Of a stretch of 52,497 bases of DNA, positions 1 through 52,497 are shown piece after piece (within the stretch, counting starts at the first letter, position 1; each line of letters opens with the position of its first letter). The position numbers and the translations under genes are program-made. Below the pieces are notes generated by a model, which did not search any database, was not told the DNA's origin, and saw only the letters and a list, made by a program, of their open reading frames with translations. The stretch comes from a virus: positions 1 through 52,497 of the IMG/VR virus record IMGVR_UViG_3300048921_000300; one strand, written 5' to 3'.

Positions 1-127
1 CCTGTGCCGACATGAACCGTTGGCCTTGGCGCGTTTCGCGCGTTCGTGATTGACGGCTCTGCCGCAGAAATCTAGGGAAACCGCCACCGCCCCCGTAGCT
101 CAGCAGGACAGAGCGACGGTTTCCTAA
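1..127. repeat. attL: left copy of the 127-bp direct repeat
   Basis: Bases 1-127 are identical to 52266-52392. The repeat holds 88 bases upstream of a tRNA-Arg gene and the first 39 bases of the tRNA. Identity ends in the anticodon loop: the left copy continues TTCGTGG, the right copy ACCGCAGG. The repeat begins at the first base of the window, so it may extend further left. This copy should be the original chromosomal 5' side of the tRNA, cut off from its 3' half by the prophage. Confidence 0.92.
89..127 (+). pseudogene. Truncated tRNA-Arg 5' half left at attL
   Basis: These 39 bases equal the acceptor 5' strand, D arm and anticodon 5' strand of the intact tRNA-Arg(CCT) at the other end. 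The anticodon-stem partner, T arm and acceptor 3' strand are missing and replaced by phage sequence from 128 on. Because the 88 upstream bases are also kept, the fragment probably retains the tRNA promoter and would transcribe into the tail-to-head 3' side of the integrase gene. Confidence 0.85.
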
Positions 128-183
128 TTCGTGGACAGCACGGCGCGACGGCACAGTGAAAGGCGCGGAAATCTGCCGGAAAA

Positions 184-1260
184 TCATTGTGCGTCGCCTG
201 CAGACCGTTGCTCCTGTGCCGCTCTTTGTGACACCCCGAAGCGGGCGGCTTTCGCCACCTCGGGCGGCACGAAGTCGAGATAGCGCTCCGTCGTCGTGAT
301 GCTGTCGTGCCCCATTTCGCCTTGCAGATCGTAGATGGAACCGCGCCCCTTGCGCAGATATTCCACCGCGAAAAGGTGGCGGAAATCATGGTGGCTGAAC
401 GGCTGAAAGTCGCGCCCGTCGCGTGCCGCTTTTTGTGCCACCCTCCGCATATATCCCCCGATCCGGCTGGAGACATCCTTGAAGCGCGCGCCGGCCCCTT
501 TCCAGAAGACATAGGGCTTGCCGATGTAGCGCGGCTGGCGATCGATGATCTCGATCGCGCGATCGGTCAGCGGGATCGTGCGGACCTTCTCGCCCTTGCC
601 GTTGACGATGGTGATCAGGCGCTCGGTCCGGTCCACATGCGCGTGGTGCAGGCCGCAGACCTCATCGAGCCGCATGCCGTTTTCGCGCGTCAGCTCGCAC
701 ATGTCGACGATCCGGCCAGGCATCTTCGGGAACATCTCAGCGATGGCGTCGGGCTGCGGCAGCACGATGCGGACGACTTTCTCCGGCACGATCCGGCGCC
801 GGTTGATCGCGGTGGCCGGATTGTCGGCGATCCAGCCTTCGTCGATCGCATGGTTGAAGACGCTCGACAGGGCGGTAAGGTCGCGGCGGATGGTGGCGTT
901 GGTCACGCCGGCGCGCTTGCGCTCCTTGATCATTTCCTTGACGATGTCAGCGGTCACCTGCTGGATATCGAGGTGGTCGAGGAAGCCGCGCAGCTGGCGG
1001 AAGCTCACCGCGTAGCGCTTGAAAGTCTTGTCGCCCAGGCTGCCGGCGACATTCTCGTTCCATGAGACGACGGCTTGCGGCCATGTGATCGGGCCGGCGA
1101 TCCCGTAGACCGCTTCGTCCTCGATCGATTCCCTCAGCGCCTTGAGGCGCTTTTCCGCGATCCGCTCAGAACGTGTTCGTAGGCTCTGTCGATATTCGAC
1201 GCCCCGGACCTTGAAACGCGCCCAATAGATCCCGTCGCGGAGGTAGGTGTTTTTCGGCAT
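184..1260 (-). CDS. int: Tyrosine recombinase (phage integrase)
   Basis: Site-specific integrase of 358 residues, transcribed towards attL. The N-terminal part (about 1-160) looks like the arm-binding and SAM-like core-binding domains. The catalytic domain (about 165-340) shows the full set: Arg197 (ENGMRLDEV), Lys222 (NGKGEK), His291-x-x-Arg294 (HHDFRH), His318 (MGHDS) and the nucleophile Tyr327 (ERYLDF). I chose the ATG at 1260 (MPKNTY) because AGGAAG lies 8 bases upstream; an in-frame ATG 30 bases earlier (1290) is possible. The gene abuts the attachment repeat, as is usual for tRNA-targeting integrases. It presumably catalyses recombination in the tRNA anticodon loop. Confidence 0.95.
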   Translation of the reverse strand: MPKNTYLRDGIYWARFKVRGVEYRQSLRTRSERIAEKRLKALRESIEDEAVYGIAGPITWPQAVVSWNENVAGSLGDKTFKRYAVSFRQLRGFLDHLDIQQVTADIVKEMIKERKRAGVTNATIRRDLTALSSVFNHAIDEGWIADNPATAINRRRIVPEKVVRIVLPQPDAIAEMFPKMPGRIVDMCELTRENGMRLDEVCGLHHAHVDRTERLITIVNGKGEKVRTIPLTDRAIEIIDRQPRYIGKPYVFWKGAGARFKDVSSRIGGYMRRVAQKAARDGRDFQPFSHHDFRHLFAVEYLRKGRGSIYDLQGEMGHDSITTTERYLDFVPPEVAKAARFGVSQRAAQEQRSAGDAQ

Positions 1261-1439
1261 GGCGCCTTCCTGTTGATCCGGGTCGCCCACGCCCTGAGCT
1301 CGGCCACGATGAACAGCCAGCGGCCGGCGGGCTTGGACGCGCCCGGAATCGAGCGTGCAAGATCTTGCAGCGTGCGCTTGGAAATGCCGGTGATCAAGGC
1401 CGCCTGTGAAATTCCGCAGCGCTCCGGGTCAGTCTGCAT
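1134..1439 (-). CDS. Excisionase-like helix-turn-helix protein
   Basis: A 101-residue protein whose first 60 residues read as a short winged-helix/MerR-like DNA-binding fold: an ISQAALITGISKRTLQ helix-turn-helix, then a basic wing (KPAGRWLFIVAEL) and WATRINRK. Placement directly before int suggests a recombination directionality factor. The last 41 codons overlap the integrase start by 127 bases in another frame and have low-complexity, basic composition, so the C-terminal tail may matter little. The start at 1439 overlaps the upstream gene by 11 bases, implying translational coupling. The role as excisionase is inferred from position and fold, not from a diagnostic motif. Confidence 0.6.
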   Translation of the reverse strand: MQTDPERCGISQAALITGISKRTLQDLARSIPGASKPAGRWLFIVAELRAWATRINRKAPCRKTPTSATGSIGRVSRSGASNIDRAYEHVLSGSRKSASRR

Positions 1440-1674
1440 TTTCGCTGTTGCTCATGAGGTAGGATCGGACGCGCTGGCCAAGGGAGGTAAGTTCACCACA
1501 AATTGGTTCGGCGATGTCCTCCGAAAGATCTTCTATGATATCTGGATGATCCTCATACTCGGTGGTCAAGACCCAAGATTTGGCGCCGAAGATTGCGCCT
1601 CTAATTGCCAAGCGCTGGACTTCCGTCAGCCCTTTCGCGATCTCCGCCAATGCCTGGGGTGCAGTGTCGGTCAT
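1429..1674 (-). CDS. Small conserved-type phage protein, function unknown
   Basis: 81 residues from the ATG at 1674, which has GGAAGG 8 bases upstream; a TTG 18 bases earlier is less likely. The sequence is acidic and helical (LTEVQRLAIRG..., ELTSLGQRVRSYL). The pattern of an LTEAQ-type helix followed later by LTPLG-like xVR is common among small proteins in phage early-left regions, but I can assign no function. It overlaps the excisionase-like gene and belongs to the int operon. A 97-base gap with no gene separates it from the next gene upstream. Confidence 0.6.
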   Translation of the reverse strand: MTDTAPQALAEIAKGLTEVQRLAIRGAIFGAKSWVLTTEYEDHPDIIEDLSEDIAEPICGELTSLGQRVRSYLMSNSENAD

Positions 1675-1771
1675 GGATTTGGCCTTCCGCAATGACGACA
1701 GTATTTTGTAGTCACATCCGGCGGGAATTTGAGCGGCTTGCTAAAGGCCAATTTGATGCGTTGCCAAACGC

Positions 1772-2362
1772 TCACCCTTCCGCTCCCTGATCGAGTGCTT
1801 GGCGGGCGCTCCTCTCTAACGCATCCAGCCATCTAAGGGTGTTCGCTTGGGGCGACCATTCGGGCCATGAGTGCGCCTCAGGGTCCAAACCTTGCAATTT
1901 GCATATCTCTGCGTGGGCCGACGCCAGATCGCTCCGAAACTGAGCGTAGGGCTTGAGCGCTTTTTCCAGCGCCTCCGTCAACCGCGCATTCGCGGCTTCG
2001 GTCTTGGTGGCGCGGGCTTGGGCCTCATCCCGTGCAGCCCTTGCTGTGGCAATCGCAGCATTCGCCAAGCCAGTAAAATTTCGCCTCCGATACTCTTCGA
2101 TCTCAGCCTTCAGCGCCTCAACCTCACCCTCCGCCGCGCTGGTTGCTGCGATGCGGGTGTTCCATGCGGTGATGGCTTCGGCACTGGTTGCGCCATAGGT
2201 CTGAACGTGATGCTTATTACCGCAAACCACCCCAAAAGCGCCGCGAGCGAGATTGCCGTTTAGCTTAGGCGCGCCGCCGCAAAGTGGACAGGGCTTCAGC
2301 GTCACCCCCTCGGGCGGCAGGGGCGTGGGATTGGTGGTCATGGGTGTGGCCTCGTTGCTCAT
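1772..2362 (-). CDS. Lar-like zinc-finger protein (restriction-alleviation family) with coiled coil
   Basis: 196 residues. The N-terminal part carries the Lar family pattern: LKPCPLCGGAPKL, then GVVCGNKHHVQTYG and AITAWNTR. In Lar proteins this small zinc ribbon ends in a WN.R motif. A long charged coiled coil follows (about residues 70-160, rich in E/A/K/R). E. coli Rac-prophage Lar dampens type I restriction; whether this homologue does so is inference, because many phage Lar-like proteins are untested. I chose the ATG at 2362 since it overlaps the upstream stop codon by four bases (ATGA). The longer upstream extension in this frame is arginine-rich read-through of the neighbour and is not used. 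Confidence 0.7.
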   Translation of the reverse strand: MSNEATPMTTNPTPLPPEGVTLKPCPLCGGAPKLNGNLARGAFGVVCGNKHHVQTYGATSAEAITAWNTRIAATSAAEGEVEALKAEIEEYRRRNFTGLANAAIATARAARDEAQARATKTEAANARLTEALEKALKPYAQFRSDLASAHAEICKLQGLDPEAHSWPEWSPQANTLRWLDALERSARQALDQGAEG

Positions 2363-2718
2363 GCGATCGTAAATCCCTTGCGGTAGCGCAGCGCCATGTA
2401 GGCGGTGGCGCTCATGCGGCCGGCGGCCTTGTCCTCGCTCGCCCAGCGGCGCATCAGATGCTCGGCGTCGCGGCGGGCCTCGCGGCCGGTGGCCTTGTCG
2501 CCGCGGGTGCCGCCGCGGGTGATGTGGGCGGCGATGGCGAGCGGGGCGAGCACGCGCCCGCGCACGGTCATCCGGTTCTGGAAGCTCGCCTGATGCGCGC
2601 CGCTGCAGAAGATCTGGCGGGCGTGGGCCGGAGCGAACTCGATCATGCACTCCGGGCAGTGATGGCGCGGATAGGCGATCGGCGCGAAGCGCGGCGTTTG
2701 AGAGGCTTCATGTAACAT
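2359..2718 (-). CDS. Hypothetical protein with Cys-rich N-terminal motif
   Basis: 119 residues with a HHCPECMIEFAP...RQIFCSGAHQASFQNRM segment, that is C-x2-C then C-x3-H, consistent with a one-zinc finger resembling FCS/MYM-type fingers. A phage-common NRMTVRGRVLAPLAIAA helix follows. Nearby prophages of sphingomonads often carry a similar small protein, but its job is unknown to me. The ATG at 2718 lies 10 bases after the stop of the upstream gene; no strong ribosome-binding site is seen, so coupling is likely. Confidence 0.62.
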   Translation of the reverse strand: MLHEASQTPRFAPIAYPRHHCPECMIEFAPAHARQIFCSGAHQASFQNRMTVRGRVLAPLAIAAHITRGGTRGDKATGREARRDAEHLMRRWASEDKAAGRMSATAYMALRYRKGFTIA

Positions 2719-2727
2719 GATGGGGGC

Positions 2728-2895
2728 TCACGCCTGATCGCCTTCGATTTCGTCCGCCCAGCCGCGATTGTCATTGTTGGGCGGGAGGTGGAGATAGCCA
2801 TGCTCGGCGTCGCGCGACGGGCATTTGAGCGTGTGATCCGCGCGCGCCCGGCATTCGATACAGGTGTAGGAGAGCGGATCGGGCTGGCCGGTCAC
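2728..2895 (-). CDS. 55-residue Cys-motif protein (GTG start)
   Basis: A short gene inside a longer open frame. I place its start at the GTG at 2895 because this overlaps the upstream stop codon as GTGA, the pattern used throughout this operon. The protein begins VTGQPDPLSYTCIEC and contains C-x2-C and a later Cys (TLKCPS), suggesting a small metal-binding fold, then an acidic tail. The remaining upstream part of the frame is arginine-rich and is the antisense of, or overlaps, the neighbour. Function unknown. Confidence 0.55.
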   Translation of the reverse strand: MTGQPDPLSYTCIECRARADHTLKCPSRDAEHGYLHLPPNNDNRGWADEIEGDQA

Positions 2896-3383
2896 AGCAG
2901 CGATCCCCGCCCGCGTATCGCCGCTGCCGGGAGCGTGATGACGTCCGGCTCTGCCGCGGGAGCGAGGGCGCGGGCTCGGGCGTCGGCGGCGGCGCGCTCG
3001 CGCAGCCGGATCGTCATCTCGGCGCAATCGACATGGTTGGGCCAGGGCCGTTGCTGGTGCCAGAGCAGGATCTCGACGCCGTCGGCGATCGTGACATTGC
3101 GCGGATCGTCGGGATAATGATCGGCGATCGCGCGCCAGACGCGGGCGAGACGCGCGAGCTCCTTGCGCTTGGCCTCGCCGGAAACCTCGTGGCCCGGCGC
3201 TCCGGCGAGGGTCACGACGAAGCGCCAGTCGGCGGCGATGGCGTAGAGCGTTTCGAGCCGCAAGGCGGAGGCCTCGGCCGCCACCTCGCCCGACGCGACC
3301 CGCTCTTCGGCCACCTGCGCCCACTCCGCCGCAAGCCATGCCGCAAGCCGCGCGTGGCGGGGAAAGTCGAAATACCAGGTCAT
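2892..3383 (-). CDS. Hypothetical phage early protein
   Basis: 163 residues, mostly helical and alanine/arginine rich, with no motif I recognise. It starts MTWYFDFPRH and has a central segment WRFVVTLAGAP...RKELARLARVWRAIADHYPDDPRN. The start overlaps the upstream stop as ATGA and the stop overlaps the next gene as GTGA, so it is a translated member of the leftward operon. Codon use matches neighbours with G/C at third positions. Function unknown. Confidence 0.6.
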   Translation of the reverse strand: MTWYFDFPRHARLAAWLAAEWAQVAEERVASGEVAAEASALRLETLYAIAADWRFVVTLAGAPGHEVSGEAKRKELARLARVWRAIADHYPDDPRNVTIADGVEILLWHQQRPWPNHVDCAEMTIRLRERAAADARARALAPAAEPDVITLPAAAIRGRGSLL

Positions 3384-3688
3384 GACGCGCCGGTTGCCTT
3401 GGCGATGACGGCTGCGATCTGGCGCAGCTCGCCCATAGTGACATCAACGGACACGGTCACATGATCGTGGATGTTTCGATTGGTGAGGCAGACGTTTTCA
3501 GGCAGGCAGCGTTTAAGCGCATCCAGTAACTCAGGCGCGGCCGCAAGCAATTGGCCGTCGGCCTGCGCGTTGGCGCCGAGCGTTGATATGAGCGCGACGA
3601 TTACACCGCCTGGAGCCATGATGGGCATGAAGCCATCGAGCGCCGCAGCCGACAGCCGATACGGTCCTTTGGTGTGCTTCGTGTTCAT
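3380..3688 (-). CDS. Ead/Ea22-type small phage protein
   Basis: 102 residues. It contains NAQADGQLLAAAPELLDALKRCL, the N-A-x-L-I/L-A-A-A-P-E-L-L-x-A-L signature seen in many short early proteins of lambdoid and other phages, preceded by TKGPYR. The biochemical role is unknown. The ATG at 3688 is preferred over the ATG four codons upstream because it overlaps the preceding stop codon by four bases. A second half (VTVSVDVTMGELRQIAAVIAKATG) is predicted to be helical. Confidence 0.6.
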   Translation of the reverse strand: MNTKHTKGPYRLSAAALDGFMPIMAPGGVIVALISTLGANAQADGQLLAAAPELLDALKRCLPENVCLTNRNIHDHVTVSVDVTMGELRQIAAVIAKATGAS

Positions 3689-3879
3689 GCGCCGAGCCAA
3701 TCGCGCAGGAGCGGGAGAGCGTAGTTGACGGCGAGCAGCGCGAGCGCGAGGCCGGCGCCGCCGATCAGGGCGCGCGCGCCATCCAATATGTCGGCGCGGA
3801 CGGAGGCGCGCGGCGCGCAGGCCGGGCAGGTGCAGCGGCCAGAGCGGGTAGCGGAACGGGCGACGAAGCGGCTGGCCAT
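3685..3879 (-). CDS. Small membrane protein with Cys pair
   Basis: 64 residues: a basic, Cys-containing N terminus (RSGRCTCPACAPR, with C-x-C and C-x2-C spacing) followed by one hydrophobic segment (about residues 37-57, ALIGGAGLALALLAVNYALPLL). The positive-inside rule predicts the N terminus in the cytoplasm. It starts one base after the stop of the upstream gene and its own stop overlaps the next start (ATGA). Function unknown. Confidence 0.5.
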   Translation of the reverse strand: MASRFVARSATRSGRCTCPACAPRASVRADILDGARALIGGAGLALALLAVNYALPLLRDWLGA

Positions 3880-3880
3880 C

Positions 3881-4363
3881 TCAGGCGGCCTTGCGGAGCG
3901 TGCAGAGGAAGCCGTTTTCGTGCTGCGGCACCCGCGAATAATAGCGCTGGACGACGCGGGTCATCGGCGTGAAGCCGTTGCGCTGCATCATCGCGTCGAA
4001 GGCGTCGATGGTCACGCGCGCGTCGAGATCGTTGGCGATCAGCCAGGCGAGATAATCCTCGTAGAGCGTGCGGGTGTTGGTGAAGCCATGCTCGCCCGGT
4101 GCCCGCCAGTGCGGTTCGCGCGTGACGCGCTCCATCGTCCAGCGCCCGAACGGCTTGAGCTTGACGTGGGCCGGATCGGCCAGCTCCTCGCGGGTGGCGA
4201 TGCGGCGCGGGCCGCCTTCGACCGAGATCAGGAAGCTGCCGTTGCGGTACGGCTCCTTGATCGTGCAGCGCCGCAGGTCACCGGTGCCGGGCTCGACCCA
4301 ATAGGCCGGGCTGTCGACGGTGCCGAAAGGGGGTGGATCGGCGGAGATTGAAGCAAATTGCAT
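3881..4363 (-). CDS. First gene of the leftward operon, hypothetical
   Basis: 160 residues, start supported by a perfect GGAGG six bases before the ATG. The C-terminal half (about 85-135) has TLYEDYLAWLIANDLDARVTIDAFDAMMQRNGF, resembling the YDDY-x-AW...F...L...GV pattern found in the 126-residue protein at 18826-19206 and in C-terminal DNA-binding domains of phage primases. That likeness suggests a nucleic-acid-binding fold, but it is inference. As first gene behind the operator-bearing promoter it should be produced early after derepression. Confidence 0.65.
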   Translation of the reverse strand: MQFASISADPPPFGTVDSPAYWVEPGTGDLRRCTIKEPYRNGSFLISVEGGPRRIATREELADPAHVKLKPFGRWTMERVTREPHWRAPGEHGFTNTRTLYEDYLAWLIANDLDARVTIDAFDAMMQRNGFTPMTRVVQRYYSRVPQHENGFLCTLRKAA

Positions 4364-4366
4364 GGT

Positions 4367-4385
4367 CGCCTCCTTCGTGGAGGCG
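4367..4385 (-). promoter_or_regulatory. Stem-loop occluding the ribosome-binding site of the leftward operon
   Basis: In the minus-strand transcript CGCCTCC, loop ACGAA, then GGAGGCG form a perfect seven-base-pair hairpin. The 3' arm contains the Shine-Dalgarno GGAGG of the 4363 gene, so folding would hide it. The hairpin begins just downstream of the predicted start of transcription. Confidence 0.55.
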
Positions 4386-4432
4386 ATATAGCGCTATGAA
4401 ACGTAGCGCGTCAATATGTTTTGTAGCGCGCA
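4386..4432 (-). promoter_or_regulatory. Predicted leftward promoter PL with repressor operators
   Basis: On the minus strand TTGACG (4414-4409), 17 bases, then CTATAT (4391-4386) make a good sigma70-type promoter. Overlapping it are three sites related to the palindrome GTAGCGCTAC of the repressor/Cro interval: ATAGCGCTAT at 4388-4397 on the -10 element, and the half-sites GTAGCGC at 4403-4409 (touching the -35) and at 4423-4429. Binding there would block transcription of the early-left operon in the lysogen. Confidence 0.65.
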
Positions 4433-4433
4433 G

Positions 4434-4982
4434 CTATTGGGTGCTGAGATATCCCTGTTCATTGTTGCGGGCGCAGGCTCCAATCATCATCCAGTCATGA
4501 CCGCCGTATCGCGCATACTCATGGTAACAGCCGGCAAGTGAGCTGCGCATGCCTTCATCCCCCCGATAGCGGTTCCAGATAGCTATAAAGTCGTGGGCTC
4601 CCTGGTATGCATTACGAGTGCATGCACCCCTCATCATGTAGTCATTTGGATATTCGCCGGCACAATAGGTTTTGGTTTCGCGCTTAATGCGCTTTTCGGA
4701 GGCATCGTCAGCTGTAAATATCGGTGTTGGCTGCGTAAGATTTAACGATGTCAATTGTGAAACAGGCGCGGATCTGGGAATAATCATTGGAACGATGAAC
4801 CAGAAGACGAAACCCAAGATTGCGAATGTAACAATTACATTTCCAACCGAAGATATTATTTTTGCCCGCTGGCGATCCGCAATTTCTTGCGCGCTGAAAT
4901 TGTGGTTGCAAAAGCGGCAGAGTTTTGCCTCAAATCGTACTGGCTCGGCGCAGCGTGGACATGGTTTGTGACCTGCCTTCAC
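4434..4982 (-). CDS. Zinc-ribbon, single-pass membrane protein with duplicated Cys motif, expressed with the repressor
   Basis: 182 residues from the GTG at 4982, chosen because it overlaps the repressor stop (GTGA) and has GGGAGG upstream; a TTG 18 bases earlier is the alternative. Order: an N-terminal zinc ribbon (C-x2-C...C-x2-C, CPRC and CRFC), one transmembrane helix (about 47-68), a Thr/Pro-rich linker, then a C-terminal domain with a two-fold internal repeat: C-x3-EY...D(Y/W)MM-x-GAC-x-RN...QG at about 107-128 and 152-177. The paired cysteines suit an extracytoplasmic domain. Lower GC than neighbours. Co-transcription with the repressor means lysogen expression, fitting superinfection exclusion or another conversion trait; this is inference. 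Confidence 0.7.
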   Translation of the reverse strand: MKAGHKPCPRCAEPVRFEAKLCRFCNHNFSAQEIADRQRAKIISSVGNVIVTFAILGFVFWFIVPMIIPRSAPVSQLTSLNLTQPTPIFTADDASEKRIKRETKTYCAGEYPNDYMMRGACTRNAYQGAHDFIAIWNRYRGDEGMRSSLAGCYHEYARYGGHDWMMIGACARNNEQGYLSTQ

Positions 4983-5686
4983 ATGCGCCTCCCGACCCAA
5001 ATAACCTTTCCGACGATATATACATCATCATAGTCAGCTTCCTGTGGCGGCACCGCAGGGTTGTCGGAGAGAATAAGGTAACGGTCACCGCTGCTTCCTT
5101 TGATCCGCCTCAGTCGCTTGATCATTCCCGCGCCAGCATAGGTGAGTGCCCAGATCTGATCCTGCTGCGCGACGCGATTCTGCGCGGCATCGATCAGGAT
5201 CATGTCGCTCCGGAGCAAGGTCGGCTCCATGCTTTCGCCGTGGCCGGTCGCAAGAAACAGGCGACTGACTGGCGAGCGGGTGACGCTTCGCAGAAAATCA
5301 CGCTGAAAAGGGACGAAGCCGGTTTCGGGATAATCCTCGACGATTGCGCCGTCGCCCATCGCGTAACTGATGTCGACCTGACGAACGTACTCAATGCCGT
5401 ATTTCTCGACCAGCAGTTCTGGTGTGCCGAATTCTCCTGGGGGCGGCCGTTCGGGCGGTTCAGTGTCAGGAAGAGGTCCGCCACGCAATAACCAGTCAGT
5501 CGGTACGTTCAACTTTTGAGCGAAGGCGGACGCGTGTTTGGCGTAAGCATTCTGGTTATTTTCGTAGGCGCGATAGGTGACTTCCTTCATCTGCATTGCG
5601 CGCGCAAATTCCGCTGCTTCATCAAACACACGCTCTCGCGCCCACTTCAACCGCCCGCCCGGCGATTCGATATCGTAATCATCCAT
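4979..5686 (-). CDS. LexA/CI-type prophage repressor (S24 peptidase)
   Basis: 235 residues from the ATG at 5686. An N-terminal helix-turn-helix (about 8-70: RLKWARERVFDEAAEFARAM, then VTYRAYENNQN and LNVPTDWLLRG) is followed by a linker and a C-terminal S24 autoprotease domain. The catalytic serine is Ser152 in GESMEPTL and the general base Lys190 in GMIKRLRR. Such repressors are self-cleaved when RecA is activated by DNA damage, so the prophage is probably SOS-inducible. A longer frame to 5761 exists but would read through the operators; I reject it. Divergent from the Cro-like gene across the operator region. Confidence 0.93.
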   Translation of the reverse strand: MDDYDIESPGGRLKWARERVFDEAAEFARAMQMKEVTYRAYENNQNAYAKHASAFAQKLNVPTDWLLRGGPLPDTEPPERPPPGEFGTPELLVEKYGIEYVRQVDISYAMGDGAIVEDYPETGFVPFQRDFLRSVTRSPVSRLFLATGHGESMEPTLLRSDMILIDAAQNRVAQQDQIWALTYAGAGMIKRLRRIKGSSGDRYLILSDNPAVPPQEADYDDVYIVGKVIWVGRRM

Positions 5687-5752
5687 GGCGGCTACGTTGC
5701 ACAATGTAGCGCTACAAATCATATTGCCACGTAGCGCTACGTTTGATAGCAC
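5686..5752. promoter_or_regulatory. Repressor/Cro operator region with divergent promoters
   Basis: Two perfect copies of GTAGCGCTAC lie at 5706-5715 and 5731-5740; the second is extended to the 14-base palindrome ACGTAGCGCTACGT. Their centres are 25 bases apart. A GCTAC half-site at 5691-5695 abuts the repressor start. A plausible rightward promoter is TTGCCA (5725-5730 region) with a weak -10 (GATAGC or TAGCAC) ending about eight bases before the Cro ATG, so that mRNA may be nearly leaderless. The operators overlap this promoter. Confidence 0.7.
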
Positions 5753-5759
5753 GCGACTC

Positions 5760-6002
5760 ATGCATCAGGAAACGATCCGAGCAATAGGCGGCGCGAAAGT
5801 GGTTGCCGACGCCTTGCGCGGGCTGGGATTGCAAATCGAAGACGTGACGGTCCGATCATGGACGCTCGCGGGCCGCTCGATCCCAGCGCGGTATTGGACG
5901 CATATCGCGGCGATCGCCGAAGAGCGCGGAATTCAATTCTCGATCGAGGATGCGGCTCGCGCTGTCGCCGTCGAACCCGGCGCCAAGGCTGAGGCGGCAT
6001 GA
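5760..6002 (+). CDS. Cro-like helix-turn-helix regulator
   Basis: 80 residues. The N-terminal part AIGGAKVVADALRGLG...VRSWTLAGRSIPARYWTHIAAIAEERG has the pattern of Cro/YdaS-like and carph-isopro-type small HTH proteins: a GGA-x-x-VA-x-AL helix, a recognition helix with W, then IPARYW. Divergent from the repressor and downstream of the shared operators, it is the natural Cro counterpart. I chose the ATG at 5760; there is no clear Shine-Dalgarno, consistent with a leaderless message. The frame upstream runs through the operators and is not used. Confidence 0.85.
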   Translation: MHQETIRAIGGAKVVADALRGLGLQIEDVTVRSWTLAGRSIPARYWTHIAAIAEERGIQFSIEDAARAVAVEPGAKAEAA

Positions 6003-6208
6003 GCGTCGGTTTGACAGAAGCGCAGCGGCGCGCCGCAATCGCAGGCAGCGTCTTTCTGAGCGTCTTTGTGGCGCAACAGCGTGCCGTAGCTGCGTCCGCA
6101 GCGGCAGACCGCCACCAGGATGCGGCGCGCGGGCGTGTGCGGGAAGCGTTCGTCGAGGGTCACCTCTCCGCCGTAGCATTTTCTTCATCCGTCGTGGAGG
6201 CCGCATGA
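5999..6208 (+). CDS. Small early protein, uncertain strand
   Basis: 69 residues, coupled to the Cro gene by an ATGA overlap and to the next gene by another. No recognised motif (starts MSVGLTEAQRRAAIAG; central alanine-rich helix). Third-position GC is only moderate. On the opposite strand 5933-6163 encodes a Cys-patterned protein with stronger codon bias, so the assignment is insecure; see findings. The overlap chain with both plus-strand neighbours is the reason I keep this frame. Confidence 0.4.
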   Translation: MSVGLTEAQRRAAIAGSVFLSVFVAQQRAVAASAAADRHQDAARGRVREAFVEGHLSAVAFSSSVVEAA

Positions 6209-6417
6209 CCGCGCTCGCGATCCGCGTCGCCCGCTGGTGGCGTGGACGGGCGGCCGTCCGGCATCGCCTCGATCTGATCGAGGCGATGGGCGATGCGACG
6301 CCGCGCATGAAGCCGCAGGGCAAGCCCGCGGACCCTCTCCGCGCTTTTGGGCAACCAGGCAAGGCAGTTTCTCATGCCGCCCAGTTAGGCGGGGAAGGGC
6401 GGCGCGATCATGGGTGA
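6205..6417 (+). CDS. Small basic early protein, uncertain strand
   Basis: 70 residues starting MTALAIRVARWWRGRAAVRH, a basic amphipathic helix, then RLDLIEAMGD and a less structured tail. Start overlaps the preceding stop (ATGA) and the stop overlaps the following start by eight bases. A competing minus-strand frame (6160-6375) exists. Function unknown. Confidence 0.42.
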   Translation: MTALAIRVARWWRGRAAVRHRLDLIEAMGDATPRMKPQGKPADPLRAFGQPGKAVSHAAQLGGEGRRDHG

Positions 6418-6835
6418 CGGTGTTCGTTTCGGTTACGATCCCATTTCGGCACAGGCGGACCTGTTCCGGCTCTATGTCGGGCCGGGGCGGCGCTTTTCCT
6501 GGGATGCGCTGGCGGACGCGACCGGCATCCCGCTCTCCACGCTCAAAAGCTATGGCCGCGAGACGGCGCCGGCGGCGATGCCGTTCCACGCCGCGCTGCG
6601 GCTGATCGCGGTATTGCCGGCCGAGGCGGGCAACATGATGCTCGCGCCGACCGGCTACAAGCTGGCGCCGATCGAGCCCGATGCGGATGATTGGAACGGC
6701 ATCGGCGCCGAGGCATCGATGCTGACCTTCGAGATTTGCGACGCGCAGCGCGACGGGCGGATCGATCATCTGGAGGCAGGGCGGCTGAGGGCGCGGACGG
6801 CGTCGTTGCTCGCCAAGGCAGCGAGCGTGCTCTGA
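6410..6835 (+). CDS. CII-like HTH transcription regulator
   Basis: 141 residues. A helix-turn-helix lies at about 28-52 (FSWDALADATGIPLSTLKSYGRE), followed by a helical region and the segment MLTFEICDAQRDGRIDHLEAGRLRARTASLLAKAA. The HTH followed by a helical oligomerisation tail, in the slot after Cro, resembles the phage CII/CP76 family that activates lysogeny promoters. Family-level assignment is by pattern and position. GGGGAAGGG about 10 bases upstream supports the ATG at 6410. Coupled to the next gene by TGATG. Confidence 0.65.
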   Translation: MGDGVRFGYDPISAQADLFRLYVGPGRRFSWDALADATGIPLSTLKSYGRETAPAAMPFHAALRLIAVLPAEAGNMMLAPTGYKLAPIEPDADDWNGIGAEASMLTFEICDAQRDGRIDHLEAGRLRARTASLLAKAASVL

Positions 6836-7584
6836 TGCAGCGCCAGGGGGGCAATCAGGGGGGAGACAGCGCCAGCGACGGACGGCCAGCGCCGGGGCGC
6901 GAAGATGCTCCGTCCGAGCTGATCGAATGGGCGCGCGGTGCCGCGCCAGGGGACGAGCTGGTCTATGCCGAGGGCGTGATCAGCGTGCGCGGCTCGGTTG
7001 CGGGGGTCCGCGCGGGCGCGCTGCAGGCGGCTGGGCTGGTCCATCTGTTCCAGACGGGGCGGCCGGGATGCCGCAACTATCATGCGCGGCGCACCTCGAA
7101 ACCGTTCGCTGAGGCGCGGCGGCTCGCCCCGCTCGCGCGTGCGGCGCAGCGGCGGGCGGAGCAGGAGACGGCGGGCGTACTGGGTGTGCTCAAGCGCGCA
7201 GCGCAGCGCGGCGAGACCTGCCCGAGCAACGGGACGATCGCGCGGATCGCGGGGCTGACCGACAAGGCCGTCGCTTCCTACCGCATCCGCTGCCTGCAGA
7301 GCGCGGGGTTGATCCAGGTCGACATGCTCCCGGCGGCGCCGTTCCGGGTGGTCACGATCATCGCGACCGGCATGTCCACCAGCGCGGGGGCGATCGAGAG
7401 CCAGCCCGATCGCGGCGGTTCCGGGGCGCCTGAACTTGGGATGCTTCCGCCCGCTTCGATCTTTCCGCCGGCTCAAATTCAGGCGCAGCCTGTCCAAACT
7501 CAGGCGCCGCCGGCGGCGCCAAAACAGCCGCGATCGCGCACGCGGGCATCGGCGGACCAGTCACCAAAAAGGGCAGAGGCATGA
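6835..7584 (+). CDS. Winged-helix DNA-binding protein (possible replication initiator or regulator)
   Basis: 249 residues from the ATG at 6835, which overlaps the CII-like stop. A first segment (about 25-90) contains VYAEGVISVRGSVAGVRAGALQAAGLVHLF, itself a possible winged helix. A clear winged helix follows at about 108-165: VLKRAAQRGETCPSNGTIARIAGLTDKAVASYRIRCLQSAGLIQ with wing FRVVTII. The C-terminal 65 residues are Pro/Gln/Ala-rich and probably disordered. The CPSN...VTII unit recurs in the protein at 12873-13421, so the two may recognise related sites. Large winged-helix proteins in this slot are often replication initiators (lambda O-like); that role is inference. Confidence 0.62.
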   Translation: MQRQGGNQGGDSASDGRPAPGREDAPSELIEWARGAAPGDELVYAEGVISVRGSVAGVRAGALQAAGLVHLFQTGRPGCRNYHARRTSKPFAEARRLAPLARAAQRRAEQETAGVLGVLKRAAQRGETCPSNGTIARIAGLTDKAVASYRIRCLQSAGLIQVDMLPAAPFRVVTIIATGMSTSAGAIESQPDRGGSGAPELGMLPPASIFPPAQIQAQPVQTQAPPAAPKQPRSRTRASADQSPKRAEA

Positions 7585-7596
7585 TGGAGAGGATCG

Positions 7597-7707
7597 ATGA
7601 GCTTCCTGGGCGGGATGATCGTGGGCGCGATGCTGATGGTGTTGGGCATGGCGGTGGCCGTGACGATCGCGGTGCTGCGTTTCGCGGCAACGGGAAGGTC
7701 GCGGTGA
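7597..7707 (+). CDS. 36-residue single-transmembrane miniprotein
   Basis: MSFLGGMIVGAMLMVLGM... a nearly all-hydrophobic helix (about 4-29) ending in a short basic tail (RFAATGRSR), so N-out/C-in by charge. GGAGAGG precedes the ATG, and the stop overlaps the next GTG start as GTGA. Codons are GC-rich at third positions. Too short for most gene callers. Function unknown; comparable phage miniproteins inhibit host membrane proteins or cell division. Confidence 0.55.
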   Translation: MSFLGGMIVGAMLMVLGMAVAVTIAVLRFAATGRSR

Positions 7708-8183
7708 TTGATTGGCTGCTCGCCCGCGCCAAGGCCGTGATGGCGGCGCGCGAGCCCGATTTCGTGATCGGCGAGCCGCAGCGCCCCTATCTGCGGCGCT
7801 GGTTCATCATCCCGCGCAATCCGCTGTGCAACATCTACCTGCACGAGATCCTGCGCTCGGATGACGATCGCGCGCTGCACGATCATCCGTGGTGGAACTT
7901 CACAATCATCCTGCGCGGCGGCTATTGCGAACATACGATCGACGCCGGGGGCATCCATCATCGCCGCTGGCGCTGGCGTGGCGATATGAAGCTGCGCTGG
8001 GCGCGTGCCGCGCACCGGCTGGACGTGCCGCGTGACGGCGGGCCATCGACCCTGACGATGTTTTTCACCGGACCACGTATCCGGGCGTGGGGTTTCCACT
8101 GTCCCGATGCCGGATGGGTTCACTGGCAGGAATTTACGAAGGCGACGGATAAGGGTCAAATTGGCCGGGGCTGCGGCGAATGA
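7704..8183 (+). CDS. Cupin-fold phage protein
   Basis: 159 residues from GTG 7704 (GGGAAGG five bases upstream; GTGA overlap with the miniprotein). The central part has IYLHEILRSDDDRALHDHPWWNFTIILRGGY, with later HRLDVPRDGG and WGFHCPDAGWVHW. The H-x-H pair in a strand, followed by G-G-Y and a later His, matches a double-stranded beta-helix (cupin) metal site. Related proteins are frequent among phage early genes with no known substrate. The long arginine-rich frame upstream (from 7581) is a read-through of the previous region. Confidence 0.65.
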   Translation: MIDWLLARAKAVMAAREPDFVIGEPQRPYLRRWFIIPRNPLCNIYLHEILRSDDDRALHDHPWWNFTIILRGGYCEHTIDAGGIHHRRWRWRGDMKLRWARAAHRLDVPRDGGPSTLTMFFTGPRIRAWGFHCPDAGWVHWQEFTKATDKGQIGRGCGE

Positions 8184-8767
8184 GCAGCGTCATGAAGAGC
8201 GGCGTCGTCATCTCCACCAAGGAGACGGCCGGCACCTATGATGCGCTCGAAACCGCGAAGCCCGGCGAGCCGATCTTCGTGCTGCAGGGCGGCGACATGT
8301 TCGCGCCGGCGACGGTGCAGCATTGGGCCGATCTGGCGCGGCGGGCCGGCATGGCCGAGACCGACCAGGCCAAGGCGGTCAGGTTGCTGGAAAAGGCCTC
8401 GGCGGCGGAGATCGTCGGATGGACGATGCGGGCCTATCAGCGCGGCGAGGAGAGCGGGCAGGCGCAGGCCGAAAAGCGCGTTTCCTCCCAGGATGGGGTG
8501 ACGCTCGCCGACAATCAGGCCACGCAGCAGATGGTCGCCGCCACCGCCAAGCTCCACAATGCGGCGGCGCTGATCGAGGATGTGCGCGAGATGTTCACCA
8601 CCGCGCCTGCGGATGGGGTGAACGTCGCCCTGCGCGACGACATGGTCAAGACGTTGGGCGGCGTTCGTGATTTCGTCAACGACCTCGCCGCCGAGATCAA
8701 CCCGCGGAAGCCGCGCGAGGAGGTTCTCAACCAAGCCAGGATGGAGGCCGTGCATGTCACGAAGTGA
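8180..8767 (+). CDS. Hypothetical phage early protein
   Basis: 195 residues starting at an ATGA overlap. N-terminal half: YDALETAKPGEPIFVLQGGDMFAPATVQHWADLARRAGM, then a helical LLEKASAAEIVGWTMRAYQRGEE; the C-terminal half is a predicted helical bundle (ATAKLHNAAALIEDVREM...VRDFVNDLAAEINPRK). The N-terminal pattern recurs in uncharacterised phage proteins near replication genes, but I know of no activity. Overlaps the next gene by 14 bases. Confidence 0.6.
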   Translation: MSSVMKSGVVISTKETAGTYDALETAKPGEPIFVLQGGDMFAPATVQHWADLARRAGMAETDQAKAVRLLEKASAAEIVGWTMRAYQRGEESGQAQAEKRVSSQDGVTLADNQATQQMVAATAKLHNAAALIEDVREMFTTAPADGVNVALRDDMVKTLGGVRDFVNDLAAEINPRKPREEVLNQARMEAVHVTK

Positions 8768-8942
8768 TCCCGCTCGAAAAATTGCGCACCAGAAGAAAAT
8801 GGCCGGGAAGAATCGGCGCCGCGAGGAGGCATACTACTTTCGTGGCAATGCCGTTTATGATGATCGCGCCAACAGCAGCCCAATTTATCGCAAGGGCATT
8901 TGGCCACGACGCAAGGTCGCCGCTCCCGGAAGAATGGGCTGA
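8754..8942 (+). CDS. Small basic protein before the clamp gene
   Basis: 62 residues from the ATG at 8754, with GGAGG seven bases upstream, starting MSRSDPARKIAHQKKMAGKNRRREE. Strongly basic with an aromatic patch (AYYFRGNAVYDD), so nucleic-acid binding is plausible. Stop and next start are joined as TGATG. No homologous family recognised. Confidence 0.55.
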   Translation: MSRSDPARKIAHQKKMAGKNRRREEAYYFRGNAVYDDRANSSPIYRKGIWPRRKVAAPGRMG

Positions 8943-10078
8943 TGGCGCGATCCGATCCCGCCGAAATGCAGCTGAGCCTCTCCGGCGATGCGCTGCGCAA
9001 GGCGCTGGCGCATGCGCAGAATGTGATCGACCGCGCCAAGAAGATCCCGATCCTCGGCCATGTGCTGCTGACCGCACTGGACGAAGGCGTGCTGGTGATC
9101 AGCGCCAACAATCTCGACATGCAGATCAGCGAAGCGGTCTCCGCCGAGGTGGCGCAGGCCGGGGCGATCACCGCCGACGGCCAGCTGCTTTACGAGATCG
9201 CGCGCAAACTGCCTGCCGGTCAGCAGGTGACCATGACGCTCGCCGACGGGCGGCTCGGCGTCTCCGCCGGCCGCGCGCGCTCCAAATTGCCGACGCTGCC
9301 GGTCAGCGATTTCCCGCTGATCCGCATGGATGCACCATCAGCCAGCTTTGAGCTCCCCGCCAAGGCGCTGGCGCGGGCGATCGGGCAGGTGCGTTTCGCG
9401 ATCGGCGACCAGCCGGCGCGGCCCTATCTCAGCGGCATCTACATCCATGCGGCGGCGGACGGGCTGCGGCTGGCGGCGACGGACAGCCTGCGGCTGGCGG
9501 CGACCCGGATCGATCTGCCCGAGGGGGCGGAGAAGCTAAAGGGGGCGATCCTGCCCGCGAAGTTCATCGCAGAGCTGGCGCGGCTATTGGGCGAGCAGGA
9601 GGACTCCACGGCGACGCTCGCCTTGTCTGACCGGCTGGTGACCGCCTCGCTCGACGATATCACGCTCACCGGCAAGCTGATCGAGGGGAATTATCCGCAA
9701 TATGAGCGGATCATCCCCCAGGCCAACACCCATGTCATTGTGGCGGACGCGGATGCGCTGGCGGACGCGGTCGATCGGGTCGCGACGGTTTCGGCCGACA
9801 AGGTGCGGACGATGCGGCTGGCGGTCGAGGGCGCGCAGATCGCGCTTTCAGCGCAGTCGTTCGAGCATGGCGCGATGACCGACGAGCTCGACTGCGAGCA
9901 TGAGGGCGATGCCTTCTCGGTCTTCTTCAACAGCAAGCATCTGATCGAGCAGCTGCGCCTGATCGACGGCGCCGCGACGATCGCGTTCGGCGACAAAGCC
10001 GGCGAGGCCGCGCTGTTCACCACATCGGCCGCACCCGAGGCGAAATGGGTGCTCGGCACGCTCGGAAAGGAAGGCTGA
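8942..10078 (+). CDS. dnaN: DNA polymerase III beta subunit (phage-encoded sliding clamp)
   Basis: 378 residues, the usual length of bacterial beta clamps, from the ATG at 8942. Three successive DnaN domains are visible: about 8-128 (IPILGHVLLTALDEGVLVISANNLDMQI), 135-255 (RPYLSGIYIHAAADGLRLAATDSLRLAA) and 258-378 (ISAKVRTMRLAVEGAQIAL-like, then the C-terminal strand). The ring tethers DNA polymerase to DNA. No polymerase gene other than the primase-polymerase is present in the window, so this clamp probably serves host polymerase III or the phage primase-polymerase. Tightly coupled to both neighbours. Confidence 0.93.
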   Translation: MARSDPAEMQLSLSGDALRKALAHAQNVIDRAKKIPILGHVLLTALDEGVLVISANNLDMQISEAVSAEVAQAGAITADGQLLYEIARKLPAGQQVTMTLADGRLGVSAGRARSKLPTLPVSDFPLIRMDAPSASFELPAKALARAIGQVRFAIGDQPARPYLSGIYIHAAADGLRLAATDSLRLAATRIDLPEGAEKLKGAILPAKFIAELARLLGEQEDSTATLALSDRLVTASLDDITLTGKLIEGNYPQYERIIPQANTHVIVADADALADAVDRVATVSADKVRTMRLAVEGAQIALSAQSFEHGAMTDELDCEHEGDAFSVFFNSKHLIEQLRLIDGAATIAFGDKAGEAALFTTSAAPEAKWVLGTLGKEG

Positions 10079-10287
10079 TGCTTCGTGAACTGGCGAAAGC
10101 GATCGCGCTTGGCGATCTGGCGGAAGCGGCGCTGATCCTCGACGTCGCCGCGCGGGACAGCGTCGGCAAGAGGGCGGCCATTCAGCGCGGGCGGCATGAT
10201 GCCCATTGCGAGCGTCAGCGCGAAGCCGCGCGGGCACGGCCGCAGCCGTCCGCGATCGATCCGCGCGTCGAGGTGGACGCGCGATGA
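10078..10287 (+). CDS. Small protein between clamp and helicase genes
   Basis: 69 residues, start overlapping the clamp stop (TGATG) and stop overlapping the helicase start (ATGA). An N-terminal helix MLRELAKAIALGDLAEAALILDVAARD is followed by a basic tail with HDAHCERQREAARAR. Possibly a clamp- or helicase-associated peptide by position only; no known family. Confidence 0.5.
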   Translation: MLRELAKAIALGDLAEAALILDVAARDSVGKRAAIQRGRHDAHCERQREAARARPQPSAIDPRVEVDAR

Positions 10288-11681
10288 GCGACGCCTATCG
10301 GGCCTTTCTTGCGCGCAAGGCGATCGTCGATCCGCCGACGGGGATGGACCCGACTGGCGTCAATCTGCCGGAGGCGATGTTTCTATTTCAGCGAGACATC
10401 GCGCGATGGGGGTTACGGCGCGGACGTGCGGCACTGTTTGCCGGGACCGGGCTCGGCAAGACACTGATAGAACTTGGCTGGGGCACGCCTGTGGTTCGCG
10501 AGACGCGCAGGCCGTTGCTGCATCTGGGTCCACTGGCGGTTTCACAGCAGATCGTGCGCGAGGCTCAGAAGTTCGGGATCAGGGCGCGGCTGATTGACCG
10601 CCCCGGCGACGAATGGCCGAACGAAATCACGATTACGAATTATCAAAAGCTTGACCGTTTTGACATCAAACGCTGCGGCGGGGTCACCCTGGATGAATCG
10701 AGCATCCTCAAATCGACCGACGGCCATTATCGCAGCGCGCTGATCGCGGCCTGCAGCCAGATCCCGTTCCGGCTCGCGGCGACCGCGACGCCCGCGCCGA
10801 ACGACTATATGGAGCTGGGCAACCATGCCGAGTTCCTCGGCGTGATGTCCTATACCGACATGCTCGCCACCTTCTTCGTCCATGATGGCGGCGACACGCG
10901 CAAGTGGCGGCTGAAAGGCCATGCCGAGGATGAGTTCTGGAAATGGATGGCGAGCTGGGCGGTATCGCTGCGCAAGCCGTCCGACCTCGGCTATGCCGAT
11001 GACGGCTACGACCTGCCGCCGCTCCAGATCCACGAGCATATCGTGCCGGTGGATTATGCGCCGAGCCTGGCCACCGGATCGCTGTTTCCGCTGGAGGCGG
11101 TGACCCTCTCGGAGCGGCTGGCGGCGCGCCGCGATACGATCGGCGCGCGGGTGCGCCAAGCGATCGACGTGACGCCGACCGACCGCCCGTTCGTCTGGTG
11201 GTGCAACCTCAACGAGGAGAGCGCGGCGGTGGCGGCCGGTATCTCCGGCGCGGTCGAGGTGCGCGGCAGCGAAAAAGACAGCGTCAAGGAGCGCAAGCTG
11301 ATCGATTTCAGCGAGGGGCGCATCCGCGTGCTGGTCACCAAGCCGTCGATCGCGGGCTTCGGGATGAACTGGCAGCATTGCGCCGATACCGGCTTCGTCG
11401 GGCTCAACGACAGCTTCGAGCAATATTATCAGGCGATCCGGCGCTTCTGGCGGTTCGGCCAGACGAAGCCGGTCAACGCCCATGTGATCGCGGCCGAGAC
11501 CGAGGGCGCGACCGTCGCCAATATCCGCCGCAAGGAGGCCGATGCCGAAAGGATGGCGGCGGCGATGGTGCGTCACATGGCCGATCTTTCGTTGGCGCAA
11601 GTGCGGGGCCTAGCGCGGACCGTGCCCGACTATAATCCGAGCGTGCCGGTCGCGATCCCGAGCTGGCTGGAGGCGGCATGA
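10284..11681 (+). CDS. SNF2/DEAD-like superfamily 2 helicase
   Basis: 465 residues from the ATG at 10284. Walker A AGTGLGKT (53-60), motif II DESS (137-140), motif III-like ATATPAPND (166-174) and a motif VI-like arginine-rich QAIRRFWRFGQ (383-393) mark a two-domain SF2 ATPase. The compact SNF2-like type with an LDESS box is common in phages, often directly followed by a DNA methyltransferase as here. Likely a DNA translocase/helicase in replication or anti-restriction; the exact substrate is unknown. The frame upstream to 10206 reads the previous gene and is excluded. Confidence 0.85.
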   Translation: MSDAYRAFLARKAIVDPPTGMDPTGVNLPEAMFLFQRDIARWGLRRGRAALFAGTGLGKTLIELGWGTPVVRETRRPLLHLGPLAVSQQIVREAQKFGIRARLIDRPGDEWPNEITITNYQKLDRFDIKRCGGVTLDESSILKSTDGHYRSALIAACSQIPFRLAATATPAPNDYMELGNHAEFLGVMSYTDMLATFFVHDGGDTRKWRLKGHAEDEFWKWMASWAVSLRKPSDLGYADDGYDLPPLQIHEHIVPVDYAPSLATGSLFPLEAVTLSERLAARRDTIGARVRQAIDVTPTDRPFVWWCNLNEESAAVAAGISGAVEVRGSEKDSVKERKLIDFSEGRIRVLVTKPSIAGFGMNWQHCADTGFVGLNDSFEQYYQAIRRFWRFGQTKPVNAHVIAAETEGATVANIRRKEADAERMAAAMVRHMADLSLAQVRGLARTVPDYNPSVPVAIPSWLEAA

Positions 11682-11908
11682 TGGATGTGACGTACAAATG
11701 CGCCTGCATGTCGAAAGAGGCGACAGTCGTCGTGCCTGATCGCCATCCAAAAGGCGACCTCATGGAGTGGATGGAGCTCGTTCAGCACTGCATCGGCGTT
11801 GATCATCGGGCGCGCTCGCCGATCTGCGTGGCGACTGCGATGGAATATGCAAAAATTCCCTTCGACGAGGCAGCGCCTGGGCTTGGCATGAAGGCAACCA
11901 AGCAGTGA
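11678..11908 (+). CDS. Hypothetical protein between helicase and methyltransferase
   Basis: 76 residues, overlapping both neighbours by four bases. It starts MMDVTYKCACMSKEATVVVPDRHPKGDLMEWME. Cys pair C-x-C near the N terminus and HCIGVDHRARSPIC later could ligate a metal. No family recognised. Its insertion between helicase and methyltransferase suggests co-function with them. Confidence 0.55.
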   Translation: MMDVTYKCACMSKEATVVVPDRHPKGDLMEWMELVQHCIGVDHRARSPICVATAMEYAKIPFDEAAPGLGMKATKQ

Positions 11909-12873
11909 CGATCCAGGTTGTCGACCAAGTCATCACCGACCGATATGCGCTGTACCAGGGCGATGCCTGCGAGTTGATCCGCGCGATCCCCGAGGGCAGC
12001 GTGCATTATGGGCTGCACTCGCCGCCGTTCGAGGGGCTGTACAAATTCTCCAACTATGATCGCGACATCTCGAACAATGACGGCGCCGCTTTCTGGGAGC
12101 ATTATGGCTATCTGATCGCCGAGCTGCTGCGCGTCACCATGAAGGGGCGGTTGCACTCGGTCCATGTCATGCAGTTGCCGACATCCAAGATCCGCCACGG
12201 CCATATCGGCATGCGCGATTTCCGGGGCGAGGTGATCCGTGCCTATGAGGCGGCGGGCTGGATCTTCCACAGCGAGGTCTGCATCTGGAAAGATCCGGTG
12301 GTGGCGCAGCAGCGCACCAAATCGATCCGCCTGCTGCACAAGCAGGTGGTGAAGGATTCGACGCTCTCGGGACAGGGACTCGCCGATTACATTGTCAGCT
12401 TCCGCAAGCCCGGCGACAATCCCGAGCCGGTTTCGGGCTGCTTCGACGCCTATGTCGGCGAGGGCGATGGGCCGGATTTCTCCAAATACACCACCGCGAG
12501 CGACGGGCGGAACTGGTATTCGATCGAGGTGTGGCAGCGCTACGCCTCACCGGTGTGGATGGACATCAACCAAACGCGCACGCTGCAGTACCGGTCCGCG
12601 CGCGACGCCAAGGACGAGCAGCATATCAGCCCGCTCCAGCTCGACGTGATCGAGCGCTGCATCGATCTGTGGAGCAACCCCGGCGATACCGTGCTGACGC
12701 CGTTTCTCGGCATCGGCAGCGAGGTGTGGGGCGCTGTCCGGATGGGGCGGCGCGGCATCGGCTTCGAGCTGAAGCCAAGCTATTTCGGGCAGGCGGTGCG
12801 CAATCTTGCCGCGGTCGAAACCGGCGCGGCCGAAGATTTGTTCAGCGGCGCCGACGCGACGGAGGCGGCGTGA
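11905..12873 (+). CDS. Phage DNA methyltransferase (class beta, N4-cytosine/N6-adenine type)
   Basis: 322 residues, GTG start at 11905. The catalytic motif IV is SPPF (39-42), near the N terminus; the SAM-binding motif I FLGIGS (267-272, preceded by LTP) is near the C terminus. This order is that of class beta amino-methyltransferases; SPPF favours N4-cytosine but does not prove it. The usual acidic D-P of motif I is T-P here. No cognate restriction enzyme is nearby, so self-protection against host restriction or a regulatory role is likely. The target-recognition region is the middle 100-240. Confidence 0.85.
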   Translation: MTIQVVDQVITDRYALYQGDACELIRAIPEGSVHYGLHSPPFEGLYKFSNYDRDISNNDGAAFWEHYGYLIAELLRVTMKGRLHSVHVMQLPTSKIRHGHIGMRDFRGEVIRAYEAAGWIFHSEVCIWKDPVVAQQRTKSIRLLHKQVVKDSTLSGQGLADYIVSFRKPGDNPEPVSGCFDAYVGEGDGPDFSKYTTASDGRNWYSIEVWQRYASPVWMDINQTRTLQYRSARDAKDEQHISPLQLDVIERCIDLWSNPGDTVLTPFLGIGSEVWGAVRMGRRGIGFELKPSYFGQAVRNLAAVETGAAEDLFSGADATEAA

Positions 12874-13421
12874 TGGGGCGGCGGGTGATCGGGATCGCCA
12901 CGCTCGATGCGCTTTACCGATGGCTGTGCGAATGCGCGGCGGCGGGGGAGGCTTGCCCGAGCAACCAGGACATCGCCAACCGCTTCGGCATGCGCGGGGC
13001 TTCGGCCGCCGCCGAGGCGATGACCGCGCTGGTCAAGTCGGGGCGGATCAGGCGCGAGATCGTGCGGCGCAAGACGCGGATCGTCACCATCATCGACAGT
13101 GGCGCGCGGCTGATCTCGGGCGTGCCGGGCATGCAGGAGGGCGACACTATGGGGAAACGCAAAACCAACCCGTTTCGAAGCGAGCAGGGCTATGCCTTCA
13201 TGCGCGAGGCCGGGCCGATCTATGGCGACGTGGTGGCGGATCGCGCCGCCGCCGAGCATGGATCGCGGAAGCTGCTCGCGGCGCTGCTGCGCTACGGCGC
13301 GCCGCGCGGCGGCCTGCCCGGCCTGCCGCACGATCGCTTCGCCGTCGCCTGCCTCGCGCATGGGATCGCAATCGTGCGCCAGCCGGATGTTCCGGCGCGC
13401 CAGGGAAGGAAAGCGGCATGA
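12873..13421 (+). CDS. Winged-helix DNA-binding protein
   Basis: 182 residues. The winged helix is at about 7-65 (ALYRWLCECAAAGEACPSNQDIANRFGMRGASAAAEAMTALVKSGRIR, wing RIVTII). A second domain begins near residue 91 (MGKRKTNPFRSEQGYAF), contains RKLLAALLRYGAPRGGLPGLPHDRFAVACLAHGI, and ends with an unstructured tail. The internal ATG at about 13149 could start a shorter product. The first domain matches the CPSN unit of the 6835-7584 protein. Start overlaps the methyltransferase stop (TGATG). Confidence 0.62.
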   Translation: MGRRVIGIATLDALYRWLCECAAAGEACPSNQDIANRFGMRGASAAAEAMTALVKSGRIRREIVRRKTRIVTIIDSGARLISGVPGMQEGDTMGKRKTNPFRSEQGYAFMREAGPIYGDVVADRAAAEHGSRKLLAALLRYGAPRGGLPGLPHDRFAVACLAHGIAIVRQPDVPARQGRKAA

Positions 13422-13756
13422 ACACCGTGATAATTTGCGGGCCGATGGCTTGCGGGAAAACACGCAATAGCGGCCATCTAATGAAGATGTTTGGCGCGCG
13501 CGCGGTTGTCGATGATTGGGACGCGCGTCGTCACTGTCTGGAACCGGGCTGCGTTCACCTCACCTCCGATCCGCCCGACGTGGTGCGAAAGTCGGAGATG
13601 ATGTGCAGGATCGTCAATTTCGCCGATCTCAACCTGCCCGCCGCAGCCGAAAAGGCTGATCCCGAAGCATTCCGACGTCCACAGTCGAAGCGTTTTTCGT
13701 CGCATGAGCTCTCACGGCGCCCCTTTTTCCGCGAACCGGTTCAGCAGCCATGCTGA
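13418..13756 (+). CDS. Small P-loop protein
   Basis: 112 residues from the ATG at 13418 (GGGAAGGAA upstream, ATGA overlap). It opens MNTVIICGPMACGKTRNSGHL, where GPMACGKT is a Walker A nucleotide-binding loop, followed by a strand VVDDWD that could supply Walker B. The size is close to small AAA/kinase-like phage proteins. The C-terminal 40 residues are basic and unstructured and overlap the SSB start by seven bases. Activity unknown. Confidence 0.6.
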   Translation: MNTVIICGPMACGKTRNSGHLMKMFGARAVVDDWDARRHCLEPGCVHLTSDPPDVVRKSEMMCRIVNFADLNLPAAAEKADPEAFRRPQSKRFSSHELSRRPFFREPVQQPC

Positions 13757-14247
13757 ACCGAGCCACGATCATCGGCCATCTTGGCGCCGATCCCGAGAGC
13801 CGTTCGATGCAGAATGGCGGCAAGGTGGTGACGCTGCGGATCGCCACCAGCGAGCGGTGGAAAGACCGCAACAGCGGCGAGAAGATGGAGCGCACCGAAT
13901 GGCACACGGTGACGATCTTCAACGAGGCGCTGGGCGAGACCGCAGCCAAATATTTGCGCAAGGGCAGTAAATGCCTGGTCGAGGGCATGCTGCAGACGCG
14001 CAAGTGGCAGCATCAGGATGGCGGCGATCGCTGGTCGACCGAGATCGTGCTCAAGAATTTCGATGCCAAGTTGGTGCTGCTCGACCGCGCCGAAGGCGGC
14101 GGGCGCAATTATGAGGATCATCTGAGCGGGAAGCCGCGTGATGGCGGCGGCGGGCGCGGCGGTAGCCAGGGCATGGACGATCGCACGCGCAGCGCCTTTG
14201 GCAGTGATCCCTTCGCGAGCGATCTGGATGACGACGTTCCATTTTAA
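13750..14247 (+). CDS. ssb: Single-stranded DNA-binding protein
   Basis: 165 residues. N-terminal OB fold (about 1-110): MLNRATIIGHLGADPE, VVTLRIATSERWKDRNSGEK, TEWHTVTIFNEAL, AAKYLRKGSKCLVEG and WSTEIVLKNFDAKLVLL are classic SSB strands. A Gly-rich linker follows, then the acidic tip DLDDDVPF that in bacterial SSBs recruits partner proteins. Overlaps the P-loop gene. It should coat single strands at the phage fork. Confidence 0.95.
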   Translation: MLNRATIIGHLGADPESRSMQNGGKVVTLRIATSERWKDRNSGEKMERTEWHTVTIFNEALGETAAKYLRKGSKCLVEGMLQTRKWQHQDGGDRWSTEIVLKNFDAKLVLLDRAEGGGRNYEDHLSGKPRDGGGGRGGSQGMDDRTRSAFGSDPFASDLDDDVPF

Positions 14248-14261
14248 ATCAGGAGATTAGC

Positions 14262-14525
14262 ATGGGTGAGCGCATTGAATTGGGCGATTTGGTTCGCGAC
14301 ACGATTTCTCAATATGAAGGGATCTGCCTGGCGAAGATCACCTATCTGACCGGGTGCGATCAGGTAGGCATCAAGCCGCAGGGCATGAAGAAAGACGGCG
14401 GCACGCACGAGGCGCTCTATTTTGACGAGCCCTTCGTGGAGGTGGTCCGCAAAGCGGCCATCAAGCCGGTGGTGCCGCGTGCCGCGGATGCTGGCGGGCC
14501 TGGTTTAGTTATCACCCAAGGCTGA
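14262..14525 (+). CDS. Hypothetical phage protein
   Basis: 87 residues with a strong AGGAGA ribosome-binding site. Predicted small beta-rich fold: GDLVRDTISQYEGICLAKITYLTGCDQVGIKPQ, then YFDEPFVEVV. Short proteins of this pattern follow ssb or recombination genes in other phages and are uncharacterised. Function unknown. Confidence 0.6.
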   Translation: MGERIELGDLVRDTISQYEGICLAKITYLTGCDQVGIKPQGMKKDGGTHEALYFDEPFVEVVRKAAIKPVVPRAADAGGPGLVITQG

Positions 14526-14533
14526 ACTGTTTT

Positions 14534-14559
14534 GCCCGCTGGGGACGCCGCCAGCGGGC
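14534..14559 (+). terminator. Stable hairpin after the ssb operon (no U-tract)
   Basis: GCCCGCTGG and CCAGCGGGC form a perfect nine-base-pair stem with an eight-base loop, nine bases after the stop of the 14262 gene. No run of T follows, so it is a pause, processing or Rho-linked element rather than a standard intrinsic terminator. Confidence 0.4.
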
Positions 14560-14627
14560 CTGATCGGGGGCGTGGCAGCAGGGAGAGACCGCAGGAATGA
14601 ACCACCCGTTTCCGGGAGCGAGGACCT

Positions 14628-14918
14628 GTGTCTGCCGTCTATGTGCTGCATTTTACGCCACCCTTCAAACATGCCCGCCATTATGTCGGCTGGACCGATC
14701 AGGAGGATATCGCCGCCCGGCTCGACGAGCATGTGAAGGGCAAGGGATCGCGGCTGGTCAAGGCGGCCGTCGCGGCGGGGACCAAGGTCGAGATCGCGCA
14801 TGTGATCATCGGTGCCGATCGCCACTTCGAGCGCAGGATCAAGAAGAGCACCGATGTCTGCCGCTGGTGCCGCCTGTGCGGCCGCAATGAGCGCAAGGTG
14901 CCGCGGGTCGCGAAGTGA
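14628..14918 (+). CDS. GIY-YIG nuclease-superfamily protein
   Basis: 96 residues, GTG start at 14628 with GAGGA upstream. The GIY-like and YIG-like strands are YVLHF (5-9) and HYVGWT (19-24), then the Arg-containing helix DIAARLDEHVKGKGSRLVKAA and a helix with a conserved-type Glu (RHFERRIKK). It ends with CRWCRLCGRNE. The domain is minimal, like phage-borne free-standing GIY-YIG proteins (UvrC N-domain fold), which may process DNA during replication or recombination. Confidence 0.75.
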   Translation: MSAVYVLHFTPPFKHARHYVGWTDQEDIAARLDEHVKGKGSRLVKAAVAAGTKVEIAHVIIGADRHFERRIKKSTDVCRWCRLCGRNERKVPRVAK

Positions 14919-15187
14919 GTAGGCGATCAAGCCGACGGGAAGTGCGGAATCCTTTGTTGTCGCTGCCGGCTGTGCGTGCTTTGCAGGAGCTGCCATGCGA
15001 CGTGCGTGAGGCACTCGCCCTCGCGTTGCGCGCCGTCCAGGCAGATGCCCGCAGCCGTGCGGACCAATGCTGGCGAAAACACAAAGCGCCGATGGCCGTC
15101 TACTGGAAAGCGGTCGGGGTTTATTGCGGTCATTTGGCGCGGGTGATCGGCCAGCGGAGCGCTGCCGAGGAGGCGATCGGTGAGTAA
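14915..15187 (+). CDS. Small helical early protein
   Basis: 90 residues, starting at a GTGA overlap with the GIY-YIG gene. Helical, with PAVRALQELPCDVREALALALRAVQADARSRADQCWRKHKAPMAVYWKAVGVY. No motif recognised. Overlaps the DUF1643 gene by eight bases. Confidence 0.58.
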   Translation: MSRRSSRREVRNPLLSLPAVRALQELPCDVREALALALRAVQADARSRADQCWRKHKAPMAVYWKAVGVYCGHLARVIGQRSAAEEAIGE

Positions 15188-15689
15188 TCTGTTCGCTACG
15201 GGCTCGGCAATCATCAGCGCGTGCGGGACCTATCGATATCGCCTGGAGCGTGAATGCCCCGGCGAGGGCGCAACGGCGATCATCATGGTCAATCCATCGA
15301 CGGCGGATGCAGAAACGGACGACGCGACGATCCGAAAGCTGATCGGCTTCGGCGTACGCAATCGCTGGGGGCGGCTGATCGTCGGGAATCTATTTGCCTT
15401 TCGCGCGACCGATGTTCGCGAGCTGGCCGCGGCCGCCGATCCGATCGGGCCGGACAATGACTACCATCTTCGTCACATCATCGGCGGCGCTGATCTCCTG
15501 ATCGTGGCATGGGGACCGGCAACGAAATTGCCGAAGGACCTGCGTGAGCGCTGGCGCGCGATTACCAATATTGCGCAGCCGCTGGGGCGCGATCCGCTCA
15601 GCATCGGCGAGCCGGCAAATGACGGCCACCCCAAGCACCCCTTGATGCTCGCTTACGACACTCCGTTGCGGCGGTGGTGGCTGCCGTGA
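15180..15689 (+). CDS. DUF1643 family protein
   Basis: 169 residues, GTG start. The DUF1643 signature is visible: YRYRLERECPGEGATAIIMVNPSTADAETDD, then TIRKLIGFGVRNRWGRLIVGNLFAFRATD, and VAWGPATKLP. The family is common on phages and mobile elements; its biochemistry is unknown. Coupled to the primase gene by a GTGA overlap. Confidence 0.82.
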   Translation: MSNLFATGSAIISACGTYRYRLERECPGEGATAIIMVNPSTADAETDDATIRKLIGFGVRNRWGRLIVGNLFAFRATDVRELAAAADPIGPDNDYHLRHIIGGADLLIVAWGPATKLPKDLRERWRAITNIAQPLGRDPLSIGEPANDGHPKHPLMLAYDTPLRRWWLP

Positions 15690-18600
15690 CCAGCGCGCCG
15701 CTCCCCTCGCCGATGTGCTCGGCCGCGCTGCAATATGCGCGGTCGGGATGGCCGGTGTTTCCGTGCCGTGAGCGCGATGAGGCATATCAGGTCCGCGGCG
15801 AGACGCGGTTGCGCAAGGCCAAGGCGCCGTACACGGGCGCGGGCGTCAAGGATGCGACCACCGACGAGGGCGTGATCAACGGCTGGTGGAAGCGCTGGCC
15901 GAACGCGATGATCGGGGTGGCGATGGGCCATAATGGCCTGTTCGCGCTCGATTTCGATCCGCGCGTCGATCCCGACACCGGCGAGATCTTCACGCTGGAG
16001 ACGCTCAAGGCCGAGCTGGAGGAAATGATCGGCTGCCCGCTGCCGGTGAGCCTGGCGGCGGTGACGCAATCGGGCGGGGTGCATGTCTATCTGAAGCAGC
16101 CGCGCGACGGCGGGCCGGAGATCCGCAACCGCGGCAATTTGCCGCGCCATGTCGATGTGCGCGGGATCGGCGGCTATGTGATCGCGCCGCCATCGGTGAT
16201 GACTGAAACCGGCGGGCGCTACCGCTGGTTGAGCGGCCGACAGGGGATGGAGCCGGTCGAGGCTCCGGCGCGGCTGATCGAGATCTTGCGGAGCAAGGGC
16301 GGTGGCAAGGCATCGTCCGGCGGTAGCGGGGAGATGTCTCGCCCGTCTCGGCCCTCCCCCGGAGGGCCGGAAGGGCTCGATCCACAGGACCAGGCGCGCC
16401 GCCGCTACGCGCTGACCGCGCTCGATAGCGAGCTCAAGGAGCTGGCGGCGACGCCGATCGGCGGCGGGCGGCATGGCGGGCGCAATCGCGGCATCTATTT
16501 CGCGGCGCTCAAACTCGGCGGCTACATTCCCGGCGGCTGGCTTTCGGAAAGCGTAGTGCGCGCGAGCCTGCTCGACGTGATCCGCGCGATGCCGAACAAC
16601 GACGATCCGCAGGGCGCGGAAAAGACGATGGAGAACGGGCTGCGCGACGGCATGGCCAGCCCGCACGACATGAGCGGCGTCGGCACGCGGGCGGGTTTTG
16701 GCGCCGGCACCGGCCGCCAGCACGCACCCTCCGCCCCGCCGCCCGATCGCACGGCTGCGCAAGTTCGGCCCCGGACCCCGTCGGCAGCGCCGCCATCGTC
16801 ATCATCCCAAAACGGGAGGGTGGAACTGGCGTTCGCCCAGCCGGAAGGGGTGCGGGGGAGGCTCAAGGCGGTTGCGGCGATCTGGTTCGCGCGGCTGATC
16901 GAACGGCCGCTGACCGAGGGCGACGCGGCGAGCAAGGGCGACGACGTCCGGCGGCGCGCGTTCAAGGCGGGGTTGCGGGTCGGTGCCGGCCTGCTCGACC
17001 GGTCCGAGGCGCTGCGTGCGCTGGATGATCGCTTCGCCTTCATCGACGGGATCGGCGGCCATGACATCGCCGACGGGGTGGATGCCGGGGCCGCACGTGA
17101 CTTCGATGTCGGGCCGATGTTGACCGACATGCGGTGCGCGGGTTTTCCCCTCACCGATCTCGGCAATGCCGAGCGCTTCCGCGAGCGCCACGGCCGCGAT
17201 TTCCTCTATACGACCGCCAAGGGTTGGCTGGGATGGGACGGGCGGCGCTACCGCGTGCTCAACCAGGAGAAGGACGTCACCCCGGCGGAGGTGCAGGCGG
17301 CGGTGTTCGCCACCGTGCGCGCGATCCAGAATGAGGCGCAGTTCGTCGCCGCGACCGGCTTCCCGCGCCCCGACTTCGACCTGCCCGATGATCGCGAGAA
17401 ACTCACCGCCTTTCAGCGGCGCGTGATCGCGCTGCACGAGGAGAGCCCCGAGGATAGCGAGCCGATGGACAAGCTGCTCGATATCAAGGGCGGCAAGCTA
17501 GTTACGGTCTCCTCCAACCTCGCCAAATGGGGCCGCGCGTCGGAATCGTCGGGACGGCTCGGCTGTATCGCCAACCTCGCCAAGCGCTGGCTGACGGTCG
17601 AGATCACCGATTTCGACCGCAACCCGATGATCCTCAACTGCCCCAATGGCACGCTGCACTTCATCCGGCCGGTGAGGGACGACGATGGCAGCGTGATCGA
17701 GAGCGCGCGGGTAGAGCTGCGCGCGCATGATCGCGCCGACCTGCTGACCAAATTGACCGCCTGTGACTATGATCCGGAGGCGCCAGCGCCCGAATGGCAG
17801 AAGTTCATCCGCTGGGCGCAGCCGAAGCGCGAGCGGCGGCGCTATCTGCGCCAGTGGGGCGGCTTCAACCTGACCGGCGAGATGGGCGAGCAGATCTTCC
17901 ACATCTGGTGGGGACCGACCGCCGCCAACGGCAAATCGACTGCGGGCAACGCGATGCGCGAGGCGGCGGGCGACTATGGCGACATCACCAATGTCGAGAC
18001 CTTTCTCGACGAGGGCGTCAAGAAGCGCGGCGACCAGGCGACGCCCGATATCGTCCGCCTGCCCGGCGTGCGCTTCCTCACCAGCGGCGAGCCGCCCAAG
18101 GGCGCGAAGATCAACGAGAGCCTGATCAACAGCGTCACCGGCGGCGATCCGATGCTCGCGCGCGACAATTTCCGCAGCTTCTTCCGCTTCACCCCCTGCT
18201 TCAAATGGACGCTCTGGTGCAACAGCAAGCCCGATATCCCGCAGGGAACCGAGGGGATCTGGCGGCGCGTCAAGGTGCTGCTGTGGGAATCGCATCTTGA
18301 AGCGCATGAGCGCGACCGCACGCTTCCCGCCAAGCTGGCGGCCGAGCATCCCGGCATCCTCGCCTGGATGGTGCGCGGGCTGATCGACTGGATGGATAAC
18401 GGCTTCATCGAGCCGGAGGACGTCACCGCGCAAAGCGAGGCTTATCGCGACGACAGCGATCCGATGGCAAGCTTCCTGCGGCTGTGCACGGTCGAGGACA
18501 GCGCGAGCCGAGTGCAATCGTCGCATCTCTACGAGGTTTATTGCGCCTGGGCGAAGGCGGCCGGCGAGGCCGAGTGGCGGCAGAAGGGCTTTAGCCGCGC

Positions 18601-18817
18601 GATGAAGGATCGCGGCTTCGACAACAAGAAATCGAACGGGATGCTGTGGCTCGGGCTGCGGCTGGTCAAGTCGGTGAGTGATTTCATCGACGAGCATGGG
18701 CGCGTGGTGTCGATGGTCGATCAGGCCGCCTCTGACCGCGAGCATCAGATTGATCGCCCAAGGCCGCGCGATCTCGATCCGTGGCGCGAACCAGATGAAG
18801 ATGATGTTCCATTTTAG
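15686..18817 (+). CDS. Bifunctional primase-polymerase / SF3 helicase (phage replication protein)
   Basis: 1043 residues from the GTG at 15686, preferred over a GTG 12 bases earlier because of the GTGA overlap. N-terminal prim-pol (archaeo-eukaryotic primase) domain, about 10-200: ARSGWPVFPC, then the metal-binding DFD at 89-91 and a later HVDVRGIGGYVIAPPS. A Ser/Pro-rich linker (about 205-235 and 340-375) follows. The C-terminal D5-N/superfamily 3 helicase spans about 470-960 with Walker A GPTAANGKST (743-752) and Arg-rich TEGIWRRV (855-862). A P4-type module makes primers and unwinds DNA. The last residues DEDDVPF copy the SSB tail tip. The iteron cluster lies just downstream. Confidence 0.92.
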   Translation: MTSAPLPSPMCSAALQYARSGWPVFPCRERDEAYQVRGETRLRKAKAPYTGAGVKDATTDEGVINGWWKRWPNAMIGVAMGHNGLFALDFDPRVDPDTGEIFTLETLKAELEEMIGCPLPVSLAAVTQSGGVHVYLKQPRDGGPEIRNRGNLPRHVDVRGIGGYVIAPPSVMTETGGRYRWLSGRQGMEPVEAPARLIEILRSKGGGKASSGGSGEMSRPSRPSPGGPEGLDPQDQARRRYALTALDSELKELAATPIGGGRHGGRNRGIYFAALKLGGYIPGGWLSESVVRASLLDVIRAMPNNDDPQGAEKTMENGLRDGMASPHDMSGVGTRAGFGAGTGRQHAPSAPPPDRTAAQVRPRTPSAAPPSSSSQNGRVELAFAQPEGVRGRLKAVAAIWFARLIERPLTEGDAASKGDDVRRRAFKAGLRVGAGLLDRSEALRALDDRFAFIDGIGGHDIADGVDAGAARDFDVGPMLTDMRCAGFPLTDLGNAERFRERHGRDFLYTTAKGWLGWDGRRYRVLNQEKDVTPAEVQAAVFATVRAIQNEAQFVAATGFPRPDFDLPDDREKLTAFQRRVIALHEESPEDSEPMDKLLDIKGGKLVTVSSNLAKWGRASESSGRLGCIANLAKRWLTVEITDFDRNPMILNCPNGTLHFIRPVRDDDGSVIESARVELRAHDRADLLTKLTACDYDPEAPAPEWQKFIRWAQPKRERRRYLRQWGGFNLTGEMGEQIFHIWWGPTAANGKSTAGNAMREAAGDYGDITNVETFLDEGVKKRGDQATPDIVRLPGVRFLTSGEPPKGAKINESLINSVTGGDPMLARDNFRSFFRFTPCFKWTLWCNSKPDIPQGTEGIWRRVKVLLWESHLEAHERDRTLPAKLAAEHPGILAWMVRGLIDWMDNGFIEPEDVTAQSEAYRDDSDPMASFLRLCTVEDSASRVQSSHLYEVYCAWAKAAGEAEWRQKGFSRAMKDRGFDNKKSNGMLWLGLRLVKSVSDFIDEHGRVVSMVDQAASDREHQIDRPRPRDLDPWREPDEDDVPF

Positions 18818-18825
18818 GAGGAAAT

Positions 18826-19206
18826 ATGAATGACTTCACATTGCTAGGCGACAAACTCGCCTTTGTCAGAGAGGCAAGATTGCTCGGCGGTCGAGAAGCC
18901 GGGCGGCGGGCATGGGCGCTAGTAAACCTTCCCCATATCTTCGCGGCCACGGCGATGAACATGCCATCTGGCGACCATGACGATTGCTCCTTTCACCGCT
19001 GGTTTGAGGACCGGGTTGAGCGCTGGCCTGGGGTGCGAACGGAGACCACTGACCTCTACGACGACTATGTCGCATGGCGTGGCGAGCATCGCGCCCTGTC
19101 GATCAAAAAGTTTGCGATGGCGCTCAGTGCCTGCGGCGTCGACCGCATCTATTCGAACAGATCTTGGCGGATCGATGTCCGCTTGCGGCCGTCGCGCTCG
19201 GCGTAG
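18826..19206 (+). CDS. Primase C-terminal-like accessory protein
   Basis: 126 residues with an AGGAGG site eight bases upstream. C-terminal half: FHRWFEDRVERWPGVRTETTDLYDDYVAWRGEHRALSIKKFAMALSACGVDRIYSNRSWRIDVRL, resembling the winged-helix C-terminal DNA-binding domain of phage/plasmid primases (YDDY-x-xW...F...L...G). It lies between the primase-helicase and the iterons and may help origin recognition. A comparable pattern occurs in the gene at 3881-4363. Assignment by motif likeness only. Confidence 0.65.
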   Translation: MNDFTLLGDKLAFVREARLLGGREAGRRAWALVNLPHIFAATAMNMPSGDHDDCSFHRWFEDRVERWPGVRTETTDLYDDYVAWRGEHRALSIKKFAMALSACGVDRIYSNRSWRIDVRLRPSRSA

Positions 19207-19216
19207 CGGTCGGCTT

Positions 19217-19491
19217 CTTCCCAATTGGGAGCGGTGTGGGATGAAGAATGGGAAGCGTTACTGGCGGTTTTGCGCCAGTTTGGGAACATTGGGAAGAGCG
19301 GCAAAAATGACGGCTCACATATGCGCGCGAGCACGCAGGCATGTGCGATAGTAGAATATCAAGAATGTTCCCAATCTTCCCAATGTATCCAATTATCAAA
19401 TTAAACCATTAGAATATAAAGGATTTCAAATATGGGTGATCAACACCGCTCTTCCCAACCACTTCCCAAGCCGTGCTCACGTCTTCCCATC
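19217..19491. repeat. Iteron cluster with AT-rich stretch: candidate phage replication origin
   Basis: Ten copies of a nine-base motif near (C/G)TTCCCAAT. Direct: 19217, 19367, 19376, 19451, 19462 and 19483. Inverted: 19224, 19247, 19279 and 19288. Two exact copies on the plus strand are CTTCCCAAT at 19217 and 19376; the first overlaps an inverted copy to make CCCAATTGGG. The stretch 19385-19432 is strikingly AT-rich in a GC-rich genome and could be the unwinding element. It lies after the primase-helicase and accessory genes. The last three copies fall within the start of the 19432 gene. 225 bases here have no gene. Confidence 0.7.
19260..19279 (+). other. Hairpin within the candidate origin
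   Basis: ACTGGCG, loop GTTTTG, CGCCAGT: seven perfect base pairs, followed by TTTGGG. It could end the upstream transcript weakly or act as a structural part of the origin. Confidence 0.4.
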
Positions 19492-19962
19492 TGGAGTTTC
19501 GATGCGGTGCAGGAGCGGCTGGTCGAGGCGATCACCTATTTGTGGCGGGTGCCGGGGCGCGTAGGGCCGGGCGAACTGCGCGCCTCATCCTTCTGGCAGC
19601 GGGTGCAGCTCGAGCGGTCGGACTGGGGGATGAACGTATCGGCCGATGAGGCGCCGCGCGTGCGCGGGCTGACGCGGCGCGAGATGGCCGAGATGGAGGA
19701 AGCGCTCGGCTGGGTGGACCATGTACCCGCCGGCGAGACGCGGCAGATCGTCGCGCTCGCATTGATCCAGCTGGCGCGGGGCGAGAGCCGGGTGCGGTGG
19801 ACCGAGGTGTTCAAGGCGATGGAGCGGCGCGGGGTGCATGGCTTCACCAGCGATGGGATGCGCAAGCGCTACGGGCGGGCATTGGCCATGATCTGCCAGC
19901 GGCTGAACAAGGATGCGGCGCAAAGGCAGGACTTGGGCGGGGTAGAGGCTGTCAAGCCCTAG
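19432..19962 (+). CDS. DUF6362-like phage protein
   Basis: 176 residues from the ATG at 19432 (AAGGA about 9 bases upstream). Segments WSFDAVQERLVEAITYLWRVPGRVGPGELRASSFWQR, LTRREMAEMEEALGW and TRQIVALALIQLARGESRVRWTEV have the look of the DUF6362 family of alphaproteobacterial phages; I am moderately sure of that name. The C-terminal GMRKRYGRALAMICQRLN is helix-rich and basic. Late early-gene position just before packaging genes suggests a regulator of the late switch, which is inference. Its first codons include two or three iterons. Confidence 0.62.
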   Translation: MGDQHRSSQPLPKPCSRLPIWSFDAVQERLVEAITYLWRVPGRVGPGELRASSFWQRVQLERSDWGMNVSADEAPRVRGLTRREMAEMEEALGWVDHVPAGETRQIVALALIQLARGESRVRWTEVFKAMERRGVHGFTSDGMRKRYGRALAMICQRLNKDAAQRQDLGGVEAVKP

Positions 19963-20079
19963 AATGTGCACGCATGCAAATTTTCCCTGTCCGTCTCTAG
20001 GGGTGTTTCGCGATATAGACCGCTAGGCTTGGGCCAAGGCTTTCGGTCTTCGGTCTTCGGGCATCCTCTCCTGACCTCA

Positions 20080-20112
20080 CGCGCCCGCCCGGCTCCTGTC
20101 GCGGCGGGCGCG
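20080..20112 (+). terminator. Strong hairpin between early and late modules
   Basis: CGCGCCCGCC and GGCGGGCGCG form a perfect ten-base-pair stem with a 13-base loop in the 168-base gene-free stretch before the HNH gene. Only a short TTT follows eight bases later, so it may be a weak terminator or an antitermination target. Confidence 0.45.
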
Positions 20113-20130
20113 GCGCTTTCGGTGACCGGC

Positions 20131-20484
20131 ATGGGCAAGCTCAGACGGTTGCAGCCGAGGTTGAAGACGGTGAGCGGCGGTAGGCTCGCGCTGGCGGTGC
20201 CGGCGCCGGGCGGGTGGCAGGGTGCTTCCCGTAACCGCATCAGGGGCAGCCGGTGGATGAAGATCCGGGCGCGGATCATCGCACGCGATCACGGCATCTG
20301 CCAGGAATGTGTGCGGCAGGGGACCGTGACGAAGGATAGCCTCGTCTATCAGGTCGGCCACCGTATCGCGCTCGCCGAGGGCGGGTCGAACGAGGACGAC
20401 AACCTCGAATGCGAGTGCGAACGCCACGCGAAGGCGAAGACCGCGCAGGAGAGCGCGCGGGCGCAGGGTAGGTCGAGCGCATAG
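20131..20484 (+). CDS. HNH endonuclease of the packaging machine
   Basis: 117 residues from the ATG at 20131. The HNH fold is at about 50-105: ARDHGICQECVRQG, VYQVGHRIALAEGGSNEDDNLECECERHAKAKT. Zinc ligands come from C-x2-C and C-x-C, the HNH core from GH...N...H. The usual Asp before the first His is Gly here. HNH genes next to terS are known partners of terminase in cos phages such as HK97. Starting codons further upstream would cross the hairpin and low-complexity sequence and are not used. Confidence 0.8.
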   Translation: MGKLRRLQPRLKTVSGGRLALAVPAPGGWQGASRNRIRGSRWMKIRARIIARDHGICQECVRQGTVTKDSLVYQVGHRIALAEGGSNEDDNLECECERHAKAKTAQESARAQGRSSA

Positions 20485-20534
20485 GGGGGGTAGGTCAAAA
20501 GTCGAAACCTATCGCCCTCGGAAACCGCCGCCCT
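20465..20534 (+). other. Candidate cos/packaging site between HNH and terS
   Basis: The interval holds a direct repeat GGGTAGGTC (20466-20474 and 20488-20496), a run of G, and an imperfect inverted pair TAGGT...ACCTA (20491-20495 and 20508-20512), followed by CGGAAACCGCCG. A comparable GTC-AAAAGTC-GAAACC block sits between HNH and terS in other cos phages. It is placed where terminase would bind and cut. No cleavage position can be read from sequence alone. Confidence 0.45.
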
Positions 20535-20554
20535 CTCATTTGGAGATTTTTTTC

Positions 20555-21034
20555 TTGGTTGATGGAATTCCAGGTCTCGACCTGTTCGGCGATCCCATCG
20601 TGGAGCGCAGGGAAGGCCGTGGCAGGCCCGAGCATGTTTGGACCCTCGAAAACTCAAACAAGGTGCTTTTGGCCTTCGCGCGCGGCCTGAGCGTCAAACA
20701 GGCAGCACAGGCGATCGGGATCTCCGCACCCACGCTGCGCAAGGTATATTTTTTCGAGGCGGCAAAGCGCGACCAGGCCCGCCTCCGGATGGAGATGACG
20801 CAGCTCGCCCGTCTCAACGCCCAGGCCGAGGCCGGTAACGTCGCCGCCGAGAAGGAGCTGTTCAAGCAGATCGACCGCCTCCGCCTCCGCGACCAGGCGC
20901 AGTCGCTCTCGCCGCAGCAAACCCAGCCCGCCGCGAAGCTGCCCCGCGTCGGCAAGAAGGAACTGGAGCGCCAGGCTGCCGAGCAGGTCACCGGCCTCTA
21001 CGAGCCGCCACCGCCACCGGCTCGGATGAACTGA
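20555..21034 (+). CDS. terS: Terminase small subunit
   Basis: 159 residues from the TTG at 20555 (GGAG 10 bases upstream); a TTG at 20540 is an alternative. No ATG is suitable. The N-terminal helix-turn-helix is at about 30-65: [35 protein letters not shown] central helical region ([32 protein letters not shown]) should form the ring, and a Pro-rich tail (PPPPPAR) binds the large subunit. It recognises the packaging site and lies directly before terL. Confidence 0.85.
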
Positions 21035-21035
21035 G

Positions 21036-22769
21036 GTGCAGTGGTCGACCGCCTGCCCCGATTGGGAGGAGCGGATCGTCAAGCGCCAGTCGCTGGTGCC
21101 ATTCGAGCCTTTGTTCCCAGCCGAGGCCGAGGCGGCGCTGGACGTGTTCAAGTCGCTCCATATGGTCGGCGTGCCGCGCCCAGACGGCAGCCGCGGCTGG
21201 GCGACCTTCGGTGAGGCGTGCGAGCCCTTCGTCTTCGATTTCGTCCGCGCGATCTTCGGCGCTTACGACGCGAGTACCGGCAAGCGTCTGATCAGCGAGT
21301 TCATGCTGCTGATCAGCAAGAAGAACGGCAAATCGACGATCGCGGCGGGCATCATGCTGACAGCGCTGATCCGCAACTGGCGCGAGCTGGCCGAGCTCAG
21401 CATCATCGCGCCGACGCAGAAGATCGCCGGCAACAGCTTCCGGCCGGCGGCGGCGATGATCCGCGCCAACCCGAAGCTGGACGTCGCCCATGGCGGCCCG
21501 CTCAAGGTGATCGCGCACGAGCGAACGATCAAGCATCTCGGCACCAATGCCGAATTGAAGGTGACCGCCGCGGACAGCGGTACGGTCGGCGGGTCGCAGT
21601 CCGGCTTCGTGCTGGTCGACGAGCTCTGGCTGTTCGGCAAGCGCGCCAACGCGGTCGACATGATGGAGGAAGCGATCGGCGGCCTCGCCTCGCGCGAGGA
21701 AGGGTTCGTCATCTATCTGACGACGCACAGCGACGAGCCGCCGGCCGGCGTGTTCAAGGAGAAGCTCGAATATTTCCGCGACGTGCGGGACGGGCGGATC
21801 AACGACCCGCACAGTTTCGGCATGCTGTTCGAGTGGCCCGAGGCGATGATCAAGTCGAGCGCCTATCTGAAGCCAGAAAATTTCTACGTCACCAATCCCA
21901 ATCTCGGTCGTTCGGTCGGGCGCGACTTCATCACCAAGAAGCTGAAGAAGGCCGCCGCCGGCGAGGAGGAAATCGACGAGGATACCGGCGAGAGCGAAAC
22001 CTTGCAGGTGGTGCTCGCCAAATATCTCAACGTCGAGATCGGCCTGCGCCTCCGCCGCGATCGCTGGCGCGGGGCCGATCATTGGGAGCGGGCCTCCGAT
22101 CCGGCGCTGGTCTCGCTCGACGATCTGATCGCGCGCTGCGATGTCGCGGTGGTTGGGGCGGATGGCGGCGGGCTCGACGATCTGTTCGGGCTGGCGGTGC
22201 TCGGCCGATGCCGCGAGACGCGCGCATGGCTCGCCTGGGCGCATGCCTGGGTGCAGCGCTCGGCGCTCGACATCCGCCGGGATATCGCGCCCGCGCTACT
22301 CGATTTCGAAAAGGATGGCGATCTCACCATCTGCGACGATCCGACGCAGGATCTGGAGGAGATTGCCGCGACGATATTGCGGCTGAAGGATGCCAGGTTG
22401 CTGCCGGAGAAGGACGCGATCGGGCTCGATCCGCATGGCGTCGCCGTATTGGTCGACGTGCTGTCGGAGGCCGGGATCGGCGACGATCAGATGATGGCGG
22501 TGCCACAGGGTTTCCGCCTCAATTCGGCGGTACTGGGGGCGGAACGCAAGCTGGCCGATGGCACGTTGCGCCATGGTGGACGCCGGATGATGGCATGGTG
22601 CGTCGGCAATGCGAAGGTGGAGCAGCGCGGCAACGCCGTGCTCATCACCAAGCAGATTTCGGGCAAGGCGAAGATCGATCCGCTCATCGCGCTGTTCAAC
22701 GCGGTGATGCTGATGACGCGCAACCCGGAGCCCGCGCGCAAGGATTATCGGATGTTGGTGCTCGGCTGA
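21036..22769 (+). CDS. terL: Terminase large subunit (ATPase and nuclease)
   Basis: 577 residues, GTG start. ATPase: variant Walker A SKKNGKST (94-101) and Walker B VLVDE (192-196), with coupling motif LTTHSDEP. Nuclease domain from about 365: [10 protein letters not shown] gives Asp376 and Asp381/382 as metal ligands, with a later acidic [10 protein letters not shown]. The variant P-loop and layout are those of the HK97/phiC31-type terminase_1 family. It cuts concatemers and pumps DNA into proheads. Two bases after the terS stop. Confidence 0.95.
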
Positions 22770-22780
22770 AAGAGAAGGTC

Positions 22781-23398
22781 ATGCAGAACAGAGCTTTTTC
22801 CCTGCTCACGATCAAGGCGATCGACGAGGAGAGGCGGATCATCACCGGCATCGCCTCGACGCCTTCGCCCGATCGCATGGGTGATATCGTCAATCCGCTC
22901 GGCGCGAAGTTCGAGCTGCCGCTGCCCCTGCTCTGGCAGCATTATCATGATCAGCCGGTCGGCCATGTCACCGATGCGAAGATGAGCAAGGATGGCATCA
23001 CCTTCACCGCCCAGCTGGCGCAGACCGACGAGCCAGGCACGCTCAAGGATCTGCTCGATTTCGCCTGGCAGAGCATCAAACTGAAACTGGTCGCCGCCTT
23101 CTCGATCGGCTTCAGGCCGCTGAAATATGCCTTCATCGCCGATGGCGGCATCGAGTTCGAGGAGTGGGAATGGTATGAGCTCAGCGCCGTCACCATCCCG
23201 GCCAACGCCGATTGCACGCTCGCCTCGGTAAAATCGCTCGACGCCGCCTATCGCAAGGCCGCCGGCGTTCCCGAACCTGAAATTCCGCAACCCGAAACGG
23301 CCGCCGCGTCTGGCAAGGGCCGCGTCGTCAAGCTGGATGTCCCCGCCCGCGATCGGGCGCCTCCATTCGTCATCCGCCAGATCAGGCGGACCCGCTGA
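22781..23398 (+). CDS. HK97-family prohead protease
   Basis: 205 residues from the ATG at 22781 with AGAAGG upstream. S78 signature: IITGIASTPSPDRMGDIV, LWQHYHDQPVGHV (His54/His56), AFSIGF (Ser108) and WEWYELSAVTIPANADC. The Ser-His pair cleaves the capsid scaffold domain during head maturation. A tail of about 35 residues is low-complexity. A longer frame overlapping terL is antisense-like read-through and is not the gene. Confidence 0.93.
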   Translation: MQNRAFSLLTIKAIDEERRIITGIASTPSPDRMGDIVNPLGAKFELPLPLLWQHYHDQPVGHVTDAKMSKDGITFTAQLAQTDEPGTLKDLLDFAWQSIKLKLVAAFSIGFRPLKYAFIADGGIEFEEWEWYELSAVTIPANADCTLASVKSLDAAYRKAAGVPEPEIPQPETAAASGKGRVVKLDVPARDRAPPFVIRQIRRTR

Positions 23399-23411
23399 AA
23401 GGGCAAAAGAC

Positions 23412-24851
23412 ATGAAATTCGCTGAACAGATCAGCGCCTTCGAAACGAAGCGCGCCGCACTGGTGGCTGCCAACGAGGCCATCATGCAGAAGGCTGCCAC
23501 TGAGGGCGCGACCCTCGATGCCGCCGAGAAAGAGACTTTCGACGGCAACCAGGCCGATGTCGAGGAGATCGATGATCACCTCAAGCGGCTCCGCGCGATG
23601 GAGCGCGCCAGCGCGGTCGAAGCCAAGCCTGTCAATGGCGTGAAGACCGCCGAGCAAGGCTCTGCCGCCCGCGGTGGCCAGATCATCGTCAAGCAGCAGC
23701 CGAAGCTCGATCCAGGCATCGAATTCGCCCGCCTCGTCAAGTCGATGGGCGCCGCCAAGGGCGATATGAGCCGCGCCTATCGGATCGCGGTCAATCGCTA
23801 CGGTGCGGACAGCAATGCGGCCGGTGCGTTGAAGGCGATTGATGAACGCGGCGGCGACGCTCTCGCGTTCCTGGGCCTTGAGGCCTTCCACAAGGCAGCC
23901 GTCGGCGCTGGTTCGGCGATCTCCGGCAACTGGGCCTCCGACCTGATCCTGACCGAAGGCGGCGCTTTCGCGGATTTTGCGGAATATCTCCGCCCGCAGA
24001 CGATCGTCGGCAAGCTCAACCTGCGCCAGGTGCCGTTCGATACCGCGCTCGGCATCTCCACCAGCGCCGGCGCCGGCTACTGGGTCGGCGAGGGCCAGCC
24101 CAAGCCGCTCACCAGCTTCAACTTCGACAAGACGACGCTGACGCCGCTGAAATGCGCCAACATCGTCGTGTTGACGCAGGAGCTGCTGATGCGCGAATCG
24201 GCGAATGCCGAAGTGATGGTGCGTGACGAGATGCGCAACGCGCTCGTCCAGCTCATCGACACGGCGTTCATCGATCCGACCAATGCCGGTACGGCGAATG
24301 TCAAGCCGGCCTCGGTCGCAAACGGCGCGTCGCACTCGGCGGCGTCGGGCACGGGCGATGCCGACGATGTCCGCGCGGATCTGCGCTCGCTGATCAACGA
24401 GTTCATCGTCGCCAACCAGCAGGGCGGCGAGATCGTGATCGTGATGCGGGCGACCGATGCGCTCGGCGCCAGCATGATGGTGAACGCGCTCGGCCAGCCC
24501 GAATTCCCCAACATCAGCATGAGCGGCGGCGCGCTGTTCCCCGGCCTTTCGGTCATCACCTCGCAGGTGGTTCCGGCGGGCACGATCATCGCGCTGCAGC
24601 CGAGCGAGATCTTCCTCGCCGACGATGGCGGCTTCAAGGTCGACATGTCGACCGAGGCGTCGCTGCAGATGCTCGACAATCCTACCAACGCATCGGCGGA
24701 TGGCACGGCGACGTCGATGGTCTCGATGTTCCAGACGAACAGCGTGGCTTTCCTCTGCGAGCGGATCATCAACTGGAAGAAGCGCCGCTCCACCGCCGTC
24801 GCCTATCTCACCGGCGCCGCATGGGGCGGATCGGTCAACGATCTGAGCTGA
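23412..24851 (+). CDS. Major capsid protein (HK97 fold)
   Basis: 479 residues from the ATG at 23412. The N-terminal 80-110 residues are a charged coiled coil (SAFETKRAALVAANEAIMQKAA...ADVEEIDDHLKRLRAME), the delta scaffold domain removed by the protease. The HK97 shell domain follows with SAISGNWASDLILTEGGAFADFAEYLRPQTI, a long acidic helix (LLMRESANAEVMVRDEMRNAL), and a C-terminal MFQTNSVAFLCERIINWKKRRSTAVAYL. The next gene lies 60 bases downstream. Confidence 0.95.
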   Translation: MKFAEQISAFETKRAALVAANEAIMQKAATEGATLDAAEKETFDGNQADVEEIDDHLKRLRAMERASAVEAKPVNGVKTAEQGSAARGGQIIVKQQPKLDPGIEFARLVKSMGAAKGDMSRAYRIAVNRYGADSNAAGALKAIDERGGDALAFLGLEAFHKAAVGAGSAISGNWASDLILTEGGAFADFAEYLRPQTIVGKLNLRQVPFDTALGISTSAGAGYWVGEGQPKPLTSFNFDKTTLTPLKCANIVVLTQELLMRESANAEVMVRDEMRNALVQLIDTAFIDPTNAGTANVKPASVANGASHSAASGTGDADDVRADLRSLINEFIVANQQGGEIVIVMRATDALGASMMVNALGQPEFPNISMSGGALFPGLSVITSQVVPAGTIIALQPSEIFLADDGGFKVDMSTEASLQMLDNPTNASADGTATSMVSMFQTNSVAFLCERIINWKKRRSTAVAYLTGAAWGGSVNDLS

Positions 24852-24910
24852 TCGTCCTGAGTATGGAGGGGCCGGTTCGCGCCGGCCCCTCAAAAATTGG
24901 AGTTTTGCGC

Positions 24911-25171
24911 GTGGATCTGATCGCTGCCAAACCGATGCGCTACAAGACGCGCCGGCTGATGCCGGGGGATGCCTTCCAGGCCGACGACCGCATGGGTCGC
25001 ATCCTGGTGAAAGCGAAGCGCGCGCGTGTCGACGCTGCTCATGCTCCCGCCATGCGCGCCGCGCCCGACGATCTCGCCACGCTGCGCGCCGAATATCGCG
25101 CCAAATTCAAGAAGAACCCAGGACCATCGTGGAATGCCGCGATCCTGCGCGAAAAGATTGCCGCCGCATGA
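24911..25171 (+). CDS. Small protein after the capsid gene
   Basis: 86 residues, GTG start at 24911 with TGGAG about 10 bases upstream. The N-terminal part is a small beta segment (MRYKTRRLMPGDAFQADDRMGRILVKAKRA), the C-terminal part a helical LATLRAEYRAKFKKNPGPSWNAAILREKIAAA, akin to SAP-like or Rho-N-like helix-extended-helix motifs. It may be a minor head protein by position. Not a recognised family. Confidence 0.6.
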   Translation: MDLIAAKPMRYKTRRLMPGDAFQADDRMGRILVKAKRARVDAAHAPAMRAAPDDLATLRAEYRAKFKKNPGPSWNAAILREKIAAA

Positions 25172-25335
25172 GAATTCCTAGACCAGTACCACTTCCCCAG
25201 GATGTGGCGACATTACGGGAAGCTGCAAAATTGCTAGCCATGTCTGCTGTAAAAAATGAGCAGCAAGCGGATGAATATCTGAATGCCGCTCGCAAATGCT
25301 TCAACCTGAGCGATGAAATGCTTGGCCAGAGATGA
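25168..25335 (+). CDS. 55-residue helical protein
   Basis: Starts at an ATGA overlap and ends overlapping the methyltransferase start. Sequence MRIPRPVPLPQDVATLREAAKLLAMSAVKNEQQADEY... is a single amphipathic helix pair. Lower GC than its neighbours. Function unknown; opens the inserted modification module. Confidence 0.52.
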   Translation: MRIPRPVPLPQDVATLREAAKLLAMSAVKNEQQADEYLNAARKCFNLSDEMLGQR

Positions 25336-25925
25336 CCACATCGCTCGCCTATCGCAATCATGAGGCCGCGATCCTGCGCGGCGACGTGCCCGAAAAATAT
25401 ACCCGCCTGCTTCCGCACATTCCCGGCGATCGCATCATAGAATTCGGATCGGCCGAAGGCGTGCTCGCGCTCATGCTGGCCAGGCAGGGCAAGTCGGTCA
25501 CCGCGATTGAAGCTAATCCCGAACGCCATGCCGCCGCGCTCGCGCTGCGCGACCAATGGACCCAAAACGGCCTGATCGATGGCGGTGAACCGTGCTACGT
25601 GTTGGGCAGCGCGGTTATTGCATCGCTGCAAATCAATCCCGGCACCTTCGACACGCTCGTCGCGGTGCGGATGATCTATTATCTGCGCGAGGATCTCGAC
25701 ACGGTCTTCGCCGCCGTCGCCGAGAAAATCCCCAACGTCGTCCTCTGCGGCAACCGCAACCGCGCGGTGCGCTGGCACGCCGGCAATCCGCACGAGGGGC
25801 TGGGCGAATATAATTTCTACGCTTCGGCCGAGGGGATGCGCGCGGTGCTCACCCGCCACGGCTACCGCATCGTCGATCAGGTGCTCGATGGCGATCCGAT
25901 CGTCGTCGGCCGGAAGGATGGCTGA
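25332..25925 (+). CDS. SAM-dependent class I methyltransferase
   Basis: 197 residues. Rossmann motif I IIEFGSAEGVLALML (35-49) and acidic loop IEANPERHAAAL after strand 2 (Glu60). Later VRMIYYLREDL is the motif IV region and RHGYRIVDQVLDGDPIVVG the C-terminal strands. The substrate is not apparent; it lacks an NPPY/SPPF DNA-methylase motif, so protein, sugar or lipid methylation is more likely. It forms a cluster with another methyltransferase, a ParB-like protein and a glycosyltransferase. Confidence 0.8.
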   Translation: MTTSLAYRNHEAAILRGDVPEKYTRLLPHIPGDRIIEFGSAEGVLALMLARQGKSVTAIEANPERHAAALALRDQWTQNGLIDGGEPCYVLGSAVIASLQINPGTFDTLVAVRMIYYLREDLDTVFAAVAEKIPNVVLCGNRNRAVRWHAGNPHEGLGEYNFYASAEGMRAVLTRHGYRIVDQVLDGDPIVVGRKDG

Positions 25926-26421
25926 TGCGTTGGTGGAGAATGCAGCCGTGGCCGATGTCTTCTGGCTCGATCCGGCCCGCATCCGCTTCAAGATCAGCCC
26001 CTGTGCCGATCTCTCCGGCCGCGTCGGCGGCGATTGGGATCTCGATCGCCGCTTCCCGCTTGGCGATGCAGTCAAGCATCGCGCGATCGTCCAGCGCTAT
26101 CGCGAGGGCCGCCGCTGGCCCGAGACCGACCTGTTCCGGGAGGCTTATGCGCCCCGCCTCGCGGCTGGCCAGTCGATCCGCGGCGTCGGGACGATGGGCG
26201 AGCTCGTCGCCCAATATGAGGACCGGGTCGACGCGATGTTCGCAAGCCTCGCGCGCGAGGGCTTCCGCGCCGATCGCGGGCCGCTGCCGCGGCTATTCGT
26301 CGGTCGCGACGGCGACATCTTCATCGGCAACCAGGGCAATCACCGCCTCGCCATGGCGCAGCTGCTCGAACTGAAATCGATCGCCGGAAGGATCACATGC
26401 AGGCACAGCTTGAATCGATAG
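25918..26421 (+). CDS. ParB/sulfiredoxin-fold-like protein
   Basis: 167 residues from the ATG at 25918 (GGAAGG upstream, overlaps the previous stop by eight bases). The C-terminal part LPRLFVGRDGDIFIGNQGNHRLAMAQLLEL fits the ParB-type G-x-x-R/HR motif (GNHRLAMA) that binds nucleotides in ParB/Srx folds. The N-terminal part holds RFPLGDAVKHRAIVQRYREGRRW. Similar proteins occur beside glycan-modifying genes in several genomes. Activity unknown. Confidence 0.6.
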   Translation: MADALVENAAVADVFWLDPARIRFKISPCADLSGRVGGDWDLDRRFPLGDAVKHRAIVQRYREGRRWPETDLFREAYAPRLAAGQSIRGVGTMGELVAQYEDRVDAMFASLAREGFRADRGPLPRLFVGRDGDIFIGNQGNHRLAMAQLLELKSIAGRITCRHSLNR

Positions 26422-27347
26422 TGGCACCGGCGCTGCCCGAGGCCATGCCGCACATCCCGGCGATGACGACCGAGGCCGAACGCTCACTCTATTACCGGCT
26501 GGTGCGCGAGAATGCGCATCGCGGCGCGGTGGTCGAGCTGGGGGCATGGCTCGGCGCCTCCTCGGCCTGGATCGCGGCGGGGATGCGCGACAGCGGCACC
26601 GGCGGCAAAGCCCATGTCTACGATCGCTTCCGTTCCAAGCCCGGCCACGCCGCCAAGGTCGCCGCCTTCTACGCCAATCATGGCGGGGAGGGGGAGATGG
26701 TGCTGGGCGATTGCGAGCGCCAGTTCCGCGCCAATCTGGGGCCGCTGCTCGATCATGTCGAGATCCATCGCGGCGAGATCGCCGAGATCGAATGGACCGG
26801 CGGCCCGATCTCGGTCCTGATCACCGATGCGCCCAAGCGCGTGCCGGAGATCTCGGCGGTACTCACCCGCCTGCGCCATGCGCTGATGCCTGGAGCGATC
26901 ATGGCCTGGCAGGATTTCTGCCACTTTCCCAGCTACGAGATCCCGGCGTGCTTGTACCGGCTGCGCGATCATCTCGAATTTGTCGAGGCGGCGGTGCCGG
27001 GGACGACTTTGGCGTTTCGGGTCACTTCGTCCTGGGATGCGGAAGAGGTTTCACCGAAGGCCTTGGCGGTCGATCGCTGGACGTTCGACGAAATCACCTG
27101 TGCCTGGGGTTATTGGCTGCGTATGGTCGCGCCCGAGAAGGCGGCGCTGTTCAGCTGCGGCGCGCTGCTGTTTCTCTGCGACATCGGCCTGCCTGACGAG
27201 GCGAGATTCTGGCTGGGCGGTGTCTACGCACAGCACGCCGAGGCGATCCTGCCGAAATGGCGCTATCTGCGCGCACAGCGGCCCGATCTGGTGCGCCGCT
27301 ACGCGCCTCTATTCGATTTTCTGCGCCGCGAGGGCGCGCTGGACTGA
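26397..27347 (+). CDS. SAM-dependent methyltransferase, sugar O-methyltransferase-like
   Basis: 316 residues, start supported by GGAAGGA. Motif I VVELGAWLGASSAWIA (45-60), then AHVYDRFRSKPGHAAKVAAF, the acidic/aromatic loop. DAPKRVPEISAVLTRLRHALMPGAIMAWQDF (about 147-178) is a motif IV-V region with Asp and the later DF typical of TylF/MacroCin-type or Methyltransf_24 enzymes. A C-terminal helical extension of about 110 residues has no recognised domain. Overlaps the ParB-like gene by 25 bases. Confidence 0.75.
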   Translation: MQAQLESIVAPALPEAMPHIPAMTTEAERSLYYRLVRENAHRGAVVELGAWLGASSAWIAAGMRDSGTGGKAHVYDRFRSKPGHAAKVAAFYANHGGEGEMVLGDCERQFRANLGPLLDHVEIHRGEIAEIEWTGGPISVLITDAPKRVPEISAVLTRLRHALMPGAIMAWQDFCHFPSYEIPACLYRLRDHLEFVEAAVPGTTLAFRVTSSWDAEEVSPKALAVDRWTFDEITCAWGYWLRMVAPEKAALFSCGALLFLCDIGLPDEARFWLGGVYAQHAEAILPKWRYLRAQRPDLVRRYAPLFDFLRREGALD

Positions 27348-27362
27348 CCGGGAGGAACACGC

Positions 27363-27641
27363 ATGCCATCGGAAATCCTTGCCGTGGGGAGCGGCGCGGC
27401 GGCGTCGGGGGATGTCACCATCGGCGCGGGCGAAGCCTTGACCGTCTGCCTCAAGGATGGCGGCGGCACCGATCGCGCCCCGAACGGCAACGTCGCGATC
27501 CAGCTCAAGGATGATGACGGCGCTTACTGGACGGTCGAGACACTGCGCAGCGGCAAGCCCGCGATCATTTTGGCGGGACCGGGCACCTATCGCTTCGCCC
27601 GCCGCAAGGGCGCGGCCGCCTGCGGGGTGTTCAGTGGCTGA
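27363..27641 (+). CDS. Small beta-rich protein, possible virion decoration
   Basis: 92 residues, GGGAGGA upstream. The sequence is a run of short strands: VGSGAAASGDVTIGAGEALTVCLKD, NVAIQLKDDDGAYWTVETL, PAIILAGPGTYRFARRKG. It resembles small jelly-roll or Ig-like decoration proteins often seen between phage head genes. Assignment by pattern only. Confidence 0.55.
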   Translation: MPSEILAVGSGAAASGDVTIGAGEALTVCLKDGGGTDRAPNGNVAIQLKDDDGAYWTVETLRSGKPAIILAGPGTYRFARRKGAAACGVFSG

Positions 27642-27810
27642 TTTCGCCCAGCCATTGGCGCGGCCGATGGCTGGGCCCGTGGTGGCAGGCGTGCGCGACT
27701 TGTTGCCCGTCCTCGGGTCATCGGGCGGCGGCGGTTCATTCGATCTGCTCGAACTCGACGGCGAGCAACTTCAACTCGATGGCGAAGATCTGGCCTTGGG
27801 GGACAGTTGA
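27634..27810 (+). CDS. 58-residue acidic protein
   Basis: GTG start at 27634, overlapping the preceding stop by eight bases. Gly/Pro-containing N terminus, then SFDLLELDGEQLQLDGEDLALGDS, an acidic repeat with period five to seven (ELDGEQLQLDGEDLAL). Similar short acidic repeats are frequent in sphingomonad phage head regions. Function unknown. Confidence 0.52.
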   Translation: MADFAQPLARPMAGPVVAGVRDLLPVLGSSGGGGSFDLLELDGEQLQLDGEDLALGDS

Positions 27811-28493
27811 TGACGATAGACATTCAAAGTCCTGGAATGAAAGAGGCCGATCTTTCGGCGGCGCTGCAGGCGTTGGTTGGCTTCAAGGTCCATCCTCTCT
27901 CGCTGACCTCTGATCAACTCAACCATCTCCATAGCGCCCCGGTCGAGATCGTTCCCGCGCCAGGTGCAGGTAAAATCGCCATCCCGCTCAAGCTGATCAC
28001 TTGCGAGAAGTTCAATAGTGTTCAATATCAGATGGTTTGTTTGACTTCATGGCCGACGCCGGATTCTGTCTACATCAGGGAGACCGAAGATTATACTTCT
28101 GTCCATGATTTCACCGCGATAACCTTCGATACCGTTGATAAAGTCAACCAACCGATCACACTCTCCACCGACGCGGATCAAATTGATTTTGGTGTGATTG
28201 CCACTGCCTCAGTCGGCGACGGCGGTTCCGGTTACTCCATCGGGGATACAGGCTCGATCGAAGCTGGCGGCTTTGACGCGGCCTACGAAGTCACCTCTGT
28301 GGACGGAGGCGGCGCAGTGACCGGATTTGCCCTGTCGGCTCCTGGCACCGGCTATCAAGCCGGAGCAGGACAGCCAACGTCGGTTAACACTGGAAGCGGC
28401 GACGGCGCCTTCACAATCGATGTGGATAGCATCACTCCCGGCGACGGAACTGCGCTGATCTATAGCCTTTACGCGGTTGTAACGGTGCCATGA
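27810..28493 (+). CDS. Glycine-rich structural protein, putative
   Basis: 227 residues from the ATG at 27810. The N-terminal 100 residues form a compact domain (ADLSAALQALVGFKVHPLSLTSDQLNHLHSAPVEIVP). The C-terminal half carries glycine-rich beta repeats: GDGGSGYSIGDTGSIEAGG, then GGGAVTGFALSAPGTGYQAGAG, GSGDGAFTIDV, a pattern found in virion fibre or decoration proteins. Base composition is more AT-rich than the flanking genes, suggesting a separate origin. Function inferred. Confidence 0.55.
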   Translation: MTIDIQSPGMKEADLSAALQALVGFKVHPLSLTSDQLNHLHSAPVEIVPAPGAGKIAIPLKLITCEKFNSVQYQMVCLTSWPTPDSVYIRETEDYTSVHDFTAITFDTVDKVNQPITLSTDADQIDFGVIATASVGDGGSGYSIGDTGSIEAGGFDAAYEVTSVDGGGAVTGFALSAPGTGYQAGAGQPTSVNTGSGDGAFTIDVDSITPGDGTALIYSLYAVVTVP

Positions 28494-28527
28494 CGCGCCC
28501 CGCCAGCCTGCCCGTGGCGAACCATAA

Positions 28528-29253
28528 ATGCTGACCGTCCTCTCCTGGCTCTGGGACCAGACCGGCGGGCGGACCACGTACACGCCCGAGCATGTCGCGA
28601 CCTGGGCCGCGATGGTGGCGCGCAATCTCGCGATGCCGCACCGGATCGCCTGCGTCACCGCCGCTGAGATCCCGTCGCATATCGAGCGGATCGCGCCGCC
28701 GGGGGAATTCGAGGATGTCGTCACGCGGCGCTGGACGAATGGGCGGCCGAACTGCTTTCGCCGGCTCGCGATGTTCCGTCGCGATGCCGCCGCGCTGTTC
28801 GGCGATCGCTTCGTCTGCATGGATCTCGATAGCGTGATCTGCGCCCAGCTCGATCCTTTGTTCGAGCGCGACGAGGATGTCGTGCTGTTCAAGGGCACCG
28901 CGCCGGGGCGGCCCTACAATGGCAGCATGATGCTGATCCGCGCCGGATCGCGCCCGCATGTCTATGAGGATTTCAGCCGCGAGGCGGCGGAGGCGGCGGG
29001 CGAGCGTTTCGTCGGATCGGATCAGGCCTGGCTCAGCCACGCGCTCGGCCCGGACGAACCCGTCTGGAGCGAGGCCGATCGGGTCTATTGGTATGGCGGC
29101 CAGTATAAGCGCGAGATGCGGCTCCGCCGCGCGAAGCCGCGCATCATCTTCTTCCCCGGCGGGATGAAGCCATGGCACGCGGTTGGCCAGTTCGAACCCA
29201 ATGTCATCAAACATTATCACGCGGGCGAGCCCGCAGCGCGGGAGGCGGCATGA
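28528..29253 (+). CDS. Glycosyltransferase (GT-A fold, GT8-like)
   Basis: 241 residues from the ATG at 28528. A DxD motif, FVCMDLDSVI (D99, D101), ends a strand as in GT-A enzymes that bind sugar nucleotides through a metal. PYNGSMMLIRAG, GSDQAWLSHALG and KPWHAVGQFEPNVIKHYH fit later GT8 motifs (N-S/G, DQ, H). No signal peptide or membrane segment, so it acts in the cytoplasm, perhaps on a virion protein or nucleotide-linked sugar. It lies in the cassette between capsid and portal. Confidence 0.78.
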   Translation: MLTVLSWLWDQTGGRTTYTPEHVATWAAMVARNLAMPHRIACVTAAEIPSHIERIAPPGEFEDVVTRRWTNGRPNCFRRLAMFRRDAAALFGDRFVCMDLDSVICAQLDPLFERDEDVVLFKGTAPGRPYNGSMMLIRAGSRPHVYEDFSREAAEAAGERFVGSDQAWLSHALGPDEPVWSEADRVYWYGGQYKREMRLRRAKPRIIFFPGGMKPWHAVGQFEPNVIKHYHAGEPAAREAA

Positions 29254-29432
29254 ATAGCATCGTCATCCTGATCCTGCTCTTCGCGGTCGCGGGCGCGGCG
29301 CTGATCGTGGCCGGCGTCGCGCTCCAGCTCGGCCTTGCGGCGGCGCTGATCTGCGCGGGGCTGTTCGCGCTCGGCGCGGCGCTGAGCCTGCGGCAGGGCC
29401 TGAGCCTCACGGATGGAACGGGCCGTGGCTGA
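29250..29432 (+). CDS. Two-helix small membrane protein
   Basis: 60 residues, ATGA overlap with the glycosyltransferase. Two hydrophobic segments (about 3-22 and 27-46) with little charge. Overlaps the portal start by 20 bases. Function unknown. Confidence 0.52.
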   Translation: MNSIVILILLFAVAGAALIVAGVALQLGLAAALICAGLFALGAALSLRQGLSLTDGTGRG

Positions 29433-30828
29433 ATCGCGCATGCTCTCGCTGCTGGCGGACGTGATCGCGCCTCGCCAGAAATCGCTCAACGCCGTGCCGG
29501 CCAGCCGCGGCTGGTGGCCGCTGGTGCGTGAGGGCTTTGCTGGCGCGTGGCAGCGCAACATCACCGTCCAGCCCGGCGAGGTGCTGGCCTTCCACGCCGT
29601 CTTCGCCTGCATGACGCTGGTCGCCTCGGATATCGCCAAGCTGCGCGTCAAGCTGATGGCGAGGGATGCGAACGGGATCTGGACCGAGACGACCAGCCCC
29701 TCCTTCTCGCCGGTGCTGCGCAAGCCCAATGGCTATCAGAACCGAATCCAGTTCTACGAAAACTGGATGCTGTCGAAGCTCTCGCGCGGCAACACCTACA
29801 TCTTGAAGCAGCGCGACGCGCGCGGGATCGTCACCGCGCTCTATGTGCTCGATCCGAACCGGGTGCAGCCGCTTGTCTCCGATGGCGGCGAGGTGTTCTA
29901 CCAGCTTCATGCCGATTATCTGAGCGATCTGCCGGATGCGGTGATCGTGCCCGCGCGCGAGATCATCCATGATCGCTTCAACTGCCTGTTCCATCCGCTG
30001 GTCGGCATCTCGCCGATCTACGCCAGCGGTCTCGCCGCCACCCAGGGCCTCAAGATCCAGAACAACAGCGCCACCTTCTTCGCCAACGGCTCCAAGCCCG
30101 GCGGCATCCTGAGCGCGCCGGGCCGGATCGAGGACGATAACGCCAGGCGGCTCAAGGAGTATTGGGACGAGAATTTCAGCGGCGACAATGCCGGCAAGAT
30201 CGCGGTGCTGGGCGATGGGCTCGAATATAAGGGACTTTCGGTCGATCCCGTCGACGCGCAGCTGATCGAGCAATTGAAATGGACGTCCGAGGTGGTGTGC
30301 TCCACCTTCCATGTGCCGCCCTACAAGATCGGGATCGGCCAGATGCCGACCTATAATAATATCCAGGCGCTCAACGTCGAATATTATTCGCAATGCCTGC
30401 AGGCGCATATCGAGGCGGCCGAGCTCTGCCTCGACGAAGGCCTCGGCATCGGCGACGGCGTTCCGATCGCTGGGAGCGGCGCCACCTACGGCACCGAATT
30501 CGATGTCGACAATCTGCTGCGGATGGATGCCGTGTCGCAGATGGAGGTGCTCGACAAGGCCAAAAACACCATGACCCCGAACGAGGCGCGCAAGAAGCTC
30601 GATCTGGTCGCGGTCAAGGGCGGAGATTCGGTCTATCGCCAGCAGCAGGATTTCAGCCTGGAAGCACTCGCCAAACGCGACGCCCAGGCCGATCCGTTTG
30701 CCAGCAAGGCGCCCACGGCTCCAGCGGCGGAACCTGCGGCGCCTCCGCCGACTGAAGCTGGCAACGATAACGAGATGGAACTGCAGGCTACCAAGGCGGT
30801 GATGGCCATGATGAAGGGACTGGCATGA
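29413..30828 (+). CDS. Portal protein (HK97 family)
   Basis: 471 residues. Portal signatures: VLAFHAVFACMTLVASDIAKLRVKLM, MLSKLSRGNTYILKQRD, VLDPNRVQPL, EIIHDRFNC, LIEQLKWTSEVVCSTFHVPPYKIG and NNIQALNVEYYSQCLQAHIE. The dodecameric ring is the DNA gate. The start is not certain: ATG 29413, GTG 29425 or ATG 29440. In most HK97-type phages portal precedes protease and capsid; here it follows 4.5 kb after the capsid, behind the modification cassette. Confidence 0.93.
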   Translation: MERAVAESRMLSLLADVIAPRQKSLNAVPASRGWWPLVREGFAGAWQRNITVQPGEVLAFHAVFACMTLVASDIAKLRVKLMARDANGIWTETTSPSFSPVLRKPNGYQNRIQFYENWMLSKLSRGNTYILKQRDARGIVTALYVLDPNRVQPLVSDGGEVFYQLHADYLSDLPDAVIVPAREIIHDRFNCLFHPLVGISPIYASGLAATQGLKIQNNSATFFANGSKPGGILSAPGRIEDDNARRLKEYWDENFSGDNAGKIAVLGDGLEYKGLSVDPVDAQLIEQLKWTSEVVCSTFHVPPYKIGIGQMPTYNNIQALNVEYYSQCLQAHIEAAELCLDEGLGIGDGVPIAGSGATYGTEFDVDNLLRMDAVSQMEVLDKAKNTMTPNEARKKLDLVAVKGGDSVYRQQQDFSLEALAKRDAQADPFASKAPTAPAAEPAAPPPTEAGNDNEMELQATKAVMAMMKGLA

Positions 30829-31736
30829 TGTTCGACGGCAAGGCGTTCGGCGAACAGATGGTCTCCATCGTCAAAGGCTATGTCGATCGAGTTTTCGCAA
30901 GCTTCAAATCCGATATCGACAAGGATATCGCCGAATTCCGCGCAAAGTTGCAGGCACTCGAAGCCAGCCCGCCGAAAGACGGCCGCGATGGCGTCGACGG
31001 GAAGGATGTGGACCCTGAACTGACCCGCGCCCTGATCGAGAAGACGGTCGCGGCTGCTGTTGCCGCCCTACCGCCGCCCGAACGTGGCGCGAAGGGCGAA
31101 CCTGGCGAACGGGGTGCCGACGGCAAGGATGGCGTGGACGGCAAGGATGCCGATGCCGATGCCATTCTCGATCAACTGATCAAGGCTGCGGTTCCGAGCA
31201 TCATTGCCGAGGTTGAGAAGGCGGTCGCGGCGCTGCCACCGCCCGAGCGTGGCGAGAAGGGTGATCCGGGTGAGCGCGGCGAGACCGGTGATCCGGGTCA
31301 GGACGGGAAGGATGGGACCGGTCTCGCCGATGCGCTGCTCGATCGCGACGGCCAGCTGGTGCTGACGCTCAGCGACGGCCGGGTCAAAACGCTCGGGGCT
31401 GTGGTCGGCAGGGATGGTGCGCCGGGCAAGGATGCGCCGCCGCCGTTCACGATCGACGATCTCGAATGCAGCGTGCTCGACGATGATCGCACCGTGCAGT
31501 TCTTGTTCCGCAGCGGCGAGCTGGAGCATGTCGTCCATCTCAAATGGCCGGTGGTGATCGATCGCGGCGTTTTCACCGAGAAGCAAACCTACGAAATGGG
31601 TGATGGCGTTACCTGGGCAGGCCATTTCTGGATCGCCCAGCGTGCGACCAACGCCAAGCCCGGATATCCAGATAGCGGCTGGCGGCTCGCGGTGAAAAAG
31701 GGCCGTGACGGCAAGGATGCCGGCCATGGCGCTTGA
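30825..31736 (+). CDS. Collagen-like repeat protein in the head-tail block
   Basis: 303 residues. A coiled N-terminal helix (about 1-45) is followed by Gly-X-Y blocks: GRDGVDGKD (near 53), GAKGEPGERGADGKDGVDGKD (near 87-108), GEKGDPGERGETGDPGQDGKDG (near 143-165) and GRDGAPGKDAPPP, separated by helices ending ALPPPERG. The C-terminal 90 residues form a beta domain (RGVFTEKQTYEMGDGVTWAGHFWIAQRATN). Collagen-like phage proteins usually make trimeric fibres; this may be a head or neck fibre. ATGATG start overlaps the portal stop. Confidence 0.75.
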   Translation: MMFDGKAFGEQMVSIVKGYVDRVFASFKSDIDKDIAEFRAKLQALEASPPKDGRDGVDGKDVDPELTRALIEKTVAAAVAALPPPERGAKGEPGERGADGKDGVDGKDADADAILDQLIKAAVPSIIAEVEKAVAALPPPERGEKGDPGERGETGDPGQDGKDGTGLADALLDRDGQLVLTLSDGRVKTLGAVVGRDGAPGKDAPPPFTIDDLECSVLDDDRTVQFLFRSGELEHVVHLKWPVVIDRGVFTEKQTYEMGDGVTWAGHFWIAQRATNAKPGYPDSGWRLAVKKGRDGKDAGHGA

Positions 31737-32277
31737 TCCCGACGAGCCGGTCTCGCTCGCCGATGCCAAGGCCTTCTGCCGGGTCGATGGCAACGATGAC
31801 GATGCCACGCTTGAGCTGCTGGTGGTGGCCGCGCGGCAATATGTCGAGGGCCGGATCGGGCAGGCGCTGAAGCCGCGCACGGTGACCGACGTCTTCGACG
31901 ATTTCGCGAAGCCGCTGACGCTCAGCGTCTGGCCGGTGGATGCCGCCAGCGTCAGCGTCGGCTATGTCGATGCCGATGGCGCCGATCAGGATTTCGCCGA
32001 ATTCGAGGTCAAGGCCTCGATCCGCCCCGCGAAAATCATCCTGGCGAGCGGCGCGGCCTGGCCGGCGGTGACCAAGCAGGGGCAGGCGGTCAGCATCAGC
32101 TATGATGCTGGCTATGATCCTTACATCGAGGTGCCGTATCCGATACGGCTTGCGATCCTGATGATCGTCGCCGCGCGCTTCGACAATCGTGCCGGTTTTC
32201 TTGGCATCCGCAGCACCGAAGAGCCACTCGGCGTCGAGGAACTGCTGCGCCGCTTTCGCCCGCTCGCGGTGGCGTGA
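31726..32277 (+). CDS. Head-tail connector (gp6-like)
   Basis: 183 residues from the ATG at 31726. PVSLADAKAFCRVDGNDDDATLELLVVAARQYVEGRIGQAL is the standard N-terminal helical pair of the HK97 gp6-like/DUF connector family, with a beta insertion and a C-terminal helix (RLAILMIVAARFDNRAGF...GVEELLRRFRPL). It docks beneath the portal. Overlaps the collagen-like gene by 11 bases. Confidence 0.88.
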   Translation: MALDPDEPVSLADAKAFCRVDGNDDDATLELLVVAARQYVEGRIGQALKPRTVTDVFDDFAKPLTLSVWPVDAASVSVGYVDADGADQDFAEFEVKASIRPAKIILASGAAWPAVTKQGQAVSISYDAGYDPYIEVPYPIRLAILMIVAARFDNRAGFLGIRSTEEPLGVEELLRRFRPLAVA

Positions 32278-32594
32278 TGGACGCGGGTGAGCTTGACCAG
32301 CGCATCACGATCGAGACGCGCACGCTGACGGAGGACGTGCTCGGCGCGGACGTCGAAAGCTGGTCATCGCTCGGCGACTTCTGGGCGCGGGTGATCGAGA
32401 CGCCGGGACGCGAATTTCTGAAGGGCGAGTTCGAGGCCGAGGGCAGATCGGTGTTCGTGATCCGCTGGCGCGAACTGGACAGCACCGCGCGGGTGACGTG
32501 GCGCGGCCGCATCTACACGATCGAGGACGTGACCGGCACGCAGCGAGAGGGTTTCGCCTGGCTGCATTGCAAATCGGTGGCGGGAGCGAACTGA
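32274..32594 (+). CDS. Head closure protein (head-tail adaptor)
   Basis: 106 residues; GTG at 32274 immediately precedes an ATG, either usable. LDQRITIETRTLTEDVLGADVESWSSLGDFWARVIETPGREF and RWRELDSTARVTWRGRIYTIEDV fit the SPP1 gp16-like adaptor family, a small beta barrel closing the connector after DNA filling. Confidence 0.87.
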   Translation: MMDAGELDQRITIETRTLTEDVLGADVESWSSLGDFWARVIETPGREFLKGEFEAEGRSVFVIRWRELDSTARVTWRGRIYTIEDVTGTQREGFAWLHCKSVAGAN

Positions 32595-32803
32595 TGAAGC
32601 TGAAGATCATGACGACCGGTGGCTGCAACTTGCCAGGCGGCATCGCGATGGTGCTGTGCGATGAGGCTGGGAAGATGCTTCCGGGGCAGGCGGCCGGCGT
32701 GCTCGAATATGAGCAGGGCGAGCTTTCGACCTTCACGGTGAAATTCGAAATCGACGGGACCGACGTGGTGCTCGATGGCGGACGGATCGGGAGCGAGTCA
32801 TGA
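32594..32803 (+). CDS. Small hypothetical protein in the connector block
   Basis: 69 residues. The start joins the preceding stop (TGATG) and the stop overlaps the next start (ATGA). Beta-rich: MKLKIMTTGGCNLPGGIAMVLCDEAGKMLPGQ, VKFEIDGTDVVLDGG. No family recognised; a position between adaptor and gp10-like genes suggests a virion or assembly role. Confidence 0.58.
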   Translation: MKLKIMTTGGCNLPGGIAMVLCDEAGKMLPGQAAGVLEYEQGELSTFTVKFEIDGTDVVLDGGRIGSES

Positions 32804-33234
32804 CGACGATGAAGGTCCTGGGCGCGGCCGAGGTCGAAAAGCTTCTCAGACAGCTTCCTGAACGCCTCGCCAAGAATGTTACGATCAATTCGCTGCGCGC
32901 CGGCGGCCGGGTGATCGCCGCGGGAATGAAGTCGCGGGTGCCGGTGCGCACCGGCGCGTTGCGCAACAGCATCACCGTCTCCAGCGCCAAGAAGGCCACC
33001 AAGGGACGGTCGAATGTCGTGGTTGGTTTCAAGAAGCCGGTTTCGCGCCGCGCGCACCTCACCGAGTTCGGCACCGAGCATAGCCGCGCCGAGCCGTTCA
33101 TCCGCCCGACAATCGACCAGGACGGCGAAGAGGCGATCAAGGCGATTGGCGAGGCGCTCGGCAAGGGCGTCGAACGCGAGGCGGCGGCGCTGGCCGGCGG
33201 CAAGAAAAGCTTCGTGACGGGGCGGAAGATTTGA
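32800..33234 (+). CDS. HK97 gp10-like tail completion protein
   Basis: 144 residues. GAAEVEKLLRQLPERLAKNVTINSLRAGGRVIAAGMKSRVPVRTGALRNSITV followed by HLTEFGTEHSRAEPFIRPTID is the characteristic HK97 gp10 pattern (R-TG-L-R-x-S, EFGT, PF-RP). It helps join tail to head. Confidence 0.9.
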   Translation: MTTMKVLGAAEVEKLLRQLPERLAKNVTINSLRAGGRVIAAGMKSRVPVRTGALRNSITVSSAKKATKGRSNVVVGFKKPVSRRAHLTEFGTEHSRAEPFIRPTIDQDGEEAIKAIGEALGKGVEREAAALAGGKKSFVTGRKI

Positions 33235-33235
33235 A

Positions 33236-33391
33236 ATGGCCAAGGTCGAGGCGACGCTGATCTACGAAAAGAAATGGTGGTGGTTCCCGGCCTATTATGG
33301 CTGTCTCACCCTTGTCCTGATGCGGGTGCTTTCAATCGAGGCCGGTGCGCAATGGGTAGCTAAGCACGCCTTCCGGATCGTCGTAAGGTAA
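33236..33391 (+). CDS. 51-residue aromatic protein
   Basis: Two bases after the gp10-like stop. MAKVEATLIYEKKWWWFPAYYGCLTLVLMRVL then SIEAGAQWVAKHAFRIVVR. The KK-WWWFPAYYG-x-L pattern is a recurring tiny protein in this slot of related phages. Possibly membrane-associated. Ends two bases before the next start. Confidence 0.62.
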   Translation: MAKVEATLIYEKKWWWFPAYYGCLTLVLMRVLSIEAGAQWVAKHAFRIVVR

Positions 33392-33392
33392 G

Positions 33393-33788
33393 ATGAGCAC
33401 GATCGAAGCGGCGATCGTCGCCGCGCTGACCGCCGAGGCAAGCGTCACGGCGGAGATCGGCACGCGCATCTTCCCGCCAGGTGGCAGGCAGGGCGCGGTC
33501 TATCCTTACGCGACCTTTCAACGGATCTCGACGCAGGGCGCGGGCCACTTGGACGGCCCGTCGGATCTCGATTGGCCGCGCTTCCAGATCGACTTCTGGG
33601 GCACGAGTGCGCTCGCCGCGCTCGCCGCAGCGGAAGCGGTCCGCAACTTTCTGGACGGCGTCGAACGCAGCGGCGCCGGACTGTCCTTCGTCGCGACCTT
33701 TCAGGATCAGCGCGGTCCCGAGGTCGACGAGGAAACCCGCAACGCGCGGGTATCGCAGGATTATTTCATCTGGCACGAAAGGAGTTAG
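33393..33788 (+). CDS. DUF3168 tail completion protein
   Basis: 131 residues: MSTIEAAIVAALTAEASVTAEIGTRIFPPGGRQGAVYPYATFQRIS, FQIDFWGTSALAALAAAEAVRNFLDG, RVSQDYFIWHER. This is the DUF3168 (SPP1 gp17-like) family that caps the tail tube at the head side. The major tail gene follows after three bases. Confidence 0.87.
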   Translation: MSTIEAAIVAALTAEASVTAEIGTRIFPPGGRQGAVYPYATFQRISTQGAGHLDGPSDLDWPRFQIDFWGTSALAALAAAEAVRNFLDGVERSGAGLSFVATFQDQRGPEVDEETRNARVSQDYFIWHERS

Positions 33789-33791
33789 AAG

Positions 33792-34223
33792 ATGGCACTC
33801 AAATCTCAGACGTCGACCGTCCATATTTCGAACGAGGACGCCGACAGCACCGCCTACGGGTCCGCGACCTTCGTCAAGGTCGGGCAGGTCACCTCGATCG
33901 GCGCGCCCTCGGGCGAGGCGGCGGACATCGACACCACCCATCTCGAATCGACGGCGAAGGAATATCTGGTCGGCCTGCCCGATAACGGCAATATCGAGAT
34001 CGCGATGAACGCGATTTCGGGCGATGCCGGCCATGACGAGCTGATCGCGGCGATGGATCTGCAGGAGCGCCGCTGGCTCCAGATCATCTGGTCGAACGGT
34101 GACATCTGGCACATCATGGCGCTGGTCAAGAAATATACCTGGAGTGCCGCGGTCGATGCCAAGATCGATGCGGCGGCCAGCTTCCGCACCTCGGGCTCGT
34201 GGACGCGGAGCGCGGTATCTTGA
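33792..34223 (+). CDS. Major tail (tube) protein
   Basis: 143 residues: FVKVGQVTSIGAPSGEAADIDTTHLESTAKEYLVGLPDNGNIEIAMN, RRWLQIIWSNGDIWHIMALVKKYTWSAAVDAKIDAAASFRTSGS. Length and the ID-THL-S-AKE motif fit tube proteins of lambda/HK97-type and gene-transfer-agent tails. Rings of it make the tail tube; the chaperone genes follow at once, as expected. Confidence 0.9.
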   Translation: MALKSQTSTVHISNEDADSTAYGSATFVKVGQVTSIGAPSGEAADIDTTHLESTAKEYLVGLPDNGNIEIAMNAISGDAGHDELIAAMDLQERRWLQIIWSNGDIWHIMALVKKYTWSAAVDAKIDAAASFRTSGSWTRSAVS

Positions 34224-34555
34224 GCCCGCGCGAGGCGATCCTCGGCCTCGCCGACGCGCTTGAGCTTGTTCCGCTCGAAGGCGTCGTCGATGCTTATGTG
34301 CGCAAGCTTTCGGTCGCGCAGGTGGAGACTTTGCGCAAGGATGGTGAAAACAGCTCGGTGCGACTATTCGTGCGCGCCGTCTGCGATGAAAAGGGCGAGC
34401 CGCTGTTCACTGACAAGGACGTCGAAAAACTGAAGCGCATCAACGCAGTCAAATTCGGCTCCATGGTTCAGCAGTGTATGACCTTCAACAGCATGACGCC
34501 GGAAAGCGCGGAAGACCTGGAAAAAAACTCAGAACCAGCGCCCTCCGGAGACTGA
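34220..34555 (+). CDS. Tail assembly chaperone G (0-frame product)
   Basis: 111 residues from the TTG at 34220, which overlaps the tail-tube stop; GTG 34199 is an alternative. ADALELVPLEGVVDAYVRKLSVAQVETLRKDGENSSVRLFVRAVCDEKGEPLFTDKDVEKLKRINAVKF matches the tail-chaperone pattern (VYVR-LS-E...DE-G-LFTD-D...L). It coats the tape measure during assembly. The terminal codons include the frameshift site, after which it ends in the 0 frame. Confidence 0.87.
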   Translation: MSPREAILGLADALELVPLEGVVDAYVRKLSVAQVETLRKDGENSSVRLFVRAVCDEKGEPLFTDKDVEKLKRINAVKFGSMVQQCMTFNSMTPESAEDLEKNSEPAPSGD

Positions 34556-34845
34556 AATTCCGGCTGGCGCTGGCTCTGGGACGCACCGTTCGCGAACTCG
34601 AACTAACCCTCTCCAACAGCGAATGGATAGAATGGCAAAAATTCTATGCCATCGATCCATGGGGAGATCAGCGTGCCGACCTGCGTATGGCGCAGCACGC
34701 TGCCGTCACCGTGCATCCGCATATCAAGAACACCATCTCACCCCTCGATCTTCTCATGTTCAGCGATGACCGCCTCGCGCTTCCCGACGACGTCGGCGCG
34801 CAGGAGCGCGAGTGGATGCTGAAGCTCAGCCGAAGCGGAGATTAA
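34220..34845 (+). CDS. Tail assembly chaperone GT (-1 frameshift product)
   Basis: A -1 slip at A AAA AAC (34522-34528) would fuse the first 103 residues of G to 105 residues read in the -1 frame, ending at 34845: about 208 residues. The T part includes LKFRLALALGRTVRELELTLSNSEWIEWQKFYAIDPWGDQRADLRMAQHAAVTV, the DUF4035-like pattern usual for the extension. It links the chaperone to the tail tube. The -1 frame has no own start near the overlap; an ATG at 34474 lies within G. Ends three bases before the tape-measure start. Confidence 0.85.
34522..34573 (+). promoter_or_regulatory. -1 programmed ribosomal frameshift signal
   Basis: The slippery heptamer A AAA AAC (34522-34528) is in phase with G codons GAA AAA AAC. 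Six bases on, CCAGCGCC (34535-34542) pairs with GGCGCTGG (34566-34573), a perfect eight-base-pair stem. A CTCCGGAG palindrome lies in its loop. Heptamer, spacer and stem all meet the requirements for -1 frameshifting. Confidence 0.88.
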
Positions 34846-34847
34846 TC

Positions 34848-37760
34848 ATGGCATCCGTTGGATCGCTCGTCGTCGACCTGATTGCGCAGACGGCGAGCTT
34901 CAACTCCAATATCGAGAAGGCGGCCGCGGCGCTCAACAGCAACGCAGCGAAGATGAACAAGTCGCTGCAGCAGATCGAGCATGGTTTCGAATCGCTCAAA
35001 GAGGCCGGCAAGGTTTTCGCGGAAGCGTTCGCGCTCGAAAAGGTCGGCGAGGCGATCAAAAGCGGTCTAGAATACGCGGCCTCGCTCGGCGTGGCATCGA
35101 AACAACTCGGCGTCACCACGCATGATCTGCAGGTCTATCGCTTCGAGGCGTCGCAGGTCGGTGTCAGCCAGGAGGAGATGGACAAAGGGCTGCAGAAGCT
35201 CTCCAAATCACTCGGCCAGGCCAAGCTAGGCGCCGAAGCCCCAAGCAAGGCATTCGCGGCCCTGTCGAAGGTGATCGGCGAGGATATCGTCTCGCACAGT
35301 AAGTCTGCCGGCGATGCAATTCCATTGGTGACAAAGGCGTTCGAAAAAGTCACCGATCCGACCAAGCGCGCAGCCGTTGAGGTGGCGTTGTTTGGTAAGG
35401 CCGGCCAGGAACTTGGCCCTTTGCTCGGCGCTGGTCACGAGAAGATCGATGAACTGGCCGCGTCCTTTAAGAACCTCAACATTGAGCTGACGCCGGAGCA
35501 GATCGAGCATGCACACGAGGCCGAAGTTGCCTATGGCAATCTTTCGCGCGTGCTGCAGGCGAAGTTCGCCGGGATCGTCGCCGATAACGCCAATGCGATC
35601 CTGAACTTTGCCAACCAGCTTCTCAATCTGGCGGGCATTCTTGAGCGGCATCCGATCCTGACGGGTGCCATCGGCGGCGCTGCCCTTGGCGTTCCGCTAG
35701 GCCCAGTGGGCATTATCGGCGGTGCGATTGGAGGTGCGGCGGTTGGTTCGCGCGCCGGCGAAACACTCGCCGATTCCAATCAGGATGTGAAATTCCGCAA
35801 GCAGCAATTTGATGATGCACGCGCGGCCTTGAAGTCCTTCGGGTCAGGGCGCGGTGTATCGCTTCCGCCTGGGCTGGACCTGAAAAGCGCCCGTCAGCTT
35901 CTCCAGAACAATTTCGTCAAGCAGGGTAATCTGCTCAAGGCCGCGCTGTCTGGAGGCCTGCAGGAAGCGGTCCCGGTGAGTGGTGGCGGCCTCGGTTCAT
36001 TTCTCTCGCCGACCGGCCACTCCAAGCTCGAACCGAAGCTATTCGCCGACCAGAACGCCAAACTCGACGAGCAACTGCTGCGTATCAAGCAGCAGGAAGC
36101 AACCGACACCAATACGATTGCCGATTTCGCGAGGCAGCAGATCAACGTCGAGGCCGACAAATTCGCGCAGGACGTCAAGATTAACGTTGCGGCGGGGCAC
36201 CTGACGGACGCTCAGGGCAAGCAACTTCTCGCCAAGAACGAGACGGTCCGCACCGAGGAACTGCTGCACGCCGAGATGGAGCGGCAGCACCAGCTCGCGC
36301 TGGACGCGGTCGAGCTATCCACCGCCGCCAACGATAACGAGCGCGACATCCTCCAGTCGCTGGGCGCGATCGCGAAGACGGCGGCAGAGCGGCAGGCGAT
36401 CGCGCTGCATGTCCTTGCGCTCGACCAGCAAGATGAGCGCATGAAGCTCAATGCGATCATCGCCGATCAACTTGCCTCCGAGGTCGAAAAGAAGAAAGCC
36501 AGGGACCGGCTTGCCAAGCTTGATGAGATCTATGCCGACCGTGCCAAGGCGATCCAGATCCAGAATGCCGGCCCGCTGCAGAACTATCTCGATGCCTTGC
36601 CCAAGACGATCGCGCAGATCGCCGAGGCGATGCAAAATCTCCGCGTCAATCAGTTCGAGGCACTCAACCAGCGCACCAAGCAGTTCGCCGACGATTTCTC
36701 CGATGCGTTCGGGCGTGCCGCGCAGGACATTCTCGACCTCAAAAATCCGCTCGACGTGCTCAAGAATCTGGTCAGCGATCTCGCGCATCAGTTCCAGCAG
36801 GAATTCATCGTCGGGCCGCTGACAAGGAAGATCCACGACGCAATCGGCGCGCCGCTGGCCGAAAAGCTCGTCACCGACAAGATCGGTGGGCAGACGGTGC
36901 ATGGCGTTGCGTCCGATATCGGCCTCAATGCGCAGCAAATGTCGATCGCGATGAAGACCTCGACATCCGATCTGCTCGCGTTCAGCCAGGCCATCGAGCG
37001 CGCGACGGGTGCGGCACTCGGGGGTGGCCTGCCCGGCATCGGTAATTTAGGAAGCGGCGGACTGCTGGGCGGCAACGATATCCTGTCGGGCGGCACCAGC
37101 GGTCCGCTGATCGGTCTCGACGGCCAGCCGACCGGCGCGGGAATGACGTCGCTGGTCGATATGGACAAGCTCAAGGCCGCGAACGACAGCCTCGATCTAC
37201 TCGGCACCAGCAGTGATCGTGCGGCGGCGGCGATGGCGGCGCAGGTGCCCGTGCTCGGCCAATTCGGCAGCGGACTGATGCAGGTTTTGTCCTCGCTTTC
37301 GGGCGGTGGCGGGGGCGGCGGCTTCCTCGGCGGCTTGCTCAAGCTTGGCGGCTCGTTGCTCGGCGGCCTGGGGGGCGCGCCAGATATTTCCGGCATCGCA
37401 TCGGTCGGGCTGTCAGCTGACTTCCTAAAGGCTGGCAGCACCAGCCTGACGGAGGGCATCCCGATCGCAACCCTGCCCGGCTTCGCCTCGGGCGGGCGAC
37501 CGCGCGGGCTGTCGCTGGTCGGCGAGAAGGGGCCGGAACTGTTCATGCCCGATGCCCCCGGCACGATCATCCCGGCGGGGAGCACAGCCAGCTTCATGCG
37601 CTCGATCGGGAACCTGAAACCGGCCAACGATCGCCGCCTCGGCGATATCCACGTCCATTTCCACGGCCAGGTCGATGAGCGCACCGCGCGCGTCTCGGGT
37701 CGGCAGGCGGCGATCTCGGCCCAGCGCGAGCAGGCCAAGGCTGCCAGGGCAGGCTACTGA
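34848..37760 (+). CDS. Tape measure protein
   Basis: 970 residues, starting three bases after the GT stop. The N-terminal 250 residues are helical (FNSNIEKAAAALNSNAAKMNKSLQQIEHGFESLKEAGKVF; GVTTHDLQVYRFEASQVG). A hydrophobic Gly-rich stretch at about 268-303 (GAIGGAALGVPLGPVGIIGGAIGGAAVG) may cross the host membrane during injection. Long coiled coils follow (about 400-620), then a Gly/Leu-rich C-terminal part with FASGGRPRGLSLVGEKGPELFMPDAPGTIIPAGS, the common C-terminal tape-measure motif. By the usual 1.5 angstrom per residue the tail would be near 145 nm. Confidence 0.93.
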   Translation: MASVGSLVVDLIAQTASFNSNIEKAAAALNSNAAKMNKSLQQIEHGFESLKEAGKVFAEAFALEKVGEAIKSGLEYAASLGVASKQLGVTTHDLQVYRFEASQVGVSQEEMDKGLQKLSKSLGQAKLGAEAPSKAFAALSKVIGEDIVSHSKSAGDAIPLVTKAFEKVTDPTKRAAVEVALFGKAGQELGPLLGAGHEKIDELAASFKNLNIELTPEQIEHAHEAEVAYGNLSRVLQAKFAGIVADNANAILNFANQLLNLAGILERHPILTGAIGGAALGVPLGPVGIIGGAIGGAAVGSRAGETLADSNQDVKFRKQQFDDARAALKSFGSGRGVSLPPGLDLKSARQLLQNNFVKQGNLLKAALSGGLQEAVPVSGGGLGSFLSPTGHSKLEPKLFADQNAKLDEQLLRIKQQEATDTNTIADFARQQINVEADKFAQDVKINVAAGHLTDAQGKQLLAKNETVRTEELLHAEMERQHQLALDAVELSTAANDNERDILQSLGAIAKTAAERQAIALHVLALDQQDERMKLNAIIADQLASEVEKKKARDRLAKLDEIYADRAKAIQIQNAGPLQNYLDALPKTIAQIAEAMQNLRVNQFEALNQRTKQFADDFSDAFGRAAQDILDLKNPLDVLKNLVSDLAHQFQQEFIVGPLTRKIHDAIGAPLAEKLVTDKIGGQTVHGVASDIGLNAQQMSIAMKTSTSDLLAFSQAIERATGAALGGGLPGIGNLGSGGLLGGNDILSGGTSGPLIGLDGQPTGAGMTSLVDMDKLKAANDSLDLLGTSSDRAAAAMAAQVPVLGQFGSGLMQVLSSLSGGGGGGGFLGGLLKLGGSLLGGLGGAPDISGIASVGLSADFLKAGSTSLTEGIPIATLPGFASGGRPRGLSLVGEKGPELFMPDAPGTIIPAGSTASFMRSIGNLKPANDRRLGDIHVHFHGQVDERTARVSGRQAAISAQREQAKAARAGY

Positions 37761-38359
37761 TGGCGTTCATCGATCAAAGGCTTCCGACCAAGGTCGAGCT
37801 CAACGCCGTCCGGCATGATGATGAGGATATCGAGATCGTCACCACCGACGGCGGCTGGGAAACCCGCAACGCGCGGCAAGCCTCGTCGCTGCGCAGCTGG
37901 GACATCAGCTTCCCCGCCGGCTTCTATGACGATGCGACGATCGCGGCGGTGATCGCGATGTACAAGGCCGCGCGCGGCAAGCTCCACAGCTTCCGCTTCA
38001 AGGACCCGGTCGAGAACGCGGTCGCCGATGCGCAGTTCGGCATCGGCGACGGCGCCACCACCACCTTCCCGCTGATCATTCCCTACACCGCCGGCAGCGA
38101 GACCTTCGAGCGCGCGATCACCCGCCCGATCTCTTCGATCACGATCAAGAAGGACGGCGTCGTCGCGGGCAGCGGCTATTCGGTCAATTATGCGACCGGC
38201 GTCGTCACCTTCTCGCCGGCGCCTTCGGTTGGCGTCGTGCTGAGCTGGAGCGGGGCGTTCGACGTGCCGGTGCGCTTCGACAGCGCGCTCGAAATGACCG
38301 CGCTGACGATCCGGCTGACCCATGTCGAAACGCTGACGATCAAGGAAGTGCGCGAATGA
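37760..38359 (+). CDS. DUF2460 distal tail protein (GTA gp12-like)
   Basis: 199 residues; the start overlaps the tape-measure stop by one base. GGWETRNARQASSLRSWDISFPAGFYDDATIAAVIAMYKAARGKLHSFRFKDPVENA and FDSALEMTALTIRLTHVETLTIKEVRE are typical of the DUF2460/TIGR02217 family found in the gene transfer agent tail cluster. It builds the distal tail. Confidence 0.9.
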   Translation: MAFIDQRLPTKVELNAVRHDDEDIEIVTTDGGWETRNARQASSLRSWDISFPAGFYDDATIAAVIAMYKAARGKLHSFRFKDPVENAVADAQFGIGDGATTTFPLIIPYTAGSETFERAITRPISSITIKKDGVVAGSGYSVNYATGVVTFSPAPSVGVVLSWSGAFDVPVRFDSALEMTALTIRLTHVETLTIKEVRE

Positions 38360-38393
38360 CGCGGGCGTTCCTTTATCCTGATGAGCGGTCCGC

Positions 38394-39287
38394 ATGACAC
38401 GGACCTTGGGCGGCGCGCTCACGTCGCATCTGGCGACGCGCGATCACACCCGCGCGAAAATGATGCTGATCGCATGCCGCGACGGCACCACCCTCGGTCT
38501 GACCGATCATAGCCATGTGCTGAGCTACGATCTCGGCACCGGCGCGGTCGATTACAAGCCCGACACCGGCATCCTTCCCTCCGCGCTGTCCGCCAGCATC
38601 GGCTTCGAGACCGGCAATTTCGAGGTGACCGGCCCGATCGGCGCGGATGTCACGCTGGCGGGCGTGCTCGGCGGCAAATGGGATCAGGCGCGGGTCTATT
38701 TGTTCGAGGTCAACTGGAAATCATTGGGCAGCGGCAAGATCGCGCTGTTCGGCGGCTCCATCTCCGAGGCGCGGATCGAGGGCGGCAGCTTCGTGTTCGA
38801 GGTCCGCTCCGACGTCGACAGGCTCAACCAGTCGATCGGCCGCGTACTCGCGCCCTATTGCACCGCCGATTTCTGCGACGCCCAGTGCTCGCTCGACATC
38901 GCCGATTTCACCACGCCCGCGACGTTGACGGCGGTGATCGACGCGCTGCGCTTCACCGTCAGCTATTCCGGCACGATCCCCGACGACGATCTCAACGGCG
39001 GGACGGTCCTGTTCACCTCGGGCGCGCTCATGGGAACCAAGCCGGTCGAGATCTTCGACTGGGCATCGACAGGAGATGTTCAGTTGTTCGAGCCGCTGGC
39101 CGAGCCGCCGGCGATCGGCGACACGCTCGATCTGCGCTTCGGCTGCCTCAAGATCCGCAAGTCCGACGATCCACTCGCGCGCACCTGCATGTTCTACGGC
39201 AACATCGCCAACATGCGCGCCTTCCCCGAAGTGCCTGGCAGCGATCAGGTGCTCAAGGTGGCGGTGCCGGGAGCCGGCGGTGCTTAA
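38394..39287 (+). CDS. DUF2163 tail-tip protein (GTA gp13-like)
   Basis: 297 residues. LTSHLATRDHTRAKMMLIACRDGTTLGLTDHSHVLSYD and VLAPYCTADFCDAQCSLDIADFTTPAT match DUF2163, with cysteines (C-x4-C-x3-C) that bind an iron-sulfur cluster in tail hubs of this type (lambda gpL-like, by analogy). Follows the DUF2460 gene after 34 bases. Confidence 0.88.
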   Translation: MTRTLGGALTSHLATRDHTRAKMMLIACRDGTTLGLTDHSHVLSYDLGTGAVDYKPDTGILPSALSASIGFETGNFEVTGPIGADVTLAGVLGGKWDQARVYLFEVNWKSLGSGKIALFGGSISEARIEGGSFVFEVRSDVDRLNQSIGRVLAPYCTADFCDAQCSLDIADFTTPATLTAVIDALRFTVSYSGTIPDDDLNGGTVLFTSGALMGTKPVEIFDWASTGDVQLFEPLAEPPAIGDTLDLRFGCLKIRKSDDPLARTCMFYGNIANMRAFPEVPGSDQVLKVAVPGAGGA

Positions 39288-39386
39288 GTACTGCAGAACG
39301 CCGTGCTCTACGAGTTGCGGGCTAGCCTCACCCTTTAACAGAGCCCGTCAGCGTTCGACGTTGCTGCAGCAGAAGGTTTCTAGCCC
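39288..39386. other. 99-base gap with interlaced inverted repeats in the tail operon
   Basis: Otherwise tightly packed tail genes part here. CGGGCTAG (39318-39325) pairs with CTAGCCCG (39380-39387), and GAACGC (39296-39301 region) with GCGTTC (39351-39356). CTGCAG appears twice. An RNA fold over the next gene start is possible. No gene seen. Confidence 0.35.
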
Positions 39387-39830
39387 GTGGTGAACGGAAT
39401 GGCAATTGTTGCCGAGGCGCGCGGCTGGCTCGGCACGCCCTTCCACTATCAGCAGAGCGTCAAGGGCGTCGGCTGCGATTGCCTCGGCTTCGTTGTCGGC
39501 GTCGCCGAAGCCTGCGGCATGCCCGGCCTGGGCGAGGATCTGCGCGCGGCGATGCACAGCTACAATCCCAGCCGGATCGATGCCGCGTTGCTCAAGATCG
39601 GCCTGCGCCGCCATTGCGACCCGATCGGCGCGATCGAGCCCGGCGCGCTGCTGCTGTGGCGGGTCGGCCAGCCGCCGAAACCCCAGCATCTCTCGATCGC
39701 GTCAGGGGACGGCCGCATGATCCATTGCTGGGGCCGGGGGCCTGAGCGCGTGATCGAGGTGCCGATCGGCGCCGGCCGGATGGAAACGCTCGACAGCATC
39801 TGGCGGCTCAAGGATGCCAGCCATGGCTGA
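39387..39830 (+). CDS. NlpC/P60 peptidase of the tail tip (GTA gp14-like)
   Basis: 147 residues from GTG 39387; ATG 39399 is equally possible. IVAEARGWLGTPFHYQQSVKGVGCDCLGFVVGVAEACG gives the catalytic Cys32 (D-C-x-G), and PKPQHLSIA the catalytic His101. Such tail peptidases cleave peptidoglycan stems during DNA entry. Located, as usual, between the DUF2163 gene and the large tail-hub gene. Confidence 0.92.
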   Translation: MVNGMAIVAEARGWLGTPFHYQQSVKGVGCDCLGFVVGVAEACGMPGLGEDLRAAMHSYNPSRIDAALLKIGLRRHCDPIGAIEPGALLLWRVGQPPKPQHLSIASGDGRMIHCWGRGPERVIEVPIGAGRMETLDSIWRLKDASHG

Positions 39831-42800
39831 TCCGCTTAGCTTCGGCCTGACGCTGGCGCTGACCGCGGCGCAGATGGCGCTGACGATGACGCGCAAGATC
39901 GAGGGCCCGCGCCTCAACGATCTCAAGGTCAGCGTCGCGGATTTCGGCACGCCGATGAACTATTTCTACGGGCTGCGCCGCTTTCAGGGCAATCCGATCT
40001 TCTTCGCCGAGGATATCCGCGAGGAGAAGCACCATCACAAAGGCAAGGGCGGAAAGTACAACGATTACACCTATTTCGGCACGTTCGCGGTCCTGATCGC
40101 CGATCACCAGATCGATGCCGTGACGCGGATGTGGGCGGACAAGCATCTGATTTATGATGCAACCGGCGTCGGCCCGATCATGCCGTTCGCCGATCTGAGC
40201 GGCTTCGCCGTCATTGCGAATAAATTGCTGGGCCTGACCCCGCGCAACCATTGCCGCATCTATCTCGGGACCGAGGACCAGGAAGCCGACCCGCGCATGC
40301 TCGCCACGATCGAGGCGAAGTTCGGCACCGGGTCCTGCCCGGCCTATCGCGGCGTCTCCTATGTGATGTTTGACGACGTGCCGCTCGAAAAGTTCGGCAA
40401 CCGCGTCCCGCAGATCTCGATCGAGGCCGTCTCGCATGCCAACCCGGCCTATCCGTCGGAGACCTTTTCGCCGGCGCCGCCGGGCCTGCCAGGGCTCCAC
40501 GGCTTCAGCTTCTCGCCCGATTATTCGCACTTCATATCAAACGAGGGCGGCGCTTATTCCATTTGGGATGTGGCGGCCCGCGCCGAGATGATCTCGGGGA
40601 CCGTCGCCAGCACCGAATTCGCGCCGCCGCATATCGGCATCTCGAACGATGGGACGGCCTATCTCCCCGGATATCCGACCGGCGTGCAGGCTTTTTCGGG
40701 CGACCTGATCACCAGCGTTGCCGGCAGCTTCGCCACCGCTACGCGCCAGGAAGCGACCTTCGTCCTACAGGACGGCAACGGCAACGAATGGCTGTTCACC
40801 AAGCCGTGGAGCGCTGGGCGGCTCTTCTACATGCGCCAGCTGCCGATCGGGCCGGTGTCGTCGGTGACCCCTGTTGACGCCTTCGGCGTCGATTTCCAGC
40901 CGCAATTCTTCTTCTCCGATGGCTATGGCGACATCTGGACGGTCGGCCTGGTTGTCGGCGCCTTTCAAAACCCGACCGAATTCTACATGGTGCGGCTGGT
41001 CGACACGAGCGGGCGGGGCGGGCCCGGCATCGTTTCAATCGGGACTGGACCCGCCGGGCCGAACGGATCGGTTGTCGGGCTGCACGATCTTGCCGACAAG
41101 CAATATGTGCTGCTCTGGAACAACAGCCTGCTGATCGCGGTCGACGATACGAGCTTCGCGGTCAAGTTCACCGTCGCCAGCGGCAGCAGCAACTATTATC
41201 AGCAGTTCGCCAATTTTCCGCCCGGCTCGTCGACCATCTGGCTCAACAATGTCGAAGTGAAGCTCTCCGATTTCTCGACGGTGCGCACCGTCAACATGCT
41301 CGACTGGACCAGCGCCAACAATGCGGGCGGCATCATCTACGATCCGATCAACCATGCGCTGATCTCGGGCGCGCTGTTCTCCGGTTCGATCACCTGGCGC
41401 TATCTCGACCGGGTGAGTTCGGACGGGGTGACCTTGGGCTCGATCATCTCGGATGTCGCGATCCGCTCGGGCATAGATCCGTCCGCGATCGACACCACCG
41501 ATTGCGATCAGCTGGTCAAGGGCTGGTCCTGGACGCAAGGCAGCGGCAAGTCGATCCTAGATCCGCTGTGCGACGCCTATGACAGCATCCTGCGCCCGCA
41601 TGATTTCGGGCTGGAGGCACTCAAGCGGGGCGCGGCCTCGGGCGGCACGATCGACGTTGCCCAGTTCGTGCGGCAAAGCGACAAGCGCTACGTCGTCGCG
41701 CGCACGCTCGAAACCGATCTGCCGCGCCGCGTCTATTTCAATTTCGCTGATGTCGACGCCGATCAGCAGCCCAACAGCGTGCCGTCGCAGCGCTCCGCCT
41801 CGGCGGTCGACGGCAAGCGCGAGCTTTCGATCGACATGACCACGCTCGCGCTCGACATCGATAGCGCGCGCTCGCTCGCCGATCGCGTGTTCCGCCGCCG
41901 CTGGTTCGGCCGGGTGGCGGTCAACAACGCGCTCTCCGCCCAATATCTCGCGATCGAGCCCGGCGACGTGCGCACGCTCAACCTCGACGGCGAAGTCTTC
42001 ACCGGCATCGCCAGACGCTGGACCTACGGCGCCGATGGCGTGATCGCGCTGGAATGGGAGCGCGACGATCCGGTGGTGGCCTCGCTCTCTGGCGCGGCCG
42101 GCGCGCCGTTCGACGGGCGCGATCCGAGCGTGATCCTGGTGCCGCTGCCCTCCAAGGGCTTCGTGCTCGATATCCCGCTGCTGCGCGACGGCGACAACAG
42201 CGTCAACCCGCTGCTTTACTATGGCGCCGGGCCTTATGCCGCCGGCACCTGGCCGGGGGCGGTGATATTCGAATCGCTGGATGGCGGCGGCGAATATTCG
42301 ACCGAGGTCGGGAGCGTGCCGTCGACGGCGGGATTGAGCTGGGGCGTCTCCACCGATGCGCTTGATGACGCCGATCCCTGGCTTTGGGATCGCGGCAACA
42401 GCGTCAACGTCATGATGCATAACGGCGCGCTGTTCAGCACCACCGAGGCGGCGTGCAACAGCAATCCTGCCGCCAACCTCGCGCTGCTGGGGCAAGAGAT
42501 CATCCAGTTCACCACCGCGACGCTGGAGACCGACGGCAGCTACACGCTCACCGGATTGAAGCGCGGCCGCCGCGGCACCGAATGGGCGTGCGCCGGCCAT
42601 GCCGCGGGCGAGACCTTCCTGTTGCTCGACAAGGTCGGTCATTTCGAAGAGGGCGCGAGCGACATCGGTACCGACCTGCTGTTCAAGGCGGTGACCGTCG
42701 GTCGCTCGGCGAGCAGCGCCTTCCCGGTGCCGGTCAACAGCTTCAGCGCGGCCAGCCTCAAGCCCTATGCCCCGGCCGGGGTGACGGCCGAGAAAGATGT

Positions 42801-43092
42801 GGCGTCGGGCGACTGGACGATCGACTGGACGCGTCGCTCGCGGATCGGCGGGGCGTGGACGAGCGGCACCAGCGTCCCGCTCGGCGAGGCGAGCGAGCAA
42901 TATGAGGTCGATATCCTTAGCGGCGGCAGCGTGGTGCGGACGATCTCGGGCCTTACCTCGCCGACTGCGACTTACGACGAGGCTGCGCAGGTCGCCGATG
43001 GCGGCGACGTGGCGGAAGGGTCGCTCGACATCAAGGTCTATCAATTGAGCGACGTGGCAGGGCGTGGCTTCGCGCGCGAAGCGCTTTTCTAG
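39823..43092 (+). CDS. Large tail-hub/host-specificity protein with beta-propeller-like insert
   Basis: 1089 residues from the ATG at 39823. N-terminal part (1-205): DLKVSVADFGTPMNYFYGLRRFQGNPIFFAEDIREEK, typical of phage tail-hub proteins. A Gly/aromatic beta-rich segment at about 210-520 contains repeating blade-like units (FSFSPDYSHFISNEGGAYSIWDV, GISNDGTAYLPGYPTG, FFSDGYGDIWTVGLVVG) and looks like an inserted propeller. The hub resumes at about 525 (LGSIISDVAIRSGI, Phage-tail_3-like) and ends with fibronectin-like strands (GVTAEKDVASGDWTIDWTRRSRIGG). It should form the tip and touch the receptor. Confidence 0.85.
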   Translation: MADPLSFGLTLALTAAQMALTMTRKIEGPRLNDLKVSVADFGTPMNYFYGLRRFQGNPIFFAEDIREEKHHHKGKGGKYNDYTYFGTFAVLIADHQIDAVTRMWADKHLIYDATGVGPIMPFADLSGFAVIANKLLGLTPRNHCRIYLGTEDQEADPRMLATIEAKFGTGSCPAYRGVSYVMFDDVPLEKFGNRVPQISIEAVSHANPAYPSETFSPAPPGLPGLHGFSFSPDYSHFISNEGGAYSIWDVAARAEMISGTVASTEFAPPHIGISNDGTAYLPGYPTGVQAFSGDLITSVAGSFATATRQEATFVLQDGNGNEWLFTKPWSAGRLFYMRQLPIGPVSSVTPVDAFGVDFQPQFFFSDGYGDIWTVGLVVGAFQNPTEFYMVRLVDTSGRGGPGIVSIGTGPAGPNGSVVGLHDLADKQYVLLWNNSLLIAVDDTSFAVKFTVASGSSNYYQQFANFPPGSSTIWLNNVEVKLSDFSTVRTVNMLDWTSANNAGGIIYDPINHALISGALFSGSITWRYLDRVSSDGVTLGSIISDVAIRSGIDPSAIDTTDCDQLVKGWSWTQGSGKSILDPLCDAYDSILRPHDFGLEALKRGAASGGTIDVAQFVRQSDKRYVVARTLETDLPRRVYFNFADVDADQQPNSVPSQRSASAVDGKRELSIDMTTLALDIDSARSLADRVFRRRWFGRVAVNNALSAQYLAIEPGDVRTLNLDGEVFTGIARRWTYGADGVIALEWERDDPVVASLSGAAGAPFDGRDPSVILVPLPSKGFVLDIPLLRDGDNSVNPLLYYGAGPYAAGTWPGAVIFESLDGGGEYSTEVGSVPSTAGLSWGVSTDALDDADPWLWDRGNSVNVMMHNGALFSTTEAACNSNPAANLALLGQEIIQFTTATLETDGSYTLTGLKRGRRGTEWACAGHAAGETFLLLDKVGHFEEGASDIGTDLLFKAVTVGRSASSAFPVPVNSFSAASLKPYAPAGVTAEKDVASGDWTIDWTRRSRIGGAWTSGTSVPLGEASEQYEVDILSGGSVVRTISGLTSPTATYDEAAQVADGGDVAEGSLDIKVYQLSDVAGRGFAREALF

Positions 43093-43104
43093 GGGCAAAG
43101 GACA

Positions 43105-43812
43105 ATGACGACGACGACGCCACGGCTCGGCATCACCGAGCTTGAGGCCAGCCAGGCCGTGCCCGAAACCACGGTGAACGAGGCGCAGCGCTTTCTGGAG
43201 CAGGGCGCGAACTTCTTCATCGCCAAGGACAAGGACACGCTCGCGCCGCCGGGATCTCCCGCCGACGGCGATTGCTATGTCATCGCTGGCGCCGGCACCG
43301 GCGGCTGGGCCGGCAAGGACCAGAAGATCGCGTTCCGTATGTCGACCGGCTGGCTCTACATTACGCCGATCGAGGGCATGCTCGCCTACATGCAGGATGA
43401 GAACAGCCGCTATGTGTTCGATGGGTCGGCATGGGCGGTGGACGGGAGCGGCGGGGCGAACACCACCATCACCACCTCCGAAGCGCTGTCGGCCGGAAAT
43501 GTCTGCAATGTCTATACGAGCGCCGGTGCAGCGCGCATTCGCAAGGCGAATGCGACCGACCTCACGAAGCCAGCCAACGCCTTCGTCACCGCTGCGGCAG
43601 GGTCCGGATCGTCGGCAACGGTCTTTTTCACCGGCCAGATCATCACCGGCCTTTCAGCGCTGACGCCCGGCACGACCTATTATCTCGATACCACCGGCGG
43701 CGCGATCACGGACACGCCGCCATCAAGTTCCGGCAATGGCGTGCAGCAGATCGGGTTCGCACTCTCCGCCACCACCCTTCTCTTCGATCCTCAACCGATG
43801 ATTGGACTGTGA
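43105..43812 (+). CDS. DUF2793 tail fibre/tip protein
   Basis: 235 residues; AAAGGA precedes the ATG. TPRLGITELEASQAVPETTVNEAQRFLEQG and PADGDCYVIAGAGTGGWAGKDQKIAFRMSTGWLYITPIEGMLAYMQDENSRYVFDGSAW are the DUF2793 domain of alphaproteobacterial phages. The C-terminal 120 residues are a beta-rich module (TTITTSEALSAGNVCNVY). Likely part of the tail tip or fibre. Confidence 0.85.
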   Translation: MTTTTPRLGITELEASQAVPETTVNEAQRFLEQGANFFIAKDKDTLAPPGSPADGDCYVIAGAGTGGWAGKDQKIAFRMSTGWLYITPIEGMLAYMQDENSRYVFDGSAWAVDGSGGANTTITTSEALSAGNVCNVYTSAGAARIRKANATDLTKPANAFVTAAAGSGSSATVFFTGQIITGLSALTPGTTYYLDTTGGAITDTPPSSSGNGVQQIGFALSATTLLFDPQPMIGL

Positions 43813-45008
43813 TGATGATCAAACGCTTCCTCCCGCTGATCGCGCTGGCGATCGCCTCGGCGTCCTTCGCCGCCGACAAGCCGCTCGTGATGGAGAGCGG
43901 GCAGATCAAGCAACTGCCCTCCGCGACCAGCCTGCAGTTGCAGGCACCCACGACTGCGAACGCCAGCATCAACCTGCCGCACGGCACCGCGCCGACCTCC
44001 CCGACGAACGGCGATTGTTGGACGACGACAGGAGGTTTCTATTGCCGGATCAACGGCTCGACCGTGGGACCCTATAGCACCGGGTCGGGCAGCGGCAGCG
44101 TCACCAGCATTGCGACGTCCGGCCTCGTCACCGGCGGCACGATCACCAGCACGGGCACGATCAGCCTGTCGAACATCGGCTCCGGCGACGTCGTCGGCAA
44201 TTCCGGCGCATCGAGCGCGGCGCCTGCCGATACCACGCTGACCGCGATTATCGATCGGGCGATCGGGGGCACGCAGGGACAGATCCTTTACCGCGGATCG
44301 TCCACTTGGTCGGCCTTGTCGCCTGGCACGGCGGGCCAGGTTCTCCAGACTGGAGGCAGTGGCGCAAATCCCGGCTGGGCGACGCCGGCTGGCAGCGGCG
44401 GCGGTGGCGGTGGCGCCTATTCGGTGCCGGCTGTTGGTACATTCGCCTGGGTGAACCAGAGCACCTCGACGGCGGACCAGTTGACGAGCACCGGGCCGAT
44501 CCTGATGACGACGCCAAGCACCGGGCTGAACTGGCGCATCCTGAAAATCGCCATTCCCTCGACGCCTTACCGCGTGCGGGCGCTCCTGCGGGGCATGTCC
44601 ACCAGCGAGGCCCCCTCCGCCGCTTGGGCCAAGGGGCTCTATTTCTACGACGGCACCAAACTCGCTGGTATCGAGGCCTGCGTCGGCTGCGCAGGCACGG
44701 CGGTCGGGCAAACCCGCGTCGAGAAAATCACCAACGTCACGACGGACAGCAGCACGGTCACCAGCAACAATTATTATGGCAGTGCGCAGGTTCGCAACGA
44801 GGTCTTCTGGGCGCAGATCCGCGACGATGGAACGACGCTCTATTTCGATACGAGCCTCGATGGCGACAACTGGATCAACCTCACTAGCTTCTCCCGCGCA
44901 TCTTTCATCACGCCGACGCATATCGGCTGGGGCGGAGTCTCGAACAATAACGGCATCTTCGTCTCGCTGCTGGCCTGGACGGTGGATTCGACCGCAAGCC
45001 TGAATTAG
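43812..45008 (+). CDS. Fibre-like protein with Sec signal peptide
   Basis: 398 residues from ATGATG at 43812, overlapping the previous stop. It begins MMIKRFLPLIALAIASASFAADKP, a clean signal peptide with a likely cleavage after ASA-SFA. The mature part has fibre repeats (GSGSGSVTSIATSGLVTGGTITSTGTISLSNIGSGDVVG; QGQILYRGSSTWSALSPGTAGQVLQTGG), then a Gly-rich hinge and a C-terminal domain of about 190 residues, lectin- or DUF-like (RILKIAIPSTPYRVRALLRG; WAQIRDDGTTLYFDTSLDGDNW). A virion fibre would not usually carry an export signal. The stop overlaps the convergent acyltransferase. Confidence 0.78.
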   Translation: MMIKRFLPLIALAIASASFAADKPLVMESGQIKQLPSATSLQLQAPTTANASINLPHGTAPTSPTNGDCWTTTGGFYCRINGSTVGPYSTGSGSGSVTSIATSGLVTGGTITSTGTISLSNIGSGDVVGNSGASSAAPADTTLTAIIDRAIGGTQGQILYRGSSTWSALSPGTAGQVLQTGGSGANPGWATPAGSGGGGGGAYSVPAVGTFAWVNQSTSTADQLTSTGPILMTTPSTGLNWRILKIAIPSTPYRVRALLRGMSTSEAPSAAWAKGLYFYDGTKLAGIEACVGCAGTAVGQTRVEKITNVTTDSSTVTSNNYYGSAQVRNEVFWAQIRDDGTTLYFDTSLDGDNWINLTSFSRASFITPTHIGWGGVSNNNGIFVSLLAWTVDSTASLN

Positions 45009-46087
45009 CCGCTAACAGTTATCGCTTCCGTCGACTGACTTGTATTGGTTACCCGTAGCATATCTTTCGGCTTCATCCACATGGCGAGAGCGGCCCGGAC
45101 AGGTTCGTCGATATAGCGGAGCAAGAGATAGGCCATCGCGGCCACCGCAACGATCGTGCATGATGTGGAAGCGGCGTCGCCATAGCCAAGTGCCCTCGTG
45201 AGCATCACGACCGCGATCATCACAGGATAGTGCACACAATAAACCGGGTACGACATTCGGCCGAGAAAGGAACAGATCTTATCCATTGATCGCGGAACGG
45301 CGTAGGAGGCGCCAAGCCATAATATCATCGGGCTAATTGTTAGAGCGAAGATAAGATCCCGAGGCGCCCGCCATTTGTCTGGATCTTGCCAAAAAAAGAA
45401 GATCAAGACCGGCCACCCGACCACTGCAAGCAAGCTTCTTGGCGACCGCGGGCTGGAGCACGATCGTGCGATAAGTTGGCCTATGACGAAGGCATAGAGT
45501 GTTCGGAAGGCTCCGAAATAACCAAAGTGCCAGGCTGCTCCCAAGTTCAAAGTGTCGGCTATCTCGGTCCCGGCAACAACGAACAAGGCTGAGGCGAGGG
45601 CCACGATGAACAGGATCTTGTCGCGGCTCCGGCAGAGCACGAGACAGAACACCAGGCTGGCGCCGATCTCGAAGAGAAGAGACCACGATGGTGCGTTGAG
45701 TGGAAACAGATCGCGGCCCGACGGGAGCGCCGGCAGCATCAGGATGGCCAATCCCGAGGAAGCGGCCAATTGATCCGCCGAGAGAAAGTGAGGAATCCAT
45801 GGTGGTAGCAAGATCAAGGTTTGCACGAGGCCGAGAATCGCGCCGATCAAATACATTGGATAAAGCCGGATCAGGCGCGCCTGAATAAATCGAGCAGCGC
45901 TAAGACCTTGCTGAAGACTTTGCTCATAAGATCGGGTCAACACGAAGCCGCTGAGCACAAAGAAGAAATCGACGGCAAGATAGCCAGAGTTCACCACGTT
46001 GATGTCGAAGCTTCGTAGGTGAAAGAGAACGACTGCAATCGCGCCAATTCCGCGCAGGCCGTCGAGCCCATGATTTCTCTCATTCAT
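45005..46087 (-). CDS. Acyltransferase family 3 (OafA/YrhL-type O-antigen acetylase)
   Basis: 360 residues with about ten transmembrane helices. It opens MNERNHGLDGLRGIGAIAVVLFHL, the acyltransferase-3 signature (LDGLRG...FH), and continues with GYLAVDFFFVLSGFVLTRSY, FIQARLIRLYPMY and SWSLLFEIGASL. Such proteins acetylate cell-surface polysaccharide and, on prophages, change the phage receptor. It is antisense to the late operon and more AT-rich than its neighbours, both usual for a moron gene expressed from its own promoter in the lysogen. Confidence 0.9.
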   Translation of the reverse strand: MNERNHGLDGLRGIGAIAVVLFHLRSFDINVVNSGYLAVDFFFVLSGFVLTRSYEQSLQQGLSAARFIQARLIRLYPMYLIGAILGLVQTLILLPPWIPHFLSADQLAASSGLAILMLPALPSGRDLFPLNAPSWSLLFEIGASLVFCLVLCRSRDKILFIVALASALFVVAGTEIADTLNLGAAWHFGYFGAFRTLYAFVIGQLIARSCSSPRSPRSLLAVVGWPVLIFFFWQDPDKWRAPRDLIFALTISPMILWLGASYAVPRSMDKICSFLGRMSYPVYCVHYPVMIAVVMLTRALGYGDAASTSCTIVAVAAMAYLLLRYIDEPVRAALAMWMKPKDMLRVTNTSQSTEAITVSG

Positions 46088-46288
46088 GACGCAGAGGACT
46101 TACGCATGCCGACATCGGTGACAAGTGCCAGTTACGCTTAATGCGGCCCAAAAAAGAACACCGTTGATCGATTGGTCTACTAACCAATGAGCCACGCCAT
46201 GATCCATCAATACGGTAATGGGCTGAACTCCGACCGCGCCTGGTGCGTGGCTTTCTATTCGTGACGCGCTGACGGTGAGGGGTGACTG
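46088..46288. promoter_or_regulatory. Divergent intergenic region between acyltransferase and lysis genes
   Basis: 201 bases without a gene. It should hold the minus-strand promoter of the acyltransferase and a plus-strand promoter or processing site for the lysis operon, cut off from the late operon by the antisense gene. A stem-loop ATTGGT-ctacta-ACCAAT lies at about 46170-46187. No tRNA fold could be completed here. No clear -35/-10 pair is assigned. Confidence 0.4.
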
Positions 46289-46771
46289 ATGAGCGGTTGG
46301 TGGACTGACCAGTGGCAGACGCTGGTCGGGGTGGTGAGCGGCGCAGGCGGCGGCGCGCTGCTCGTCAAGCTGGTCGATCAGTTCCGCCGCAAGAGCGAGC
46401 ATGACGACGATCATGAGCATCGCAAGCGCCAGCAGAGCGATACCGTCGCGCTCGACATGGTCCAACATTACGAGGTGCGGCTCGCGGCGGTCGAGGAGAA
46501 GCACGGTAAATGCCAGGAGGAGGTCAGCAAGCTTCATGAATTCTATTCGGACATCAAGGCCGATCTCCACGCGCTGCTGACCGCGATCGAGCTATCACCC
46601 GAAAAGGCGATTGAAGCCGTCGCCATCATCAAGGCCAAGAGCGGTGCCAAGGTCAACAACGCCCGCCAAGCCGCGCAGATCGAGACCTCGTCGGACAGCG
46701 TGCGCGATCACGTCAACGCGCCGACCGCATCCGCCAAGGCAGTGCGCCCGGCGATCATACCCAAAAACTGA
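46289..46771 (+). CDS. Membrane-anchored coiled-coil protein of the lysis module
   Basis: 160 residues, GAGGGG upstream. N-terminal segment WQTLVGVVSGAGGGALLVKLVDQF is a weak transmembrane or amphipathic helix, followed by a charged coiled coil (about 30-110, HDDDHEHRKRQQSDTVALDMVQHYEVRLAAVEEKHGKCQEEVSKL) and a basic unstructured tail. Position before the endolysin suggests a holin-associated or antiholin role; this is inference. Confidence 0.55.
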   Translation: MSGWWTDQWQTLVGVVSGAGGGALLVKLVDQFRRKSEHDDDHEHRKRQQSDTVALDMVQHYEVRLAAVEEKHGKCQEEVSKLHEFYSDIKADLHALLTAIELSPEKAIEAVAIIKAKSGAKVNNARQAAQIETSSDSVRDHVNAPTASAKAVRPAIIPKN

Positions 46772-46781
46772 AAGGTTCCAG

Positions 46782-47459
46782 ATGACGATCAATTGGAAGC
46801 TCGTCCAGCTCAGCCTGGGCGTGACGCCTGATGGCGTTCCTGGCCGACGAACCTATACCGCGCTTTTCGAGCATATGGCGCCGAAGGCATCGCCGACCAT
46901 CCTCGCCTCGCTAGGCAATGCCGCAGCAGTGCATTTCCCGAAATATGGCGCCGCAGAGAATGCTGCTCGGCTGGCCGATTTCCTTGCGGAGACATGCAAC
47001 GAAAGCGGCGGATACAGCCAGTTCGAGGAGAATCTCAACTATTCAGCCAAGCGCTTGATGGAGGTGTGGCCGTCGCGGTTCCCGTCAATCGCCGAGGCGC
47101 AGCCCTATGCGAACAATCCGGTGCAGCTGGCAAACAAGGTCTATGGCGGCCGGATGGGCAATATCCAGCCGGGGGATGGCTGGGCCTATCGCGGGCGCGG
47201 GCTGCTGGAGCTGACCGGCCGTGGCAACTACGAGGGCACCGATCGCCGTCTCGGCATCGGGCTCGACATCAACCCGGATCTGGCCGCCGTGCCGGCGCTC
47301 TCACTGCTGATCGCGCTCGATTTCTACACCACGAACAATGTCTGGTCAGTGCTCGATACCGGCCACCCGATCGAGGCGCGCAAGATCACCAACGGCGGCA
47401 CGGTCGGGCTGGATAACGTCAACATACTGCGCGCGCGGGCGATGGAGATCATCGGATGA
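46782..47459 (+). CDS. Endolysin, glycoside hydrolase family 19
   Basis: 225 residues from the ATG at 46782. A GH19 lysozyme/chitinase fold is indicated by FLAETCNESGGYSQFEENLNYSAKRLMEVWPSRFPS (Glu74 as likely catalytic acid), then LANKVYGGRMGNIQPGDGWAYRGRGLLELTGRGNYE. The first 40 residues (VQLSLGVTPDGVPGRRTYTALFEHM) resemble a short peptidoglycan-binding segment. No signal peptide, so it needs a holin. It degrades the cell wall at lysis. Confidence 0.9.
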   Translation: MTINWKLVQLSLGVTPDGVPGRRTYTALFEHMAPKASPTILASLGNAAAVHFPKYGAAENAARLADFLAETCNESGGYSQFEENLNYSAKRLMEVWPSRFPSIAEAQPYANNPVQLANKVYGGRMGNIQPGDGWAYRGRGLLELTGRGNYEGTDRRLGIGLDINPDLAAVPALSLLIALDFYTTNNVWSVLDTGHPIEARKITNGGTVGLDNVNILRARAMEIIG

Positions 47460-47785
47460 CGCAGGTCGATCCCGAGCATCGCAGCGACAAGCTCGCGCTG
47501 TTCATCCTCGCCGGGCTGGTGGTGGCCGTGATCGGCGGCATCGCGTTCGGCGTCTTCTGGCGCAGCCTGGTTCCCGACAAGGGTGACGTGCTGCTCGGCT
47601 CGATCGTCACCGGCCTGATCCTGTTCCTGCGCGATCTCGTCAACGCGGTGAAGGCCAGCTGGGAGGAAGTGACCCGGACTCGGGTGACCGATCAGCTCGC
47701 AGCCGGAAGCCCCTCGGGTGATCCGCAGACCGTGCGCGTCGATCAGCCTGCTGATCAACCCATCCCGGTGGAGACGAAGCCATGA
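47456..47785 (+). CDS. Holin candidate (two transmembrane helices)
   Basis: 109 residues, ATGA overlap with the endolysin. Hydrophobic helices at about 13-35 (LALFILAGLVVAVIGGIAFGVFW) and 44-62 (DVLLGSIVTGLILFLRDLV), then a polar tail. Size, topology and location fit a class II or DUF-type holin. Which of the two adjacent small membrane proteins is the holin cannot be told from sequence. Confidence 0.65.
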   Translation: MTQVDPEHRSDKLALFILAGLVVAVIGGIAFGVFWRSLVPDKGDVLLGSIVTGLILFLRDLVNAVKASWEEVTRTRVTDQLAAGSPSGDPQTVRVDQPADQPIPVETKP

Positions 47786-47967
47786 CAATCATAGAGACGA
47801 TCCTTGCCTGGTTGATTTGTGTCGGCCTTGTCGTGGTCTGGCTGTTCGCGCAGTTCGCGCGCGGGATGACCACTACTGGAGACGCGGACCTCGGCAAAGG
47901 CCCGAACATTTGCCTCGTCATCGGCCTCATTGGCTTAGGTCTCTTGTGGTGGAGCGCGTTGAGATGA
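47782..47967 (+). CDS. Second small membrane protein of the lysis cassette
   Basis: 61 residues with two hydrophobic segments (about 3-25 and 43-60), separated by a short charged loop (RGMTTTGDADLGKGPN). ATGA overlaps on both sides. Holin, antiholin or accessory protein. Confidence 0.6.
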   Translation: MTIIETILAWLICVGLVVVWLFAQFARGMTTTGDADLGKGPNICLVIGLIGLGLLWWSALR

Positions 47968-48353
47968 TCGCGTTCCTCGTTTCGCTGGCTCTCCGCGCCG
48001 GCGTACCGCAGCGCTTCGCCAGGGTGGCCGCGATCGGCGTGCTGGCGCTCGCGCTCATCGCCGCCTTCTTCATCGGCAAGGCGATCTACGATCACCGGCT
48101 GATCGCCCGGCATGATGCCAAGGCCAACGCCACGGCCGAGCGCCAGGCGCGCGAGAGCGAGCACAAGGCCGACGCCGCCACCAATCCCATCGTCAACCAG
48201 AATGCGGCCGAGCAGGCCGCGCGCCAGGAGGCCATCCGCAATGCCACCGACCAACATCCGCAAGACGCTGCTCGCCCTGTCGGCCCTGCCAGCAATGCTG
48301 TTATCGACCGGCTGCGGCAACGTCAGCGTGGAGCCCATAAAACCAGCCCCTGA
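47964..48353 (+). CDS. Inner-membrane spanin (Rz-like)
   Basis: 129 residues from the ATG at 47964. One transmembrane helix (about 18-37, VAAIGVLALALIAAFFIGKA) followed by a periplasmic Ala/Glu/Arg-rich coiled coil (ATAERQARESEHKADAAT...AEQAARQEAI) and a Pro/Arg-rich end. The layout is that of Rz. A lipoprotein gene nests in its 3' end in another frame, as for Rz1. Confidence 0.8.
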   Translation: MIAFLVSLALRAGVPQRFARVAAIGVLALALIAAFFIGKAIYDHRLIARHDAKANATAERQARESEHKADAATNPIVNQNAAEQAARQEAIRNATDQHPQDAARPVGPASNAVIDRLRQRQRGAHKTSP

Positions 48354-48540
48354 GCGCGTCGCCGAGGTTCCGGCCCCGCCAGTGCCCGAGGGCAATGTTG
48401 CTTGCGCCTATGACGCCACGCTGCGCTGTCTCGACGACAGCCAGAATGCCGAACTGCTCGACGGCTATGCCGCCGCGCTCGATGCAGCCAACGCCAAGCT
48501 GCACTGGCTGGCGATCTTCTTCGGCTTCACCGACAAATAG
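48241..48540 (+). CDS. Outer-membrane lipoprotein spanin (Rz1-like)
   Basis: 99 residues from the ATG at 48241, overlapping the Rz-like gene by 113 bases in a different frame. A signal sequence IRKTLLALSALPAMLLSTGC ends at a lipobox (LSTGC); the mature part is Pro-rich (KPAPERVAEVPAPPVPEG), typical of Rz1, with a longer C-terminal helix. Together with Rz it fuses inner and outer membranes at lysis. Confidence 0.82.
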   Translation: MPPTNIRKTLLALSALPAMLLSTGCGNVSVEPIKPAPERVAEVPAPPVPEGNVACAYDATLRCLDDSQNAELLDGYAAALDAANAKLHWLAIFFGFTDK

Positions 48541-48552
48541 AAGGAATTCGAC

Positions 48553-49656
48553 ATGAATATAGTGATGCGGCTGGCCGCGATCGTCGCGGCCGGCACGGCT
48601 TTCTGCGCGCCCGCTTATGCCGGCACGATTCCCAACCAGGCGGCGCTCAACGCCGCACTGGCAATCGCGCGAGGCGGTGAAACGCTGGCGCTGGCGCCCG
48701 GCGGCTACAGCGTGACGCTGAGCGCCAAGAGCTATGCCAGCCCGGTGATCATCACCTCGGCCGATCCGGCGCACCGCGCCAAGATCGGCTGGTTCTCGCT
48801 TAGCAATGTGGGGAACCTGACCTTCCTGAAGGTCGACATGGCCCGCAAACCCAAAGATCCGACGAGGCCTAACGCAGAAAATCTCGGCAAGATCGCCGGC
48901 GGCCGCAACATCAGCTTCGACGGCGTCTACTTTCACGGCTCGCTCGATAATGACGCGCGCAACGACATGGTCGGCCCCAACATCGGCAACGTCGATGGCC
49001 TCCGGATCGTCAATAGTCGGTTCGAGCAACTGATGGCCGGCTTCCGCCTCGGCGCCTGCAAGAACGTCACGGTGGCTAACAATGTCGTCACCGCGCTCCG
49101 CTCGGACGGCTTCAACTTTGCGGCCAGCACCAATGTGCTGATCGAGCGCAACAGCTTCTCGATTTTCCAGCGCAACACCACCGATCATCCCGACGCTATC
49201 CAGTTCTGGACCCAGGGCTCGACCAAGCCTTCGGCCAACATCACGATCCGCTACAATGTCGTGCTGCCCGGCGCCGGCAACGGCATGCAGGGTATCTTCC
49301 TGGCCGACCAAGTCGGCAACCTGCCCTATTCGAACGTGCTGATCGAGAAGAACCTGATCGTCGGACTCAATATGGCGAATGGGATTTTCCTGAGCCATGT
49401 CAACGGGCTGATCGTGCGCAACAATACGGTGGTTTCGCCCGTCGATGACGGCAACCCGGTCTGGATCAGGATCGACAAGGCCACCGGCGTGAGCGTCACC
49501 GGCAACATCGCCGATTTGTTCAACGGCGTCAGCTCTGCCGGCAACCGGCTAACCAGCGCCAGCGGGATCGACTTGAAGCTGCTCACGACGGCCAATCTGC
49601 CGAAGCTCACGGCCGCGCAGCTGATCGTGCCGGGGATCGGCTATCAGCCGCAGTAA
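48553..49656 (+). CDS. Secreted right-handed beta-helix protein (pectate-lyase-like)
   Basis: 367 residues from the ATG at 48553 (GAAGGAA upstream). Signal peptide MNIVMRLAAIVAAGTAFCAPAYAG with AYA cleavage. The mature protein has successive parallel beta-helix coils: NVDGLRIVNSRFEQLMAGF, KNVTVANNVVTALRSDGF, TNVLIERNSFSIFQ, ANITIRYNVVLPGAG, SNVLIEKNLIVGLNMANGIFLSH, NGLIVRNNTVVSPV. The fold occurs in polysaccharide lyases and phage tailspikes; no catalytic residues can be assigned. The signal peptide argues for export by the lysogen or at lysis, not virion use. Confidence 0.82.
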   Translation: MNIVMRLAAIVAAGTAFCAPAYAGTIPNQAALNAALAIARGGETLALAPGGYSVTLSAKSYASPVIITSADPAHRAKIGWFSLSNVGNLTFLKVDMARKPKDPTRPNAENLGKIAGGRNISFDGVYFHGSLDNDARNDMVGPNIGNVDGLRIVNSRFEQLMAGFRLGACKNVTVANNVVTALRSDGFNFAASTNVLIERNSFSIFQRNTTDHPDAIQFWTQGSTKPSANITIRYNVVLPGAGNGMQGIFLADQVGNLPYSNVLIEKNLIVGLNMANGIFLSHVNGLIVRNNTVVSPVDDGNPVWIRIDKATGVSVTGNIADLFNGVSSAGNRLTSASGIDLKLLTTANLPKLTAAQLIVPGIGYQPQ

Positions 49657-49659
49657 GCG

Positions 49660-49848
49660 CTAATCAGCTGCGTCACGAAGGCCGGGCCGGGGAAGAGATC
49701 TCCCGGCCGCTTTTGTGTCTGGAGCACCGAAGACCGGCGCAGTCGTGCTCGGCCGCCGCTTCGGCAATGGCGGCTCCGGCAGCTCCTCGGGCCAATAGGC
49801 GGTGGCAACCTGCTCGCCGGTGCGGAGGTCATAGACGGGTTCAGGCAT
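49660..49848 (-). CDS. 62-residue hypothetical protein
   Basis: From the ATG at 49848, overlapping the XRE gene stop by eight bases. MPEPVYDLRTGEQVATAYWPEELPEPPLPKRRPS: a Pro/Glu-rich N-terminal part with a basic tail. Likely co-expressed with the regulator. Function unknown. Confidence 0.5.
   Translation of the reverse strand: MPEPVYDLRTGEQVATAYWPEELPEPPLPKRRPSTTAPVFGAPDTKAAGRSLPRPGLRDAAD
49685..49714 (+). terminator. Intrinsic terminator-like hairpin ending the late operon
   Basis: GGCCGGG (49685-49691) pairs with CCCGGCC (49702-49708), followed by GCTTTTG. It lies 29 bases after the beta-helix stop, inside the 3' part of the convergent small gene. An alternative 5' arm with the same sequence lies at 49680-49686. 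Confidence 0.6.
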
Positions 49849-50029
49849 CCTTCTCGCCAAAAAGCACCTCAACCACATAGCGGACGGCGAGTTCGGTGCG
49901 TTTCTCGATGCGCGCCTCGCCGCGCTCCATCAGGCCGACCGTCACCCGCGACATGCCGATCAATTCCCCGAGTTCGGCTTGTGACAGACCTGCGTTCATG
50001 CGTAAGGCCTTCAGCTCTTCAGGTTGCAT
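49841..50029 (-). CDS. XRE-family helix-turn-helix regulator
   Basis: 62 residues, entirely one HTH domain: LKALRMNAGLSQAELGELIGMSRVTVGLMERGEARIEKRTELAVRYV. A GSR-type recognition helix (MSRVTVGLMERGEARI) is clear. No partner toxin is recognised in the companion gene, though an antitoxin-like role cannot be excluded. The upstream sequence has an AT-rich TATATT-type -10 (about 50045-50052) on the minus strand. Confidence 0.8.
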   Translation of the reverse strand: MQPEELKALRMNAGLSQAELGELIGMSRVTVGLMERGEARIEKRTELAVRYVVEVLFGEKDA

Positions 50030-50332
50030 TAAACTCGCCTCGATAATATATCAGGCACCTAGCACCGGTCCCGCTTCTTGTGGCGGTTCCCGGCGCTTCG
50101 TTAGGCTAGAAGCGGATTTCGATCTCGATCGTTATCCACTTCGTCACCATTCGAAGGATGTAGCTTATCATAGCTATTCTCCTTCAAAATCAGCCGGGGG
50201 TGCCTCCCCGTCTGACAAGATTGTGATAGCTCACTTATCATTTCGGCGCAAGCGAAAAGTGATAAGTGAGCTATCTTTTTATGTGCTCCACACCTCCTTG
50301 CCGAATCATTCCGCGCTTGCTCCAATGGCGCC
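50030..50332. other. Gene-free region with three stem-loops
   Basis: 303 bases with no convincing gene between the divergent XRE gene and the 50333 gene. It contains three successive hairpins (see the ncRNA entry), short AT-rich tracts and the minus-strand regulator promoter. It is lower in GC than the flanks. Confidence 0.6.
50153..50280 (+). ncRNA. Candidate structured small RNA ending in an intrinsic terminator
   Basis: Hairpin 1: GAAGGA (50153-50158) with TCCTTC (50180-50185) and TAGCT (50161-50165) with AGCTA (50172-50176). Hairpin 2: CGGGG (50195-50199) with CCCCG (50206-50210). Hairpin 3: a perfect 16-base-pair stem, 50225-50240 with 50260-50275, extended by TTTCG/CGAAA, then TTTTT at 50276-50280. 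Upstream TTGTGG with a weak TTAGGC-type -10 about 17 bases on could start it near 50110. No known RNA family is recognised. Confidence 0.4.
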
Positions 50333-50593
50333 ATGACCCTCGACGAAGCCCTCGATCACATCTGGCGGGAATATCCATTCTGCGCGAGGCGAGACATCCA
50401 CACGCCCGAGATGCGGGTGGCGCTGCGGACAGTCCTGGCTGCTCGGCCGAAGCTGAAGAAGGATCTGATCGAATATTGGCACGCCACCGAGTTCGAGCCG
50501 GACCTTCCAGCCAATCGCACCGTTCACAAGATTGCGCCGGTGCATCCGATCTGCGTTGGGATCATGCGCGGGGCGGGAAGGCCTGGGTTTTAG
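50333..50593 (+). CDS. Hypothetical protein
   Basis: 86 residues: MTLDEALDHIWREYPFCARRDIHTPEMRVALRTVLAARPKLKKDLIEYWHATEFEPD. Mostly helical; no motif recognised. It starts 53 bases after the terminator-like hairpin and is convergent with the zinc-finger gene. Codon use fits the phage. Confidence 0.52.
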   Translation: MTLDEALDHIWREYPFCARRDIHTPEMRVALRTVLAARPKLKKDLIEYWHATEFEPDLPANRTVHKIAPVHPICVGIMRGAGRPGF

Positions 50594-50598
50594 GAGGA

Positions 50599-50775
50599 TC
50601 ACTGCCGCGCGAGCGGTTCGTGACCAGGCTCGTCATGGTACAGCACGTCGCCAAGCAGCCGCATGTCCACTGCCTGACCGCAATGGTTGCAGACATAGAA
50701 ATGCTCACGTTCATCAAGCACAGGCGCCAGCGGCTTGCCTTTCGAAGCGTTCAACATCTCGCGGTCGATCCTCAC
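50599..50775 (-). CDS. 58-residue zinc-finger protein coupled to DNA ligase
   Basis: GTG start at 50775 overlaps the ligase stop as GTGA. VRIDREMLNASKGKPLAPVLDEREHFYVCNHCGQAVDMRLLGDVLYHDEPGHEPL: a C-x2-C pair, then H-x5-H, a plausible zinc ribbon. Co-translation with the ligase suggests a partner or end-binding role; this is inference. Confidence 0.62.
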   Translation of the reverse strand: MRIDREMLNASKGKPLAPVLDEREHFYVCNHCGQAVDMRLLGDVLYHDEPGHEPLARQ

Positions 50776-51644
50776 AGCAGCGCTCGCACCGTTGCATGGC
50801 GGAGCTTCCCGCCGCCCCTTAGAAACTGTACGCGGGCATGCACCTCGGGCTCGACCCATTGCGCGCCCTTGCGCTTGTCGACGCGCAGCGGTGGCCCCAG
50901 CCGCTGCAACCGCTCCATATCCGCCCAGAAACGATCCCTCTCCTTGTCGGACAAGGTCAGCATCGCCCCGCCGACATATTCCAGCTCGCCATCGTGCTCA
51001 CGCGCCAACAGCGCCGTCATCGGCCCGGTGCCGCGTTCGGTGCCAACCACCACGAAGTTTTCTTCCTCGAAGCACTTCACCTTCAGCCATGCCGTCGAGC
51101 GGCCGCTGACATAGCGGCTGTCGATGCGCTTCGAGACGATGCCCTCAAGCTCCATAACCCTGGCCTGCGCAAACATCGCATCGCCGTTGCCGATGACATG
51201 CTCGCTGAACTGGAGCGGCCATTTCGGATCGTGCCCGCCGATCAGCGCCCGGAGACTGTCGCGGCGGTCGATCAGGCCAACCTTGCGAAGATCATTGCCG
51301 TCGAGATGGAGCAAGTCGAAGGCATAGAGGATTAGGCCATGTGGCTTCCCGCTCAGTGACGCGCGCAGAGCGCGGAAATCGGAAACGCCGTTCTCGTCCT
51401 GAACGATCAGCTCGCCGTCAATAATGGCCCGATCGCAGGGAAGCGAGGCAGCGGCCTTGACGATGTTCGCATATTTTGCGGTCCAGTCGTGGCCGTTCCG
51501 CGTGAAAGCCCGAACGCTGGCACCATCCTTGATCAGCTGTGTGCGATAGCCATCGTGCTTGATCTCATGCAGCCACCCGTCTCCCGCAGGAGGATCGCTG
51601 ACTGATGTGGGCAGCAGCGGCGGGATGAAGCGCAGTTCGGACAT
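50772..51644 (-). CDS. ATP-dependent DNA ligase (LigD/LigC ligase-domain type)
   Basis: 290 residues. The nucleotidyltransferase motif I is EIKHDGYR, with adenylated Lys29 (K-x-D-G at 29-32). Motifs III-V follow: AIIDGELIV, LYAFDLLHLDG, ELEGIVSKR and TAWLKVKC. An OB-fold domain follows at about 200-290 (VVVGTERGTGPMTALLAREHDGELEYVGG). This is the compact ligase of bacterial end joining, not the phage T4/T7 type. It could seal nicks or circularise phage DNA. Confidence 0.92.
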   Translation of the reverse strand: MSELRFIPPLLPTSVSDPPAGDGWLHEIKHDGYRTQLIKDGASVRAFTRNGHDWTAKYANIVKAAASLPCDRAIIDGELIVQDENGVSDFRALRASLSGKPHGLILYAFDLLHLDGNDLRKVGLIDRRDSLRALIGGHDPKWPLQFSEHVIGNGDAMFAQARVMELEGIVSKRIDSRYVSGRSTAWLKVKCFEEENFVVVGTERGTGPMTALLAREHDGELEYVGGAMLTLSDKERDRFWADMERLQRLGPPLRVDKRKGAQWVEPEVHARVQFLRGGGKLRHATVRALL

Positions 51645-51649
51645 GGCGC

Positions 51650-51690
51650 GAGTCGACTCCCATGCGCCGAGTCGTGTTCCCGGTGAGTCG
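51650..51690. repeat. Triple GAGTCG repeat upstream of the ligase gene
   Basis: GAGTCG occurs at 51650-51655 (as palindrome GAGTCGACTC), 51669-51674 and 51685-51690, in one orientation with 19- and 16-base spacing, just upstream of the ligase start on the minus strand. This may be an operator for the ligase operon. The stretch 51645-51773 has no gene. Confidence 0.4.
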
Positions 51691-51773
51691 AAATGAATCT
51701 TCGCATCACAAATCCAGCCCCCGCCGACCTATCTCCGCGAGAGGGGCTTGGGCATCCTTTCCCGCGCCACGCC

Positions 51774-52208
51774 TCAGTGCTTCCTGCATACATCGCCGCC
51801 ACCAAAATATGACCAGCGCAGCGCCGTTCCCGATTTCACCATCGCGCAACTGAGATCGCCAGCCGCGGGGGATATGCACCACGCTCCGGTGCGCGTACCC
51901 TTGGCGCGTCCTTCCGACAGGCAGGAGAGCTGCGACCCGTGGACGAGAATGTGGCCGTAGCGGCTCCGGCCATGCCCGCCGCCGAGGAGCGCCACGAGCG
52001 CGTCGCGCGCGGCGATCCCGCTTGCAGCCGGGCAAGGCTGCCCAGGCCTGCACGTTCCGTCGATCTCCCGCGCGGCGATCCCGGCGAGCCGGATATTCAT
52101 CCCCTCCGCGCACCAGATCGGCCCGTCGCCGTCCCACACGCGTGTCGGCGTGCAGGTGAAATGATGGCCGGCAGCGACGATGAGGAGTGAGGCGAGGATG
52201 TGGAGCAT
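51774..52208 (-). CDS. Secreted SNase-like (thermonuclease-fold) protein
   Basis: 144 residues from the ATG at 52208 (AAGG eight bases upstream; ATG 52214 possible). Signal peptide MLHILASLLIVAAGHHFTC. SNase-type core: TRVWDGDGPIWCAEGMNIRLAGIAAREIDGTC, then AARDALVALLGG, with VSQL-like CLSEG later. The D-G-D and IRLAGI...E pattern is that of staphylococcal nuclease homologues; canonical active-site residues are partly altered, and extra cysteines suggest disulfides. Adjacent to attR; may degrade extracellular or periplasmic DNA. Confidence 0.75.
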   Translation of the reverse strand: MLHILASLLIVAAGHHFTCTPTRVWDGDGPIWCAEGMNIRLAGIAAREIDGTCRPGQPCPAASGIAARDALVALLGGGHGRSRYGHILVHGSQLSCLSEGRAKGTRTGAWCISPAAGDLSCAMVKSGTALRWSYFGGGDVCRKH

Positions 52209-52265
52209 GGGCATGCCTTGTATCAAATTCGAGATGAAACAGAGGAGGTACAAATTGTGCCGCCT

Positions 52266-52392
52266 CCTGTGCCGACATGAACCGTTGGCCTTGGCGCGTT
52301 TCGCGCGTTCGTGATTGACGGCTCTGCCGCAGAAATCTAGGGAAACCGCCACCGCCCCCGTAGCTCAGCAGGACAGAGCGACGGTTTCCTAA
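52266..52392. repeat. attR: right copy of the 127-bp direct repeat
   Basis: Identical to 1-127. Here the copy continues into the remaining tRNA, so the 5' half of the working tRNA and its upstream 88 bases are carried by the phage. It is preceded by AGGAGG and CCTCCT flanking 14 bases (about 52242-52268), an inverted pair that touches the repeat boundary. The SNase gene ends its upstream region only 57 bases away. Confidence 0.92.
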
Positions 52393-52430
52393 ACCGCAGG
52401 TCGGGAGTTCGAGTCTCTCCGGGGGCGCCA
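52354..52430 (+). tRNA. tRNA-Arg(CCT), intact, restored by the prophage
   Basis: 77 bases: acceptor GCCCCCG with CGGGGGC, discriminator G and encoded CCA; D arm GCTC/GAGC; anticodon loop TTCCTAA with anticodon CCT (reads AGG); T loop TTCGAGT in stem GGGAG/CTCTC with one G-T pair. The 27-43 pair is A-C. The first 39 bases lie in the phage-carried repeat and the last 38 are host sequence. Confidence 0.93.
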
Positions 52431-52497
52431 TCGGGCATGTCGATTGATTCTGCCGTGTTGGGAAGCGGCCTCAGTCGACGAAATCGCGAGGTCCTGA

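Follow-up and report, generated by a model that had tools for sequence, protein, structure and literature searches.

So far, virion glycosylation has been demonstrated in a handful of mycobacteriophages only; according to the passages of PMC12363180, PMC12619734 and PMC10877033 that relay Freeman et al. 2023, it occurs in Che8, Corndog and Myrna, and in Che8 the glycans are reported on the C-termini of the capsid and tail tube proteins. A ParB-CTPase fold fused to Methyltransf_23 is also found in phages, where such fusions have been read as predicted DNA methyltransferases (PMC12704722). The locus described here, taken from IMG/VR record IMGVR_UViG_3300048921_000300 (the window, i.e., the whole stretch of 52,497 nt that was analyzed), is a gene cassette lying between the capsid and portal genes. 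It is probably a virion O-glycosylation locus, because its glycosyltransferase (GT) co-occurs with Ser/Thr ends, the capsid and tail proteins of Che8 both end in Gly-Ser, and a Corndog-type cassette is situated in the head operon.

The capsid-to-portal island and its distribution

The conserved unit consists of four genes, all on the plus strand, encoding a class I SAM methyltransferase of 197 aa (MT1; 25332–25925), a protein of 167 aa with a predicted ParB/sulfiredoxin fold (25918–26421), a second methyltransferase of 316 aa (MT2; 26397–27347), and a GT of 241 aa with a GT8 (GT-A) fold (28528–29253). Upstream, the island is bounded by g116 (24821–25171, plus strand), a conserved small head-operon protein also present in island-less phages, which follows the major capsid protein (phrog_617; 23412–24851, plus strand), the putative substrate; its downstream boundary is the portal protein (29413–30828, plus strand). 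The genes of the island, small ones included, overlap or are spaced by no more than about 35 bp, and neither a sigma-70-like promoter nor a terminator was found above chance inside the cassette; a strong RNA hairpin without a U-tract (24866–24891, plus strand) lies 3′ of the capsid gene. Elsewhere in the window, the phage is seen to be temperate (integrase, 184–1290; tRNA-Arg, 52354), a separate acyltransferase gene stands at 45005, and a separate N6_N4_Mtase gene at 11905 is the sole DNA-methylase match among the genes scanned.

The genes lie where the initial annotation placed them, all on one strand, and the keeping of their order in 30 dereplicated contigs is more than chance; from its gene set the two methyltransferases, the ParB-like protein and the GT are conserved. 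The small proteins that it also counted, all on the plus strand, vary between loci or are found where the cassette is missing, and do not belong to the core: the beta-rich b92 (27363–27641), inserted between MT2 and GT, the acidic ac58 (27634–27810), and a small membrane protein (phrog_4810; 29250–29432) with relatives in GT-less loci, to which the variable, non-core dec228 (27810–28493; weak head-decoration match to phrog_9703, 2e-4) may be added. A five-gene cassette including small proteins was rejected, b92, ac58 and dec228 being missing from most relatives.

The MT1–ParB–MT2 order is kept in 30 of 30 dereplicated viral contigs with the ParB-like gene, and all four genes are present in 24 of the 30, five of the remaining six ending before the GT; L050 is the sole trio contig that shows the region without a GT. 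Recurrence in other head operons, proposed initially as a check, is found for this four-gene order, not for the five-gene set with small proteins. The GT on its own is commoner than the trio and lies at the same capsid-to-portal site with exchangeable partners, so placed in dozens of phages, and close relatives without the island also exist. The distance from capsid/g116 to portal is 181–1257 bp in GT-negative relatives, 1.1–4.7 kb with the GT alone, and mostly 2.9–6.2 kb with the trio. MT1, the ParB-like protein and MT2 have no tblastn match among 50,697 deposited phages, and a pattern scan of 84,980 prokaryotic species genomes did not find the trio. A bacterial origin was considered and set aside, since two genome scans, each requiring an exact short pattern, gave no relative of the ParB-like protein or MT2; a plasmid search gave a single weak GT match, in Bradyrhizobium.

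The GT model matches LgtC and glycogenin, both GT8 enzymes (E 4e-9, prob 1.00), and its DxD metal motif (here DLD) is invariant; fold and motif identify a phage-encoded glycosyltransferase, with a score against Pfam PF01501 of 11.6 bits (E 0.21), below the gathering score of 24.3. MT1 belongs to Pfam Methyltransf_23 (5e-8), has an invariant SAM motif (ExGSAEG), and gave no specific sugar-methyltransferase match. MT2 falls in Methyltransf_24 (1e-7, above cut-off); a solved-structure profile search gave no useful match for it, and its tentative placement in the TylF-like sugar O-methyltransferase superfamily was judged via relatives, TylF being matched not by MT2 itself but by the enzymes of the GT-linked relative L109, Dylan and Che8, the first of which aligns with MT2 in hhalign (92%, E 5e-7). 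From this family resemblance, both methyltransferases probably act on a sugar. The ParB-like protein, with no Pfam or NCBIfam family match and no useful match in a solved-structure profile search, is modeled by AlphaFold as one small domain (pLDDT 92), for which the top Foldseek matches are nearly all sulfiredoxin, KorB, Noc, ParB or SbnI, weak but consistent (E 0.026–2, prob 0.2–0.9). Its GNHR sequence is an invariant GxxR motif, a nucleotide-binding motif (PMC12704722), and the HTH DNA-binding and dimerization domains of a ParB partition protein were not found in it.

C-terminal residues of the capsid and tail tube proteins

The VNDLS codons at the end of the capsid gene (24834–24848, plus strand) place a Ser, the putative glycosylation site, at the C-terminus; the major tail (tube) protein (phrog_158; 33792–34223, plus strand), a second putative substrate, ends in ..RSAVS. 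Among relatives, a capsid C-terminal Ser/Thr is found in 47 of 48 cases with the GT8-type gene versus 12 of 64 without it, 4 of these 12 coming from contigs with the trio that break off ahead of the GT, in counts that run across related sequences and are non-independent. When any transferase is considered, the figures become 46/46 versus 5/58, with L234, L189 and L354, which have a Ser end without GT8 and each carry, next to the capsid gene, a different probable sugar transferase (in L354, a GT2 and a relative of Che8 gp110), having been reclassified after their C-termini were seen. On the tree, 11 changes of GT status yield 10 independent pairs, on which the test rests, none of them opposite (median p 0.008). 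Both the capsid and tail tube proteins end in Ser/Thr in 29 of 34 GT-positive loci versus 1 of 80 GT-negative ones. The same residue ends 8/8 GT-positive versus 3/59 GT-negative members of an unrelated capsid family (F20) and 13/14 versus 9/65 of a tail family (F10), with four independent pairs each, below significance; in another tail family (F3), it is found in 17 of 24 only. Other structural proteins seldom end in this way (portal 3/54, TerL 0/45, g116 1/45).

Predictions fixed beforehand came out as expected for Poise, Neville and Mareelih and failed for Ava3 (..RKA); for mEp390, a negative prediction met a positive finding. Among the positive controls, Ser ends of capsid and tail, respectively, are seen in Che8 (..KTGS, ..SDGS), Dylan (..LVGS, ..KGDS), Fryberger (..YAGS, ..EPAS) and prophiGD27-1 (..RAGS, ..IAGS), and no Ser/Thr end in the relatives Dubu and AGM5. 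Ser/Thr ends without a known transferase occur in L148, L155, L157, L168 and L180, and HK97 (capsid ..FSSGS, tail ..LTIS) has no GT annotated in the last 5.7 kb of its genome; conversely, phage S20 (L037) has a glyco-island and no Ser/Thr end. As other targets, a decoration protein and the post-portal collagen-like protein were rejected, the latter because it is present in GT-negative phages too and has a Ser/Thr end in 3 of 45 only.

Proposed pathway and competing explanations

We consider it likely that the cassette serves virion O-glycosylation, and we infer its course as follows. The cassette would be expressed along with the head operon. Its GT8-type enzyme would draw on a nucleotide sugar supplied by the host to glycosylate the C-terminal Ser/Thr of the capsid and major tail proteins, acceptor sites present in the hundreds on each particle. 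The added sugar would probably be O-methylated by MT2 (TylF-like) and MT1, and the ParB/sulfiredoxin-fold protein probably binds a nucleotide and works alongside them in this tailoring step (phosphorylation or methylation gating), the presumed benefit being a shielded or altered particle surface. Modification of the capsid or its decoration proteins had been suggested initially; glycosylation, probably with methylation, still accounts best for the locus, with the capsid as a likely target, and the predicted acceptors are now the capsid and major tail C-termini, not a decoration protein.

It is possible, if doubtful, that the GT glycosylates virion proteins and that MT1 and MT2 methylate side chains or the C-terminal carboxylate instead of the sugar; methylation at the C-terminal residue is known from other proteins, and MT1 gave no specific sugar-methyltransferase match, but the Methyltransf_24 membership of MT2, the TylF matches of the L109, Dylan and Che8 enzymes, and the company of the GT wherever a trio contig shows the region (L050 excepted) argue for the sugar. 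An origin of the Ser/Thr ends in capsid ancestry or in some structural requirement, with the GT hitch-hiking, is unlikely: HK97 and some GT-negative phages do end in Ser with no known GT, but the independent-pair test on the tree, and the recurrence of the pattern with GTs that share no homology and across unrelated capsid and tail-tube families, together with its absence in other structural proteins, speak against it.

Two further explanations detach the cassette from the virion. Lysogenic conversion, in which enzymes captured in the head operon would alter the host surface polysaccharide, agrees with the temperate nature of the phage and with the common occurrence of host seroconversion by phage GTs, and the separate acyltransferase at 45005 could effect such a change; a cassette without its own promoter, at a head-operon site constant in dozens of phages, and the unexplained C-terminal Ser/Thr link make it very improbable. 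Action of the GT, ParB-like protein and methyltransferases on phage DNA bases has precedents, as phage GTs often glycosylate DNA (PMC12619734) and phage ParB-fold/methyltransferase fusions exist (PMC12704722); we regard it as very improbable, because the replication genes scanned showed neither a thymidylate/dCMP hydroxymethylase-like gene nor any other for base modification, the cassette lies in the head operon, and tracking of the capsid and tail C-terminal residue by the GT would not be predicted.

Returning to O-glycosylation of the virion, we lean towards the broader view that the Ser/Thr end (typically [Ala/Gly]-Ser-COOH) shared by the capsid and tail tube proteins is a general glycosylation tag read by unrelated GTs (GT8-type, GT25-like gp110, Stealth-like), making glycosylated virions predictable from genomes well beyond mycobacteriophages, the trio with its ParB-fold enzyme finishing the sugar here. 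The data suggest that virion glycosylation is widespread among phages other than mycobacteriophages, that GTs of unrelated families have come to act on the C-termini of the same two proteins, and that a simple sequence rule predicts such glycosylation, which would matter for the stability of phages, their immunogenicity and the way they interact with receptors. As a naturally occurring glycosylation tag at a protein C-terminus, the Ser/Thr end may have value as a tool, and the trio places a predicted nucleotide-binding ParB fold in an apparent glycan pathway.

Comparison with known systems

In Che8, Corndog and Myrna, as here, the GTs are phage-encoded, and in phages of this group a TylF-type methyltransferase is fused or adjacent to GTs. 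The key GT there, however, is gp110/gp38 (GT25-like, phrog_854), with which our GT8-type enzyme has no detectable homology (hhalign probability against Che8 gp110, 0.4%); therefore, a similar function would be analogy, not descent. Neither a ParB-fold protein nor a second unfused methyltransferase is seen in those phages, and in Che8 the GTs map to the end of the genome, not to the head operon. Dylan, a Corndog-type phage used in place of Corndog (NC_022325, genes 32–35), has an O-methyltransferase and three GTs in the head operon, but of other GT families, with one methyltransferase, and located between the portal and protease genes. Tetraselmis viridis virus S20 (NC_020840) carries a GT8-type homologue (38%), a methyltransferase and other GTs directly after the capsid gene, but has annotated sialyltransferases, no trio, and capsid and tail proteins without Ser/Thr ends. 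The ParB–Methyltransf_23 fusions join the same two families that, on the predicted ParB-like fold, are encoded here by neighboring, overlapping genes with GxxR kept; in our locus they are unfused and the setting would be glycan tailoring. The initial annotation knew of no described phage system with this set; on the accounts of Che8 and Corndog relayed in PMC12363180 and PMC12619734, and with the Corndog-type head-operon cassette, the kind is known, and it is the exact set, combining a ParB-fold protein with a GT8-type GT, that appears to be undescribed.

Organization and conservation of the cassette

The 52.5-kb virus record represents a temperate siphophage, carrying an integrase, a repressor, and replication, head, and tail genes, with a tRNA-Arg at its right end. 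The gene order around the cassette starts with TerL (21036), followed by a protease (22766), the major capsid protein (MCP, 23412), the small head-operon protein g116, a 55-aa ORF, the methyltransferase MT1 (25332; Methyltransf_23), a ParB-like protein (25918), the methyltransferase MT2 (26397; Methyltransf_24), the variable proteins b92, ac58, and dec228, the GT8-fold glycosyltransferase (GT, 28528), a small membrane protein, and the portal (29413), all on the plus strand and overlapping or separated by short gaps. No promoter or terminator above chance was detected in the cassette stretch; a hairpin lacking a U-tract follows the MCP gene. Directly 3' of the portal lies a collagen-like Gly-X-Y protein (30825-31736), whose relatives occur in 51 sampled loci, both GT-positive and GT-negative. 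On the opposite strand, an Acyltransferase 3 gene of the late region (45005-46087) is a typical candidate gene for altering the host surface through lysogenic conversion, and a LigD-type ATP-dependent DNA ligase gene near the right end (50772-51644) adjoins the tRNA-Arg, in a region that may be host DNA past the prophage end.

The GT model (pLDDT 87.5) matches LgtC and glycogenin with a Foldseek probability of 1.00 (E 4e-9), and the score of the protein against Pfam GT8 is under the cut-off. Sulfiredoxin, KorB, Noc, ParB, and SbnI are among the top Foldseek matches of the ParB-like model (pLDDT 92), all with weak E-values; its invariant GNHR fits GxxR, the phosphate-binding motif of the ParB/sulfiredoxin fold (PMC12704722). 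PMC12704722 also reports fusions of ParB folds with Methyltransf_23, to which MT1 belongs, as enriched in phages. By profile comparison, MT2 is related to a GT-linked TylF-like enzyme (locus L109).

Loci gathered by using MT2, the ParB-like protein, and GT as scan queries were dereplicated to 77 clusters. The order MT1-ParB-MT2 (the trio) is kept in all 30 clusters carrying the ParB-like gene, 24 of which contain all four genes; in five of the other six the contig ends before GT could appear, leaving L050 as the sole real exception to the linkage. GT without the trio is more widespread and occupies the same genomic site, and relatives whose portals are 47-80% identical have no island at all, with a capsid-portal gene distance of 181-1257 bp. 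The partners of GT vary, being the trio, a methyltransferase with a phosphoribosyltransferase-type protein and a GT2, one TylF-like methyltransferase on its own, or a small helical protein. The second set (families F18-F8-F7) lies upstream of GT in L070, L071, L098, L099, L119, L126, L131, and L134 and is incomplete in some of these; the C-terminal part of its phosphoribosyltransferase-type protein was read as HAD-like from sequence alone. This set suggests that a different sugar is produced at the same site. Among deposited phages the trio was not found; GT itself occurs in EBPR siphovirus 3, and Tetraselmis viridis virus S20 has it in its post-capsid glyco-island. No relatives of the ParB-like protein or of MT2 turned up in exact short-pattern scans across 84,980 prokaryotic species genomes.

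C-terminal Ser/Thr in capsid and tail proteins

Among all gene families compared, a high rate of C-terminal Ser/Thr is found chiefly in the capsid and major-tail families, and not in portal, terminase, g116, or the enzymes. In the capsid comparison, GT-positive proteins end in ..PAS, ..NDLS, ..TNT, ..NPS, or ..NSS; in the window, the capsid ends in ..VNDLS and the major tail protein (phrog_158) in ..RSAVS. With GT-negative members added by control scans for each protein family, the MCP ends in Ser/Thr in 47/48 GT8-positive versus 12/64 GT8-negative loci, four of these twelve being trio contigs that end before GT. When truncated loci are left out and any transferase is counted, the numbers become 46/46 with versus 5/58 without a transferase (Fisher p 3e-24, phylogeny ignored). 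An MCP tree made with the last 14 residues removed shows 11 changes of GT status; across 10 independent pairs the Ser/Thr end accompanies GT in 8-9 on average and the opposite never occurs (sign test, median p 0.008). The same bias appears in a capsid family unrelated to the MCP family (F20; 8/8 versus 3/59) and in a tail family (F10; 13/14 versus 9/65), and a Ser/Thr end on capsid and tail together is seen in 29/34 loci with a transferase versus 1/80 without.

Some GT8-negative loci with Ser ends were opened as exceptions, and L234, L189, and L354 were reclassified as transferase-bearing after their C-termini had been seen. In L234 (4328-5230) and L189 (7571-8254), a Stealth-like transferase candidate (phrog_7999) replaces the GT8-type GT between g116 and portal, that of L234 bearing the C-terminal accessory domain common to many GT8-type GTs, and L354 encodes a GT2 and a relative of gp110, a glycosyltransferase of mycobacteriophage Che8. 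L172 ends early, and no transferase was seen on opening L157, L168, L271, L332, and L388.

Comparison phages

According to PMC12619734 and PMC12363180, the capsid and tail tube of Che8 bear glycans on their C-termini. These proteins end in ..KTGS and ..SDGS; of the other Che8 head and tail proteins examined, the small terminase alone, a non-virion protein, has a Ser/Thr end. Capsid and tail both end in Ser in Corndog-type Dylan, Gordonia phage Fryberger, and prophage GD27-1, each of which encodes a GT of the gp110 family; neither protein does so in Dubu and AGM5, which are more distantly related and absent among the gp110 matches listed.

For further phages, the Ser/Thr-end prediction was put in writing before looking. 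It was borne out by Poise, Neville, and Mareelih (in the last, by the capsid only, the tail-tube gene being unannotated) and failed for Ava3 and for Enterobacteria phage mEp390 (NC_019721), expected to be negative, yet with both capsid (L404, 3979-5136) and tail (L404, 6680-7150) ending in ..SGS. Two glycosyltransferase genes lie just before the mEp390 genome end (L409, 1725-3182 and 3716-4306), and this HK97-like phage of E. coli is a possible glycosylated coliphage, easily tested. HK97 itself (L407) has a capsid (1029-2186) ending in ..FSSGS and a tail protein (3734-4438) ending in ..LTIS, and the last 5.7 kb of the genome contain no annotated GT; the signature is therefore insufficient by itself, and these ends may be a relic, the target of a host enzyme, or chance. 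In Gordonia phage Mareelih (L406, OP820470), the capsid, gp86, gp87, and adaptor end in Gly-Ser and two GT genes adjoin, a hint that more than two of its virion proteins may be glycosylated.

Proposed pathway and relation to known systems

It is most likely that GT would glycosylate capsid and tail-tube subunits at their C-terminal Ser/Thr, that MT2 and MT1 would complete the sugar by methylation, and that the putatively nucleotide-binding ParB-like protein would take part in the same step. The sequences show the co-occurrence of GT with Ser/Thr ends, the folds, and the linkage; the glycosyl bond, the sugar identity, the methylation, and the ParB-like function are what we infer here. The proposed virion glycosylation is of a kind already known from mycobacteriophages. 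In Dylan, an O-methyltransferase (TylF, 8e-13) lies together with three GTs in the interval from portal to protease, and gp108 of Che8 fuses a GT2 to a TylF part, so that sets of methyltransferase and GT belong to this known kind. The gp110 family has no detectable homology to the present GT. As far as checked, the new elements are the GT8-type transferase at the head-operon site, the strictly linked MT1-ParB-MT2 trio, the exchange of tailoring sets at this single site, and a C-terminal Ser/Thr signature that capsid and tail tube have in common throughout unrelated families of proteins and of GTs.
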